From Carboxylicivirga fragile (GTDB taxonomy: Bacteria; Bacteroidota; Bacteroidia; Bacteroidales; Marinilabiliaceae), in the NCBI GenBank assembly GCA_025499625.1, contig JAFMVD010000041.1, forward strand, positions 1-55,924: a DNA stretch of 55,924 nt. The letters are read 5' to 3'. The translations under genes were made by a program, and so were the position numbers. The notes beneath the pieces were generated by a model. That model made no database searches, had not been told where the DNA came from, and saw only the letters and a program-made list of their open reading frames with translations. Positions 1 to 55,924 of the stretch are shown here, piece by piece. Position 1 is the stretch's first letter, and each line of letters opens with the position of its first letter.

Positions 1-92
1 TGTGGGGTAAATGTCTTTCGTTTCATAAATACAGTTCAAAATTAAAACTTTTTTGTCTACTCTTAAACTGTCCAGTTTTTGGGGAAGCTTAC

Positions 93-112
93 AAAAGGAT
101 AACCTCCTTTTC
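93..112. terminator. Small hairpin, possible terminator
   Basis: AAAAGGA (93-99) and TCCTTTT (105-111) form a 7-bp stem around a 5-base loop, with T-rich sequence after it on the plus strand. It could end a plus-strand gene lying left of the window. The stem is short, so this is tentative. The rest of 1-168 shows nothing else I can name. Confidence 0.35.
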
Positions 113-168
113 TTGGGCATTCTAATTTAAAACCCTAATCTTGTCATACATATTTATAAAAGAAGAAA

Positions 169-1299
169 ATGAAGCAATTATTTAAGTGGGGAATTCTACT
201 CGTACTAAGCATTGCAATAGCAATTTTAATTATTCTTAAATTCTATCCCGACCTGGTTCAAAAGCCAATCATGGTAGAACTAAGTACTAGTGAAGAATTA
301 ATAAGCGATGGACCTTATTTATTCTTTAATGGGGATAGTGTTAGTGTTGAGTGGGTTGAAAATAGCTCAAAAAAACAAGTCTCTATTTTACAATCTAAAC
401 CAATACATATCACTCGAGGCCCAAATTTCAAATTTAAAACCGCTGAAATAAATAGTTTAATTACGAAGTCAGAATCAAACTTTAATAAGGTACAAAACAT
501 TGCAGTGTTAAGCGATATTCATGGCCAATACGATTTGTACATCGAACTTATGCTTGCCAATAAACTAATCGATAAGGAACTTAATTGGAATTATAAAGAT
601 GGTCATCTTGTAATTATTGGTGATGCCTTTGACCGCGGCGACAAGGTTAACGAAACCCTATGGCATATCATTAAACTTTCACAACAAGCAAGTAAGCAAG
701 GTGGAAAGGTTCATTACTTATTAGGCAACCATGATGTTATGGTTCTTAATGGCGACTTAAGATATATTCATGATGACTATAAGTTGACAGAACGATTGTT
801 GAATAGGCCGTACGACGAATTATATGGTACGGACAGTTGGATAGGTCAATGGCTTAGACAACAGCCTGTAGCCATACAAATTAACGACATCGTATTCAAT
901 CATGCCGGTTTATCACCTGAGCTTATGCGAGCAGGATTAAGCATTAATGATATCAATACCACATTTGCCGAATCCATTATTGATAACAAAAGAGACAGTA
1001 TCAGAGCCAATCCTGATTTATCCCTATTAGCGCGATCAAAAGGTCCAATCTGGTACAGAGGTTATTTTCGCGACACAACCTTAACTACAGTTCAAGTTGA
1101 TAGTGTGTTAACTCATTTCAACGCCAATCGTATTGTTGTTGGACATACGTCTATGGATAAAGTAGAACACTATTTCGACACGAAAGTAATTGCAGCTGAC
1201 ACAAGTATTAAAAATGGTGAAAATGGTGAAATTTTATTCATTGAGAATGGCCAATGGTATAGAGGCAACTTACTAGGTGAGCGAAAGCTTATATGGTAA
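169..1299 (+). CDS. Membrane-anchored PPP-type metallophosphoesterase
   Basis: Predicted two-metal phosphoesterase of the calcineurin/PPP superfamily. One N-terminal hydrophobic helix (about residues 7-26) should anchor it in the inner membrane with the catalytic domain outside the cytoplasm. The classical blocks are present in order: SDIHG (D116, H118), GDAFDRGD (D152, D155), GNHD (N187, H188), FNHAG (H245) and VGHTS (H326). The GDxxDRG form is typical of PPP enzymes such as bacterial Shewanella-like phosphatases, rather than of cyclic-nucleotide phosphodiesterases. The gene stands alone, followed by a strong bidirectional terminator. The substrate (phosphoprotein, or small molecule such as a diadenosine polyphosphate) cannot be told from the sequence. 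The catalytic core is sure; the cellular role is not. Confidence 0.85.
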   Translation: MKQLFKWGILLVLSIAIAILIILKFYPDLVQKPIMVELSTSEELISDGPYLFFNGDSVSVEWVENSSKKQVSILQSKPIHITRGPNFKFKTAEINSLITKSESNFNKVQNIAVLSDIHGQYDLYIELMLANKLIDKELNWNYKDGHLVIIGDAFDRGDKVNETLWHIIKLSQQASKQGGKVHYLLGNHDVMVLNGDLRYIHDDYKLTERLLNRPYDELYGTDSWIGQWLRQQPVAIQINDIVFNHAGLSPELMRAGLSINDINTTFAESIIDNKRDSIRANPDLSLLARSKGPIWYRGYFRDTTLTTVQVDSVLTHFNANRIVVGHTSMDKVEHYFDTKVIAADTSIKNGENGEILFIENGQWYRGNLLGERKLIW

Positions 1300-1322
1300 A
1301 AAAATAGAACATGTTTCTGAAA

Positions 1323-1364
1323 ATATAAAAGTCGATTTTTCAATTGAAAAATCGGCTTTTATAT
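1323..1364. terminator. Bidirectional intrinsic terminator
   Basis: A 19-bp stem (1323-1341 and 1346-1364) with a single wobble pair surrounds the loop AATT, and A/T tracts lie on both sides. It sits between the stop of the phosphatase gene and the convergent stop of metF, so it can serve both strands. Confidence 0.85.
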
Positions 1365-1382
1365 TATGTATCACAATATAGT

Positions 1383-2336
1383 TTAAAAAATTGCCTCAGC
1401 TACTTTCCTAGTGCTATTGGTAGCCATCATTGTGTAGAAGTGCAAGAGTGGCACTCCCCTATCCATAAGCTCCTTAGATTGTTGGATACACCATTCTACC
1501 CCAACTTGCTTCACCTCATCATTATCCTTACACTTACGAATTTCATGAGCAAAAGCTTCAGGAATATCCACATGAAATATTTTGGGTAAAACGGTAAGCT
1601 GATTCATCAAAGTAATTGGTTTCAAACCGGGAATAATAGGCACTTTAATACCAATGGCACGACATCGATCCACAAAATCGAAATACTTAGCATTGTCAAA
1701 AAACATTTGCGTAACAATATACTCGGCTCCGGCATCCACTTTTTTCTTTAACCAAAACAAGTCCGAATCCAAATTGGGAGCTTCTTCATGCTTTTCAGGA
1801 TAGCCAGCTACTCCATAACCAAATGGCGTTTCAAAGGCATCGAGCAAAGTACCATCTAAAAACTGGCCAGTATTTAACTCGTTCACCTGATGAACCAAAT
1901 CGATGGCATAGTTATTTCCTTCTTCTTCTGGCTTAAAATATTTATCGCGATGGGCATTATCACCACGCAATAAAAGCACGTCATGAATACCAAGGAAGTT
2001 AAGGTCGATTAAAGCATATTCCGTTTCACTTTTGGTAAAACCACTACATATAATATGAGGCACTACTTTAATACCATAGCGATGCTGAATGGAAGCTGCT
2101 ACAGCAACTGTTCCAGGTCGTTTTCGCGCCACACGACGTTCAAACAAACCGCTTTTAACATCCTTGTAAACCATTTCATCGCGATGCGAAGTAATATTGA
2201 TATAAAGCGGATTAAACTCCTTTAATTGATCTATGGTGTAAAATACCTTATCAATGCTGTTGCCCTTTAAGGGCGGTAATAATTCAAATGAAAAAGCTGT
2301 TTTGTCTTCTGCTTTTATAAGATCAGCTACACTCAT
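1383..2336 (-). CDS. metF: 5,10-methylenetetrahydrofolate reductase MetF
   Basis: Flavoprotein that reduces 5,10-methylene-THF to 5-methyl-THF, the methyl donor for MetH. The 317-residue length fits the catalytic domain of the family. Recognisable blocks are FSFELLPP near the N-terminus, NITSHRDE, the segment LLLRGDNAH in the middle, and GAEYIVTQMFFDN followed by PIIPGLKPI in the C-terminal half, which form the TIM-barrel folate/FAD site. It lies 8 bases downstream of metH on the same strand, so the two are almost certainly co-transcribed and act in consecutive steps of methionine synthesis. No C-terminal SAM-regulatory domain is present, as expected for a bacterial enzyme. Confidence 0.96.
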   Translation of the reverse strand: MSVADLIKAEDKTAFSFELLPPLKGNSIDKVFYTIDQLKEFNPLYINITSHRDEMVYKDVKSGLFERRVARKRPGTVAVAASIQHRYGIKVVPHIICSGFTKSETEYALIDLNFLGIHDVLLLRGDNAHRDKYFKPEEEGNNYAIDLVHQVNELNTGQFLDGTLLDAFETPFGYGVAGYPEKHEEAPNLDSDLFWLKKKVDAGAEYIVTQMFFDNAKYFDFVDRCRAIGIKVPIIPGLKPITLMNQLTVLPKIFHVDIPEAFAHEIRKCKDNDEVKQVGVEWCIQQSKELMDRGVPLLHFYTMMATNSTRKVAEAIF

Positions 2337-2344
2337 GTATTCTA

Positions 2345-5300
2345 CTATTTATAATCTAAATTCAAAGGAATCCATTTTTCAACATCCTCAACCGATGTGT
2401 TTTTACGAGTCGCTAGTTCATCCACCTGATCTTTACCAATCTTACCAATTCCAAAGTAAATAGCATCGGGATGGGCGAAATAAACACCGCTTACCGATGC
2501 ATTTGGCAACATGCTAAAATGCTCGGTTAAAGTAATGTCAGAATTATCTTCTGCCTGCAGTAAATCAAACAATAGGCGCTTCTCGCTGTGATCGGGACAT
2601 GCAGGATAACCCAAGGCCGGACGAATACCTCTGTAACGTTCGCGAATAAGGTTCTCATGATCAATCTCTTCGTCAGGTGCATAACCCCAAAACTCGGTAC
2701 GAACCCTGTAATGCAACAATTCGGCAAAAGCTTCGGCCAAACGATCAGCCAATGACTTCAACAGGATACTACTGTAATCGTCATGATCAGCTTCAAACTT
2801 TTCAATCCACTTTTCGATACCAATGCCAGCCGTAACAGCGAACCCACCTAAATGATCGAAACGACCACTTTCCTTAGGCGCCACATAATCGCTTAAGCAA
2901 TGGAAGGTTTCCTTACCAGGTTTATCTTGCTGCTCTCGTATATGATGGAAAGTTGTAACAACTTCCTGTCTTGATTGATCTGAATAGATCTCAATATCAT
3001 CACCTACGCTATTGGCAGGAAAAATACCAAATACTGCATTGGCTTGCAACATCTTATCTTTCTCGATACGATCCAGCATATTTTGCGAATCGGTATACAA
3101 TTTCAATGCTTCTTCAGCTTTAGCACGTGCATCTTCCGACTTATATCGTGCTAACCAAGCTTCTTTTGAAGCATCGTCAGTCACTTTATCCATACCATCG
3201 TAATTGCCAGTTAAGCGCCATGCCTGGTAAAAGAAGGTCCAATCGATGAACTTACGTATTTCATGAATCGGATAGTCTTCGAGCACACGAACACCTATTT
3301 CAGCTGGAAGTGGAGTAATGGTATTGCTCCAATCAATTTGATGCTTCTTTTTTCGGGCTTCTTCAATTGGTAGTAGTTTCACTTGCTTCTTGTTTAAATT
3401 GCGTTCGCGCAACCCTTCATATTCGTTACGAATATTCTCAACAAAATTGTCCTTCTCCTTCTTCGACAACAAGGCACTTACTACCTGAACACTTTTGGAG
3501 GCATCCTTAACATGAATGACTGGATTACTATAATTAGGTTCAATTTTAACAGCTGTATGAATTTTTGATGTTGTAGCACCACCGATCAATAATGGCAACT
3601 TCATCTCTCTTTTTTCCATTTCACGCCCCACACTTACCATCTCCTCCAACGATGGCGTAATCAAACCGCTTAATCCAATTATATCAACATCGTGTTCTAC
3701 GGCTTCCTTCAGAATTTTATCGGTTGGTACCATCACACCAAGATCAATAACTTCATAGTTATTGCAAGCTAAAATAACCCCAACAATATTTTTACCAATA
3801 TCATGAACATCACCTTTTACGGTGGCCATTAATATTTTACCTGCTGACGATCCTCCCGAACCTGCGGCTTCTTTTTCAGCTTCGATATAAGGTTGTAGAA
3901 TGGCTACTGCTTTTTTCATGACACGCGCTGTTTTTACAACCTGTGGTAAAAACATCTTGCCTGAGCCAAATAAATCACCAACCACATTCATGCCATCCAT
4001 TAATGGACCTTCAATTATATCGAGCGAAAACTCATATTTTTCACGCGCCTCAATCAAATCTTCGTCTAGAAAATCAGGAAAACCTTTCACCAAGCAATAA
4101 GATAAGCGTTCTTCCAAATTGCCTTCGCGCCACTTTAAACGATTGTCTTCTTTGCCTTCTACTTTCTGATCTTTAAGATTCTCAGCAAACTCAATTAGAC
4201 GTTCGGTTGCATCTTCTCGTCTATTTAGAATAACATCCTCAACATGCTCTAATAAATCCTTAGGAATATCATCGTAAATCTGGAGCATTCCAGGATTCAC
4301 GATACCCATATCCATACCAACTTGAATAGCATGGTATAGAAAGGCCGAATGCATAGCTTCTCGCACAACATTGTTTCCTCTAAAAGAGAAAGATAAGTTA
4401 CTTACACCTCCACTCACCTTGGCGTATGGTAGGTTCTCTTTTATCCATTTAGTAGACTTGATAAAATCGACACCGTAATTATTATGCTCCTCAATTCCAG
4501 TAGCAATCGCCAAAATATTTGGATCGAAAATGATGTCCTCAGGTGGAAATTTAACAGTTTCTGTCAATATCTTATAAGCTCTTGAGCAGATTTCTTTACG
4601 TCGCTCAAAGGTATCGGCTTGTCCTTTTTCATCAAAGGCCATCACCACAACAGCTGCTCCGTATTGCTTTATTTTTGAAGCTTGTTCAACAAAAGGAGCT
4701 TCTCCTTCTTTCAAACTAATTGAATTAACGACTGCCTTACCTTGTAAACATTTCAATCCGGCCTCAAGCACTTCCCATTTCGAACTATCGACCATTACTG
4801 GAAGCTTTGAAATATCAGGTTCAGATCCCATCAGGTTTAGGAAAGTAACCATCTCTTTTTTGGCATCTAACATGGCATCATCCATGTTAACGTCAATTAT
4901 TTGAGCGCCACCCTCAACCTGATCGCGGGCAATATTAAGAGCCTCCTCGTATTTTTCTTCACGAATAAGACGGGCAAACTTACGCGAACCCGCTACGTTT
5001 GTTCGTTCACCTACATTAATAAAATTAAGCTCTTTCGAAAATGTTAATCCTTCGAGACCACTTAAACGGGTTACATGGTCAACTTCAGCTTCCTTATGAA
5101 CTTGCGCCTCCTCAATCATTTTTGCAAACTCACGAATATGGTCAGGTGTGGTGCCGCAACAACCACCAATAATATTCACCAAACCATTATCGAGATATTC
5201 TTTTACCTGTGGCGCCATTTGATGTGGCGTTTCATCGTACTCCCCAAATTGATTTGGTAAACCAGCATTAGGATAAGCACTAATCTTGAAAGGTGCCCTT

Positions 5301-6082
5301 TTTCCTAACTCCTCAATGTAAGGGCGCAGATCGTTGGCTCCAAATGAGCAATTTAATCCTACCGATAACAGGTCAACATGAGACACTGAATTCAAAAAGG
5401 CTTCCATGGTCTGACCAGAAAGGGTTCTTCCGCTGGCATCAGCCACAGTAGCCGAAACCATAACAGGCATTTTTTCAATACCTTTTGCTTTTAATCCTTC
5501 ATCAATCGCAAATAAGGCAGCCTTAGCATTTAAGGTATCAAAAATGGTCTCAACCAAAAATAAATCGACGCCTCCATCCAATAATCCATGTACCTGTTCA
5601 AGGTATGAATCCTTAAGATCATCAAACGAAACTGCTCTAAAACCAGGATTATTAACATCAGGCGATAATGATGCCGTTTTATTAGTCGGCCCTATAGCAC
5701 CAGCAACGAAACGTGGTTTTTCGTCGGTACTTATGGCTTCTGCCGCTTCACGAGCTATTATCGCACTCTGTTTATTTAACTGAAGTACTACATCTTCCAT
5801 GGCATAATCGGCCTGCGAAATTGATGTGGCATTAAACGTGTTTGTTTCAATTATATCTGATCCAGCTTCTAAATATTGGGTGTGAATACCCTTGATTATT
5901 TCAGGCTGAGTAATAGATAGCAGGTCATTATTTCCCTTTAAAGGCGAGGAATGATTCTTAAAACGATCCGTTCTAAAGTCTTCTTCTTCAAGCTTATGGT
6001 TTTGAATGAGACTTCCCATGGCGCCATCCAAAAGAAGTACCCTATCCTTTAAAACTTTATACAACAATTCTGTTCGATTCAT
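2345..6082 (-). CDS. metH: Cobalamin-dependent methionine synthase MetH
   Basis: Full-length, four-module B12 methionine synthase of 1245 residues (E. coli enzyme 1227). It transfers the methyl group of 5-methyl-THF to homocysteine through methylcobalamin. The homocysteine module carries the zinc ligands C245 and C308/C309 ([10 protein letters not shown]). The pterin module follows ([13 protein letters not shown], about residue 355 on). The cap and B12 modules contain DVHDIGKN, with the lower axial ligand at H760. The C-terminal part is the SAM-dependent reactivation domain ([12 protein letters not shown] near residue 1160). The start [14 protein letters not shown] places the first strand (LLLDGAMG) where the family has it. 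First gene of the metH-metF operon. No SAM or cobalamin riboswitch is evident in the 263 bases upstream. Confidence 0.98.
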
Positions 6083-6133
6083 GTCGCGTCGTAAAATAAT
6101 ATATGGTTAATGTTTTTATGGTTCTTACACTTT

Positions 6134-6158
6134 AACCTCCCTCGATAGCTATCGGGTT
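6134..6158. repeat. Palindromic element CGATAGCTATCG
   Basis: A perfect 12-bp palindrome CGATAGCTATCG (6143-6154) lies inside a wider imperfect inverted repeat (AACC at 6134-6137, GGTT at 6155-6158). It is in the leader of metH, about 55-80 bases before the start codon. It may be an interspersed palindromic repeat, a protein site or an RNA hairpin; the sequence alone does not decide. Confidence 0.4.
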
Positions 6159-6216
6159 AGCAAAAGATGGTTATCGCTAATAACATATGAAATGGTCAAA
6201 AGTTAGAAGCTTTTAG

Positions 6217-6224
6217 CAAAATTA
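6217..6224 (-). promoter_or_regulatory. Candidate -7 promoter element for metH
   Basis: On the minus strand this reads TAATTTTG, a match to the Bacteroidota -7 consensus TAnnTTTG, about 135 bases upstream of the metH start. I see no clear TTTG -33 box at the usual distance, so this is only a candidate. Confidence 0.3.
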
Positions 6225-6300
6225 AGAATAAATAAGTAATGATGGATGTAAGTGCTCATTTTTAATGAGGTTCACAATAAATATCAGACTAATTGCGAAA

Positions 6301-6327
6301 ATATAGTTGCACCTTACCTAACTATAT
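6301..6327 (-). terminator. AT-rich hairpin after the DXD glycosyltransferase gene
   Basis: ATATAGTT (6301-6308) and AACTATAT (6320-6327) can pair as an 8-bp stem, just downstream of the stop of the minus-strand gene 6346-7008. The stem has only one G/C pair, so termination would be weak. Confidence 0.25.
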
Positions 6328-6345
6328 AATGTTGTAAATATCTCC

Positions 6346-7008
6346 TTACACTTTTTCTCCTATTACCGGAGTTAATTGAGTTTGTTTTTTCCAGTGATTT
6401 TTTCTGCTAATCCCATATAAAAATAATTTGCTCATAGGGTAACTAAATTCTACATTATTGGCGTAATCAAAACTTAATTCTCTATATAAATCAGTTGATT
6501 CTTTTTTTACACTATTTATAGCTTCAGTATATGCAGAAGGACCTGTCATTTGATGCGTATTGTAAGGATATTTATTCTCTTTGAGGTTACGAATTACAAT
6601 ATCTAATGTTTTTTCCAAAAACACATGCTCTGGTTCATAAAACAAAGCATACTGTACGTAAAACTTTAAATTGCCTTCCAACGTTATGACTGCCTTATCA
6701 GAGGGTAAAATAAATTCACCTATAGGCCTAGTGATCCTGCTATCGATATCAAGGTAAATTCCACCTTTTCTATAGAGAATGGCATAACGAAAAAAATCAG
6801 CCATAGCCGCCCCAATATTAATCTTCTTAAACAAGGTATATATGTCATTACCAAATTCATCTAGAATAAAAGCATCAATTCTGTCATCATCGTAGAATTG
6901 ATAATCATAATCTGGATTCCTCTTTTTTAACTGACGAATATGCCATTTAGTAATTAAAGGGAGCTTATCTGTTTTAAAAGTTTGAATAATCGTCTTTGGA
7001 ATTGCCAT
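6346..7008 (-). CDS. DXD-type glycosyltransferase (Gly_transf_sug/OCH1-like)
   Basis: Predicted sugar transferase of the family named for a sugar-binding region with a DXD motif (GT32-like). The opening IPKTIIQTFKTDKLP is the usual first strand. The block NIGAAMADFFRYAILYRKGGIYLDIDSRI contains YLDID, the DXD motif that binds the nucleotide-sugar/metal complex. At 220 residues it is a compact member of the family. No signal peptide or membrane helix is visible, so it should act on the cytoplasmic face of the inner membrane. It is transcribed alone on the minus strand at the left edge of the glycan region. Donor and acceptor are unknown. Capsule or LPS decoration is inferred from context. Confidence 0.85.
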   Translation of the reverse strand: MAIPKTIIQTFKTDKLPLITKWHIRQLKKRNPDYDYQFYDDDRIDAFILDEFGNDIYTLFKKINIGAAMADFFRYAILYRKGGIYLDIDSRITRPIGEFILPSDKAVITLEGNLKFYVQYALFYEPEHVFLEKTLDIVIRNLKENKYPYNTHQMTGPSAYTEAINSVKKESTDLYRELSFDYANNVEFSYPMSKLFLYGISRKNHWKKQTQLTPVIGEKV

Positions 7009-7114
7009 CTCACAGATTAATTAAATTCAGCATAAAAATATAAAATTTCCTTTATCTTTTACAGCTTTAGCACTAATGGATGTTAATACTAAAAAAATAA
7101 GAAGAAAATTTTAA

Positions 7115-7290
7115 ATTTATCAGCTTGTCTCGGAGCTAGACTAAAAAAATTATCCTCTAACAATAGAAGATAAAATATTATTAAATCTTTATGGAAAACA
7201 AATCTGCAATATCATCGATGCCATGGAAAATTGCGAAAGTCGCACTCATCAATTAGGATGAACTGATGCAGCTAAAAACTTAAAGCAATT
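7115..7290 (+). pseudogene. Decayed reading frame, origin unknown
   Basis: One frame of this otherwise empty 406-base gap (7009-7414) gives protein-like sequence broken by in-frame stops. After a stop at 7142 there are 38 codons ending in DAMENCESRTHQLG, then TGA, then TDAAKNLKQFH and TAG. The composition (charged, helix-like, with Cys, His and Met) is unlike the AT-rich background. I do not recognise the family. It may be the tail of a lost glycan-locus or mobile-element gene. The rest of the gap is AT-rich spacer with one promoter-like element. Confidence 0.3.
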
Positions 7291-7372
7291 TCACTAGGTA
7301 GGTTAATTATAATTCATAAATTTGTCCACTAAATTGTACTTTTAACAAATTATACCTCTCAAAATAAATCGG

Positions 7373-7380
7373 TATTTTTG
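7373..7380 (+). promoter_or_regulatory. Candidate -7 element for the DegT-NeuD-GT2 operon
   Basis: TATTTTTG matches TAnnTTTG exactly and lies 34 bases before the start codon at 7415, giving a leader of about 30 bases. No convincing -33 TTTG is present, so promoter strength is uncertain. Confidence 0.45.
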
Positions 7381-7414
7381 CTTTTATACTAAACGAAAAT
7401 CTTGAAATATTATA

Positions 7415-8512
7415 ATGAGCAAAAAAATCCTTGTTACAGAACCATTAATGCCATCTTTAGATAATTTCAATAATTATCTACATGAGATTTGGCAGAACAA
7501 ATGGCTAACAAATAATGGCTCTTTCCATAAAAGATTAGAAAAAAAACTAGCTGATTACCTTGATGTCCCCAACCTGTCTCTCTTTACAAATGGCACTTTA
7601 GCTCTTCAAACAGCGTTGCAAGTTTTAGATATAAAAGGTGAGGTTATTACCACACCTTATACATTTGTGGCAACTTCAACGTCTCTGATATGGAATAATG
7701 TTAAACCTGTTTTTGTTGATATTGATCCTGTCTGGTGTAATATGGACTGCGACAAGATTGAGGAAGCTATTACTGAGAATACAACTGCGATATTACCGGT
7801 ACACGTTTACGGAAATCCCTGCGACAATTCGAAAATTCAGAGCATTGCTGATAAGCATGGACTAAAAGTCATTTACGATGCTGCTCATGCTTTTGGAATT
7901 AAACAGAATGGACAATCAATTCTAAACTGGGGGGATCTTTCCATATTAAGTTTTCATGCAACCAAAACATTCTCCACCATCGAAGGAGGAGCTATTGTTT
8001 GTCATGACAAAGCAACCAAGAAAAAAATTGATCTTCTCAAGAACTTTGGTTTCAACGGTGAAACCGAGGTTATTGCAGCCGGCATCAATGGTAAAATGAA
8101 TGAAGTACAGGCTGCTTATGGCTTAGCGGCACTTGATATAATTGATAGTGCCATCTCCCAACGTAAAAAAATTAGCCTACTTTATCAAAAGCAACTTGCA
8201 GGAATTAATGGTATTCAGATGATGCCAAATCCAGAGGGAGTAGATCACAACTATTCTTACTTCCCAATATTCGTGAATCAGGATAAATATGGCAAAAGTC
8301 GCGATGAATTATACCTACATTTAAAACAGAATGAAGTCTTTGGTCGTCGGTATTTCTACCCACTACTAACCGACTTTGAACCCTTTAATCAACATCCATC
8401 TGATCATTTAAGTATTGCCAAAACCATGGCTAATCAAGTGATATGTTTACCTTTGCACCACAACATGAAGGAGGAACAAGTTGAATATATTGTTTCTCTA
8501 ATTAAAGCATAG
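7415..8512 (+). CDS. DegT/DnrJ/EryC1/StrS-type sugar aminotransferase
   Basis: PLP-dependent fold-type I aminotransferase of the family that aminates nucleotide-linked keto-sugars. Family blocks are present: FTNGTLALQTAL early on (PLP phosphate region), PVHVYGNPCD, VIYDAAHAFG (the Asp that contacts the PLP ring nitrogen), and SFHATKTFSTIEGGAIV with the Schiff-base lysine at K184. Length 365 is normal. It is first in a tight plus-strand set and 12 bases before a NeuD-like acyltransferase. That pairing is common in pathways that make amino-sugars and then N-acylate them (QdtB/QdtC- or PglE/PglD-like). The keto-sugar-forming dehydratase is not in the window and must be encoded elsewhere. Confidence 0.92.
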   Translation: MSKKILVTEPLMPSLDNFNNYLHEIWQNKWLTNNGSFHKRLEKKLADYLDVPNLSLFTNGTLALQTALQVLDIKGEVITTPYTFVATSTSLIWNNVKPVFVDIDPVWCNMDCDKIEEAITENTTAILPVHVYGNPCDNSKIQSIADKHGLKVIYDAAHAFGIKQNGQSILNWGDLSILSFHATKTFSTIEGGAIVCHDKATKKKIDLLKNFGFNGETEVIAAGINGKMNEVQAAYGLAALDIIDSAISQRKKISLLYQKQLAGINGIQMMPNPEGVDHNYSYFPIFVNQDKYGKSRDELYLHLKQNEVFGRRYFYPLLTDFEPFNQHPSDHLSIAKTMANQVICLPLHHNMKEEQVEYIVSLIKA

Positions 8513-8524
8513 TACATTCATACG

Positions 8525-9172
8525 ATGAAGAAACTAGTAATATTGGGAGGAAGTGGCATTGGTATGTTAGCAGCATCCATTGCCTGCGATTTAGGAGAAT
8601 ATGAAGTATTAGGTTTCTTAAACGACATTGAACCTATTGGAAGTGAAATAGGAAAATTTAAAAAATATAAGGTAATTGGCACAAGTAAAGATGTGAGCCA
8701 GTTTTTACAAAGAAAAGACGTCTTGTTTTTTGTTGCATACGTTGGAATGAAAAATGAAAAAAAGGTATACAACAAACTGCTATCACTCAATATCCCTTCC
8801 AATCGTTTTGCTACATTAATTCATCCCTCCGCCATTATACCAAAAGACTTTTGTAAAATTGGAAATGGCGTATTAATAGCTCCACTGGCACAGCTTGGCC
8901 CCGATACAGTAGTTGAAGACAATTGTATTATGCTGGCAAATTCTTATTTAGCTCATGACAGTACTTTAAAAAGGTTTGCACACCTTGCAGCTAATGCTGT
9001 TGTTGGAGCCAATGTTACTGTAGGATTAGCCTGTCACATCGGATTAAATGCAACAATCCGTGAAAAAACAACAATTGGAAACTTCTCTTTAGTTGGAAGT
9101 GGCTCAATGGTATTAGAAGATATTGAAGAAGGTACAATTGTTGCTGGAAATCCTTCAAAAAAATTAACTTAG
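8525..9172 (+). CDS. NeuD/PglD-family sugar acyltransferase
   Basis: The N-terminal Rossmann-like part starts LVILGGSGIGM and would bind the UDP- or dTDP-sugar. The C-terminal half from about residue 95 is a left-handed parallel beta-helix with hexapeptide repeats (IGNGVLIAPLAQLGPDTVV, then VGANVTVG and IREKTTIGNFSLVGSGSMV), the acetyl-CoA site. Length 215 matches PglD/NeuD. The HDS/HLA region (about residues 140-150) holds the histidine pair expected for catalysis. It probably acylates the amino-sugar made by the aminotransferase 12 bases upstream. The next gene begins one base after its stop, which suggests translational coupling. Confidence 0.9.
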   Translation: MKKLVILGGSGIGMLAASIACDLGEYEVLGFLNDIEPIGSEIGKFKKYKVIGTSKDVSQFLQRKDVLFFVAYVGMKNEKKVYNKLLSLNIPSNRFATLIHPSAIIPKDFCKIGNGVLIAPLAQLGPDTVVEDNCIMLANSYLAHDSTLKRFAHLAANAVVGANVTVGLACHIGLNATIREKTTIGNFSLVGSGSMVLEDIEEGTIVAGNPSKKLT

Positions 9173-9173
9173 A

Positions 9174-10223
9174 ATGGATAGTGTTTGGAAAGCCTTTAAT
9201 GAGCGATTTGAACCGAAAGAGGAATATTTAGGGACGGACAAAGAAGTTAATAATTCATGTCCATTAGTTTCGGTGGTTGTTCCAACTTATCGGCACGAAA
9301 AATTTATTGACGAATGCATAAATAGTATTATCAGTCAAAAAACTAACTTTTCTTTTGAGATAATAATAGGTGAAGATGGTTCAGATGATGATACCTTGGC
9401 TATCTGTAAAAAATATGCAGAAAAGCACACCAATCTTATACGCTTATTCATCCGAGATAGAAATACATCTAACTATTTGGAAGGTAACAAAACACTATTC
9501 CGTTTTAATAACGCATGGTGCAGAGAGTCAGCAAGAGGTAAATATATAGCCATGTGCGAAGGAGATGACTATTGGACAGATTCCTTAAAACTTCAAAAAC
9601 AGGCTGACTTCTTAGAAAGTAATCCAGACTATACACTTTGTTTTCATGCTGCAGATGTATTTTTGCAAAAGGAACACAGAATTACAAAAGATACTATAAC
9701 GAAGGTTCCTAGTGAGTCGACCAGTATTTCTCATTTAATTGTTAGAGGTAACTATATTCACACACCTACAGTTATGCATAGGCGTGAAAATGTTGTTTCA
9801 CCACCTCCTGAGTTTTTCTACTCCATAGTAGGTGATTATTTCCTTAACATGCTGAGCGCCGAAAAGGGTCTAATAAAATACTTACCAGAAACCATGGCGA
9901 TATACAGAATTCATTCTGGAGGAGTTTGGTCAACAAAGGCTGAAAAATCAAGAATGATTGAATGGATTAAATTACTTATAGCCTTATTAAGATACTTTTC
10001 AAGACAAAGAAATGATAAAATAACAAAACAAATTGCAAATAAAATTAAGCAGCAACAAAAGCATTTCATTATAAATGAACTAAAATCGAGCACTGGCAGG
10101 ATTAGTTATTTTTATGTTGATAAGACATATAATAAGAACTGGTCATTAAAAATAAGCAGGTACCGTTTTTTAAGATCCAAGCTCTCATATCTATTTAAAA
10201 AAGTAAAATCAATTCACAGCTAG
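9174..10223 (+). CDS. Family 2 glycosyltransferase
   Basis: GT-A fold inverting glycosyltransferase. After about 30 leading residues comes VSVVVPTYRHEKFIDECINS, the first GT2 strand-helix unit. IIIGEDGSDDDT binds the nucleotide, and MCEGDDYWTD provides the DXD-like metal site. The C-terminal 100 residues are very basic (many Lys/Arg), as in peripheral enzymes that sit on acidic membranes. No membrane helix is present. Third in the plus-strand glycan set, starting one base after the NeuD-like stop. The sugar and linkage cannot be read from the sequence. Confidence 0.88.
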   Translation: MDSVWKAFNERFEPKEEYLGTDKEVNNSCPLVSVVVPTYRHEKFIDECINSIISQKTNFSFEIIIGEDGSDDDTLAICKKYAEKHTNLIRLFIRDRNTSNYLEGNKTLFRFNNAWCRESARGKYIAMCEGDDYWTDSLKLQKQADFLESNPDYTLCFHAADVFLQKEHRITKDTITKVPSESTSISHLIVRGNYIHTPTVMHRRENVVSPPPEFFYSIVGDYFLNMLSAEKGLIKYLPETMAIYRIHSGGVWSTKAEKSRMIEWIKLLIALLRYFSRQRNDKITKQIANKIKQQQKHFIINELKSSTGRISYFYVDKTYNKNWSLKISRYRFLRSKLSYLFKKVKSIHS

Positions 10224-10283
10224 AAAAATCGGCTATACTTGGATTATTAATAACACATAACTGGTTAAATTAGTATTGATAAA

Positions 10284-11192
10284 ATGCAAAAATACCTGAA
10301 TCGGAAAGTTTCCATAGCCATCTGCACTTACAATGGTGAAAAATACATTGAAGATCAATTACACTCAATTCTAAGTCAAAGCTATAAAAACATAGAAGTT
10401 TTAGTTGTAGATGATTGCTCAACTGACACAACTATCGAGATATGTGAATCGATTGCAAAGAAAGATTCAAGACTTAGGGTTTATAGCAATGAAATAAATG
10501 TAGGTTATAACTCCAATTTTTATCGTGCTATTGATCTATGTAAGGGCGAATACATTGCGCTTTCTGATCAGGATGACATATGGGTTGAGAACAAAATTGA
10601 AAAAATGCTTTCAGAATGGGAAGAAGATACAATTCTGATGCATCATGCTGTTCAATGGTTTGACAAGTTTCCCTTACCAAGTTTAACTATAAATAAAAAG
10701 CGAAACGCAAGCAAATGCGATAATAGCAAATATCTGCTTATGGGTAATTACATTACCGGCTGCACAATTATGATGCATAAAAAGCTATTTGAACTAGCTT
10801 CACCATTTCCAAAAAACACGCTATATGACTGGTGGTTAGGCCTCGTAGCTTATTATAATGGGAAAGTACAATTCATTAACCAACCTTTAATCTATCAACG
10901 CAGTCACGAAGAGAGCTCTTTCTTCGGAAAAAAACGTACTAATGCTGATAATTTGAATATTCAAATTTCATTTTTAGAAAGCATGCTTGAACATAATGCT
11001 CTCAATCAGGAAGATCAACATTTCGCCAAAAAAACCATTTTAGCATACAAAGAGGTTCTGCATAAGAAATTCTCACTTTATACTTTCGTGTGGTTTTTTA
11101 AAAACAGGAAGTATAAGTTTTGGTACAAAAACTATAAGCTACCATTTTTATCAAGGCTTATTGAATGTATTAAAATTGCTAAAAAGAAATAA
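10284..11192 (+). CDS. Family 2 glycosyltransferase (rhamnosyltransferase-like)
   Basis: GT-A fold transferase with VSIAICTYNGEKYIEDQLHS at the start, LVVDDCSTDTT as the nucleotide-binding block, and the LSDQDDIW motif that is typical of the rhamnosyltransferase-like branch of GT2. Length 302 is normal for that branch. The C-terminus is basic and aromatic (KNRKYKFWYKNYK), suggesting membrane association. It lies 60 bases after the previous transferase and ends one base before the stop of the convergent operon. No terminator hairpin fits between the two. Rhamnose as donor is a family-level guess. Confidence 0.87.
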   Translation: MQKYLNRKVSIAICTYNGEKYIEDQLHSILSQSYKNIEVLVVDDCSTDTTIEICESIAKKDSRLRVYSNEINVGYNSNFYRAIDLCKGEYIALSDQDDIWVENKIEKMLSEWEEDTILMHHAVQWFDKFPLPSLTINKKRNASKCDNSKYLLMGNYITGCTIMMHKKLFELASPFPKNTLYDWWLGLVAYYNGKVQFINQPLIYQRSHEESSFFGKKRTNADNLNIQISFLESMLEHNALNQEDQHFAKKTILAYKEVLHKKFSLYTFVWFFKNRKYKFWYKNYKLPFLSRLIECIKIAKKK

Positions 11193-11193
11193 A

Positions 11194-12369
11194 CTATGAT
11201 AGAAGAACCTGTTCCAGCTTTCCTACAGTTTGATCCATCGAGAAGTTCTTTAAAACCTTCTGACTCTCATCTAATATTCGTTGATTAGACGCATCGTTAT
11301 TCAGCGCTTCAGCTATTTTCAAGGCTAGCTCATTTTCATCTCCAACTATACACAGATAACCAGCTTTACCATTTGCAAGTAGCTCTTTAACTCCTGTTTC
11401 GCATTGGGTTGCCACTATCTTTTTTCCCAATACTAATGCTTCAACCACAACGGTTGGTAAACCTTCAAAAAATGAGGCATGTACGAAAAGAGAGGCATTT
11501 TTTATCCAACAAAAAGGATTTTCTTCGAAGCCCCTAAAGTCAACATGGTTTTCAATAGCAAGTTCCCTGCAAAGCTCACTATACCTTTGCAGGTCACGTC
11601 CTTTTCCTAATATTATTAACCGCATATTAACCGCATATTTCTCTCTTGCAATTGCATATGCCTTAAGCAGAGTTAAATAATCCTTTTGACTTTGATCAAG
11701 GCGACCAATTGATAAGATGTAGGGTTGCTGATCAATACTGACTTCCTCACCTTCAAGCGATCGTTTAATTACATGCTCCTGATCAATGTAATTGTAGATT
11801 CTTACTGTCTTATTTTTTTCATTAGGATAAAAACCTTCAAACTGATCACGCATCTCATCTGCAATAGTTATGACCTTATCATAGGTGTTCAAAGATTTCA
11901 CCAGTTCAAGGTTTTTCTTACTGTTAAATCTATTGAGATGATTTAAACTAAAATGACAATATATCATTTTTCGAACATTAAAAAATAATCCAGGCCATTT
12001 CATTAAACACATCCCATAATCAACAACAATATCACAATCCTTTATAATACTTCGTATTGAATTATAAAAAACTACACGTCTAAAATTAACCAGAAATATC
12101 TCTTCTATGAATTTAAGGTATAAAGGTAAGCGCCCTTGAAGACGCTTTGATCGAAGCTTGTTCAAAAATTTACTTCCCACAACATACTTAACTTCGACAT
12201 CATTTGGCACAGTGGTCAAAAGGGTTTCCTGACCGACAGTGTGGTATAAGATGATTAATCGAATTCTAAATTTGCTTCTATCAAGCTTTCTAAGAATCTG
12301 TATTAAGGTGGTTTCAATTCCTCCTGTCAGAAAAGTAGCACAATAAAAATCAATTCTCTTCTTTGTCAT
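11194..12369 (-). CDS. Family 4 glycosyltransferase
   Basis: GT-B fold retaining transferase of 391 residues. The N-terminal domain has the glycine-bearing loop FLTGGIETTLIQIL. The C-terminal domain has YILSIGRLDQSQKDYLTLLKA (donor-domain first strand) and the EX7E block FFEGLPTVVVEAL, followed by KKIVATQCETGVKELL. Last gene of a five-gene minus-strand operon. Its start lies 20 bases inside the end of the upstream GT2 gene, so the two are translationally coupled. Acceptor and donor are unknown; assembly of the same surface glycan as its neighbours is inferred. Confidence 0.9.
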   Translation of the reverse strand: MTKKRIDFYCATFLTGGIETTLIQILRKLDRSKFRIRLIILYHTVGQETLLTTVPNDVEVKYVVGSKFLNKLRSKRLQGRLPLYLKFIEEIFLVNFRRVVFYNSIRSIIKDCDIVVDYGMCLMKWPGLFFNVRKMIYCHFSLNHLNRFNSKKNLELVKSLNTYDKVITIADEMRDQFEGFYPNEKNKTVRIYNYIDQEHVIKRSLEGEEVSIDQQPYILSIGRLDQSQKDYLTLLKAYAIAREKYAVNMRLIILGKGRDLQRYSELCRELAIENHVDFRGFEENPFCWIKNASLFVHASFFEGLPTVVVEALVLGKKIVATQCETGVKELLANGKAGYLCIVGDENELALKIAEALNNDASNQRILDESQKVLKNFSMDQTVGKLEQVLLS

Positions 12370-13147
12370 TACATAAACCTTTTTGTGCCCTAACAGCCTC
12401 AGAGATTATAACTTCATTAAGTATATTGTCATTTTCGAGCAAACTGCTTCTTTCTGCTTCAGGATGATATAAATGATAACAAATTGAAATACATTTAAAA
12501 TTAATTCGTCTAACTCCGGCATGCATCATTCGTGCCGCCATATCACTATCTTCTCTACCCCATCCTGTAAAACGCTCATCAAAACCATTAACATGTAACA
12601 AGTCCTTTTTCCAAAAGCCCATATTAGCACCTTTAACACTTCTGGTTGGTGATTGAGAACCTTTTACCAGTTTATAAAGTCCAGGAAAACTCAATCCATT
12701 AAAGCGATTCTTTATACCTTTATGCCATATATTCACCTTGCATTCTTTCTTATCCAACAGTTCTTTAGTATACTCTTCGGGTAATAATACCCGGCTACCC
12801 ATCATGTAACTACCCAACTGAATATGTGTATAATATCCTTTTATAAACCCTCGATGTAATATAATATCCCCATCAATAAAGATAACAAAGTCGCCACTTG
12901 CTTTTTTTATTCCTTCATTTCTACTTTTTGCCAATCGAAATCCCTTATCTTCAATCCAAGAATGAATCAGAGGAATTGTGAATCGATCCTTATAACTATC
13001 AATTAAGACTTTAGTTTCATTACCAGAACCATCATCAGCAATTATCACCTCTTTGGGCATAACAGATTGCTTCAATACACTTTTTAGAACCAAATCCAGT
13101 GTATCTGGGCGATTATAAGTTGAAATAATTAAAGAGATGGTGTGCAT
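12350..13147 (-). CDS. Family 2 glycosyltransferase with galactosyltransferase-type C-domain
   Basis: The N-terminal GT2 domain has ISLIISTYNRPDTLDLVLKS, VIIADDGSG and the metal site VIFIDGDIIL. The distal part GANMGFWKKDLLHVNGFDE, then GWGREDSDMAARM, is the Glyco_tranf_2_7C (galactosyltransferase C-terminal) signature, where the GWGxEDxD block builds the acceptor site. Length 265 is typical of chondroitin-polymerase-like or GalNAc/GlcNAc-transferase-like enzymes. Fourth in the five-gene operon, 22 bases after the preceding GT4 gene and overlapping the next one by 20 bases. Confidence 0.9.
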   Translation of the reverse strand: MHTISLIISTYNRPDTLDLVLKSVLKQSVMPKEVIIADDGSGNETKVLIDSYKDRFTIPLIHSWIEDKGFRLAKSRNEGIKKASGDFVIFIDGDIILHRGFIKGYYTHIQLGSYMMGSRVLLPEEYTKELLDKKECKVNIWHKGIKNRFNGLSFPGLYKLVKGSQSPTRSVKGANMGFWKKDLLHVNGFDERFTGWGREDSDMAARMMHAGVRRINFKCISICYHLYHPEAERSSLLENDNILNEVIISEAVRAQKGLCNDKEEN

Positions 13148-13169
13148 AAGGTATTTTTATTCCGTAAAT

Positions 13170-14153
13170 TTAATAAAATGGTAGAAACTTATCTACTTGT
13201 ACTTTTTTTAACCTTGGTACTTCTTCATTTAAAGCACTACCATTAATTACCTGTTCGTATTTCTGCAAGTATGATTGCGCCATTACTTTTGAATTAAAAA
13301 TATCTCTAGCGTATTCGTGACAACGCTTAACCGAAAATTGTGAAATATTCCGTACAGCATCTGTCAGTTCAAGCGATTTAGCGGATAAAAAACCAACATC
13401 TTTGTTTATCAACTCAGGCAAAGAACCATATGGAGTTCCTATTACGGGGCATCCAAAATATAAACTTTCGGTCAATGCTAAACCAAAAGGCTCATGCCAA
13501 CGCACTGGAAAAACCAATCCATTAGAGCTATCCATGATAGCACTTTTACGCACATTATCAACCATTCCAGCAAACTTAACAGAAGGATATGGGGTAAAAC
13601 GAAAACCCATTTTTAGGTTTAATCGATTTCCTCCCATAACAGTTAATTTTTCACCTGCAGCACGTACTATGTTAATTGCGCCAGTAACATTTTTAAGACG
13701 CCAAGATGCCTTACCTAAAAAATGAAAATATGATTTATCCTTTACTAATGTGGGCTTTGGATAAGCATCCCAATTCAGGCCATTATACACAAACTGATTT
13801 GAGCCATGCCTATTTGCATGATCTCTTGAAACAAAGATAGTATTCCGATTAAACTGGTATTCTTCATCATTCGTATTACCATGCTGAGTAACAACATGTG
13901 GTTTATCAAAAGTTTCAGAAGACTGGTAATTTAAGTGAACAATATCTATTTCTTCAGGAATTTGCTCACTTAATGAACGCTCCTTATCAAACGTTAAAAC
14001 TTTCGCAAACGAGCATGAAGAACCTTCATTGACCATATACGTTATTGCGTGGCCTAACTTAGTTAATTCCGAACCAAGATCCCATATAACTCTTTCTATT
14101 CCACCATACAAATGGGCTGGAATAATCGAACTACTTACAATTAGAATATTCAT
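13170..14153 (-). CDS. Family 4 glycosyltransferase, short form
   Basis: GT-B transferase of 327 residues. It opens with MNILIVSSSIIPAHLYGGIE, the substrate-binding glycine loop, and has HVVTQHGNT in the N-domain. The donor domain begins at FHFLGKASWRLKN, in place of the usual hydrophobic strand plus GRL, and the EX7E region reads VRWHEPFGLALTESLYFGCPVIGTP, which is clear. Shorter than most GT4 proteins because the N-domain is compact. Third of the operon: 6 bases after the preceding gene and 22 before the next. The specific sugar is not evident. Confidence 0.87.
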   Translation of the reverse strand: MNILIVSSSIIPAHLYGGIERVIWDLGSELTKLGHAITYMVNEGSSCSFAKVLTFDKERSLSEQIPEEIDIVHLNYQSSETFDKPHVVTQHGNTNDEEYQFNRNTIFVSRDHANRHGSNQFVYNGLNWDAYPKPTLVKDKSYFHFLGKASWRLKNVTGAINIVRAAGEKLTVMGGNRLNLKMGFRFTPYPSVKFAGMVDNVRKSAIMDSSNGLVFPVRWHEPFGLALTESLYFGCPVIGTPYGSLPELINKDVGFLSAKSLELTDAVRNISQFSVKRCHEYARDIFNSKVMAQSYLQKYEQVINGSALNEEVPRLKKVQVDKFLPFY

Positions 14154-14159
14154 ACAAGC

Positions 14160-15104
14160 TTATTTTTTAATAAGTTCGTAATTCTTAAAATTGAAAATAC
14201 CATTCGGGAAAAACAATTTTTCCAGAGCTGTTAAAAAGCGATATTTTGGTTTTTCGTGCTTATGAGTAGGTTTACGATTAAGTTGTTTAGAATAATTTAG
14301 TTCATCAGTCCAATCAAAAGAAGCTATTTTCTCTTTCATAACAGGAGGATGTTCGCCACTCCATTCAGGAATCAAATTCATGGCACCAAAATCAATAGCG
14401 GAAATCACTTCCATATCCGCTTCTTTGATGTTATCATCTTTGTAGCAGCTTTGAAAATGCGAGGTTTTCTTAGCCATTAACTTAGGTGGGCGAACCCAGC
14501 CATAATGATATATATTGGCATTTACCAAAGCTACATTAAGTTTCCGAGTCCCTTCCTTACTTAAATACTTTTCTTTTTCAAAGGCGTCTATTACCCTAAA
14601 ACTCTGAGCATCACGCCACGAGTGAATTTCCGACTTGTTACGGACGATGCGGATTTCTTTTCGGTACCATCCATGGTTCTGCGTAAAAGCATGTTTATAA
14701 TCGCCCCAAAAATGTATGTAATCAAACAGTAAACCTTCTACTTCCTCATCTTTTAAATGATGTTCACAACTTTGTCTGATAGCAGCATGATCTTTTTCAT
14801 GAATTACCTCATCTGCCTGTAAGTATAGCAACCAATCTCCGGTACAATGCGACTTTGCAACATCAGTTTGCTGTGCCAATATGGAACCATGCGGATACTC
14901 TTTGACATCCCAAACCGTATCTACAACTTTAATCTTCGGGCTATTTATTTCTTCAATTACCTTCAATGTATTATCCCCTTTGTCACAGTCGCCCAGAGCA
15001 ATAATATATTCATCAACCAATGGCAATATTGATAATATTGACTCACGAATCGGGTAATATAGTTTACCCGCATTCTTTACCATTGTAAATCCTGAAATCT
15101 TCAT
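14160..15104 (-). CDS. Family 2-like glycosyltransferase
   Basis: The opening KISGFTMVKNAGKLYYPIRESI is the first GT-A strand with the Asn usual in WaaE/KdtX-like and related GT2 proteins. YIIALGDCDKGDNT would hold the nucleotide-binding acidic residues, and WLLYLQADEVIHE replaces DXD with the Q-A-D-E form seen in this branch. No membrane helix. The second half is rich in aromatic and basic residues (HFWGDYKHAFTQNHGWYRKE), probably the acceptor lobe. Second gene of the five-gene operon. Some relatives act in LPS core or glycoprotein synthesis; which applies here is unknown. Confidence 0.8.
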   Translation of the reverse strand: MKISGFTMVKNAGKLYYPIRESILSILPLVDEYIIALGDCDKGDNTLKVIEEINSPKIKVVDTVWDVKEYPHGSILAQQTDVAKSHCTGDWLLYLQADEVIHEKDHAAIRQSCEHHLKDEEVEGLLFDYIHFWGDYKHAFTQNHGWYRKEIRIVRNKSEIHSWRDAQSFRVIDAFEKEKYLSKEGTRKLNVALVNANIYHYGWVRPPKLMAKKTSHFQSCYKDDNIKEADMEVISAIDFGAMNLIPEWSGEHPPVMKEKIASFDWTDELNYSKQLNRKPTHKHEKPKYRFLTALEKLFFPNGIFNFKNYELIKK

Positions 15105-15148
15105 TTATAATGTTTTATGCTATTCATTATTTGTTTCAGAAGAGTAAA

Positions 15149-16273
15149 CTATCGCGACAATACTTCCTGATAATAGTTTAATAACTCCTGTGTTACTTGT
15201 TCTTCCCTAAACTTTAAAGCTTGCTGTTTTCCTTCCTGAGCCATTTGTTCCCTTAGTTGACTATCGGAAATAACCGTTTTTAATATTGATCCTAATTCTT
15301 CAATATTACCATATTCAGCATATTTTGCAGCCGCACCACCAACCTCAGGGAAACAACTTCCTTTTGAGGTTATCACCGGGGTTCCTGAATTTAAGCTTTC
15401 TAAAATTGGAATACCAAAGCCCTCAAACAAAGATGGGTAGGTGAAAGCCGTAGCCATTTGATACATGGCCGGCAGTTCTTCTGTTTCTACATTATGTAGA
15501 AAAATGGCCTTTGAATCTAGATTATTATCCGTCACAAACTTCTTTATTGTATTAAGATAATTGGTTGCGCGCCCAACGGCAACAACAGGCATGTCAATAT
15601 TAGCAAAGGCAAGAGCTTGGAAAACGCCTAATAAATTTTTACGTGGTTCAATTGTTCCCACATAAAGAATGAACGATTCGGGTAAATTATATTTTTTTCG
15701 AACTTGCGCCTTTATTTCACTTGAGGCATCTGAATAATAAATCTGATTACACCCTTGATAAATTATTTTTATACGATCAGGATCGGTGCCAAAATATTGC
15801 ACAATATCGTCCTTTGATTGTTGACTAATGGCGATGATTCCATCGGCATGTTTTAAGGCATATGCATACTTTCGTTTAAAAATAGCTCGATATATGCGAT
15901 CATAAAGTTCTGGGAAGCGCATAAAAATAGCATCGTGCATAGTTACCACCGAGGTTGCTTTAGTTTTACTAATACCCACTGGTAACTCATGACTTAAACC
16001 ATGATAAATATCCAATTTCTGACGATCAATATCCTTCGTCATTCGGTTGGCACGCCAAATACTGGGTAGTTTTTTATCAAGTATTCCTCTTGGTAACACT
16101 ACTTCACTATTTTGCAAACCTTTAAAATCTATTCCTTTCTCATCTCTCAATTTGTATAAAACATACTCGTGTTCTGGATGTAATTTTGTTAAAGCATCAA
16201 TATACCAGCGACTATAATTACCCAGACCACTTCGATTAAAAAAAGCACGTTTGGCATCAAATCCTATTCTCAT
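15149..16273 (-). CDS. Family 4 glycosyltransferase, mannosyltransferase-like
   Basis: First gene of the minus-strand glycan operon (374 residues). The N-domain starts with MRIGFDAKRAFFNRSGLGNY, a form typical of the WbdA/MtfB-like mannosyltransferase branch, then DIYHGLSHELP and VVTMHDAIFMRFPE. The donor domain has ILYVGTIEPRKNLLGVFQAL and the EX7E block LFEGFGIPILESLNSGTPVITS, followed by GGAAAKY. All expected catalytic positions are present. The next gene starts 44 bases later. A TACCTTTG -7 element lies about 115 bases upstream. GDP-mannose as donor is a similarity-based inference. Confidence 0.9.
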   Translation of the reverse strand: MRIGFDAKRAFFNRSGLGNYSRWYIDALTKLHPEHEYVLYKLRDEKGIDFKGLQNSEVVLPRGILDKKLPSIWRANRMTKDIDRQKLDIYHGLSHELPVGISKTKATSVVTMHDAIFMRFPELYDRIYRAIFKRKYAYALKHADGIIAISQQSKDDIVQYFGTDPDRIKIIYQGCNQIYYSDASSEIKAQVRKKYNLPESFILYVGTIEPRKNLLGVFQALAFANIDMPVVAVGRATNYLNTIKKFVTDNNLDSKAIFLHNVETEELPAMYQMATAFTYPSLFEGFGIPILESLNSGTPVITSKGSCFPEVGGAAAKYAEYGNIEELGSILKTVISDSQLREQMAQEGKQQALKFREEQVTQELLNYYQEVLSR

Positions 16274-16385
16274 AGTCGAAAAATATTAAGCTTAAACTCA
16301 ATAAGAGAGAATTAAAGCTAATAAAAATTAAACACTTAAAATTTCGATATTCAACATTACCACAAATAACGATCAATATGCATTA

Positions 16386-16393
16386 CAAAGGTA
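16386..16393 (-). promoter_or_regulatory. Candidate -7 element, minus-strand glycosyltransferase operon
   Basis: The minus strand reads TACCTTTG, a perfect TAnnTTTG. A TTTG occurs at 16409-16412 (minus strand), 15 bases upstream, shorter than the 17-23 usually seen. It would give a leader of roughly 100 bases. Confidence 0.45.
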
Positions 16394-16605
16394 AAAAGAA
16401 ATATAAACCAAAAATTGCATCTCTTCAAAAATTAATATTTCAAGCCTAAAAAAGAGCGGCTTAATGCATAATAAAAAACATTATTTATACAAAAAGTCGT
16501 AATACAGACAAAAAAAAGATCAAAGTATCAAATAATATCAGATTAAAGCGTTTATTTTGTAACAAATCTTACCAAACACTAATGTCTAAATTATTAGTGT
16601 ATAAA

Positions 16606-16613
16606 TAAGTTTG
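16606..16613 (+). promoter_or_regulatory. Candidate -7 element, GT4-LtaS-U32 cluster
   Basis: TAAGTTTG matches TAnnTTTG and lies 24 bases before the start at 16638. The dyad at 16577-16599 occupies the place where the -33 contact would be, so a regulator could control it. No TTTG -33 is visible. Confidence 0.45.
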
Positions 16614-16637
16614 ACTAGTTAAAATAGATAAATTTAA

Positions 16638-17753
16638 ATGAAACTTCTGTTAATTAATTCCATTGGTCGCACCAAATGGGGTGGAGGTGAAAAATGGATG
16701 ATTATGGCCGCTAAAAATCTTAGTGCAAAAGGTCATGATGTCTCCATTGTTTGCACTCCCAACTCAATTGTTGAAATGGAAAGCAAAGCAGAGGGCATTC
16801 GTGTTTTTCCAATTAAAATTAATTCAGACTTTAGCTTATCAGGGTACGTAAAGCTGAAGCGCCTAATTGTTTCAAAGGGTATCGATGCAGTTATCGGTTG
16901 TCAAAATAGAGATGCTCGAATTGCTGGATTTATTTCAAAATACCATGCTAAAAACAAAGTATTAGTAATTAGCAGACAGGGCGTGCAATTAATGCACAAT
17001 TCCATTAAATACAAACTGACTTTTATACCATTTTGCGATGGCATACTAACAAATACAATTTCGATAAAAAAGGAATACGACAGTTATGGTTGGTGGAGGG
17101 ACGAATTTGTTAAAGTTATTTATAATGGTGTTGAAGCACTGGAAAACAATAGCCCACCCTATAATTACGCCCAACATCTGCCTAAGGATGAAAAAAATCC
17201 TGTTATTATATTATCCACTGGCCGTATAACCAAGCAAAAAGGATTTAAATATTTGATTTCCGCAGCTCAGAAAATCGTTGAAGAACAATCAAATGTTTAT
17301 TTTTTCATTGCAGGAAAAGGCAAGTTAGAGAATGAATTAAAATCTCAAATTCATAAACTAAAATTAGATAAGCACGTTTTTCTCTTAGGTTTTCAAAAAG
17401 ACATTCCATCCTTGCTTAAAGGAGCTAGTTTATTTGTATTACCATCTTTGTATGAAGGCATGCCAAATTCAGTTATGGAAGCCATGGCTTATGGTTTGCC
17501 AGTAATTAGCACTAATGTTAACGGTGTTAGTGAACTTATGCAAGACTCCATTCATGGTAATATTATTCCTTCTTCAAATACAGAGAGTATTGTCAATAGT
17601 ATTCAAAACATGATTGAGAAAGATAATTTTCAAGAAATTGGGGAGTTAGGAAAAAAGCATGTTGAGAAGCATTTTACCGTTCAGAAAATGGCTGATAATC
17701 TGGAAGCTTATCTAATTTCGGGATGTGATAGAAAGCAAAAGTCGAATAACTAG
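16638..17753 (+). CDS. Family 4 glycosyltransferase
   Basis: GT-B transferase of 371 residues that starts with LLLINSIGRTKWGGGEKWM, the acceptor-domain glycine loop. The donor domain is IILSTGRITKQKGFKYLISA, and the EX7E block is LYEGMPNSVMEAMAYGLPVIST, then VNGVSELM. All marks of an active enzyme are present. It is divergent from the five-gene operon and 55 bases upstream of the LtaS-like gene, so it probably shares its transcript. A role in LPS core or another cell-envelope glycan is inferred from the neighbours. Confidence 0.9.
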   Translation: MKLLLINSIGRTKWGGGEKWMIMAAKNLSAKGHDVSIVCTPNSIVEMESKAEGIRVFPIKINSDFSLSGYVKLKRLIVSKGIDAVIGCQNRDARIAGFISKYHAKNKVLVISRQGVQLMHNSIKYKLTFIPFCDGILTNTISIKKEYDSYGWWRDEFVKVIYNGVEALENNSPPYNYAQHLPKDEKNPVIILSTGRITKQKGFKYLISAAQKIVEEQSNVYFFIAGKGKLENELKSQIHKLKLDKHVFLLGFQKDIPSLLKGASLFVLPSLYEGMPNSVMEAMAYGLPVISTNVNGVSELMQDSIHGNIIPSSNTESIVNSIQNMIEKDNFQEIGELGKKHVEKHFTVQKMADNLEAYLISGCDRKQKSNN

Positions 17754-17808
17754 TCATTAATTCAACACTTACTTTCTTGTTTACAATTACCTTATAAGTC
17801 AATATAAT

Positions 17809-19647
17809 ATGGTCAAACGTTTTTACCTCTTTCTAGTTAAAACCATCATTTTTTGGGTTTCATTCTTTGCCATTCATCGTTTCATATTTGTATTGTTTAA
17901 TCTCTCTTATAGTGAAGAGAGTTCAGGCTTACAAATCTTTCTATCCTTCTTTCATGGAATGCGTATGGATGCATCTATAACAGGATATATGATGTTACTG
18001 CTCATTGTGATGCAATTAGTTTTATTACCAATACGAAGGCGCTTTTGTAAAAGCTGCATTCGTTTATTTAGCTATGTTTTTATTGTTCTATTTTCGGTGT
18101 TTTTATTGTCCGATACTTTTTTGTTCTCCTTTTGGGGTCGACATATTGACATTGAGGCTATTGGATTCTTAGAAACTCCATTGGTAGTACTTCTATCTCT
18201 TAAATGGCACGAGAGCATAGGATTCTTGGTAGCTGCTATTGTAGTATCCACAGTATTTATCGTTGCCTACAATAAAGTAATTAAGCAGAAGAGTAATAAT
18301 GTAACCGAGAAAAAGCTAACGGTCAATAAAATACTAATTCAAATACCTGTGCTTCTTTTTCTTGGTGGATTAATGATAATCCCAATAAGAGGTGGTCTAG
18401 GCGTAGCTCCTCTTAATACAGGTGCCGCCTATTTCTCATCAGATAAATTTGCAAATCAATCTGCTTTAAATCCAATATGGAATTTAATGTATTCTCTCAA
18501 AAAACTAGATGCCACAAAGCGCCATTATAGTTTTATGACAGATGAGAAGGCTAATGCAATTTTTAAGGAACTGACAAGTGAATCTGGGGAGTTTGAACAG
18601 ATTATTAATACACCAAAACCGAATGTTGTTGTAATATTGTTAGAAAGTTATGCGGCTCATATTATTGAGGAACTAGGTGGCTATTCGCTCACACCTAATT
18701 TTAGCAAGCTTTGTAAAGAAGGTGTGCTTTTTTCAAATATCTATGCGGCTTCAACACGCTCCGACAAAGGATTGGTTGCCACCATAGCGGGTTATCAAGT
18801 GCTCCCATCCTACTCCATTATTCGTCATCCGCATAAAACCGAATCATTATCTTTTTTGCCAAAAAAATTTAATGCCGCTGGATACCAAGATGTGATGTAC
18901 ATGTATGGTGGAGATATGGGATTTAAAAACATGAATTCTTTTGTAGTGCAGGCGGGATTTAAAAGAACCATATCAATGAATGATTTCCCAAGCGAATATC
19001 AAGGCGAAAAATGGGGTGTTCAAGATCATTATACATTCGATAGATTAGCCAAAGAAATGGAACAAGCTAAGCAGCCATTTTTCCATTTTTACTTTACACT
19101 AAGCAGTCACGAACCTTTTGATGTGCCTATGGAACGCGTTTTCGAAAACGATTACCATAACTCTGTTCATTACACCGATAGAGCTCTTGGTAATTTTATG
19201 AATGCTGTTAAAGAAAAGGGTTTATGGGATAATACCTTATTTATTCTATTGGCCGATCATGGACTTGGAGGACCAGATCGTTATACACATGATATGAAAG
19301 AACATAATCATATACCTATGCTTTGGACAGGTGGTGCCTTAAGTGTAAAGGATACGATTATAAATAAGGTCGGCAGTCAAACAGATATGGTCAAAACATT
19401 GTTATCACAAATAGACGTTGATAATTCAGGTTTCCCGTTTAGTAAAAACATTCTGGATAAGGGTGCTAAAAGTTTTGCCTTTTTTGATTTTCCTGATGGA
19501 ATGGGAATAGTTGAAGACAGTTTGTATCAAGTTTACGATAATTCAATTGAGCGATTCATTCAAATGGAACACGCCAAGAACAAAACAGATAGTTTAAAAG
19601 CGAAAGCCTATTTACAGGTGCTTTCAACCGATCATAAAAACAGGTAA
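17809..19647 (+). CDS. LtaS-like membrane sulfatase-fold phosphotransferase
   Basis: Integral membrane enzyme of 612 residues. About five hydrophobic helices fill residues 1-200, followed by an extracytoplasmic alkaline-phosphatase-fold domain from about 270 on. Metal and catalytic positions fit lipoteichoic-acid-synthase relatives: VVILLES (E279), STRSDKG with the probable nucleophile S318 (Thr in LtaS itself), and LLADHG (D483, H484). In Gram-negative bacteria such proteins transfer phosphoglycerol or phosphoethanolamine to periplasmic glycans. The gene follows a GT4 gene by 55 bases, so the acceptor may be the glycan built by this locus. The U32 gene begins one base after its stop. Confidence 0.88.
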   Translation: MVKRFYLFLVKTIIFWVSFFAIHRFIFVLFNLSYSEESSGLQIFLSFFHGMRMDASITGYMMLLLIVMQLVLLPIRRRFCKSCIRLFSYVFIVLFSVFLLSDTFLFSFWGRHIDIEAIGFLETPLVVLLSLKWHESIGFLVAAIVVSTVFIVAYNKVIKQKSNNVTEKKLTVNKILIQIPVLLFLGGLMIIPIRGGLGVAPLNTGAAYFSSDKFANQSALNPIWNLMYSLKKLDATKRHYSFMTDEKANAIFKELTSESGEFEQIINTPKPNVVVILLESYAAHIIEELGGYSLTPNFSKLCKEGVLFSNIYAASTRSDKGLVATIAGYQVLPSYSIIRHPHKTESLSFLPKKFNAAGYQDVMYMYGGDMGFKNMNSFVVQAGFKRTISMNDFPSEYQGEKWGVQDHYTFDRLAKEMEQAKQPFFHFYFTLSSHEPFDVPMERVFENDYHNSVHYTDRALGNFMNAVKEKGLWDNTLFILLADHGLGGPDRYTHDMKEHNHIPMLWTGGALSVKDTIINKVGSQTDMVKTLLSQIDVDNSGFPFSKNILDKGAKSFAFFDFPDGMGIVEDSLYQVYDNSIERFIQMEHAKNKTDSLKAKAYLQVLSTDHKNR

Positions 19648-19648
19648 G

Positions 19649-20914
19649 ATGAGTGCGAAAGAGTTAAAACGTTCGGATTTTGAAATCATGGCCCCCGTGG
19701 GTTCATACGAATCATTGCATGCTGCCATACAAGGTGGTGCCGATTCGGTATATCTTGGAATAGAGCAACTAAATATGCGTTCCAGATCATCCAATAATTT
19801 CTCGACTGAAGATCTAAGAAAGATTGTTGGCATTGCTAAAGAAAATGGCATAAAAACATATTTAACCGTTAATACGGTAATATTTAATGAGGAGCTAGCA
19901 TTGATGCGTGAAATAATCGATGTTGCCAAAGACACTGGTGTTACAGCAGTTATTGCATCTGATCAGGCCGCCATTAATTATGCACATCAAAACGGTGTTG
20001 AAGTTCATATTTCAACCCAGGTAAATATCTCAAACATTGAAACGCTTAAATTCTATAGCAACTTTGCCGATGTTGTAGTACTGGCGCGTGAGCTTAATAT
20101 GGATCAGGTAAAAGCAATTCATCAGGCCATTATTGAAGAAGATATTCGTGGGCCGAAAGGTGAATTAATTCAGATTGAGATGTTTGCTCATGGTGCCTTA
20201 TGCATGGCTACGTCAGGAAAATGTTACATTAGTTTACATCAGCTCAATTCATCGGCCAATCGTGGTGGATGTTTGCAACCGTGCCGAAGAGGATATTCCG
20301 TAACTGAGAAAGAGTCGGGCATGGAAATGGATCTGGAGAACGAATACATTATGTCTCCAAAGGATTTAAAAACCATACATTTTGCCAATAAGATGATTGA
20401 TGCAGGTGTTCGGGTTTTTAAAATTGAAGGACGAGCACGTTCAGCAGAATATGTTAAAACTGTTTCGGAATGTTATAACGAAGCCATCCTTGCTGTATTA
20501 GATGATTCATATAATCAAGAAAAAATAGACGTTTGGGACAAGCGACTTTCTGAAGTGTTTAACCGCGGATTCTGGGACGGCTACTACCTTGGGCAGAAAC
20601 TTGGAGAGTGGAGTCACAGTTATGGATCAAAGGCAACCAAGAAGAAAACGTATATTGGTAAAGGCATGAATTACTTTCCTAAACTTAATGTTGCTGAGTT
20701 TTTGGTAGAAACGCATTCGTTAAAAATAGGTGACGAAATATTAATTACCGGTCCAACCACTGGCGTTATACAAATGAAGGTGGCTGAATTAAGAGTGGAC
20801 CTTAAACCTGTGGAAGAAACCAAAAAAGGCGAACGTTTTAGTATGCCCGTAGAAGCAAAAATAAGACGCTCTGACAAACTTTATAAACTAACTGATACGC
20901 TTAACAATCAATAA
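19649..20914 (+). CDS. U32-family protein (TrhP/YegQ-like)
   Basis: Annotated as 'peptidase U32', but relatives studied in E. coli (TrhP, RlhA) are RNA-hydroxylation factors. This 421-residue protein most resembles the tRNA 5-hydroxyuridine (ho5U) branch. MAPVGSYESLHAAIQGGADSVYLG forms the first barrel unit. The family signature is EMFAHGALCMATSGKCYIS, and the following SSANRGGCLQPCRRGY adds two cysteines. Together these are four Cys that could hold a metal or Fe-S cluster. FKIEGRARSAEYV is also typical. No signal peptide, so it is cytosolic. It sits one base after the LtaS-like gene and 8 bases before a DUF2797 gene. The coupling is unlikely to reflect a glycan role. Confidence 0.88.
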   Translation: MSAKELKRSDFEIMAPVGSYESLHAAIQGGADSVYLGIEQLNMRSRSSNNFSTEDLRKIVGIAKENGIKTYLTVNTVIFNEELALMREIIDVAKDTGVTAVIASDQAAINYAHQNGVEVHISTQVNISNIETLKFYSNFADVVVLARELNMDQVKAIHQAIIEEDIRGPKGELIQIEMFAHGALCMATSGKCYISLHQLNSSANRGGCLQPCRRGYSVTEKESGMEMDLENEYIMSPKDLKTIHFANKMIDAGVRVFKIEGRARSAEYVKTVSECYNEAILAVLDDSYNQEKIDVWDKRLSEVFNRGFWDGYYLGQKLGEWSHSYGSKATKKKTYIGKGMNYFPKLNVAEFLVETHSLKIGDEILITGPTTGVIQMKVAELRVDLKPVEETKKGERFSMPVEAKIRRSDKLYKLTDTLNNQ

Positions 20915-20922
20915 ATAGCAAA

Positions 20923-21729
20923 ATGAAGGTAGCAGGTAACTTATTTAAAATGCGTAGCAGCATTAAAGATGATACAGTAAACTATCAATTGGTTTTAAAA
21001 GACTCTGTTGTTGAGATGAATGAATTAATCGGAAAATCACTTTCCCTGGAATTCAAAAATCAAATCAACTGTATTTCTTGTGGCAAAAAAACAGCTAAAT
21101 CATTTGCTCAAGGGTTTTGTTATAATTGCTTTCAAACAGCACCCGAAGTTGAAGAGTGTGTGCTAAATCCCGAAAAATGCCGTGCCCACCTTGGAGAATC
21201 ACGCGATCAAACATGGGCCGAAAAACACTGCCTGATACCTCACTATGTTTACCTTGCCATTGCCTCGGGTATTAAAGTAGGTGTTACCCGAAGTACGCAA
21301 ATACCAACTAGATGGATTGATCAAGGAGCCTGGAAAGCTATAATAATTGCTGAAACACCCAACCGTCATATTGCTGGTGTTATCGAAAACTACCTGAAAC
21401 AACATTATTCAGATAAAACAAATTGGCGTAGTATGTTGAAAAACGTATTGGCCAATGAGATTGATATAGAACTTGAAAAAGAAAAAGCACTCGCCTTATT
21501 ACCAGCAGAATTACAAAAATATGCAAAAGAAGATTCTACCCCTTTGGAATTAGTATTTCCTGTGGATGCGTTTCCAACAAAACCTAACTCATTTACTTTC
21601 GATAAGGAAGCCAAGATTGAAGGAACTCTGAAAGGTATAAAAGGACAATACTTGATGTTTGATAACGATCGCGTGATTAATATTAGGCGACACAATGGCT
21701 ACTTAGTTGAACTAGATACTGAGGATTAA
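20923..21729 (+). CDS. DUF2797 protein with Cys4 zinc site
   Basis: Conserved 268-residue protein of unknown function (DUF2797). The N-terminal third has CISCGKK and FCYNC, two CxxC pairs fit for a zinc ribbon, followed by further cysteines (EECVLNPEKC). The middle HYVYLAIASGIKVGVTRS, then RWIDQGAW and VIENYL, resembles a GIY-YIG nuclease core in pattern, with an Arg, an aromatic pair and a late Glu in the right order; this is my inference and needs a profile search. The product is predicted cytosolic. It lies 8 bases after the U32 gene, and its last 4 bases overlap the stop of the convergent EEP lipoprotein gene. Confidence 0.85.
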   Translation: MKVAGNLFKMRSSIKDDTVNYQLVLKDSVVEMNELIGKSLSLEFKNQINCISCGKKTAKSFAQGFCYNCFQTAPEVEECVLNPEKCRAHLGESRDQTWAEKHCLIPHYVYLAIASGIKVGVTRSTQIPTRWIDQGAWKAIIIAETPNRHIAGVIENYLKQHYSDKTNWRSMLKNVLANEIDIELEKEKALALLPAELQKYAKEDSTPLELVFPVDAFPTKPNSFTFDKEAKIEGTLKGIKGQYLMFDNDRVINIRRHNGYLVELDTED

Positions 21730-23345
21730 TTGATCACTATTTCATCAACAAATAGCCAACTTGGATTACCCGAAGCATAATGGTTATCGGGTAACAAACC
21801 TGAATTACCTAGGGTTATTTTCACAAACTGCCCCACAGCATTGCCTTTTAAACTCACAATGAGCTGTTCTTTTTTATTAACATCCGTTGATGGATCTAAT
21901 ATTTGCTTATCAAAAGGCTTATAGTTAATGCCATCATCCGAAATAGAAACTTCGATAAATGAAGGCGCAAGAACCCAACTTACAGCATCGTTTAATACTG
22001 AAATGTGTAAATCTTTGATTCTCGAGCGTCTTTCAAAATCAAATACAATATCCACATCGCCCCCTTGAATACCCAACCACGATTTATCATCAAGGTTTGA
22101 TCTTCCCATCTCTGCGTCTGTAAGTAAGCTATAGTTATCCAAAGCGTACTTTCCTGATGGCTTAGGCGTTACAGATTGCACCTTATACTTCCTATCCAGC
22201 TTTTTTACAAAAGTTTTCGAAACCATTCCTGATGGATATTTTGTGTCGGAATAGGCATAGGCTTGAAGGATAGTTGTTTTTGTCAGCTCAATTGGGGCAA
22301 TGTAAAACAAAGATGATGTGTCGGGGATTGAACTATCAGTTGTGTAAAAAATCTTTGCTGAATTACCACGAACCTTCACGGGTACAAACATTCTATCAAA
22401 AAACACTTGCTTGTCGCTCTCATAAACGGGCTCAGGCAAACTTGGTGTTAATTCTTTAGGTTCCGAAAGTTTACTTCGCGACTTTAGACTAAAAAGCAAC
22501 TCCGCTTTTATCGGATAATGATCAGAAATAAAAACACTGTCCTTGTTCATCGGATAGGTTTCGAAATTAATCGTTGAAAATAGACTATTAACAAATATAT
22601 GATCAATAATTACCTGATGTTTTACTGAGCCAAAACCATTAAATGTGCCTGGGAAGTTTACAGGTCCGTTTAAACTCTCATATCGGGCATCCCACATTGG
22701 GATGTAATTATTCCAATGCCCAGTAATGGTTTTGTACATTCGCTCATCGGGCTGAGCATTAAAATCTCCTAATAAAACTACTGGTGCTTTTCCGGCAAGT
22801 ACTTTAATTTTCTCAAGTAATAGTGATGCACTTTGGTTACGGGCGTATTCACTCACATGACTCAAATGCGTATTAAAAACATAAAAAATGTAACCGCTTG
22901 ACAAGTCCTTTAATTTAATCCATGTTACAATTCGAGGCAACATTGTCCCCCAACTTTTGCTACCAGGCTCATCCGGATTGTCAGACAACCAAAAATGTGA
23001 AGATGCTAATAATTCATACTTATTTCTATTGAAAAGTATCGGAGTCATTTCACCCTTGTTAATACCATCTGTTCTACCAGCAGCAACTGAAACATATTCT
23101 GGCATAAAAGCTCGGATATCCTCCAACTGATGTAATAAAACTTCCTGAAAACCGATCACATCTGGCGCCTCAGTCATTAAGAAATCCTGAACCAATGTTT
23201 TTCTATTCGACCAGCTATTAATACCATCCTCCGGATTATCGTATCGAATATTAAAACTCATTACATTAAGCGTACGGTCACCATTAGTGCATGCTCCGAT
23301 GACTAAAAGTAAAAGAAGAAAGATATATAGACGTACGTTAAGCAT
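21726..23345 (-). CDS. Lipoprotein: EEP-fold phosphatase/nuclease with chitobiase-like and discoidin-like tails
   Basis: A signal peptide ends in the lipobox IGAC, so this 539-residue protein is a surface or periplasmic lipoprotein. Residues about 25-295 form an endonuclease/exonuclease/phosphatase domain with SFNIRYDN, GFQEVL (catalytic Glu), LLGDFNAQPDE and SDHYPIKA (Asp-His). The next part (about 310-385: KIFYTTDSSIPD) resembles the chitobiase/beta-hexosaminidase C-terminal fold. The last 140 residues (DLHISVLNDAVSW, IEVSISDDG, FVKITLGNSG) resemble a discoidin/F5-8C carbohydrate-binding domain. It probably cleaves phosphodiesters on sugars, nucleic acid or phospholipid outside the cell. 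Single gene, tail-to-tail with the DUF2797 gene. Confidence 0.85.
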   Translation of the reverse strand: MLNVRLYIFLLLLLVIGACTNGDRTLNVMSFNIRYDNPEDGINSWSNRKTLVQDFLMTEAPDVIGFQEVLLHQLEDIRAFMPEYVSVAAGRTDGINKGEMTPILFNRNKYELLASSHFWLSDNPDEPGSKSWGTMLPRIVTWIKLKDLSSGYIFYVFNTHLSHVSEYARNQSASLLLEKIKVLAGKAPVVLLGDFNAQPDERMYKTITGHWNNYIPMWDARYESLNGPVNFPGTFNGFGSVKHQVIIDHIFVNSLFSTINFETYPMNKDSVFISDHYPIKAELLFSLKSRSKLSEPKELTPSLPEPVYESDKQVFFDRMFVPVKVRGNSAKIFYTTDSSIPDTSSLFYIAPIELTKTTILQAYAYSDTKYPSGMVSKTFVKKLDRKYKVQSVTPKPSGKYALDNYSLLTDAEMGRSNLDDKSWLGIQGGDVDIVFDFERRSRIKDLHISVLNDAVSWVLAPSFIEVSISDDGINYKPFDKQILDPSTDVNKKEQLIVSLKGNAVGQFVKITLGNSGLLPDNHYASGNPSWLFVDEIVIN

Positions 23346-23538
23346 TAAATAATAATATAGTTCTTGTCAATTTACCGATTAATAACAAAAAGGTTGCATT
23401 AGCAATGCTACTTTTGAACTTATTAAGATATAACCAAATACTAATACTTACACCAACTATTACATGGGTGCGGGTATTTTGTTGACAATATGATGTTATT
23501 CAACGACCATTGTTAAACCGCGAAATAAAGACACCTAC

Positions 23539-24525
23539 TTATTTATTTAGTTGCATTTCAACCAAGGTATTGATTATGGAATAAATATACACTGCCATTA
23601 GTTTGGCCGTTCGGTTATCAGAATCGAATCGAGGAGAAACTTCTGCAATATCAAGGCTGCAAACCTTACCACTTCGGATTATTTGCTTTATCAATTCTAA
23701 TACTATTTCCGGATCAAGTCCAAAGGGTTGTACTGCTGAAACTCCTGGGGCATGGGCGGCTGATAACACATCAGTACACACGGTTAAGTATATACTGTCT
23801 TGCTTTTTCACAAATGCTTCAATAAGCTCGCTTACATTTTGTAAATTCTCTCTTACTACATCTTTTGCCAAAATATATTCAGCACCGAACTCATCGGCTT
23901 TAGCAAACAAACTAGGCGTATTGGCATAAGTCTGGGGGCCTATACATAAATAAGAATAGTGTCTATTTTGTAATTGACATATTTGGTATATCTGATTAAA
24001 CATAGTTCCTGATGAGCCCTTATCATTAACCGGACGTAGGTCGAGGTGTGCATCAAAATTGATAATGGCAGGTGTTTTATCCAAATCTATATTTAATAAT
24101 CCTTTAAAGTGTCCTAGCGCTATCTCATGACCTCCGCCAAGCAAAATAGGAAAATAGCCGTTCTGTGTTAATTTACTAACAACAGTTGCCAACTCTTCCT
24201 GAGCTTCTTCCAATTGATTGCCGTCACACCAAACATCACCAGCATCATAAAGTGTTACCTTTGGATTAAAGTTGGCTGGCCAATTAGCCATTTCTTTTCT
24301 AATACTGGCAGGTCCGTTCTTTGCTCCCGGTCTTCCCAAATTCCTTGTTACCCCTTCGTCACAGCAAAACCCTAAAAAGCAAAAATTGACACTGTCTGCA
24401 TCCTGTTTTTGAGCCTCAATATCAGATACATCAACAGGCATAATGACCTGATGCCAGCGAAAAGCACTTTTATCACTCTTACTGTCTACTCTACCTGCCC
24501 AATCTGTTCCTGATTTGTATGACAT
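23539..24525 (-). CDS. hutG: Formimidoylglutamase-like ureohydrolase
   Basis: Arginase-superfamily protein of 328 residues, most like formimidoylglutamase, which turns N-formimidoyl-glutamate into glutamate and formamide in histidine breakdown. FCCDEGVTRNLGRPGAKNGPASIR is the usual N-terminal block. Metal sites include GGGHE (H133) and FDAHLDLRP (D158, H160, D162). The third site, normally of form DxDxxDP, reads C250-T-D252-V-L-S255, so only the middle Asp remains. Glycine-proline context (HAPGVSA) is kept, so the alignment is clear. No hutH, hutU or hutI is nearby. Either a lineage-specific metal site or altered activity is possible, and the substrate assignment is by similarity. Confidence 0.82.
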   Translation of the reverse strand: MSYKSGTDWAGRVDSKSDKSAFRWHQVIMPVDVSDIEAQKQDADSVNFCFLGFCCDEGVTRNLGRPGAKNGPASIRKEMANWPANFNPKVTLYDAGDVWCDGNQLEEAQEELATVVSKLTQNGYFPILLGGGHEIALGHFKGLLNIDLDKTPAIINFDAHLDLRPVNDKGSSGTMFNQIYQICQLQNRHYSYLCIGPQTYANTPSLFAKADEFGAEYILAKDVVRENLQNVSELIEAFVKKQDSIYLTVCTDVLSAAHAPGVSAVQPFGLDPEIVLELIKQIIRSGKVCSLDIAEVSPRFDSDNRTAKLMAVYIYSIINTLVEMQLNK

Positions 24526-24610
24526 CTTCTGTTCTATTTAAAGATCAATTCTACTCACAAAGATGCAATAAAGCACAATCAAAAAATCGCATAAAACCAT
24601 GATTTACATC

Positions 24611-24652
24611 AAATAAGAAACCCATCAATTTTCATTGATGGGTTTCTTATTT
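24611..24652. terminator. Perfect 18-bp hairpin terminator
   Basis: AAATAAGAAACCCATCAA (24611-24628) is the exact inverse complement of 24635-24652, with loop TTTTCA between. It lies just past the stop of the His-rich lipoprotein gene (minus strand) and before the formimidoylglutamase gene. The U-rich side is suitable for termination on either strand. Confidence 0.9.
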
Positions 24653-24668
24653 AAGTAAGTATTTTGAA

Positions 24669-25181
24669 CTAATACGGATCAATAATAGTGTAAGAAATTT
24701 CAATTTCATGATCGTGAAATGGTGCGGGTTTTAAATTATAATGATCACTTATATAATGCACATCGTGATGGTGATCGGCACAAGAATGATTTGTATAAAA
24801 GCCAGGCCATCCATTTGCAGGGCTCAATAAAAAGGTATGCGAATCGTAAGAGTTCCAATAAATGGTAACCTCAAACACTTGCTCATCGAAATGAGGAGTA
24901 TAAATATATCCTCGCGCACCAGCAGCATTTACAGATGCTCTATCGTATAATACCAAATGATCATTGATGATAACTTCGCCTGTTAACAAATCAACTGGAT
25001 GATTTTTTGAATCGCGAATAAAAACCTGAACTTCTTTCTCGTTGTACTCATTTTGTTCAATCTTAACCTTCACTTTTAGCATGTGAGGATCCATTATTTC
25101 AATGTCGCTCAACACAGATTCGGAACAAGAAGTAAATGTTAAGACGGCTATTAGAATTAAGTATATCGTCTTCATATCCAT
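24669..25181 (-). CDS. Small lipoprotein with His-rich C-terminus, unknown function
   Basis: 170-residue lipoprotein: signal KTIYLILIAVLTFTSC, with Cys in the lipobox and Ser-Glu after it. I do not recognise a family. The mature part looks like a beta-sandwich (alternating hydrophobic strands such as VKVKIEQNEY and EVQVFIRD). The last 45 residues are striking: NHSCADHHHDVHYISDHY and FHDHE put eight histidines and a cysteine in under 30 residues, which suggests Zn, Ni or Cu binding. Translation may start at the second Met (25175) rather than the first, as the signal then begins MKT. Monocistronic, with its own terminator. Confidence 0.75.
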   Translation of the reverse strand: MDMKTIYLILIAVLTFTSCSESVLSDIEIMDPHMLKVKVKIEQNEYNEKEVQVFIRDSKNHPVDLLTGEVIINDHLVLYDRASVNAAGARGYIYTPHFDEQVFEVTIYWNSYDSHTFLLSPANGWPGFYTNHSCADHHHDVHYISDHYNLKPAPFHDHEIEISYTIIDPY

Positions 25182-25289
25182 AAATTTTAGTTAATAAAAA
25201 CAACCATTAATAAATGGGACTATATTAATTCTGTTGTATTGATATGACAGATAATTCAACGACGACACGTACATGATGCAACTGTGGGA

Positions 25290-25319
25290 TTGTAATTATT
25301 CTAAAAGTCGCTACTTTTG
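25290..25319 (+). promoter_or_regulatory. Bacteroidota-type promoter of the DUF748 gene
   Basis: TACTTTTG at 25312-25319 matches TAnnTTTG, and a TTG at 25290-25292 sits 19 bases upstream, the preferred -33 spacing. The start codon follows at 25349, giving a leader of roughly 20-25 bases. This is the best-formed promoter in the window. Confidence 0.65.
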
Positions 25320-25348
25320 TCTGAGAATTAATTTTACTGACCAAGTCT

Positions 25349-27559
25349 ATGAAACAACTAAAAAAGCACCAAGTGGTGCTAGTATCCATTCTATTAATAC
25401 TTTTTATTGTTTTATTCTTTCTATCAACTATTGTAAAAAACTACCTCAACAAAAATGGGGAAGAGCTGATTGGTCGTAAAGTTCATTTAAATGGATTAAA
25501 TATCAATTACCTTAGAGTAGCAATAAAAGCCTCTGATTTTGTACTTTACGAAGAAAACAGCAAAGATACCTTCGCAGGTTTTAATGAATTACACATCAAT
25601 TTTGATCCCTGGAAATTAATTCGAAATGAATATTCGTTCTCAACCATCGCACTTGATAGTTTATACGCCTACATCGTACAAGATGATCAATCATTCAATT
25701 TCGATGATTTAATCCCTCCATCAGATACCTTAAAGTCGGCAAAGAAAGATACGCTGAATCAGAATCCATTACGCTTCTCAATATACAACATTAAACTAAG
25801 TAGGGGGAAAATTGATTTTTACGACAAAAAGATTGACAATCGTTTATTAATGGATGATTTGGACTTAAACCTTCCTAAAATTGCATGGGATAGCGAACAG
25901 TCTGAAGTAGGTGCTGAATTTGAGTTTGGAGAAAAGGGTTCTGTTTTTTTAGGCGCAGAAGTTAATCACCAAACACAACGATATAACATTGCTATTCGTA
26001 TGAATAACATGGAACTTGAACCCATTTCAAACTATGTAGAGCAATATATTGATGCGGAAGGCATATCAGGACTGTTTCATGCCGACATTAAGATTGATGG
26101 ACACATGGAACAAACTAACGATATTGTTGTATCAGGTAGTACTTCCATCGATAGTTTCCGATTATGGCAGCCTAACGACAAGAATGTTTTAATCTGGCGT
26201 AGTTCCGAAATTCAATTTGATTCGCTTGACCTTGGAAATAACTATTTCCACATATCAAAGATTAAACTCGATCAGCCTATCCTCACCGCAGAATTACATA
26301 AAGATATGAGTAATATTGAGCAACTGCTATTACCATTAACAGCAGTTGATTCAACGCAAATAGATACATCAAAAACAGCTATAAGCAATGATTCTATTCA
26401 AGTTCGCTACGCTTTGGATTCATTACAAATAATCGATGGGCAACTTGCTTTTAGTGACCACACTTTAAACAGACCATTTAAGTACGACCTTAAAAATATT
26501 GATGTGAAAATTACGGGCATTAATGAATCGGCTGAAAATGTACCTATTGATTTTAATATCAACATGAATGATCAAGGCCAACTTATTGGCAAAACATCCT
26601 TTAGCCTAGTTGATCCGCTTGATATATCGCTTGAAGCTAAAATTAGCAAACTGCGATTAATGAGTTTTTCTCCTTACACTGAATATTACATCACCAGACC
26701 AATCACGCAAGGAGATTTTAACTACGATTTATCAATTGATATGGATCGTAAGCGGATGACTAACAACAATGTCATTAAAATTAATGAATTAGAATTTGGT
26801 GGTAAAACTAAAGATACAACTGGCATTAATGCCCCAATTCGTTTGGCATTATATTTATTAAAAGATCCTCAGGATGTTATATCTATCGATTTACCTGTAG
26901 AAGGAGATCCGAACGAACCTGATTTCAGCGTACGACGAATAATTTGGAAATCATTCATGAATTTCCTGATAAAAACAGCAGCATCTCCTTTTAATGCCTT
27001 AGCTAATTTGGTATCTGTTCAGCCAGAAGAGCTTGAAAATATACCTATGAATTATGCGCAAGATTCCTTAGCCATTGAACAGCGAAGTACGCTTGATAAA
27101 ATTGCTGAATTACTAAACACGAAACCCGATTTATTCTTCTCGTTTACGCAAGAAACTTCTCCTGAAAAAGAAAAGGATGTTTTAGCTATTAATCTTGCCA
27201 AGCAACAAATGCTTCACAATAAACTGAAACCCGAAAGTGAGGCTGACATTATTGAATACAAGCAGAAACTTGTTGAACTGACTAACACAGATGAATCATT
27301 TATCAACTTTATAAATAAGAATGTTAACGGTGCTGATACCCTTGAATTGAGACTGGCCTGTAGACAACTCATTGGTGAAGCAGAACTGCAAGACGAATTT
27401 GTTAAGTTACTAGATAACAGAAACCTCTTAATTGAAAACTATTTAACGCAAACTCATCAAGTGGATTCCGCATCCATTGAGGTTCATACTTCCGATTTAA
27501 GAAATATACCGGAAGAATTACATAGCAGTAATTACAATGTAGAAGTATCGATAAGATAA
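25349..27559 (+). CDS. DUF748/AsmA-like envelope protein
   Basis: 736-residue protein with a single N-terminal membrane helix (VVLVSILLILFIVLFFLS) and a long extracytoplasmic part of repeating beta-strands. Segments like ELHINFDPWKLIRNEYSFSTIALDSL and IYNIKLSRGKIDFYDKKI are typical of DUF748, a family related to AsmA/TamB-type lipid-transfer or outer-membrane-assembly proteins. The region NAPIRLALYLLKDPQDVISIDLPVEGDPNEPDFSV is the most conserved DUF748 block. The 150 C-terminal residues are helical and charged. It has its own promoter and ends in a terminator. A role in lipid transport or envelope maintenance is an inference from the family. Confidence 0.85.
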   Translation: MKQLKKHQVVLVSILLILFIVLFFLSTIVKNYLNKNGEELIGRKVHLNGLNINYLRVAIKASDFVLYEENSKDTFAGFNELHINFDPWKLIRNEYSFSTIALDSLYAYIVQDDQSFNFDDLIPPSDTLKSAKKDTLNQNPLRFSIYNIKLSRGKIDFYDKKIDNRLLMDDLDLNLPKIAWDSEQSEVGAEFEFGEKGSVFLGAEVNHQTQRYNIAIRMNNMELEPISNYVEQYIDAEGISGLFHADIKIDGHMEQTNDIVVSGSTSIDSFRLWQPNDKNVLIWRSSEIQFDSLDLGNNYFHISKIKLDQPILTAELHKDMSNIEQLLLPLTAVDSTQIDTSKTAISNDSIQVRYALDSLQIIDGQLAFSDHTLNRPFKYDLKNIDVKITGINESAENVPIDFNINMNDQGQLIGKTSFSLVDPLDISLEAKISKLRLMSFSPYTEYYITRPITQGDFNYDLSIDMDRKRMTNNNVIKINELEFGGKTKDTTGINAPIRLALYLLKDPQDVISIDLPVEGDPNEPDFSVRRIIWKSFMNFLIKTAASPFNALANLVSVQPEELENIPMNYAQDSLAIEQRSTLDKIAELLNTKPDLFFSFTQETSPEKEKDVLAINLAKQQMLHNKLKPESEADIIEYKQKLVELTNTDESFINFINKNVNGADTLELRLACRQLIGEAELQDEFVKLLDNRNLLIENYLTQTHQVDSASIEVHTSDLRNIPEELHSSNYNVEVSIR

Positions 27560-27565
27560 TTTGAT

Positions 27566-27590
27566 AAGAGCCATAAACGATATGGCTCTT
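27566..27590. terminator. Bidirectional terminator between DUF748 gene and larB
   Basis: AAGAGCCATA (27566-27575) and TATGGCTCTT (27581-27590) form a perfect 10-bp stem around AACGA. It lies between two convergent stops (27559 and 27595), so it can end both transcripts. Confidence 0.8.
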
Positions 27591-27594
27591 GTGC

Positions 27595-28332
27595 TTAGTT
27601 TCTATTTTTAGCAATTAGTGCCGCTGTAACTGCAGCTCGTAGGCCTCCATCAATATTAACAACCGTTAGGTTGGGCGCACAACTAGCCAACATGCTTGTT
27701 AAGGCTGCTTCTTTAGCTCTAAAACCATAACCTACCGAGGTTGGTACGCCAATAACTGGCAAGGATACTAAAGATGATACGAAAGGGGCTAAAGCACCTT
27801 CCATACCCGCTACAACAATCACCGCTGAAACATCATTTTCAACCCCTTCTTTTATTGCTTCTAGCACTCGTGTAGGGTGTGCTATTCCGCGGTCTTCGAA
27901 AACCAAGGCCTCAACACCAACTGCTTTTAATATCACTTCGCATTCGTAAGTCACCGGATGATCAGCTGAACCAGCACTAATAACCAAAACCTTACCTTTA
28001 GTTTCGGGCATCTCACCAATCACTGTTGCATTAACCGACCATAATACCGGGTAAGCATCTTTAAAGTGTGTATTGAGTTCCTTGTAGAACGGGCTGCGTG
28101 AAACAACAACGCGTGGATGTTTTTCCAATAATTTGGTACAAAGTTCCAGGGTTTGTTCCAGGGTTTTATATTCACCATATATGATCTCAGGAATATTGGT
28201 GCGCATGCCTCTGTTCACATCTAAAATGTAACGGCTAGCTGTCTCCATCCATTCCAATGAAAAATGCTTACGAGCCTGTTCCTTATTGATACCGCCGCTT
28301 TGTATCTGCTCAAATAATTCGTCGAAGGTCAT
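27595..28332 (-). CDS. larB: Nickel-pincer cofactor biosynthesis protein LarB
   Basis: LarB carboxylates and hydrolyses nicotinic acid adenine dinucleotide to the pyridine dicarboxylate precursor of the nickel-pincer nucleotide. The 245-residue protein has the short N-terminal helix region (MRTNIPEIIYGEYKTLEQ, VVVSRSPFY) and the PurE/AIR-carboxylase-like domain from about residue 100 on: VLVISAGSADHPV, VFEDRGIAHP, VIVVAGMEGALAPFVS, then VIGVPTSVGYG. All key blocks are intact. It lies downstream of larE on the same strand, separated by a 66-base spacer that contains a tandem 7-mer hairpin. Confidence 0.93.
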   Translation of the reverse strand: MTFDELFEQIQSGGINKEQARKHFSLEWMETASRYILDVNRGMRTNIPEIIYGEYKTLEQTLELCTKLLEKHPRVVVSRSPFYKELNTHFKDAYPVLWSVNATVIGEMPETKGKVLVISAGSADHPVTYECEVILKAVGVEALVFEDRGIAHPTRVLEAIKEGVENDVSAVIVVAGMEGALAPFVSSLVSLPVIGVPTSVGYGFRAKEAALTSMLASCAPNLTVVNIDGGLRAAVTAALIAKNRN

Positions 28333-28345
28333 AATAAATGCTTAA

Positions 28346-28400
28346 TTGTTAGTGGTTAGTTGTTAATTAATAATTCATCATTAATTAACAACTAACAATT
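28346..28400. repeat. Tandem 7-mer array forming a 17-bp hairpin between larE and larB
   Basis: The left arm reads as consecutive 7-mers TTGTTAG, TGGTTAG, TTGTTAA, TTAATAA from 28346. The right arm (28380-28396) is the inverse complement of 28355-28371 (GTTAGTTGTTAATTAAT), with an 8-base loop. It fills almost the whole larE-larB spacer and reaches the larE stop codon. Base pairs are mostly A-T. It could be an RNA processing or attenuation hairpin, or an insertion-type interspersed repeat. Confidence 0.7.
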
Positions 28401-29181
28401 ACTGAATGATTCTTTTATCGTATTCATTAGGTCGAGAACGTTTAACATCCACCGTCACGAATAAACAAGCTTCACCACCTAAACGAAACAACTCATCTCT
28501 AAATTCTTTATCGGCAAATGCCGCATAACTTTCAGGTTTTGCAAATTCTATTCGCAAATGATCGGCATCATCAATTCGGCAACGCACATGAAAGTCATTC
28601 GTTTTTTCGATCACGTAATTTTCAATATCGTAGATGGCCTTAATGCGCTCTGGTGTTAAAAAATGGGCATAATTAATGCGTGTAGCCAGACAACTTTCCA
28701 GATCGGCCAGCAAAGGATCAGCTCCGAAACTAACTGCTATATCTTGAGTTTCCTTACTAACAATACCCAATTCAGCTAAGGGTGATAATACTTTGTATTC
28801 ATCCAAAGCCATTTTACCAGGGCGATAGTTGCCCAGATCGCTGGCTGTTGTACCATCGAAAATAGGCAAGCCATCTTTTGGCACTAAGGATAGTATATGA
28901 CTCTTGCAGAAATAGCATCGCTTTTCAGGGTTTTCAAGCACCGTCTCACCTGGCTGGACTGTAATTATTTTCAAATCATTAGCTCCCAGGTTCCGAGCTT
29001 GAATCTTCATGTCTTCAGCCACAGCACGGTTAAAACCATTATCAACCCAAATTGGGATAATGTTTGATTTAGCTTGCATTGCAGCTCCAAGTACGGCGCT
29101 ACTATCAAAGCCACCTGAAAATAATAGGTAACCTTCTGTGTATTTTTGAAACCAATTAATGAGTGCTTGCGTTTTAGTCAT
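28399..29181 (-). CDS. larE: ATP-dependent sulfur transferase LarE
   Basis: PP-loop ATP pyrophosphatase-type enzyme that adds sulfur to the nickel-pincer precursor. The loop LLFSGGFDSSAVLG (about residues 18-31) is intact. C164 in ESCLATRINY matches the cysteine that some LarE proteins sacrifice as sulfur donor. C89 and C92 form a CxxC (RCYFCKS). With C164 this is the three-cysteine arrangement reported for Fe-S-cluster LarE enzymes, which would allow catalytic turnover; that assignment is by similarity. Length 260 is normal. It is the first gene of a larE-larB pair; larC and the acceptor racemase larA are not in the window. Confidence 0.92.
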   Translation of the reverse strand: MTKTQALINWFQKYTEGYLLFSGGFDSSAVLGAAMQAKSNIIPIWVDNGFNRAVAEDMKIQARNLGANDLKIITVQPGETVLENPEKRCYFCKSHILSLVPKDGLPIFDGTTASDLGNYRPGKMALDEYKVLSPLAELGIVSKETQDIAVSFGADPLLADLESCLATRINYAHFLTPERIKAIYDIENYVIEKTNDFHVRCRIDDADHLRIEFAKPESYAAFADKEFRDELFRLGGEACLFVTVDVKRSRPNEYDKRIIQ

Positions 29182-29273
29182 TTCAATAATTTAAGTGATC
29201 GAATATTTCTATCGAAGATCATTTTGCCGGATTTGAAGATACGAAAAGATTTGAATGTTACTTTACAAAGTAA

Positions 29274-29305
29274 AAATAGCCCTTCAAATTAATGAAGAGC
29301 TATTT
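29274..29305 (-). terminator. Terminator of the RND efflux operon
   Basis: AAATAGC-C-CTTCA (29274-29286) pairs with TGAAG-A-GCTATTT (29293-29305), a 12-bp stem with one mismatch and loop AATTAA. On the minus strand it lies 25 bases after the stop of the RND gene and is followed by a T tract. Confidence 0.75.
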
Positions 29306-29329
29306 AAATCTATCTTTTAAAAGGAATAT

Positions 29330-32300
29330 TTACGCCACCTTTTCTTTCACAAATCTATTTCTTACTCGCACAGCAAGGTTATACATAACAGGAGCCATTA
29401 CAAGTGTAAGAACCGTTGAAGTAGATAAACCGAAAATAACGGTCCAGGCCATAGGGGCCCAAAAATCAGCATTATCACCTCCAAAGTAGATATTAGGGTC
29501 TAACTCAGTAAACAAACTAAAGAAATTGAAATTTAATCCAATAGCCATCGGAATCAATCCCAATACAGTGGTTACTGCAGTTAGTAATACCGGACGCAAA
29601 CGTGTTTTTCCAGCCCTAACAACACAATCAATTTCCTCTTCGCGAGTTAATCGCCCATGTTCTCCTAAGTCCTTTTCTTCCTTCTTTTGTTTTCGTACCA
29701 GATCGACATAATCGATTAGTACAATTCCATTATTCACTACAATTCCGGCCAATGATACTATTCCCAGACCAGTCATCAGAATAATGAAATCCATTTGGAA
29801 AGTACCCAAGCCCATAAATACACCAATGGTACTTAATCCCACCGTTCCAATAATGATTAATGGCTTAGCACCGGAGTTAAATTGTGTAATCAAGATCATG
29901 GCAATCAAAGCCAGTGCAAATAACAAAGCACCAATCAAGAAATCAGAAGTTTCCTGTTGGTTCTCCTGCTCTCCGGTCATTTTCCAATTATAATTAGAAG
30001 GCATCTGATAATCATCCAGCAAGGCTTTAATGCGCGCATTAATCTCATTAGCATTATAACCCTCAATCACATTTGAACTAAGTGTAATTACACGCGTATT
30101 ATCCACACGAATAATTTTCTCGTAAGTTGATGCATACTCATATGTTGCTAAGGCTGAAATAGGAATCAAATGAATTGTACCTTCCTTGTCTACTTTCATC
30201 TTTTGATTCATCAAGGTAGACACATCGTAACGGTATTTATCCTGCAAGCGCAACATGATGTCGTACTCATCCTCTCCATCCTTGTATTTACTTATTTCTT
30301 TACCATATAGTGATGTTCGTAGAGCCATTGCTACCGCCTGAGTGGATAAGCCCATTCGGCGTACCTTATCGCGATCGATGAATAACTGCATTTCCGGCTT
30401 ATTGGTATTTAAATCCATTTCCAGATTTTCAATGCCGGCAATACGATCTTCATTGATAACTTGCTTGATATCCTCAACCAAATCAATTAAACGCTCGTAA
30501 TCATCTCCACCAACTTCAATATTAATTGGTTTGCCTACCGGAGGCCCATTGTCCTCCTTCTCAATGAATATTTTAGCGCCAACAAAACCTTTGAATGCAT
30601 CAGAAAGTTTCGACATTATATCGCGCGTACTATGTCCTTGTCGGAATTGATAGTCTAGAAATGTGATAGTTGTCAATGATTTATTAGGAGAACGCCCTGA
30701 ATCAAACAAGCCTCCTTTACCATTACCAACACTTACTCCAATTGACTTAACAACATCCATATAAGGATCGAGTGTTGAATACAAAATTTCCTCTGCACTC
30801 ACAGTAACTTGATCCGTTACTTCAATATCGGTACCCAAAGGCATTTCCATTGTAACATAAATGGTGCGTGGCTCATTTTGTGGGAAAAACTCCACATTAG
30901 AAGGCATCATTGAATAAAAGATAATGGAAAAGAAAAATAAGCCTATTGAGCCAAATAATAAAAACTTACTTGTTTTGCGCCCCATCGATTTACGAAGAAC
31001 ATTCTCGTACCTTCCTTCAAGAAATGGCAAAAACGTATGTTGAAACCAGATAGCCGAAGGCTTAAGAACGTATTTATTTGATGTTGTTATAATCAGAGGC
31101 AATACCAGAAGATTACCCCACAAAATACTACCCGCCAAATAAGCAAATACACCTAAAACAGCTATTGCCCCAGTCACGTAGAAAAACTTACGAAAACTCT
31201 TCTTCTGACGTATATCTTCTAACTTCATAAAGTTAGATGCATAGGCGGGATTTATTACCAGTGCTACAAACAATGATGAAGCCAATACTATTATCAAAGT
31301 AATTGGTAGGTAACTCATGAACTTACCAACGATACCCGGCCAAAAAATCAATGGAAAAAAGGCTGCCAAGGTAGTAGCCGTTGACGATATGATAGGAATA
31401 GCAATTTCGCTGGTTCCATTTTTTACAGCCTTACTGGTTTTAACACCATGTTCCATCATCCGATACACATTCTCAATCACCACAATGGCATTATCCACCA
31501 GCATACCCAGAGCCAATACCAAACTAAATAGTACCATGGTATTAATGGAATAGCCTATTTGTTTCAATACAAGCATTGATATAATCATGGATGTTGGTAT
31601 TGCCAAACCTGAGAAGATGGCATTTCGCAAACCAAGGAACATATACAAAACAATCATCACAAAGATCATCCCCAGAAGAATACTATTTTCTAGGTTTGTG
31701 ATCTGATCACGAACAAATACCGATTGGTCATCTGTAACCGTAATGGTTAAGTCCTTTGGTAGGGTTTCGCTTTCTTGCTTTTGCTTTATGATGGCTAAGA
31801 TTTTATCTGTAGCATCCAATAAGTTTTCACCACTCTTTTTCACAATTGAGAGTGTCACCACCGACTTATGGTTCAAGCGTGAGATGGTACTCTGCTCTTC
31901 AAAACCATCGATCACCTCGGCCACATCTTTAATATATACAGCTCGCCCCTTAACCTCTTTTACAATGGTATTACGGATTTGATCCATATCGGTATAATCG
32001 GCCTGCACACGTATTGAACGACGTGTACCATCCACCTTTATTTCACCAGCTCCAACTGTGAAGTTTTCCATTTGAACAGCCAGCTCAATGTCCATGAAGG
32101 TCATATTGTAAGCAGCCATACGATGTGGATCAACATGAATCTTTATTTCACGTTCATCAACACCACGAATATCCGCCTCACGCACTTCGCGCAAAGTTTC
32201 AAATTCATCTTGCAAACCTTCGGCAAACTTTTTCAGTTCGAATATGCTGTAATCACCGGATAGATTAATATTCAGAACCGGGAACTCCGAAAAGTCAATG

Positions 32301-32740
32301 TCATCGACAATAGGTTCATCCATTAAATCATCAGGTAATTCACTGATGGCTTTATCCACCTTATCTTTTACATCCAACTTAGCCTGATCAACCGGAACAT
32401 CTGTTTCGAACTCCACAATAATCAAACTCATATCCTGGAAAGAGTTTGACGACATACGTTTTACGCCATTCAGATCCTTCAATTCCTTTTCAATGGGGCG
32501 AGTTATCAGGTTCTCGATATCCAAGGGGCTATTGCCTGGATGCGGTGTACTTACCGAAATATATGGTATTACTATCTCAGGGAATTGCTCACGTTGCATC
32601 GACTGATAACCCATCCATCCTGATATTAACAGGAAAACGGTGAGTATGTATACCGTGTTTTTATTATCAAGTGCCCAAAAAGTAGGTTTAAACTTCCTCG
32701 ACGACACTTTTTCTTTTGGTCTTTTATTTTCTTCTTGCAT
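29330..32740 (-). CDS. RND efflux pump inner-membrane permease (AcrB/MdtB family)
   Basis: Proton-driven export pump of 1136 residues with the RND plan: TM1 near residues 30-50, a porter domain, a block of helices around residues 340-560 and 590-610, a second porter domain, and a final helix block around 920-1120. The proton-relay region of TM4 reads ALGMLVDNAIVVIENVYRMM, with a single Asp as in many HAE-1 relatives from Bacteroidota. IALVIINPAYAS-like motifs are not altered. The gene is last in a four-gene operon (TetR, TolC, MFP, RND), 24 bases after the MFP stop. Substrates are likely hydrophobic drugs or bile/detergent-like compounds, which is an inference from the family. Confidence 0.93.
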   Translation of the reverse strand: MQEENKRPKEKVSSRKFKPTFWALDNKNTVYILTVFLLISGWMGYQSMQREQFPEIVIPYISVSTPHPGNSPLDIENLITRPIEKELKDLNGVKRMSSNSFQDMSLIIVEFETDVPVDQAKLDVKDKVDKAISELPDDLMDEPIVDDIDFSEFPVLNINLSGDYSIFELKKFAEGLQDEFETLREVREADIRGVDEREIKIHVDPHRMAAYNMTFMDIELAVQMENFTVGAGEIKVDGTRRSIRVQADYTDMDQIRNTIVKEVKGRAVYIKDVAEVIDGFEEQSTISRLNHKSVVTLSIVKKSGENLLDATDKILAIIKQKQESETLPKDLTITVTDDQSVFVRDQITNLENSILLGMIFVMIVLYMFLGLRNAIFSGLAIPTSMIISMLVLKQIGYSINTMVLFSLVLALGMLVDNAIVVIENVYRMMEHGVKTSKAVKNGTSEIAIPIISSTATTLAAFFPLIFWPGIVGKFMSYLPITLIIVLASSLFVALVINPAYASNFMKLEDIRQKKSFRKFFYVTGAIAVLGVFAYLAGSILWGNLLVLPLIITTSNKYVLKPSAIWFQHTFLPFLEGRYENVLRKSMGRKTSKFLLFGSIGLFFFSIIFYSMMPSNVEFFPQNEPRTIYVTMEMPLGTDIEVTDQVTVSAEEILYSTLDPYMDVVKSIGVSVGNGKGGLFDSGRSPNKSLTTITFLDYQFRQGHSTRDIMSKLSDAFKGFVGAKIFIEKEDNGPPVGKPINIEVGGDDYERLIDLVEDIKQVINEDRIAGIENLEMDLNTNKPEMQLFIDRDKVRRMGLSTQAVAMALRTSLYGKEISKYKDGEDEYDIMLRLQDKYRYDVSTLMNQKMKVDKEGTIHLIPISALATYEYASTYEKIIRVDNTRVITLSSNVIEGYNANEINARIKALLDDYQMPSNYNWKMTGEQENQQETSDFLIGALLFALALIAMILITQFNSGAKPLIIIGTVGLSTIGVFMGLGTFQMDFIILMTGLGIVSLAGIVVNNGIVLIDYVDLVRKQKKEEKDLGEHGRLTREEEIDCVVRAGKTRLRPVLLTAVTTVLGLIPMAIGLNFNFFSLFTELDPNIYFGGDNADFWAPMAWTVIFGLSTSTVLTLVMAPVMYNLAVRVRNRFVKEKVA

Positions 32741-32764
32741 CTTAATTCAGATTAAGGTATTTGA

Positions 32765-33880
32765 TTAAAGAGAAATAGCTGATCCGTCAACTACCTGAGC
32801 ATAACCCTTAACGATTATTTTTTCGCCCTCTTTAATACCTTTAGTAACCAATGTGTTGTTGTTGTCCTTTATACCTGTTTCGATATAACGTTTCTTAGCC
32901 AGTAACTTACCTTCCACTTCCTCAGCCAGAAATACAAATTCACCACTGAAATCTTTTTTCACTAAAATGGATGGAACAACCAATGCATTATCAGCCGCAA
33001 AAGTTCTTAATTTCAATACCGCCAACATGTTTGGCTTTATCTCACCACTCGAATTGTTCATATTAATACGTAAACGGAATGTACGCGAATCTGGATCAAT
33101 CACCGATGAAGTACGATAAACTTTTGCATCAAAACTTTTACCTATAACCGGAAATTCTAGGCTAACGGCATCTCCAGCACTTACTTTCTGCAGGTAAGTT
33201 TCAGATACATCGGCAGTAATATAAACTTGATCGATATTTACCAGTCGAGCAAATGGAGCTGAAGGACTAGCCATCTCACCTTGCTTCTGAATAATATTAT
33301 CAACAATGCCGTTTATTGGTGCGCGCAATAGAGCCATGTCCATCTGTGCTTGTAGTCCTTCCATCTTTTGCTCCAGGCTTTCTTTCTGCGATTTAGCCTG
33401 AAGGTATTCCATCTCCGAACCGATGTTCTGATTCCATAAATTCGATTGACGTTCGAAGGTTGTCGTAGCTAGCTGAAGGTTAATTTTAATCTCGTCCAAA
33501 CTACGTTCAAGCATCTCTGTATTTAAGCGAGCCAATACAGCTCCTTTTTTAACTCGGTCGCCTTCCTTTACATCTATTGAAACTATTTTACCTGCCGATT
33601 CTGGTGAAACAACAATATTTTTATCAGCTTCAACTTTTCCTGTTACATCAACAAAATGCTCGTATAATTGATTTTCAATTGGTTTTGCAACTACCGTTAC
33701 CACTCCATCGCTATTTCCATCCGATAACTCATCTTCAAGCTTAGCAATTTTCTTCTTTAATTCACTTAGCTCTTTTTTATAAGTCTGTAACTCCTTTTCT
33801 TTTTCCTTCTTATCGGTATCACCAGCTGGTGCACAAGCTACCATTACAGCCAATAAAGAAGCTACTATTAATTTGTTCAT
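32765..33880 (-). CDS. RND efflux periplasmic adaptor lipoprotein (MFP/HlyD family)
   Basis: Periplasmic adaptor that links the RND pump to its TolC-like channel. I chose the internal Met (33880) because it gives a clean lipoprotein signal MNKLIVASLLAVMVAC; an upstream ATG at 33904 would add MKQIKLHI in front. After the Cys comes a lysine/glutamate coiled coil (about residues 20-50 of the mature form), then a biotinyl-lipoyl half-motif (SPESAGKIVSIDVKEGDRVKKG), an alpha-hairpin (LDEIKINLQLATTTFERQ), the second lipoyl half (LLRAPINGIVDNIIQKQGE) and beta-barrel regions. Between the TolC gene (34-base gap) and the RND gene. Confidence 0.92.
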   Translation of the reverse strand: MNKLIVASLLAVMVACAPAGDTDKKEKEKELQTYKKELSELKKKIAKLEDELSDGNSDGVVTVVAKPIENQLYEHFVDVTGKVEADKNIVVSPESAGKIVSIDVKEGDRVKKGAVLARLNTEMLERSLDEIKINLQLATTTFERQSNLWNQNIGSEMEYLQAKSQKESLEQKMEGLQAQMDMALLRAPINGIVDNIIQKQGEMASPSAPFARLVNIDQVYITADVSETYLQKVSAGDAVSLEFPVIGKSFDAKVYRTSSVIDPDSRTFRLRINMNNSSGEIKPNMLAVLKLRTFAADNALVVPSILVKKDFSGEFVFLAEEVEGKLLAKKRYIETGIKDNNNTLVTKGIKEGEKIIVKGYAQVVDGSAISL

Positions 33881-33914
33881 TATATGTAATTTTATTTGTT
33901 TCATGATATTAGGG

Positions 33915-35240
33915 TTATAATTGGTTTATTGCTTTTAGATACAACACATATGTATCCAACAAATTAAGTGTTGACTGGATAAAACTTATTTGAGATTGGA
34001 TGTACTGTCCTTCATTCTGAGATAATTCAGTACTTGTTGCTAATCCATTTCCAAATTTCATTCGTGTTCTATCATATATTCTGAATGCGATTTGTTCTCC
34101 TTCTTTGTCGTATGCATAAGTTGCCTGAGCGTTCTTAAAGTTAGATTTAGCAACTATTAATTGCTGCTTTAAGCTTTGCTCCATCATCTCCATTTCGTTC
34201 TGTATTTTCAGGTAATTAATCTTTTCTTGCTTTACCTTAGACCTGCGCATACCAGAAGAAAATATTGGGACATTCAAAGATATGCCCAACATAGAAGACT
34301 CTGAATTATTCATATCGCTAAAAGAATCGCCAAACTCATAATAGCCGTAATTATAAAAAGCATTAAGCTTTGGTAGATAAGAAGCTTTCTCATTCTTTAA
34401 AACTAATTTTTGCGCCTCCTCCTGGGTTATCATTACCGAATAATCAATGTGGTTTTTTACATCAAAATCAGTGCTAACTTCTTTAACTGCTTCCACAGGT
34501 GTGAGAAGAAAATCGATATTATCTTCCAACTTAATTGGTTGTTCAATTAATATACCCATGCCATATTTTAATACTGCCTCAGCAATTAATAGCTGACGTT
34601 CCGCTTCCAGAACCAGGTTTTTTGAGTTATTAACCATCAAACGCAATTGATCAACATCAGTCAATTCCCTAAAACCATTTTGGTAATAAGCATCTGTTTC
34701 TTTTAAGGTTTGCTCATTTACAACGAGATTAGATTTGAAGGTCTCTAAATTTTTCTTCGATATTAGTGCAACATAATAAGCTTGGGCAACTGCCTCCCTA
34801 ACTTCAATTTGTGTCTTCTCTCTGGCTTTGGTACTTAATTCCACATATACCTTGCTAGCTCTAACGCCTAGAATATATGAACCATCAAATAATAACTGAT
34901 TCACATTACCTGTTAAATTCCAATTGTATTGCTGTCCAAATTGTACCTTCATAAATTCTGGATCTTGACCCGGAATTTCCATTTTTATAAAATTCTCTTG
35001 TATTTTTAGGTTATTTGCTAATTGGCCAGTTGCATCAACTTGTGGCAGTCCAATTGCCATATATTCCCATACCTTTTTTTCTGCCGCTTCAATGTCGTAG
35101 GCGGCACTTTTGCTCACAAATGCATTCTCAGTTGCATAGTCCAGGGCTTCCTGAAGCGAAAATGATAGTGTATCATTTTGTGCACTAATTGATAAAGTTG
35201 ATACGCTACATATCATCAATATCAAAAGCAGCTTTTTCAT
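33915..35240 (-). CDS. TolC-family outer-membrane efflux protein
   Basis: Outer-membrane channel with a signal peptide (MKKLLLILMICSVSTLSISAQ) if translation starts at 35240; an upstream ATG at 35264 would overlap the TetR gene by 8 bases. The internal duplication of OEP domains is visible: LSFSLQEALDYATENAF begins repeat one, and the second half carries KVLKNEKASYLPKLNAFYNYGY-like strands followed by SLKQQLIVAKSNFKNAQATYAYDKEG helices. It ends at TYVLYLKAINQL. No lipobox. It opens the export path for the MFP and RND proteins encoded downstream. Confidence 0.92.
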   Translation of the reverse strand: MKKLLLILMICSVSTLSISAQNDTLSFSLQEALDYATENAFVSKSAAYDIEAAEKKVWEYMAIGLPQVDATGQLANNLKIQENFIKMEIPGQDPEFMKVQFGQQYNWNLTGNVNQLLFDGSYILGVRASKVYVELSTKAREKTQIEVREAVAQAYYVALISKKNLETFKSNLVVNEQTLKETDAYYQNGFRELTDVDQLRLMVNNSKNLVLEAERQLLIAEAVLKYGMGILIEQPIKLEDNIDFLLTPVEAVKEVSTDFDVKNHIDYSVMITQEEAQKLVLKNEKASYLPKLNAFYNYGYYEFGDSFSDMNNSESSMLGISLNVPIFSSGMRRSKVKQEKINYLKIQNEMEMMEQSLKQQLIVAKSNFKNAQATYAYDKEGEQIAFRIYDRTRMKFGNGLATSTELSQNEGQYIQSQISFIQSTLNLLDTYVLYLKAINQL

Positions 35241-35256
35241 AGTTAAGTGTTTTATA

Positions 35257-35886
35257 TTAGTCATTAGTTATATTGTTATCACAAAATAAGCGTTGTAATT
35301 CTTTCATTCCTTCTTCGGTACAAATACCTCTAAAATGGTATTTATATACTTCAGCAAATGTTTTATGATCTGTCACCTCAGCATCGGTAAATAGGCCATT
35401 ACCCGGATCGAAAGTATAAACATGATAGGAAACATTTATACGAGCAATGATACTTTCATCAATATCTTCTCGATAATAGCCTTCCTGTTTCCCTTTCTTA
35501 AGGTTTGATATATTGGCATTATAAATAGTATCAATTTTCACATTCTTTACCTCCTGCAAATGAGCTGGATAATACTTTTTTAAATCAAATAAAAAAGTTG
35601 GTTGATATCTGCCAGTTTTTGGTTCCATTCGTTTTCTGAATTCAAAATGTTGCTCAATTGCATTTAAGCTCTCATCGTGAAAAACCGAAAAAGAATCTTT
35701 AAGAAACTGCTTTAGATATAACAGAACCAGATCCACCAACTCATTCTTATCCTTAACATACTGATAAAGCGTCTTCTTTGACATGCCCAACTCACGGGAC
35801 ACATCATCCATACTCACACTTTTAATCCCATATTGGCGATAGAGATCAAAAGTACGAGCAACTATTTCTTGGCGTTTTCCTTCCAT
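35257..35886 (-). CDS. TetR/AcrR-family repressor of the efflux operon
   Basis: 209-residue TetR-family regulator. Helix-turn-helix region: IKSVSMDDVSRELGMSKKTLYQYVKDKNELV (about residues 21-51), where MSKKTLYQYVKDK is the recognition helix. The ligand-binding C-terminal domain has no recognisable pocket motif. The gene is the first of the operon, and its stop overlaps the upstream ATG of the TolC gene, so the repressor probably controls its own promoter. A -7 element, TACATTTG, ends only 4 bases before the start codon, so the mRNA may be leaderless. Three GGAAACT sites lie directly upstream. Confidence 0.92.
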   Translation of the reverse strand: MEGKRQEIVARTFDLYRQYGIKSVSMDDVSRELGMSKKTLYQYVKDKNELVDLVLLYLKQFLKDSFSVFHDESLNAIEQHFEFRKRMEPKTGRYQPTFLFDLKKYYPAHLQEVKNVKIDTIYNANISNLKKGKQEGYYREDIDESIIARINVSYHVYTFDPGNGLFTDAEVTDHKTFAEVYKYHFRGICTEEGMKELQRLFCDNNITND

Positions 35887-35890
35887 GCCG

Positions 35891-35898
35891 CAAATGTA
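35891..35898 (-). promoter_or_regulatory. -7 element of the efflux operon, next to the start codon
   Basis: Minus strand TACATTTG, perfect TAnnTTTG, separated from the ATG at 35886 by only 4 bases. Transcription would begin at or within the start codon, implying a leaderless or nearly leaderless TetR mRNA. Confidence 0.5.
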
Positions 35899-35944
35899 GG
35901 AAACTATTTTTGATTTGGAAACTATTTTAGTGTTAAGAGTTTCC
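35899..35944. promoter_or_regulatory. Probable TetR operator: three GGAAACT half-sites
   Basis: GGAAACTATTTT occurs twice in direct order (35899-35910 and 35917-35928), 18 bases apart. An inverted copy AGTTTCC follows at 35938-35944, so the second and third form a dyad GGAAACT-N14-AGTTTCC. All lie in the promoter of the TetR-TolC-MFP-RND operon, immediately upstream of the -7 element, where a bound repressor would block polymerase. Confidence 0.6.
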
Positions 35945-36085
35945 TTGGTTTACATTCACATCACATTTTTCTCTTCGGAATTGCTACTTTCGTCGACTAA
36001 TACATTGGGCAAACTACTTTTAGTTTTATTTGTAGACTATAAATCAAGATCCAACGTTAGATTTATTACTTAGCCATAAAAGATC

Positions 36086-37054
36086 ATGAAATATATACTC
36101 ATTGTAATAAGCATAATGTGCGCCCTCAACATTTCTGCACAGAGTAAAAAGAAATACAAAGGCAACAAGCGAACCTCAAAACGGGAAATAAGAAAAAGGC
36201 AACAGAAGGCATATGATCAAGATCAAACAAATGCTTTCAACCCGATTCAGCCCCGGGGAGCAAGACAAAACGATGCCCGCGATGATCTCTTATGGCACAG
36301 CGAATCGGCAAATACAGTTTACCACAGAGCTGGAAATATCAGCCTTACATCTCCATCGCGCTATGGTATAAAACCGGATTTAGAATTGTCAACTAATCTA
36401 TTTCTTAATTATTGGGTTCCTAATATTACTCTTAAAAAAAGATGGGCTAATAACAAATGGTACATTGCCTCAAAACATGGCTTTTACTCAGCAACACCAG
36501 GCTTTCATTGGGCAAAAGAACGAAACTATACGAGCATTGCCGATTCAACTGCTAGTATACCCTTTGTACTTTCGATGAAAAACGAATTGATATTTAGCCG
36601 ATTGTTTGCCCGCAATAATACTTGCACAAGAGAACAACCTTATTTGATTTTATCGGCAGGACTTGGTGTGGACTATGGATATGCCTTTGGTGAATCAGGG
36701 CTAAGCGAGATTGATGAACATGTATTGGCACCACGTAGCCCTGCATTAACAGGGCAAGGAGGCACTATCTACACCAGGGTACGAGCTGATTGGCAAATTA
36801 ACAACCAACTCCTACTAGGAGGCGGAATAAAATATTTCTATGGCGAATTTACAGGCCATCATGCCTTTGAGCAAAGTACTGAATTACAAACATTCTTACT
36901 GCCAAATTTCTCCATTTCAATAGGATACTTACTGTCCTACGGTCACTATAACGCATCAAGTTCCGTTGGTATTATACCTTTATTTGATTTAACATGGCAC
37001 TTTGGACGCAAACAGGCCCGAGAGAAAGGTTTGTTCAAAGGAAAAATGTTCTAA
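36086..37054 (+). CDS. Secreted, barrel-like protein of unknown function
   Basis: A signal peptide MKYILIVISIMCALNISAQS is followed by a very basic stretch of about 30 residues (KKKYKGNKRTSKREIRKRQQ) and then a beta-rich body with typical outer-membrane-barrel strands (WYIASKHGFYSATPG, LSAGLGVDYGYAFG, LLLGGGIKYFYGEFTG, FSISIGYLLSYG, IPLFDLTWHFGRK). I do not recognise a family. The basic linker after the signal is unusual and may bind LPS, peptidoglycan or nucleic acid. Divergent from the efflux operon, whose operator region lies about 140 bases away. Function unknown. Confidence 0.75.
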   Translation: MKYILIVISIMCALNISAQSKKKYKGNKRTSKREIRKRQQKAYDQDQTNAFNPIQPRGARQNDARDDLLWHSESANTVYHRAGNISLTSPSRYGIKPDLELSTNLFLNYWVPNITLKKRWANNKWYIASKHGFYSATPGFHWAKERNYTSIADSTASIPFVLSMKNELIFSRLFARNNTCTREQPYLILSAGLGVDYGYAFGESGLSEIDEHVLAPRSPALTGQGGTIYTRVRADWQINNQLLLGGGIKYFYGEFTGHHAFEQSTELQTFLLPNFSISIGYLLSYGHYNASSSVGIIPLFDLTWHFGRKQAREKGLFKGKMF

Positions 37055-37190
37055 TAAAAATATCTGTACTACAATTTAAGGACAGAATTGAACCTTTTTG
37101 CAATCAAATTGGACATAATTACAACTATCTCTCCAAAAATGTTAACACCTTTACAGCATAATCAGGAACCTTAAAGAAAAAAATAACATC

Positions 37191-38153
37191 ATGCGTAAAG
37201 AAGTAGCAATTGGTATCGATATTGGCGGTACTAATACAGTGATTGGAGTGGTAGATAAGAATGGAGAGATATTAGCCGAAGCAACTACACCAACGCTAAC
37301 AAACACTGATATTAAAAACTATTTGGATGCTCTTACCTCAAAAATCAATGAAACGGTTTTTGAAATTAAGGAGGACATTGAAGTAAAAGGAATTGGTATT
37401 GGTGCACCAAGCAGCAACTATTACACCGGTGAGATAGTGGGTGCCTCTAACTTGGGATGGGGAGAAGTTGTTCCATTCGTTAAACTTTTACGTGAATATT
37501 ATGATTATCCCGCCATCGTTTTAACTAACGATGCTAACTCAGCCGCTGTTGGTGAAATGATGTACGGTGGAGCTAAGGGAATGAATGATTTTTTAATGTT
37601 AACACTCGGAACTGGTGTTGGCAGTGGAGTTGTGGCCAATGGAAAGTTGGTGCTTGGGCATGACGGTTTTGCCGGTGAATTAGGTCATGTTATTACAGAT
37701 AGCGATGGTCGTGAATGTGGTTGTGGACGCAATGGCTGTCTCGAAACCTATGCCTCAGCAACAGGCATATGTCGTACTGTATCAGAACTTATTGCAAGCA
37801 CAAAAATACCAAGCTCACTTCGTGATGTACCTGCAGGTAACTTTACCTCAAAAATGGTATTTGATGCTGCCGAAAAAAGTGACGAGCTTGCATTAATGGC
37901 ATTTGAGTTAACTGGCAAAATGCTTGGCAAAGCGATTTCAGATTTTGTTGCATTCTCAAGCCCAGAAGCAGTTTTCTTATTTGGTGGTTTGGCCCTTGCC
38001 GGAGATTACATATTTAAACCAACTAAAAAATACATGGAAGAGAACATGTGCTTTTTATATGCTAACAAGGTAAAACTACTTCCATCAGAATTGGATGGTG
38101 CTAAAATTGCGGTACTTGGTGCAAGTGCAGTAGTTTGGAGCGAATTGAACTAA
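37191..38153 (+). CDS. ROK-family sugar kinase (glucokinase-like)
   Basis: Cytosolic ATP-dependent sugar kinase or kinase-like protein of 320 residues. The phosphate-1 loop is GIDIGGTNTVIGVVDKNG. LTNDANSAAVGEMMYGGAKG carries the catalytic Asp. ROK signature: GFAGELGHVITD followed by CGCGRNGCLETYAS, a cysteine cluster that binds zinc in ROK kinases. No DNA-binding N-terminus, so it is a kinase rather than a NagC/XylR-type repressor. It lies upstream of a GH92-containing operon but is separated from it by a terminator. Glucose, mannose or N-acetylglucosamine are all possible substrates. Confidence 0.9.
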   Translation: MRKEVAIGIDIGGTNTVIGVVDKNGEILAEATTPTLTNTDIKNYLDALTSKINETVFEIKEDIEVKGIGIGAPSSNYYTGEIVGASNLGWGEVVPFVKLLREYYDYPAIVLTNDANSAAVGEMMYGGAKGMNDFLMLTLGTGVGSGVVANGKLVLGHDGFAGELGHVITDSDGRECGCGRNGCLETYASATGICRTVSELIASTKIPSSLRDVPAGNFTSKMVFDAAEKSDELALMAFELTGKMLGKAISDFVAFSSPEAVFLFGGLALAGDYIFKPTKKYMEENMCFLYANKVKLLPSELDGAKIAVLGASAVVWSELN

Positions 38154-38173
38154 CAATAAAAATAGATAGTATT

Positions 38174-38204
38174 AAAGGGACATCAAAGTCGATGTCCCTT
38201 TTTT
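38174..38204 (+). terminator. Intrinsic terminator of the ROK kinase gene
   Basis: AAAGGGACATC (38174-38184) and GATGTCCCTTT (38191-38201) form an 11-bp perfect stem around AAAGTC, followed by TTT. It lies 20 bases after the kinase stop. Confidence 0.9.
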
Positions 38205-38362
38205 ATAACTCATAAACTGGAATACATTACGCTTAAACCTGATTCAAGAAAGCATTGTAATTGATTTTATTAATTTCGTTTTCTTTAAAATTAATTGACT
38301 TTCAATAAGCGAATCTCGAATTTGTTATAACAATTCTATTGCGAATTATATAAACAGGCATC

Positions 38363-40642
38363 ATGAAACTAACATCCATCTTCAGTTTACTACTTTTAAT
38401 ACTACTTGGTAGTTGTCAGACTACACAGCAACAAACCGCAACTTCATCACTTACAAGTTATGTCGATCCCTTTATTGGAACTGGTGGTCATGGCCATGTA
38501 TTTCCGGGGGCAACTACTCCTTTCGGAATGGTTCAATTAAGCCCGGTTAACGGTGTATCAGGCTGGGATTGGGTTTCAGGATATCATACCTCATCCAATG
38601 AGTTGGTTGGATTTGCACACATGTGTTTAAGCGGAACCGGCATTGGTGATTTAGCTGATATTGTTGTATTGCCAACAACTAAGCAGGTGGTTTCTGACAC
38701 ATCGGATCAAGGAAAGAAAAAGGAATCGCACTTTGTCGATAATTACAAAAGCTCTTATTCACATGCCAACGAGAGCGCTAAACCTGGCTATTATCAAGTT
38801 GAATTAAACGGAGGTGAAATCAACGCTGAATTTACAGCTAGCCCGCACACTGGCATGCATAAATACACATTTTCTGAAACTGGTGAAGCCTCAGTAATTA
38901 TTGACTTAGGCCTTGCTATTAATTGGGATGCATCAGTTGAAAACTATATCAATCAAGAATCTGAAACGGTGATTTCAGGTTATAGAAAATCAAAGGGATG
39001 GGCCAATGAGCAATGGGTTTATTTTACACTTGAATGCAATCAAAAAATCAAATCTTTCCGAACAGGTATAAACGGACAATTAGATGCCAACAGTGATGCA
39101 AAAGGAAAGTATGTTCAAGGTGTCTTACAATTCGATGTAAAAGCAAAGGAACCACTGCTTATCAAGGTTGGTTTGTCGTCAGCAAGTACGGCAGGTTCAG
39201 CATTAAGTATTTCTGCCGAAATTCCTCATTGGGATTTTGACAAGCAACGTGCTGCTGCTTCTGCATTATGGGAAAAAGAACTTCAGAAAATCAAAATTGA
39301 AACCAAAGAAAAAGAGTTGCTTACCACATTTTACACTGCCCTTTACCACAGTATGATTGCACCTAATATTCATTCTGATGTAAATCGTGAATATAAAGGT
39401 CAGGATGGGAAAGTGCATGTTGCAAAATCGCATGACCAATATACCGTATTTTCTCTTTGGGACACTTTTAGAGCCAATCACCCATTGTTCACTATCACTC
39501 AAGAAGATAAAGTAGCTGACTTCATCCATTCTTTTATGGCCATTCACAACGAAGGTGGTTTACTGCCTGTTTGGGAATTAGTTGGTAACGAAACCAATTG
39601 TATGATTGGCTATCACGCCATTCCAGTGGTACTAGATGCTTGGCAAAAAGGCTTAATAAAAGATATAGATGGAAAGGTATTGCTAGATGCTATGGTTAAA
39701 AGTGCCATGCAAGATAAGGGAGGATTAGCTGCACTTCGAAAATATGCTTACATTCCTGCAGAGCTTGAAAACGAATCTGTATCAAAAGCTCTAGAGTATG
39801 CCTACGACGATTGGTGCATTGCGCAAATGGCTAAATCAATAGGCGATACCGATATATATAACACTTTTATTGAAAGAGCTGGTTTTTACAAAAACCATTT
39901 TGATGCCTCAACCGGTTTTATGCGTGGTAAAATGGCCAATGGACAATGGAAAGAATCATTCGATCCGCTTTTCTCCAGTCATCGCGATGATGAGTATACC
40001 GAAGGAAACGCCTGGCAATATTCTTGGTTTTCACCGCACGATATCAATGGCTTAGTCCAATTACATGGTGGAAAAGATAACTTTGTGCAACGTCTCGATT
40101 CATTATTTAAAATAGAAGAAGGTCTCAAAGGAGAACATGCTTCACCGGATATTAGCGGACTAATTGGCCAATATGCGCATGGTAACGAACCTAGTCACCA
40201 TGTTGCCTACATGTATAATTATGTTGGTATGCCTTGGAAATCGGCGGAGAAAGTCAATGAGATTCTGCGTACCATGTACTCAAATGAAGTTGATGGCATT
40301 TGTGGAAACGAAGATTGTGGCCAAATGTCGGCTTGGTATGTTTTTAGCTCAATGGGGTTTTACCCTGTTAATCCAGCCGATGGCAATTATATTTTCGGAA
40401 CACCATTGTTCGACATGGTAGAGATTAATCTGGCAAATAATAAAACATTTAAAGTCGAGGTTGAGAACAATTCAAAAACCAATATCTACATCCAAAGTGC
40501 AACATTAAACGATGTCAATTTGGATCAATCATGGTTTACGCACAAGGATTTAATAAATGGTGGACATCTTAAATTAGTAATGGGATCAACACCGAATAAA
40601 AACTGGGGATCTAAAACATTACCCCCTTCTATGACTAACTAG
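38363..40642 (+). CDS. GH92 alpha-mannosidase lipoprotein
   Basis: Calcium-dependent exo-alpha-mannosidase family, 759 residues, with lipobox LLGSC so it is probably surface-exposed. The GH92 start is YVDPFIGTGGHGHVFPGATT, then GWDWVSGYH and FAHMCLSGTGIGD. The catalytic (alpha/alpha)6 part includes ALWEKELQKI, YTVFSLWDTFRANHPLF, VWELVGNETNCMIGYHAIP and the closing GNEDCGQMSAWYVFSSMGFYPVNP, which supply the substrate and calcium contacts. It opens a three-lipoprotein operon (22 bases to the CBM9-like gene). Target is likely alpha-mannose on N-glycans or mannan; the exact linkage is not readable. Confidence 0.95.
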   Translation: MKLTSIFSLLLLILLGSCQTTQQQTATSSLTSYVDPFIGTGGHGHVFPGATTPFGMVQLSPVNGVSGWDWVSGYHTSSNELVGFAHMCLSGTGIGDLADIVVLPTTKQVVSDTSDQGKKKESHFVDNYKSSYSHANESAKPGYYQVELNGGEINAEFTASPHTGMHKYTFSETGEASVIIDLGLAINWDASVENYINQESETVISGYRKSKGWANEQWVYFTLECNQKIKSFRTGINGQLDANSDAKGKYVQGVLQFDVKAKEPLLIKVGLSSASTAGSALSISAEIPHWDFDKQRAAASALWEKELQKIKIETKEKELLTTFYTALYHSMIAPNIHSDVNREYKGQDGKVHVAKSHDQYTVFSLWDTFRANHPLFTITQEDKVADFIHSFMAIHNEGGLLPVWELVGNETNCMIGYHAIPVVLDAWQKGLIKDIDGKVLLDAMVKSAMQDKGGLAALRKYAYIPAELENESVSKALEYAYDDWCIAQMAKSIGDTDIYNTFIERAGFYKNHFDASTGFMRGKMANGQWKESFDPLFSSHRDDEYTEGNAWQYSWFSPHDINGLVQLHGGKDNFVQRLDSLFKIEEGLKGEHASPDISGLIGQYAHGNEPSHHVAYMYNYVGMPWKSAEKVNEILRTMYSNEVDGICGNEDCGQMSAWYVFSSMGFYPVNPADGNYIFGTPLFDMVEINLANNKTFKVEVENNSKTNIYIQSATLNDVNLDQSWFTHKDLINGGHLKLVMGSTPNKNWGSKTLPPSMTN

Positions 40643-40664
40643 AATTTCAACCTATATCATTACA

Positions 40665-41762
40665 ATGAAACTATTTATTACACTCTGTATTCTCATTGGT
40701 TTAGTCAGTTGTTTTAGCCCTAAAACACAGGATGAACACACCTCCATTGACTTAACTAGTGAGATATATTATCCTCTAAACTATATTGTTGCAAAATGCG
40801 CTGAGCCACTTATTATTGATGGCTTAGACGATGATTCACATTGGGAAAATGCACCATACACATCACTTTTTATTGATATTGAGGGCATAAAAAAGCCAAA
40901 GTACGATACGCGGGCAAAAATGCTTTGGGATAATGACTACCTATATGTTTTTGCTAAATTGAACGAGCCGCATATTTGGGGGAATCTTAAACAGCGCGAC
41001 ACGGTTATCTTTTATAATAATGACTTCGAAGTTTTCCTTGATCCATCTTTGACTACCTATAATTATGGTGAGATAGAAGTTAATGTTTTAAACACTGTTT
41101 GGGATTTAACTCTGGATAAACCATATCGAGTTGGGGGAAGTGCGGATAATAGTTGGGATTTAGATGATCTAAAAACGGCCATTAGCATTGAGGGTACTTT
41201 AAATGACCCAAGCGACATAGATTCGTTTTGGACAGTTGAGATGGCCATACCTTTGAAGCCTCTTCTGGAACTTAAAAAATCAGATAAAAGTACCCCGATG
41301 AACAACGAACAATGGCGTATTAATTTTTCACGAGTTAATTGGGATCATGATATCACAAATGGAAACTATAGTCGTAAAAAAGTAGATGGCAAATACTTGC
41401 CTGAATACAATTGGGTTTGGAGTCCGCAAGGCGTTATCAACATGCACGAACCAGAAAAATGGGGATACCTGCAATTTAGCGACCAAGCAATAATTGATGA
41501 TGTACCGTTTATAGAGGATAAAGATTTAATTTACAAACAAGCCGCCTATGCCTTCTTCAGGTTAACGCGTTATGGTTCATTAAAACAGATGTCATCAAAA
41601 AAACAAGGTTACATTAAACAGTTTAAGTCTCAATTGTCTGATGATGTTACTTGTATGGCTACCTTTGAAAAAACAAAGGATGGATTTAAATATACATTAC
41701 AACATCCAACAACTAATCAATTGTTCATCATCGACCAAGATGGATGGCTCACACTCAAATAA
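40665..41762 (+). CDS. CBM9-like lipoprotein
   Basis: Lipoprotein of 365 residues (MKLFITLCILIGLVSC). The part from about residue 40 to 200 resembles the carbohydrate-binding family 9-like sandwich of xylanases and sialidase-linked proteins: PLIIDGLDDDSHWENAPYTS, RAKMLWDNDYLYVFAKL, and VIFYNNDFEVFLDPS are family marks. FWTVEMAIPLKPLLE and WRINFSRVNWDHD come next. The C-terminal 100 residues have no familiar domain. It is the second gene of the GH92 operon, and the GHL10-like gene starts 26 bases later. Probably binds the glycan that the mannosidase cleaves. Confidence 0.85.
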   Translation: MKLFITLCILIGLVSCFSPKTQDEHTSIDLTSEIYYPLNYIVAKCAEPLIIDGLDDDSHWENAPYTSLFIDIEGIKKPKYDTRAKMLWDNDYLYVFAKLNEPHIWGNLKQRDTVIFYNNDFEVFLDPSLTTYNYGEIEVNVLNTVWDLTLDKPYRVGGSADNSWDLDDLKTAISIEGTLNDPSDIDSFWTVEMAIPLKPLLELKKSDKSTPMNNEQWRINFSRVNWDHDITNGNYSRKKVDGKYLPEYNWVWSPQGVINMHEPEKWGYLQFSDQAIIDDVPFIEDKDLIYKQAAYAFFRLTRYGSLKQMSSKKQGYIKQFKSQLSDDVTCMATFEKTKDGFKYTLQHPTTNQLFIIDQDGWLTLK

Positions 41763-41788
41763 ATAATACATCATATAAATAAGCTCAC

Positions 41789-42871
41789 ATGAAAACTCTT
41801 CAAATCATAATTCTAGCACTTATAATTGTAGCATGCAATCATGCTCCCAAAAAGAACATTAATGAAACCGAATCGAAATCGAAAGATTTTGTATTTGCCA
41901 CATGGACTGGCGCTGATAAAGTGTTTGATAAAGCTACCTGGGAAGAGAAGTTAAACAGCTATAAATCCATGGGAATAAGTGAAGTGCTTGTCAACGGTAA
42001 TCCTGATGTGTTAGAACAAATTATTCCTTTGGCCAATGAGCGAGGACTAAAAATTCATGCCTGGATGTGGACCTTAAATCGACCTAATGATACCATTGCC
42101 AATAAACACCCTGAATGGTATGCGGTAAACCGTATGGGTAAAAACTCATTGGAATACAGAGCTTATGTTGATTATTATCAGTGGCTCAGCCCACATCATC
42201 CTGGCGCGCGCGAACATATTAAAAACAACGTTAGGAAATTAACTAAAGTGAAAGGCCTTGCCTCAATACATTTGGATTATGTAAGGTATGTTGATGTTAT
42301 TTTAGGTGCCGATCTTCAACCTAAATATGGTTTGGTTCAGGATCATGAAATGCCAGAATACGACTATGGCTACCATCCGCTTGCCCGCGAAGGTTTTAAG
42401 AAAATATTTGACAAAGACCCTCAAGATTTTGAGCATCCTGAACTAAGTACCGAATGGCGTCAGTATCGACTTAATGCGGTATCAACACTTGTGAATGAGT
42501 TAGTGGAGATAGCACATGAAAGCAATAACAAGATGACAGCGGCAGTATTCCCTTTCCCTGAGATGTCGCGCCAAATGGTTCGTCAAGCTTGGGACGACTG
42601 GAACCTGGATGCTGCTTATCCTATGTTGTACCAAAACTTCTATCGTGAGAATATTAACTGGATAGGTTTTGCAACCGAACAAGGTGTTCGCGATGTTGAT
42701 TTCCCAATTAATGCTGGTCTTTTTGTTCCAGCTTTTAAAACTCCTGGAGAGTTAGAGGAAGCCATTCGCTTATCAAAAGAAAAAGGAGCTAGCGGTGTTG
42801 CCATATTTACAGCCGATGGACTTGAAAAAGATATGCAAGCCACCATTAAAAAGCTTAGCGAAGAACTTTAA
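41789..42871 (+). CDS. GHL10-like glycoside hydrolase lipoprotein
   Basis: Lipoprotein (signal MKTLQIIILALIIVAC) with a TIM-barrel hydrolase-like domain of the GHL10 / family-10-like group. Marks are FATWTGADKVFDKATWEEKL, NERGLKIHAWMWTLNRP, the IHLDYVRY block (Asp and Arg near the active site), RQYRLNAVSTLVNELVEIAHE and AAVFPFPEMSRQ. LTKVKGLASIHLDYVRY is where catalytic acid residues sit in this group. The substrate is unknown; relatives act on peptidoglycan-like or plant-type glycans. Third gene of the operon with GH92, followed by a terminator. Confidence 0.83.
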   Translation: MKTLQIIILALIIVACNHAPKKNINETESKSKDFVFATWTGADKVFDKATWEEKLNSYKSMGISEVLVNGNPDVLEQIIPLANERGLKIHAWMWTLNRPNDTIANKHPEWYAVNRMGKNSLEYRAYVDYYQWLSPHHPGAREHIKNNVRKLTKVKGLASIHLDYVRYVDVILGADLQPKYGLVQDHEMPEYDYGYHPLAREGFKKIFDKDPQDFEHPELSTEWRQYRLNAVSTLVNELVEIAHESNNKMTAAVFPFPEMSRQMVRQAWDDWNLDAAYPMLYQNFYRENINWIGFATEQGVRDVDFPINAGLFVPAFKTPGELEEAIRLSKEKGASGVAIFTADGLEKDMQATIKKLSEEL

Positions 42872-42900
42872 TAATCGTTGCAAATCATAAGGTATTACAG

Positions 42901-42935
42901 AAGGTTGTTTTCTTATTAAGAAGGCAACCTTTTTT
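42901..42935 (+). terminator. Terminator of the GH92 operon
   Basis: AAGGTTG (42901-42907) pairs with CAACCTT (42925-42931), and TTCTT with AAGAA inside, across a TT/GG internal loop. A T run follows. It lies about 30 bases after the GHL10-like stop. Confidence 0.75.
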
Positions 42936-43059
42936 GAAATAGCTAAATTTAGTAGTCGGAATACACATGTAGCCCATAATAAATCATTCAAACCAGAAGC
43001 CCAACTATGGCATCTCTCTTTCTTTTCCCTTAACTTAGCGCGGCTAAACATTATCGTAC

Positions 43060-43509
43060 ATGTATATAAAATACATTCTAACTACTGTTGCTCTCTTAAT
43101 CGGTGGTCTTTTGGCTGTTCAAGGAAGTATGAATTCGCAATTGGGTGGTTATTTAAAACAACCATTGCAAGCTTCGTTCGTAAATTTCTTTGTCGGAACC
43201 ATTTGTCTTTTGGCCGTCAACCTTCTTATGCGAACAGGCATCCCGAAGGCAGGCCTCCTAACTCAAATACCTTTATACCTTTTCTTTGGAGGCATATTAG
43301 GTGCCATATTTGTAAGCTCAGTAGTAATATTAATTCCTAAGATTGGCGTGAGTACCATGTTAGGTGCTACCATTGGTGGACAAATGATTGTGGCAAGCAT
43401 TATTGATCATTATGGCTTCTTCAATGTTGAGGTACATCCCATATCACTTGGACGAATTGCAGGTATAGTGTGCCTAATTGCTGGCATTTTTTTGATACAA
43501 CGCTTTTAG
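43060..43509 (+). CDS. DMT-family YdcZ-like membrane protein
   Basis: Small integral membrane protein of 149 residues with four to five helices (YILTTVALLIGGLLAVQGSMN, SFVNFFVGTICLLAVNLLM, IPLYLFFGGILGAIFVSSVVILIP, TMLGATIGGQMIVASIIDHYG, LGRIAGIVCLIAGIFLIQRF). The pattern NSQLGGYLKQPLQASFVNFFVG is typical of DUF606/YdcZ, a half-size relative of EamA transporters. Such half-size members work as dimers. Monocistronic, between the GH92 operon and mutA. Substrate unknown. Confidence 0.85.
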   Translation: MYIKYILTTVALLIGGLLAVQGSMNSQLGGYLKQPLQASFVNFFVGTICLLAVNLLMRTGIPKAGLLTQIPLYLFFGGILGAIFVSSVVILIPKIGVSTMLGATIGGQMIVASIIDHYGFFNVEVHPISLGRIAGIVCLIAGIFLIQRF

Positions 43510-43666
43510 TATTAAAGAAAAATAACCTTAATAACGCATTGATTAGAATACACTTGGATAAAACACGCGAACTACATATGCATAAAGTTGCATATGATAT
43601 TGATAATCATGCTGAATAACACTCTTAAAAAGCGTTAAAATTTAGGCTTAGTCTCGACAAAAGACT

Positions 43667-43674
43667 TATTTTTG
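43667..43674 (+). promoter_or_regulatory. Candidate -7 element of the mutA-mutB operon
   Basis: TATTTTTG, a perfect TAnnTTTG, lies 29 bases before the mutA start codon. A weak TTTAG is about 21 bases upstream, in place of TTTG. Leader would be about 23 bases. Confidence 0.5.
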
Positions 43675-43703
43675 CGCCTTGGAAAAAAACAAACAGTTAT
43701 ATT

Positions 43704-45572
43704 ATGGCAGATAAAACAAATCAACTGTTATTTAGTGATTTTCCTCCAGTATCTACGCAAGCGTGGATGGATAAAATCACAGCAGACTTGAAAGGAGCAG
43801 ATTTCGAGAAAAAGCTTGTATGGAGAACCAATGAAGGTTTCAACGTACAGCCTTTCTATCGTTCTGAAGACCTTGAATCATTAAAGTACTTAGAAAGTCA
43901 ACCTGGCGAATTTCCTTATGTAAGAGGAAATAATGCAAAAACCAATGCATGGTTCATTCGTCAAGACATCCTTGTTACCGACGTAAAAGTAGCCAATCAA
44001 AAAGCCTTAACTATCCTTACAAAAGGAATTGATAGTTTAGGCTTTGTTTTTGAAGATAAGGCACTTATTACGGAAACGAACATTGAGGCTTTATTGAAAA
44101 ACATCCTTTCTGACGATGTTGAAATCAACTTCTTTGCTGCTCACGGCAGCAAGTTATTGGCTAAAGCAGTTGTATCTACACTGAAAAAAATGAACCGTAA
44201 CCTTGCTGAGGTAAAAGGTTCAATCAACTTTGACCCAATTGGTAGCATTACTACTAAAGGCAAAGCTTGTGTATCAGTTGAAGAAGCAATGGATCGCGCT
44301 AAAGAAATGATTGGTGAAGCAAATGTTTTACCTCAGTTCAGAGCGATTACTGTTAATGCAAAACATTTCAACAACGCTGGTGCATCTATTGTACAAGAGT
44401 TAGCCTTTGGTCTATCAATGGGTAATGAGTACTTGGCTCAATTGATCGAAAGAGGTGTTTCTATTAACGATGCGGCTTCTAATCTGAAATTCAATTTTGG
44501 CATTAGTGGTAACTACTTCATGGAAATTGCTAAGCTAAGAGCAGCTCGTTTGCTTTGGTCTAAAATTGTTGAAGCATACAAACCAACAGGTGTTGAGGTA
44601 TGTAAGATGCAAATTCACAGTGAAACATCGGAATGGAACAAAACTATTTTCGATCCTAATGTGAACATGTTACGTACACAAACTGAAGCTATGTCGGCTA
44701 GTTTGGGAGGAACGCAGTCATTAACCGTTCAACCTTACGATGCTTTATATAAAGACAGTGACGAATTCTCAGAACGCATTGCTCGTAATCAGCAGTTATT
44801 GTTGAAAGAAGAGTGTCACTTCGATAAAATCGTTGATGCTTCTGCAGGATCATATTACATCGAAAACCTAACAAATAGCATCATCGAGCAAGCTTGGAGC
44901 TTATTTGTTCAGCTTGAAGATAAAGGTGGTTACATCTCTGCTTTGAAAGAAGGTTTCATTCAAGGCTTGGTGAAAGAAACAGCTGATAAACGTCGTAAAG
45001 CAGTAGCTACTCGTCGCGAAAATCTATTGGGTACTAACCAATTCCCTAACACAGGTGAAATTATCTCAAACAATATCGACTTCTCTAAATTAGAGAAAGT
45101 ATGTGTATCGTGCGAAGGTGATACTTTGGTTGAGCCAATCGAAATATTCCGTGCAGCCGATCAATTTGAAGAATTGCGTTTAGCTACTGAAAAGGCAGCA
45201 AAACGTCCTAAGGTATTCATGTTGACATATGGTAATTTAGCCATGCGTTTAGCACGTTCTCAATTCTCTGGTAACTTCTTTGGATGTGCCGGATACGAAA
45301 TCATCGATAACCTTGGTTTTAAAACCATCGAAGAAGGTGTTGAAGCAGCGAAAGCAGCTAATGCCGACATCGTAGTGCTTTGTAGTGCCGATGACGAATA
45401 CACCGAAGCCGCTCCAAAAGCATTTGAATTGTTAGGCGATACGCCATTAGTTGTTGCAGGTGCTCCTGCATGTGCTGATGAGTTAAAAGCCAAAGGCATC
45501 ACAAACTTTGTGAATGTTCGTTCAAATGTACTTGAGACTTTGAAAGGGTTTAACACGTTGTTGAATATTTAA
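43704..45572 (+). CDS. mutA: Methylmalonyl-CoA mutase small subunit MutA
   Basis: Non-catalytic beta chain of B12-dependent methylmalonyl-CoA mutase, 622 residues, near the usual size in Bacteroidota. It dimerises with MutB, which interconverts methylmalonyl-CoA and succinyl-CoA on the propionate pathway. FSDFPPVSTQAWMDKITADLKGADFEKKLVWRT is the usual N-terminus of small subunits. ISGNYFMEIAKLRAARLLWSKIV and MSASLGGTQSLTVQPYD are TIM-barrel blocks. The C-terminal B12-like domain (VFMLTYGNLAMRLARSQFSGNFF) lacks the DxHxxG cobalamin motif, as expected. Upstream partner of mutB, but a 0.44-kb cassette separates the two. Confidence 0.96.
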   Translation: MADKTNQLLFSDFPPVSTQAWMDKITADLKGADFEKKLVWRTNEGFNVQPFYRSEDLESLKYLESQPGEFPYVRGNNAKTNAWFIRQDILVTDVKVANQKALTILTKGIDSLGFVFEDKALITETNIEALLKNILSDDVEINFFAAHGSKLLAKAVVSTLKKMNRNLAEVKGSINFDPIGSITTKGKACVSVEEAMDRAKEMIGEANVLPQFRAITVNAKHFNNAGASIVQELAFGLSMGNEYLAQLIERGVSINDAASNLKFNFGISGNYFMEIAKLRAARLLWSKIVEAYKPTGVEVCKMQIHSETSEWNKTIFDPNVNMLRTQTEAMSASLGGTQSLTVQPYDALYKDSDEFSERIARNQQLLLKEECHFDKIVDASAGSYYIENLTNSIIEQAWSLFVQLEDKGGYISALKEGFIQGLVKETADKRRKAVATRRENLLGTNQFPNTGEIISNNIDFSKLEKVCVSCEGDTLVEPIEIFRAADQFEELRLATEKAAKRPKVFMLTYGNLAMRLARSQFSGNFFGCAGYEIIDNLGFKTIEEGVEAAKAANADIVVLCSADDEYTEAAPKAFELLGDTPLVVAGAPACADELKAKGITNFVNVRSNVLETLKGFNTLLNI

Positions 45573-45574
45573 AT

Positions 45575-45600
45575 AAACACAGAGGCACAAAGACGCAGAG
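45575..45600. repeat. Left 8-mer array of the GxxExxY cassette
   Basis: Directly after the mutA stop, three consecutive 8-mers ACACAGAG, GCACAAAG, ACGCAGAG run from 45577 to 45600. They are inverted relative to the array at the other side of the GxxExxY gene. Confidence 0.8.
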
Positions 45601-45604
45601 TTTT

Positions 45605-45988
45605 ATGAATGAGGAAGAATATAATAAACTATCGAGTTCGACAATTGGTGCAGCAATAGAAGTGCATAAAGAACTTGGACCTGGTTTATTAGAGGCTGTT
45701 TACGAGGAGTGTTTGCTTTCCGAACTGAAAGCGAAAGGTCTCAAAGTTGAAAGTCAAGTTAAGCTTCCTATTATTTATAAAGGTAAAGAACTGAGTAAGG
45801 TTTTTATTATTGATCTATTAGTGGAGGATAAACTAATAATTGAGCTTAAAGCGGTAGAAAACATTTTACCTGTGCACGAAGTTCAATTAGTTACCTACTT
45901 AAAACTATCGGGCAAGAAACTTGGATTGTTAATTAACTTTAACGAAAGTGTGCTTAAGCATGGTATTCGAAGAAGAATTAACAGTTAG
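45605..45988 (+). CDS. GxxExxY protein (PD-(D/E)XK nuclease-like)
   Basis: 127-residue protein of the GxxExxY family, which belongs to the PD-(D/E)XK superfamily. The family name motif is G27-LL-E30-AV-Y33 after AAIEVHKELGP. The nuclease-type active site is D70 in VFIIDLLV and E80-L-K82 in LIIELKAVENI, an ExK with the usual strand spacing. So the catalytic core is intact. It is short and single-domain. It lies 32 bases after mutA and 42 before mutB, flanked by inverted 8-mer arrays. It might act on the repeat DNA at its own ends; no activity has been shown for this gene. Relatives occur as scattered paralogs in many environmental bacteria. Confidence 0.9.
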   Translation: MNEEEYNKLSSSTIGAAIEVHKELGPGLLEAVYEECLLSELKAKGLKVESQVKLPIIYKGKELSKVFIIDLLVEDKLIIELKAVENILPVHEVQLVTYLKLSGKKLGLLINFNESVLKHGIRRRINS

Positions 45989-45992
45989 ACAA

Positions 45993-46017
45993 CTCAGCGT
46001 CTCGGCGTCTCAGCGTT
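45993..46017. repeat. Right 8-mer array of the GxxExxY cassette (inverted)
   Basis: Read on the minus strand this is ACGCTGAG, ACGCCGAG, ACGCTGAG (46016 down to 45993), three consecutive 8-mers. Compared with the left array, it matches at 17 of 24 positions, so the two form an imperfect inverted repeat around the gene. Confidence 0.8.
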
Positions 46018-46030
46018 AAAATTAATAAAC

Positions 46031-48187
46031 ATGCGACCAAAATTTAATAACATAGATTTCAAAACCAAGCCATGTGGTGTCAAAGATGCCAAAGCTTGGG
46101 AACAAAAACATGGGGTAAAGAAGGACTGGGTAACCCCAGAACAGATTCCTGTGAAACCAGTTTATAGCAAAGAAGACCTTGAGGGAATGGAGCATTTGAA
46201 TTATGCTTCGGGTTTACCTCCATACTTACGCGGCCCATACTCAGGTATGTACGCCATGCGTCCTTGGACCATTCGTCAGTATGCTGGTTTCTCTACTGCT
46301 GAAGAATCAAATGCATTCTACAAACGTAACTTGGCTTCGGGTCAGAAAGGTTTGTCTGTTGCGTTTGACTTGGCTACTCACCGTGGTTATGATTCAGATC
46401 ATAAACGTGTTGAAGGTGATGTAGGTAAAGCTGGTGTGGCTATCGATTCAATCCTTGATATGAACGTTTTGTTTGATGGTATTCCATTGGATAAAATGTC
46501 AGTATCAATGACAATGAACGGTGCTGTATTGCCAGTATTGGCATTCTATATTGTTGCCGGATTAGAGCAAGGTGCTACTTTAGAGCAGCTATCAGGTACT
46601 ATCCAAAACGATATTTTGAAAGAATTCATGGTGCGTAACACATACATCTACCCACCTAAATTCTCGATGAAAGTGATTGCTGATATTTTCGAATACACAT
46701 CACAAAAAATGCCTAAGTTCAACTCAATCTCTATCTCAGGATACCACATGCAAGAAGCAGGTGCTACCGCTGATATTGAGTTAGCATATACTTTGGCTGA
46801 TGGATTGGAATACCTACGTGCAGGTACCGAAGCAGGATTGGACATTGATGCATTTGCACCTCGTCTTTCTTTCTTCTGGGCTATTGGAATGAACCATTTC
46901 ATGGAGATTGCCAAGATGCGTGCCGGACGTATGTTATGGGCGAAGATTGTTAATAAATTCAACCCTAAAAATCCTAAGTCGCTTGCCTTACGTACGCACT
47001 CACAGACTTCAGGATGGTCATTAACTGAGCAAGATCCTTTCAACAATGTTGGACGTACTTGTGTTGAGGCCATGGCTGCTACAATCGGTGGAACTCAATC
47101 GTTACACACTAACGCATTGGATGAGGCAATTGCATTACCTACTGATTTCTCTGCACGTATTGCTCGTAATACACAGATTTATATTCAGGACGAAACGCAA
47201 ATTTGTAAAGGTGTTGACCCTTGGGCTGGTTCATACTACGTAGAGTCATTAACCAAAGAATTGGTTGACAAAGCATGGGCGCACATCGAAGAGATTGAGT
47301 CATTAGGTGGAATGGCTAAAGCCATTGAGTCAGGTATCCCAAAAATGCGTATCGAAGAAGCGGCTGCTCGTACTCAGGCTAAAATTGATAGCCAGACACA
47401 AACAATTGTGGGTACTAACAAATACCGTCTTGATAAGGAAGATCCAATCGACATCTTAGATGTGGATAACATGGAAGTTCGTCGTTCTCAGATCGAGCGT
47501 TTGGAAAAATTACGTGCTAACCGTAACGAAGCCGAAGTTCAAGCTTCATTAGAGGCGATTACAAAAGCAGTTGAAACAGGTAAGGGCAACCTTCTTGAAT
47601 TAGCTGTTGATGCTGCTCAAAAACGTGCTTCATTGGGAGAGATTTCTGATGCATGTGAGAAGATTGTTGGTAGATATAACGCAGTAATTAGATCAATCAA
47701 AGGAGTGTATAGCGCAGAAGCAGCAGACGATAAAGAGTTTGCAAAAGCAACAAACTTAGCAAAACAATTTGCTGAGAAAGAAGGACGTCAACCTCGTATC
47801 ATGATCGCTAAAATGGGTCAGGATGGACACGATCGTGGAGCTAAAGTAGTAGCAACAGGTTACGCTGATATCGGTTTTGATGTGGATATGGGACCATTGT
47901 TCCAAACTCCTGCAGAAGCGGCTAAGCAAGCTGTTGAAAACGATGTTCACGTTGTGGGTGTTTCTTCACTAGCTGCCGGTCACAAGACCTTGGTTCCTCA
48001 AATTATCGCTGAGCTTAAGGCTCTAGGTCGTGAGGACATTATGGTGATTTGTGGTGGTGTTATTCCAGCTCAGGATTATGATTTCCTTTACAAGGCTGGT
48101 GCTGTGGCTATCTTTGGCCCTGGTACTTCAGTTGCTAAAGCAGGATCAGATATTCTTAACTTGTTAATTGAGCAAGCTGCTGAGTAG
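46031..48187 (+). CDS. mutB: Methylmalonyl-CoA mutase large subunit MutB
   Basis: Catalytic alpha chain, 718 residues, of the adenosylcobalamin-dependent mutase that interconverts methylmalonyl-CoA and succinyl-CoA. The N-terminal TIM barrel has [42 protein letters not shown], and the substrate-binding [42 protein letters not shown] is the barrel strand near the active site. The C-terminal B12 domain contains [14 protein letters not shown] with the cobalt ligand H600 in DxHxxG, followed by [15 protein letters not shown] and [12 protein letters not shown]. Second gene of the mut operon. Some such enzymes are named ScpA. Confidence 0.97.
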
Positions 48188-48195
48188 TTAAAAAA

Positions 48196-48220
48196 GTGCA
48201 CGGTGCATTGTGCACAGTGC
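48196..48220. repeat. Tandem 7-mers GTGCNNN after mutB
   Basis: Four consecutive 7-mers, GTGCACG, GTGCATT, GTGCACA and a partial GTGC, start 8 bases after the mutB stop. It resembles in style the 7-mer array between larE and larB and the 8-mer arrays around the GxxExxY gene. Confidence 0.65.
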
Positions 48221-48233
48221 TTTTAGATATTAG

Positions 48234-48265
48234 AAAGCCATCCTGAGCAATCGGGATGGCTTTTT
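48234..48265 (+). terminator. Terminator of the mut operon
   Basis: AAAGCCATCC (48234-48243) pairs with GGATGGCTTT (48254-48263), a 10-bp perfect stem with a 10-base loop and a T run after. It lies about 45 bases past the mutB stop. Confidence 0.85.
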
Positions 48266-48353
48266 GTTTTCACACGGAGATGTAGAGTATTATTTTGTAA
48301 AACCTAAAAAACCATTATCTTAGTAATAAGATATAAACCAAGCCTATACAAAC

Positions 48354-49475
48354 ATGCTAATCCAGTTAATAAATTCAATTAAACCCTTTCTATTTATTCT
48401 TATCCTTATTTTATCATCCTGTTCAAAAGATGAAGAAGGCATTAGGGAAGATAATATTAAAGAGAGTACCAAGAGAGAAATTGAATGGACAACACAACTA
48501 ACCTTTAATGGTAAAGATACCAGACCACTATCGATTACAGAAATAAAAAACCAAGGCTACCTTATCTTGCGTAGATCGGCTAATATCGGTAATATGGGTA
48601 GTTATGCATCCTTGTCTTTTATCGACACCGAAGGCAACGAAATCTGGAATAGTGACTATGAAGATCTGAGAGGTTCAGTAACAAGTAATTTAGTTTCATT
48701 TGGCAATAATTACGCATTCTTTACTGGGTATGAGGTAGTAGTTGTTGATATCAATGGGAATATTATTAAGGCAATTGACACGGCTTTGCTTAGCGGTAAT
48801 TATGAACTATCCGGTAATTGTGGTCTAAAAAGTGTTAGCGATGGTTTGCTTTTATTTACTTTAGGTGGGGGGTATATTGCCAAAATAAACCAATCCGGTG
48901 AAATTGTTTGGAACAACGTTTACAATAAAATGATTTCCGATGCAACTGAGTATTTAAATGGGAAATACATTTTTACAACCGCTTTCAATTATAGTGAAAG
49001 TGGTTATGGTACCTTTTTTATTAATAGTGAAGGTGAATATACTGATTCATTGACAACAAACGGAATGTTGATATCAGTTGACACTAATCAAAATCTATTC
49101 CTTTTTGATTATACAGATAGATCCGAATATTATCGAATAAAGCTAAGGAAAACAAGCTTAAATGGGGAAGAACAAACGAGCTATGAATATGAGCACCCTG
49201 CTCATTTATACTGTGGACAACATATTTACCCAAAGAATAATTTATTCTCATTTATAGGCTCGACCGGAATACACATTATCAATTATTCAGATGACAATGA
49301 AGAAATTCACGAATATAAATGTGGTAGTATTAAAACTAGTGTAGATACGCAGAATTGGAATAGGGCATGGTTTGGTTTAACACCAACCTTTGATGGTGGT
49401 TTTATTGTAGCTCGAAAAGCTGTTCAGGAAAACTCATCAGGTAACAGCGTTATTGTTATCAATAAGTATAAATAA
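48354..49475 (+). CDS. Lipoprotein of unknown function, propeller-like
   Basis: 373-residue lipoprotein (IKPFLFILILILSSCSK, then an acidic KDEEGIRED linker). I do not recognise a named family. The body has regularly spaced blade-like strands (GNEIWNSDYE, VVVDINGNIIKAIDT, YIAKINQSGEIVWNNVY, YGTFFINSEGEYTDS, GGFIVARKAV), which suggest a beta-propeller of PQQ/WD40-like sort. Such proteins are common as surface-exposed binding scaffolds in Bacteroidota. Monocistronic. Confidence 0.7.
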   Translation: MLIQLINSIKPFLFILILILSSCSKDEEGIREDNIKESTKREIEWTTQLTFNGKDTRPLSITEIKNQGYLILRRSANIGNMGSYASLSFIDTEGNEIWNSDYEDLRGSVTSNLVSFGNNYAFFTGYEVVVVDINGNIIKAIDTALLSGNYELSGNCGLKSVSDGLLLFTLGGGYIAKINQSGEIVWNNVYNKMISDATEYLNGKYIFTTAFNYSESGYGTFFINSEGEYTDSLTTNGMLISVDTNQNLFLFDYTDRSEYYRIKLRKTSLNGEEQTSYEYEHPAHLYCGQHIYPKNNLFSFIGSTGIHIINYSDDNEEIHEYKCGSIKTSVDTQNWNRAWFGLTPTFDGGFIVARKAVQENSSGNSVIVINKYK

Positions 49476-49588
49476 TTAACAGCTCCTTGTCAGTAATTTT
49501 GAAATTAGGATGGCTTTTTCCATATGTAAATAAGCTAAGTTTAATGCAAACAACAAAATAAACAAGAACCCACTAGAAATCATTTAAC

Positions 49589-49987
49589 CTACTCCTTGTC
49601 TCTTTGCTCATAAAAGCTTAAACGTTCTAAATCATTTTTAAATCGTTCGAGAAGATCTTTTGAGAAAGAGCTAATTATCTTACTTTCATCTGCATCAACA
49701 CCATTTGATGCCTCGGCAATAACATTCATCGCTTTAATAAACTCCTCGTACTGTGGAGCCGGGCCGTAACTGTGGCAAAAATTAATCACCTTATTATATA
49801 TTTCTTCAACCGACGAATCTTTCGACGCTTCATATTCAAACGACCATAGAATATCAGATCCCCAACTATGATTGCTGAGTAAATTCTTGAGCGCATCCTT
49901 CTCTTCTTTTTGAATCACACCATCTGCTTTTGCGATGGCATAAAGTAACTCACCCAGCACTTCGTATAATCTATCAACTTGCTTCAT
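49589..49987 (-). CDS. TerB-like protein
   Basis: 132-residue cytosolic protein of the TerB/DjlA-N-like helical fold. ELLYAIAKADGVIQKEEKDALKNLLSNHSWG is the signature helix pair with the acidic metal-type loop (KADGVIQKEE), and NVIAEASNGVDADESKIISSF repeats it in the second half. TerB is linked to tellurite and stress responses, but single TerB-fold proteins like this one occur widely. No other ter gene is nearby, so tellurite resistance is not supported. Monocistronic, minus strand. Confidence 0.8.
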   Translation of the reverse strand: MKQVDRLYEVLGELLYAIAKADGVIQKEEKDALKNLLSNHSWGSDILWSFEYEASKDSSVEEIYNKVINFCHSYGPAPQYEEFIKAMNVIAEASNGVDADESKIISSFSKDLLERFKNDLERLSFYEQRDKE

Positions 49988-50100
49988 ATTCTTCTATATG
50001 ATTTTTGTTTGAAGGTACCTAATTTCATTAAAATACAAAGCAATACATTTCATAACAATTATCCTATCTTGCAACTTTCTAACCTAAACCAAACTTGTTT

Positions 50101-50658
50101 ATGAAAAATGCAATCTGTCTTATTGCACTTATCTTTCTGTCCGTTAGTGCAATTGCTCAGAAAAAAGAGATTAGTTTTAGCTACTCACCACTATCAGCTT
50201 ATCGACTAGGACATGTCACTCAAGAAGGCCTTAATGAAACAAATCATTTTGTTTTAGGAGCCATTAATTTTGATTATTACAGTTATTTAAATAGCTGGTT
50301 AAAAGTCGGCGTAAATGTAATGTACGATTATGAAAAAGAGGAAGGAACTTTTAACAGTTACTACTATCAAACCGACAACTACGAATTGACCAATAGTGTT
50401 TGGGTTATAGCCCCTCAAGTTGATTTTGAATACCTCCACAATCCAGCATTTAAATTAAGTAGTGGCTTAAGTTTAGGGTATACCACAGTTAATAGTAGTG
50501 CCTCTACCTCGGTAATAAAGGATCACGCCATGAAAAATGGTTTTATATTTCACATTAACCTTATTAGTTTCCGATGGGGCAGAACAAGAGGTTTATGCGG
50601 ATATATGGGGCTTGGACACAAAGGTTTTTTGGGACTTGGTTATTTTGCATATATATAA
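50101..50658 (+). CDS. Small outer-membrane beta-barrel-like protein
   Basis: About 185 residues, signal peptide MKNAICLIALIFLSVSAIAQ. I use the ATG at 50101; a TTG two codons upstream is unlikely. The body has alternating aromatic strands (EISFSYSPLSAYRL, INFDYYSYLNSWLKVGVNVMYDYE, VWVIAPQVDFEYL, KLSSGLSLGYTTV, FIFHINLISFRWG, GYMGLGHKGFLGLGYFAYI), the pattern of an eight-strand outer-membrane barrel. No specific family recognised. Monocistronic. Confidence 0.7.
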   Translation: MKNAICLIALIFLSVSAIAQKKEISFSYSPLSAYRLGHVTQEGLNETNHFVLGAINFDYYSYLNSWLKVGVNVMYDYEKEEGTFNSYYYQTDNYELTNSVWVIAPQVDFEYLHNPAFKLSSGLSLGYTTVNSSASTSVIKDHAMKNGFIFHINLISFRWGRTRGLCGYMGLGHKGFLGLGYFAYI

Positions 50659-50768
50659 CCAGTAGAATTTCTTTAATAAGCTCTGAGTTACGACACGCCT
50701 AAATCGCTTAGCTTAGAATTGTTATTTAGATATGCCGTTGGGGCAAACCTTTGAGAATTGTTGGGTAC

Positions 50769-50805
50769 AAAAAAAAGCGGAAGGAATGATACCGACCGCT
50801 TTTTT
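50769..50805 (-). terminator. Terminator of the TonB receptor operon
   Basis: AAAAAAGCGG (50771-50780) pairs with CCGCTTTTTT (50796-50805), with extra T/A tracts. It lies about 25 bases after the stop of the minus-strand beta-helix lipoprotein gene. Confidence 0.8.
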
Positions 50806-50828
50806 GTGTTTAAATAATTACTAAAATC

Positions 50829-52811
50829 TTACAAAGTAGCTTCGATCCAGCTCCATCCTGAGATGTCAACTTTAGCAGCATCTTTACCTGAGTTAAGTGT
50901 ATACTTCTTAGTTTCTCCCGAAATTAAAGTAGCATCTGCAGCATCACCATCAATCTGTACATTTGCCACGTCACCACCATCTTTCATATCTAAATCAACA
51001 GTGTATCCATCCAAGTGTAATCCTGTAATAGTTGCACCTGAAGTACTTTTGAACTGTAATGCTGTACCTGAAGTAGTACAAATAGCTGTTACATTAGTGA
51101 ACATTGGATTACCATTCACTTTATCACCTTCAAAAGCAGTTGAGAAACCTTCGATTGTATGTGAAATGTAAGTGTTTTCAACTTTACCATTCCATCCTTC
51201 AGTCCAATCTACAGAATCATCTTCGTTGTTCTCTAGGTAGATGTTTGTTACTTCAGCAGCACCGCCAAAGAATTCAACACCATCATCAGCACCATTGATT
51301 ACAGCAATGTTTTCAAATGTTGTTTCTGATCCAACAGCATATAATGATACACCATTGTACTGTGATTCTTCGTTAATTTGAGCACCAGTACCTTTAATTA
51401 CCAAGTATGTTACGCTACCTGAATCATCGGCATTATCAGTTCCACCATATTTGAAACCACCAACTTCAGCTTCTACATTTGTACCTGCCGTTGTTACACC
51501 TTTACCACAGATGGTTAATCCACCCCAGTCGCCTGGTATTCCTTTATCCGAAGCTATTACAACTGGTAATTCTGATGTTCCATCTATGTTAATTGTACCA
51601 CCCATTAAAACAGCTAAATAAACCTCAGTACCACCCGCATCAGCATGAATCTTAGTTCCTGCTGGAATAGTTAATGAAGCACCGTCTTGTACAATGTATG
51701 CACCTGTTAATCGGTATTGTTTACTGGCATCTAATGTAACATCAGTTGTTACGTTTCCTTCTAATTCAACTATCTCAACAACCTCAGCATCAACCCAAGT
51801 CCATCCTGATGGATCAACTGTTGCAGGACCGTTATAGCTATTTGCCGGATCAGCTGTTTCGCCTTCTATAATCACATTATTAAGCGAGCCATCGTCTTTC
51901 ATGTCAACGCTAGTTGCATAGCCTTTAAGCGAAAGACCTGTAATAGTAGCACCTGATTCTAGTTTGAATTGGAGTGCTGTTCCACCAGTTGTAGAAACTG
52001 CAGTTAAGTTAACCAACTTAGGATTGTTATTTACCTTGTCAGCTTCAACTACTGTCGAGAAACCTTCGATAGTATGCTCTACATAAGCGTCAGTTACAGT
52101 ACCGCTCCATCCTTCAGTCCAGTCAATAGCATCATCTTCGTTGTTTTGTAAGAATAATGTACTAACCGATACAGTTCCACCAAAGAACTCAACACCATCG
52201 TCAGCACCATTAATGACAGCTACATTTTCAACAGTTGTACCTGATCCAACTGCATAAAACGAAATACCATTATACTGAGAATCGTTGTTTATTTGTGCAC
52301 CAGTTCCTTTAATTACCAAGTATTTAATTGAACCAGAGTCATCCATATTATCTGTTCCTCCATATTTAAAGTCTCCAACTTCAGCGGTTGCATCTTCACC
52401 TGCAGTTGTTACAGCTTTACCACAAATAGTTAAGCCGCCCCAGTCGCCTGGTGTGGCAGATGCTGAAGACATTACAACAGGTAGTGCAGATGTTCCATCA
52501 ATGTTAATTTTACCACCCATCAATACAGCTAAGTACACTTCTGTTCCGCCGGATTTAGCAACAATCTGTGTTCCTGCTTCTACTGTTAAAGTTACTCCGT
52601 CACTTACCATAAAAGCACCATCTAAGCTATATTGCATTGATGACTTCAATGTATAATCTTCTAGTAGCAAACCTTCCATGATTCCCTTTCCCAAGTTGTC
52701 AATAACATCTTGACCTGGTGTTGGAGTAGGATCATCATCATCGCTACAGCTAGTTAGAATTGGCGCTGCCAATAATGCTAATGTGAATAGTCTAATTAGT
52801 AAATTTTTCAT
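50829..52811 (-). CDS. Lipoprotein with duplicated beta-helix domain, linked to a TonB receptor
   Basis: 660-residue lipoprotein (signal ends ILTSC, then a DDDD acidic stretch). It has two copies of a right-handed beta-helix-like module of about 300 residues. Matching segments are TQIVAKSGGTEVYLAVLMGG and TKIHADAGGTEVYLAVLMGG, GDWGGLTICGK in both, DDGVEFFGG in both, and HTIEGFST in both. The repeats GGTDNxDDSGS and NNEDDxxDWTEGW are acidic and may bind metal. No catalytic motif is seen. Second gene of an operon with a TonB receptor, 33 bases after its stop, so it may act as the surface ligand-binding partner (in place of SusD). Ligand unknown. Confidence 0.85.
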   Translation of the reverse strand: MKNLLIRLFTLALLAAPILTSCSDDDDPTPTPGQDVIDNLGKGIMEGLLLEDYTLKSSMQYSLDGAFMVSDGVTLTVEAGTQIVAKSGGTEVYLAVLMGGKINIDGTSALPVVMSSASATPGDWGGLTICGKAVTTAGEDATAEVGDFKYGGTDNMDDSGSIKYLVIKGTGAQINNDSQYNGISFYAVGSGTTVENVAVINGADDGVEFFGGTVSVSTLFLQNNEDDAIDWTEGWSGTVTDAYVEHTIEGFSTVVEADKVNNNPKLVNLTAVSTTGGTALQFKLESGATITGLSLKGYATSVDMKDDGSLNNVIIEGETADPANSYNGPATVDPSGWTWVDAEVVEIVELEGNVTTDVTLDASKQYRLTGAYIVQDGASLTIPAGTKIHADAGGTEVYLAVLMGGTINIDGTSELPVVIASDKGIPGDWGGLTICGKGVTTAGTNVEAEVGGFKYGGTDNADDSGSVTYLVIKGTGAQINEESQYNGVSLYAVGSETTFENIAVINGADDGVEFFGGAAEVTNIYLENNEDDSVDWTEGWNGKVENTYISHTIEGFSTAFEGDKVNGNPMFTNVTAICTTSGTALQFKSTSGATITGLHLDGYTVDLDMKDGGDVANVQIDGDAADATLISGETKKYTLNSGKDAAKVDISGWSWIEATL

Positions 52812-52844
52812 CGTTATCGTTTTTAGGATAATTTATTAGTTGTT

Positions 52845-55607
52845 TTAATTTAAATCGATATTAATTCCAAGGCTTAATTGAAGACCTTTCTTATATGAGC
52901 TCACAACTTCCGTTGTAGTTGGATCATCATTTATTGGTTCAATTACTTGGGTTTGTTTAATGTTTGGATTAAGTAGGTTTTTACCTGTGAATTTAAGTGA
53001 TACTCTATTTGATATTTTTTTGCTTAGCACTAGGTCAAGTGTCACAAATCCTTTTTCAATAATTTCGTTATTAAATAGGGAGGAACTGTTTACTTTATCT
53101 TCAGGTGCACCCAAAGCAAATACCTTATCGGATGAATAATTTCCTGAAAGCGTAGCCATGAAACCTTTTGCTTTATTATCGGCATAACTCAATGCCCCGT
53201 TAAAAATGAACTCTGAAGCTCCTTCAATATTAGCTTCTGTTTTATTATTGTATTGGAAGTCTTCTAATAAATCTTGACTAAACCACATTCTAGTGGCATT
53301 AAGCGACAGGTTTAAACTTGGTATTTCAGATTCTGTTGCTTTTATAAGGTCAAGTCTGGTCTCTACTTCAAGGCCATACACAGTAGCTTGTTCGCCTGTA
53401 TTAGCAAAGTAGAAGTAACCCGATGACCCTCTTGTTTGAGCGCGGTTTATTGGGTCGTTAATTTGCTTGTAGAAACCAGTAGCTGAAAACAACTGACCAG
53501 CACTTGGGTACATTTCCCATTTAAGGTCGAAGTTGTAATTCTGTGAGCTCTTGAGGTCTGGGTTACCTTTTGTTACCCGTCCTGTTGGAGATACATACTC
53601 GAATGGAGCAATTTCTTTAAATTCAGGCAATGTTACTGTTTTACTTGCCGCCAAGCGAAAGGCGCTCTTTTCGTTGATTTGATATTTAAAGTTGATAGCA
53701 GGTAAAACATTGTTGTAGCTATTTGATGTTCCACCAATTCTTGCGCCGTTTGGTCCCTGGTAGTTAGCTACATCCCAATTCACATCGAGTTGATTCATTT
53801 CGTAACGAGCTCCAACATTACCAGAAACCTTATTCACATCAAATCCGAAGCTTGCAAATCCTGCAAATACCAATAGTTTACCATCATATAAATCAGGTAC
53901 ACCATCTCTAATACGAAGTGTTCCATCTTCGTATAAACTCTCATCAAGTAAGACTTCATCTACGTTATCAACAGATTCAACTGACACTCCACGACCAAGA
54001 ACACCTACAGCTTTTGAGTTAAAGTCTCTTTGTTTTTGGCGGAAGTTAGCACCAAAATCAACTTTCAGCTTTTTATATTCTTCATCTACAAATTTATACT
54101 CATCAGTGATATATCCATTAAGTTCGGCATCTTCAATGTTTTGTAGTGATTTCTTTTGCTGGTAATCGCCTACGTAAGCAAATGCAAAACGATTATCGTC
54201 AACAATGTTACCTTGGTTTCTAATTCGGTTAGGCTCTTCGGCATGTACAGTATTGTATCCTAAACCCCATTTCAATAAGTTCTTATCATTAAAACTATGG
54301 CGACCCAATAATTGATTAATGAATAAAGTAGTTTGTTTAAGGTTCTGATCTCTCACAAAAGCATTTTCTTCTTGTGGATCCTGATCATATTGAAAGCCTT
54401 CACCATTTCTTCCACTTTCGTATAAGTTATCAGTTGTTTTATGAACAAATAAACTATTGAAGTTAATGCTGTGGTTTGTATTGATGTCGTAAACAAAATT
54501 CAATAAACCAGTAGTGTTATATTCTGTTTCAAATTCTTCAACGTCGGAATAACTTGTGTTTAGAACGTTTGAGCGATAAGCTTTAAATAAACCAGTGCGG
54601 TATTCAGATGAGACTGACTGCGATATAGTACCAAAAATAGAGAGGTCCTTATCGAACAATTTCACTTTTTTACCCCCAAGAATTGAAACGCCATAATTTA
54701 AAGGAACGCTCTTTCTGTTTGTATTCCAGCTTTGCTTTTGAACTGCATCAATAGTACTGTAAGGAGCTGAATAATAACCTAAGGTTTGATCGCCAAAATT
54801 CTGAGTGGTTTTGAAATTACTAAACACGCCGTTTGTAAATACATTTGTGTTAGCACCACCCTTGATACCTAATGTTACCTTTTCGGTATATGCTTTGGAA
54901 GTGATATCAACAGCACCTGAAGTTAAATCACCATAGTTAGCTACAGTGTAAGTTTTGCTAACACCAATATTTTGTATTACGTCCGTTGAGAATAAGTCTA
55001 AGTCTATGTTTTTACGTTCAACATCATCTGAAGGAATAGGTAGACCATTCATCGTAGTAGTTAAGTATCTATCTCCAAGCCCTCTTATGAATACATCACC
55101 AGTAGCATCGTTCATTGAAACACCAGATATTTTTCCAGTGGCATCTTCGGCATCCGAAATGCCTAATGCCGACATACGCTTAGCACCTATGCTTTCTTTA
55201 ATGACAGATGCTTTCTTTTGCTCAAGCATCAAAAAGTTCTCCGATTCACGATTGGCCTTGGCAACCACTGTTACCTCATCCAAATCCATCTCAGCAGATC
55301 CTAATTGAAAGTCTAGTACAGTTGGTTCGCCTTCTTTAATAACAACACCTTCCTTTAACTGAGGCTCGTACGATATATACTGTACACGTATGTTATAAGT
55401 GCCAGGCTCAAGAGGCGGCATTTCATATTCGCCCATGAAGTTGGTAATAGTACCTACTGTTGTGCCATCTATAACTATAGCTGTTCCAACTAATTCTTCA
55501 CCTGTTTTCGAGTCAGTAATTTTTCCTTTTAATATTCCTGTTTGAGCAGATACCTGTGCAATACATGCCAACAATAGAATACTAATTACAACAATGTTCT
55601 TTTTCAT
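52845..55607 (-). CDS. TonB-dependent outer-membrane receptor
   Basis: 920-residue receptor. I chose the start at 55607, which gives MKKNIVVISILLLACIAQVSAQ as a clean signal peptide; an ATG 18 bases upstream is possible. A CarboxypepD_reg-like domain (GILKGKITDSKTGEELVGTA, about residues 23-110) is followed by a plug (EESIGAKRMSALGISDAEDA-like start, DVFIRGLGDRYLTTTMNGLPIP) and then the barrel (KTVTLPEFKEIAPFEYV, KGNPDLKSSQNYNFDLKWE). This is the SusC-like receptor plan, but no SusD gene follows. First gene of an operon with the duplicated beta-helix lipoprotein. Substrate unknown. Confidence 0.92.
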   Translation of the reverse strand: MKKNIVVISILLLACIAQVSAQTGILKGKITDSKTGEELVGTAIVIDGTTVGTITNFMGEYEMPPLEPGTYNIRVQYISYEPQLKEGVVIKEGEPTVLDFQLGSAEMDLDEVTVVAKANRESENFLMLEQKKASVIKESIGAKRMSALGISDAEDATGKISGVSMNDATGDVFIRGLGDRYLTTTMNGLPIPSDDVERKNIDLDLFSTDVIQNIGVSKTYTVANYGDLTSGAVDITSKAYTEKVTLGIKGGANTNVFTNGVFSNFKTTQNFGDQTLGYYSAPYSTIDAVQKQSWNTNRKSVPLNYGVSILGGKKVKLFDKDLSIFGTISQSVSSEYRTGLFKAYRSNVLNTSYSDVEEFETEYNTTGLLNFVYDINTNHSINFNSLFVHKTTDNLYESGRNGEGFQYDQDPQEENAFVRDQNLKQTTLFINQLLGRHSFNDKNLLKWGLGYNTVHAEEPNRIRNQGNIVDDNRFAFAYVGDYQQKKSLQNIEDAELNGYITDEYKFVDEEYKKLKVDFGANFRQKQRDFNSKAVGVLGRGVSVESVDNVDEVLLDESLYEDGTLRIRDGVPDLYDGKLLVFAGFASFGFDVNKVSGNVGARYEMNQLDVNWDVANYQGPNGARIGGTSNSYNNVLPAINFKYQINEKSAFRLAASKTVTLPEFKEIAPFEYVSPTGRVTKGNPDLKSSQNYNFDLKWEMYPSAGQLFSATGFYKQINDPINRAQTRGSSGYFYFANTGEQATVYGLEVETRLDLIKATESEIPSLNLSLNATRMWFSQDLLEDFQYNNKTEANIEGASEFIFNGALSYADNKAKGFMATLSGNYSSDKVFALGAPEDKVNSSSLFNNEIIEKGFVTLDLVLSKKISNRVSLKFTGKNLLNPNIKQTQVIEPINDDPTTTEVVSSYKKGLQLSLGINIDLN

Positions 55608-55684
55608 CTTTTTCCCATTTTTCATCTGCCTACTTTATGCAGGCGGGGAACGTTTTTTTAACCATCCTTGTGTGTGTTCTGATT

Positions 55685-55704
55685 AAAATGAAACGTTTCG
55701 TTTT
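55685..55704. promoter_or_regulatory. 20-bp near-palindrome, LacI-type operator candidate
   Basis: AAAATGAAACGTTTCGTTTT is self-complementary at all but one pair, around the perfect core GAAACGTTTC. The central CG and size fit LacI/GalR-family operators. It lies downstream of the putative -7 element and upstream of the TonB receptor start, where a repressor would block elongation or initiation. Confidence 0.5.
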
Positions 55705-55735
55705 TCCCTCTCAATAATTCAAATAATTACAAGGG

Positions 55736-55743
55736 CAAATGTA
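55736..55743 (-). promoter_or_regulatory. Candidate -7 element of the TonB receptor operon
   Basis: Minus strand TACATTTG, a perfect TAnnTTTG, about 130 bases upstream of the receptor start at 55607. No -33 TTTG at standard spacing is evident. Confidence 0.4.
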
Positions 55744-55924
55744 GGGGGTGGTAGCAATAGAAGCGATAAGGCATAATTAATTCAATTTTAAGTCTGTGTT
55801 AAGGAAGAAAAAGAAGTAAGTGGAAGATAATGAGGAGATACAATACATTCTGGCCATTTTAAGCATCGGGCAGTAAATTTGGGATTAAAGTAGACGTAAC
55901 ATTGGCTTAACAAAGGGGGGGGGG

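Follow-up and report, generated by a model that had tools for sequence, protein, structure and literature searches.

In the 55,924-nucleotide stretch of Carboxylicivirga fragile DNA analysed here (the window), a gene for a small protein of the GxxExxY type separates the host genes mutA and mutB and is bracketed by inverted triplets of tandem 8-mers (Table 1). This arrangement had been proposed in a first-pass annotation made from the sequence, and we confirm it for the 127-residue gene and for both triplets, which agree, as claimed there, at 17 of 24 positions when the right one is inverted. The coordinates of mutA and mutB likewise show that both genes are left intact by the block. Arrays do stand at both ends of the 443-base block described at first pass, which had been drawn too wide by two bases at its left edge and by one base at its right edge. 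They begin 4 bases past the mutA stop and finish 14 bases ahead of the mutB ATG.

Table 1. Features of the mutA-mutB junction and its surroundings in the window (mutA and mutB are named as in the first-pass annotation)
Feature	Position	Strand	Basis
mutA, upstream host gene	43704..45572	+	ORF list
Left arm, three tandem 8-mers ACACAGAG GCACAAAG ACGCAGAG	45577..45600	+	sequence, word search
GxxExxY protein gene, 127 aa, predicted PD-(D/E)XK (Cas4/RecB-like) nuclease fold	45605..45988	+	profiles, model, alignment
Right arm, three tandem 8-mers, inverted, ACGCTGAG ACGCCGAG ACGCTGAG on the - strand	45993..46016	-	sequence, word search
mutB, downstream host gene	46031..48187	+	ORF list
Solo degenerate 8-mer pair ACACGGAGATGTAGAG, without adjoining GxxExxY gene	48272..48287	+	word search

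A two-unit search with ACRCNGAGACRCNGAG, allowing at most two mismatches, returned five matches in the 55.9-kb window, four of them at the nuclease-gene block. Since shuffled versions of the window are expected to give 0.20 matches (maximum 2), the arrays around the GxxExxY gene are not due to chance. Bases 45578-45600 of the left arm fit the pattern CRCNRAGNCRCNRAGNCRCNRAG in an array search; the right array is called as period 8 by Tandem Repeats Finder, and the left array lies under the threshold of 35. Just past mutB, at 48196-48220, the window also holds a period-7 array (GTGCACG GTGCATT GTGCACA GTGC) of the kind that flanks the four-helix genes described below (compare the flanks of L159), with no such gene adjoining. 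The string ACACGGAGATGTAGAG also closes a solo array elsewhere in the genome (L007 1509-1524).

The window protein falls within the GxxExxY family, scoring 152.9 bits against TIGR04256 (cut-off 35) and 150.3 bits against PF13366 (PDDEXK_3; cut-off 22), the sole match in a Pfam search at E values up to 1. The motif and the PD-(D/E)XK-type core noted at first pass are both intact: among 154 aligned proteins G27 and Y33 are invariant (154/154) and E30 is present in 153, D70, E80 and K82 are each retained in 153, and Q94 and Y98 in 151 and 150 respectively. The AlphaFold2 model (pLDDT 96.6) finds as its top Foldseek match SSO0001 (4ic1; E 1.1e-3, TM ~0.5), which we take to be a Cas4 protein, and the next matches are lambda-exonuclease-type enzymes; these similarities are modest but consistent. 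By its modelled core fold and its D..(D/E)xK residues the protein is predicted to belong to the PD-(D/E)XK nuclease superfamily, and the QxxxY part of its E..D..ExK..QxxxY pattern is presumably that of the Cas4, lambda exonuclease and RecB-type nucleases. A search of solved structures by sequence with the window protein (E up to 1) and a search of phage records for GxxExxY (E 1e-5) gave no match. GxxExxY genes are under purifying selection in the tested pairs, with dN/dS of 0.06-0.095 in five of the nine pairs tried (two were saturated and two held a stop) and of 0.061 between the G000 and G011 copies at mutA-mutB. In one passage of a published account, the name GxxExxY is given next to a CRISPR-type reverse transcriptase, at a position that another program annotates as cas4 (PMC8934634).

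The genome from which the window comes contains three full GxxExxY copies and one fragment, and two sorts of array, built of 8-type (CRCNRAG) or 10-type (CRCNRATT) words. L002 has 10-type words (CACTAATTNN, TTCGTG...) on both sides and is 10-type by motif count; L003 has such words downstream only, and its motif count is a tie. Since neither carries 8-mers, the tie to the 8-mer ACRCNGAG as such, which the first-pass annotation had proposed to look for at each GxxExxY copy, holds for the window copy and not for all. From about position 2040 of L003, the 3' portion of the gene is present again as a second, fragmentary copy, together with the 10-type words downstream of it. Nine triple 8-type arrays are present in this genome, and only the window's two flank a GxxExxY gene. 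Positions 1000-1600 of L008 hold several solo arrays of 8-type and 10-type words, one of which is an 8-mer hairpin without a GxxExxY gene.

To see the gene in its wider setting, 40 genomes (own included) were searched, 30 of which have PF13366 matches. The search yielded 100 loci with a tblastn match, of which 11 were dropped (repeats of a place, the 3' fragment L004 and a truncated copy in G015), leaving 89 non-redundant loci, 87 of them with both flanks; L039, L098 and L099, which have no tblastn match, are uncounted, and seven weak PF13366 matches lie outside the locus set. When the left 150 bases were compared with the reverse complement of the right 150, an inverted repeat scoring at least 18 was found in 44 of the 87 loci, with 43 falling below, compared to 6 of 252 control genes from twenty random 20-kb stretches, 3.9% of mispaired arms and none of the outer flanks, which were readable in 30 of the 87 loci. 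Within an element, the two arms tend to share their word. By word, 30 of the 87 loci are 8-type, 42 are 10-type, three are tied and 12 have neither; both words occur in nine of the 75 loci with any word, mostly through one stray match, and six of the 12 loci without either word still have arms scoring 19-50, built of other words. The 8-mer as a universal end is thus ruled out, by the 42 10-type loci of 87 as well as by L002 and L003. Copies without flanking 8-mers, which the first-pass annotation had counted against its own proposal, therefore do exist in the literal sense, but most have sister arrays instead.

Word class follows the protein. On a tree of 76 of the 89 proteins (no stop, 105-149 aa), it changes four times over 61 labelled rows, compared to 19.1 on average, and never fewer than 13, in 2000 shuffles. 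An arm also matches its own partner better than the arm of the nearest paralog (<75% identity) in 57 of the 87 loci (worse in 24, tied in six). Some copies seemingly lie in surface-polysaccharide clusters (L026, L027, L033, L047, L054, L060, L074-L076, L080, L085-L087), a call made by eye in which some downstream frames resemble ABC-transporter or nucleotide-sugar genes. Among broken copies, the frameshifted L092 and L097 at mutA-mutB have kept their word arrays, and L091 and L095, with internal stops, have no clear arms.

Eight proteins from the 8-type clade served as queries in a scan that found at least 583 related stretches, of which the best 80 were taken; flanks were long enough in 78 for the inverted-repeat test and in 79 for the word test. 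Record titles among these best 80 of at least 583 name Bacteroidetes, Proteobacteria, Acidobacteria, Verrucomicrobia, Planctomycetes, Chloroflexi, Cyanobacteria, Cloacimonadota, Methanosarcinales, Methanothrix and others. Two of the records are archaeal; as most of the distant records are metagenome-assembled, a stray contig is possible. Within the same best 80, inverted flanks scoring at least 18 occur in 40 of 78 loci (38 below), compared to 0/67 outer flanks and 7.0% of mispaired arms, and all 79 loci testable for words carry the 8-type words predicted from the protein clade. They hold 458 motifs, compared to 34.6 in shuffles, where 25.4 of 79 would class as 8-type; the outer flanks hold 57 motifs in all, with 31 of 67 classed 8-type. 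The words point inward (upstream 161 forward and 45 reverse, downstream 193 inward and 59 outward), and in 57 of 78 loci an arm fits its own partner better than the nearest paralog's arm (<75% identity; worse in 14, tied in seven). Word class and protein clade are linked.

The same layout is found around a second, unrelated protein, a four-helix protein from the family that includes S23, the protein of 23S rRNA intervening sequences. Four-helix genes have inverted repeats scoring at least 18 in 16 of 38 loci in the relatives (mispaired arms 4.7%, outer flanks 0/35) and in 22 of 30 elsewhere (2.2% and 0/24), and their own arm beats that of the nearest paralog (<75% identity) in 25 of 38 (worse in 12) and 25 of 30 (worse in four) respectively. 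Their arms have a period of 7 nt with harmonics at 14 and 21 (z 21-22 at 7), which is the best period in 19/23 and 15/24 loci; the period of GxxExxY arms is 8-10 nt, without clear harmonics. Four-helix matches were found in 28 plasmid records, and the seven examined are all cyanobacterial, with genes lying for example between nrdB and nrdA or cas6 and cas4 and heptamers such as GGGAGTA. In excerpts of earlier reports, S23-type genes occur in cas loci (PMC3936711) and the four-helix family is said to resemble the Avd protein of diversity-generating retroelements (PMC10053308). Gene plus word arrays is, then, a recurrent unit; it is seen in records of many phyla and with either of two unrelated proteins.

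Both proteins are found at the junction where the window copy lies. A mutA match was present in 22 of 23 genomes searched, and across 22 genomes (own included) the mutA-mutB junction holds GxxExxY in six (open in G000, G011 and G021, frameshifted in G019 and G023, truncated in G015). Twelve others have the unrelated four-helix gene (TIGR02436), two have inverted words and no gene (G002 and G017, in the latter of which solo 8-type arms replace the gene), one has a 7-bp gap (G020) and one (G013) a contig end with a partial four-helix gene. The first-pass annotation had proposed to search this junction in relatives for an empty site; a nucleotide-exact empty site for a GxxExxY element was found in none of the compared genomes. 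Further copies preceding mutB (L181, L182, L184, L185 and L189) are in records that we take to be Bacteroidales from their titles and taxonomy.

The ten mutA-mutB GxxExxY copies, from several Bacteroidales records, group in a FastTree tree of 167 of the 169 proteins (L037 and L062 left out), with three changes compared to a null mean of 9.8 and minimum of 8; the tree is poorly resolved, with 64 of 164 inner forks unresolved and four of the ten copies in that part. This grouping leads us to reject a recent insertion as the likeliest history of the junction; by it, the window copy seems to have resided at mutA-mutB for a long time and is still intact. By the same measure, copies before a trpG/pabA-like gene (L188, L194, L202 and L235; the label is a motif read from the translation of the downstream gene) show four changes compared to a null of 3.99, and so look like separate arrivals. 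The mutA-mutB four-helix copies form one clade (one change; tree of 36 proteins from 161 matches), and with a four-helix query from G005 the mutA-mutB copy was the best match in every one of the 12 genomes where it is whole; in G013, where it is cut, it ranks first in identity to the query but not in score. In-place rewriting of both arms was considered for these copies and not adopted. The copies with AGTAC words (G008, G010 and G012) are ahead of other copies by only 1, 4 and 2 percent identity, so that replacement by a related element may have occurred.

The clearest footprint of movement is a pair of copies in genome G035, L089 and L090, which are 90.9% identical over 481 bp; identity spans the arms and the gene and fades within about 10 bases of the arm ends, and further fragments and single arms of this element are present in the same genome. 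It is the sole clear duplicate pair. With the enrichment of inverted repeats (44/87 and 40/78) and the agreement of word class with clade, it bears out the first-pass view that gene and repeats make up one unit, and such footprints suggest that the unit is mobile. No target-site duplication was obvious by eye at L089/L090 or at the four-helix nrd site. The nrdB-nrdA region of Calothrix is without the block present in Nostoc, at an identity of 85% at which the edge is not fixable to the base. The Dolichospermum cas6-cas4 region, 98.7% like that of Anabaena sp. 90 over the shared 69%, was tried as an empty site and rejected, as it holds a different inverted-repeat block. The cas6-cas4 intervals of two closely related cyanobacterial plasmid regions (L299 1019-1265 and L294 819-1596) differ in content: one contains a four-helix gene and heptamers, the other an inverted-repeat block (GTAGGTTGGGTT...).

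Most 8-type arrays stand alone. In eight genomes 106 of 116 8-type arrays have no GxxExxY gene nearby; that repeats might lie mostly far from such genes had been named at first pass as a sign against the link, and this is literally so, but the 10 of 116 that are within 500 bp of one compare to 0.24 by random placement, an excess of about 40-fold. Across 40 genomes the number of arrays rises with the cognate gene class (rho 0.51 for 8-type and 0.66 for 10-type, the latter inflated by gene-borne arms, as 25 of 58 entered arrays are near a gene, 14 in one genome), with cross-class values of 0.36 and 0.32; five of the 40 10-type arrays of G022 entered the array-distance count. A strict rule that arrays need a matching gene is rejected by G014 and G033, which have 102 and 60 triple 8-type arrays and no gene classed 8-type (the G014 fragment L098 was not classed by word type). 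For the 4.4-Mb genome of G014, 102 such arrays are a REP-like load without an obvious owner.

We favour, with a little more confidence than doubt, the interpretation that arm, gene and inverted arm form a minimal mobile (selfish) element whose predicted Cas4-like nuclease acts on its own arrays. We infer the following scheme of array recognition, cleavage and copying for the GxxExxY element. The arms are short tandem arrays with a word period that would suit the protein (8-10 nt for GxxExxY), and the protein, a putative stripped-down Cas4/RecB-like nuclease, would most likely recognise its own word arrays or process the DNA there. A further copy would be made when host enzymes repair or copy an end that the nuclease has generated at an array, often into gaps between operon genes, and loss of the gene would leave solo arrays or hairpins behind. 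We know of no strand-transfer activity in a PD-(D/E)XK nuclease, and a partner would therefore be needed. Against this interpretation we count the approximately half of loci that score below 18, the modest similarity to Cas4, the apparent age of the window copy and the arrays without an owner in G014 and G033. Also counted against it are the single clear duplicate pair, the failure to find a nucleotide-exact empty site or an obvious target-site duplication, the inflated 10-type correlation and the lack of any excess of co-directional placement outside the relatives.

Alternatively, the unit could be an RNA-level element like the 23S rRNA intervening sequences, with arms that pair in the transcript and are kept for pairing, and an RNase (e.g. 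RNase III) or the protein itself excising the gene or splitting the mRNA. GxxExxY genes of the relatives are co-directional with both neighbours in 67 of 76 cases, compared to 143 of 241 control genes, as are 33/35 and 20/25 of the four-helix copies, and such placement in the relatives is compatible with dependence on host transcription as well as with an RNA step. The window block also folds better than its shuffles (z -4.5), a score to which the coding sequence may contribute, and the sister four-helix genes belong to a family, S23, known from rRNA intervening sequences, for which RNase III excision is described (PMC4990558). In other phyla, however, 44 of 72 GxxExxY genes are co-directional, equal to the control (143/241, from the relatives only), so that co-directional placement fails as a general rule, and there are copies opposite to both neighbours (3/76 in the relatives, 8/72 in other phyla, and the four-helix gene L291 in an nrd operon). 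Over 99 paired arms G-U mismatches are not in excess of A-C mismatches (194 and 233, p 0.066 in the direction opposite to RNA pairing), and we reject RNA-stem selection on the arms. As the arms do not look like selected RNA stems, we favour a nuclease that would act on its own arrays as DNA, and we consider an RNA-level element unlikely.

It is about equally improbable, in our view, that the arrays are spread or homogenised by other machinery (slippage, host repair, or a transposase or reverse transcriptase in trans), the GxxExxY genes being passengers or accessory genes caught between two arrays. The 106 of 116 8-type arrays without a gene nearby, the array-rich G014 and G033 with no gene classed 8-type, and the sharing of the layout by unrelated four-helix genes would all fit such passengers. 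Against this reading, word class tracks protein clade, a prediction from clade held in 79/79 loci, and 8-type arrays lie near the genes about 40 times more often than at random (10 compared to 0.24). Least probable is a domesticated host cassette in which the nuclease-like protein and hairpins serve the mutA-mutB operon (e.g. in transcript balance) and mobility is only ancestral: the copies there do group across Bacteroidales records, are open in G000, G011 and G021 and show purifying selection between the first two (dN/dS 0.061), but among the 22 genomes the junction has a four-helix gene instead in 12, a frameshifted copy in two, a truncated one in one, words only in two and nothing in one, replacements that argue against a needed function.

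The selfish-element interpretation can be extended, more tentatively and with rather less than an even chance of being right, to both proteins. The GxxExxY nuclease and the unrelated S23/Avd-like four-helix protein would then each head a large unrecognised class of word-ended mini-elements, in which the protein fixes the word period (7 nt for one, 8-10 nt for the other), the word is free and the arms are rewritten together; orphan heptamer and octamer arrays in bacteria and archaea, and 23S rRNA intervening sequences, would be their footprints. The rRNA intervening sequences, the origin of which PMC4990558 still calls unclear 25 years after their discovery, would then become one special case. 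The observations tie GxxExxY, a very common family whose role has yet to be explained, to a definite DNA unit, and they suggest an owner for short tandem arrays hitherto described as binding sites, G-quadruplex repeats or fingerprint repeats. If each protein acts on its own word, these would be among the smallest mobile elements; their ends vary between copies but agree within each copy, which would call for a copying mechanism yet to be described. In the open-access literature we found no account of GxxExxY with repeats, or of four-helix/S23 genes with heptamers and inverted ends outside rRNA.

Short tandem words, often in opposed pairs and mostly intergenic, have been described before. In the portions of the respective reports used here, Geobacter class 2 sites occur in opposed pairs and class 3 consists of heptamers (PMC2700814), GGGAATC heptamers of Xanthomonas form 70 and 75 convergent pairs in two genomes (PMC4692102), heptamers are reported from Nostoc (PMC4692102), and TAACTGA arrays from Beggiatoaceae (PMC4679880). 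The Geobacter class 2 word, as given in that portion of PMC2700814, is readable as the reverse complement of the 8-type word CACGGAGA. Those portions name no owner gene family for the arrays, whereas here two families carry arrays at their ends; the published arrays may be the same thing as those of the GxxExxY and four-helix genes.

With Cas4, lambda exonuclease and RecB-type nucleases (4ic1, 3syy, 1avq) the GxxExxY protein shares its predicted fold and the conserved E..D..ExK..QxxxY pattern, but it has only about 125 residues and no extra domain, and its gene is bracketed by arrays. The recurrent use of one junction fits a free-standing homing endonuclease and does not demonstrate one, and no DDE transposase was found by Pfam in the block gene. 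The closest parallels in layout are two. REP/RAYT systems (REP-rayt-REP, BIMEs), as far as the excerpt of PMC2817692 describes them, likewise have a gene between inverted repeats, co-evolution of repeat and protein and many gene-free repeats; a gene bracketed by co-evolving inverted repeats is what we find for the GxxExxY class, with about half of single loci reaching 18. They differ in that the protein of that excerpt (PMC2817692) is an IS200/IS605-type tyrosine transposase, which the Pfam search of the block gene (E up to 1; PF13366 only) did not find, in place of a Cas4/RecB-like PD-(D/E)XK protein, and in that the repeat is a palindrome with a GT(A/G)G head, absent from the sequence of the window arms, in place of variable tandem word arrays. 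The GxxExxY unit is also present in records of many phyla and two archaea.

The 23S rRNA intervening sequence, one of which has a 28-bp inverted stem, tandem heptamers and excision by RNase III in the excerpt of PMC4990558, is alike in being a block of ~430-450 bp with one small ORF, inverted ends and tandem words adjoining the ORF, and four-helix genes of the same layout share the mutA-mutB junction. Unlike it, the GxxExxY block lies between protein genes and not inside rRNA, its words are of 8-10 nt and not 7, and its arms show no sign of selection for RNA pairing in their mismatch types. Its protein is unrelated to the S23/IVP four-helix family, the window gene matching PF13366 and the sister blocks in 12 of 22 genomes encoding the four-helix protein. 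The GxxExxY unit is REP/RAYT-like and intervening-sequence-like in layout, and a member of neither.
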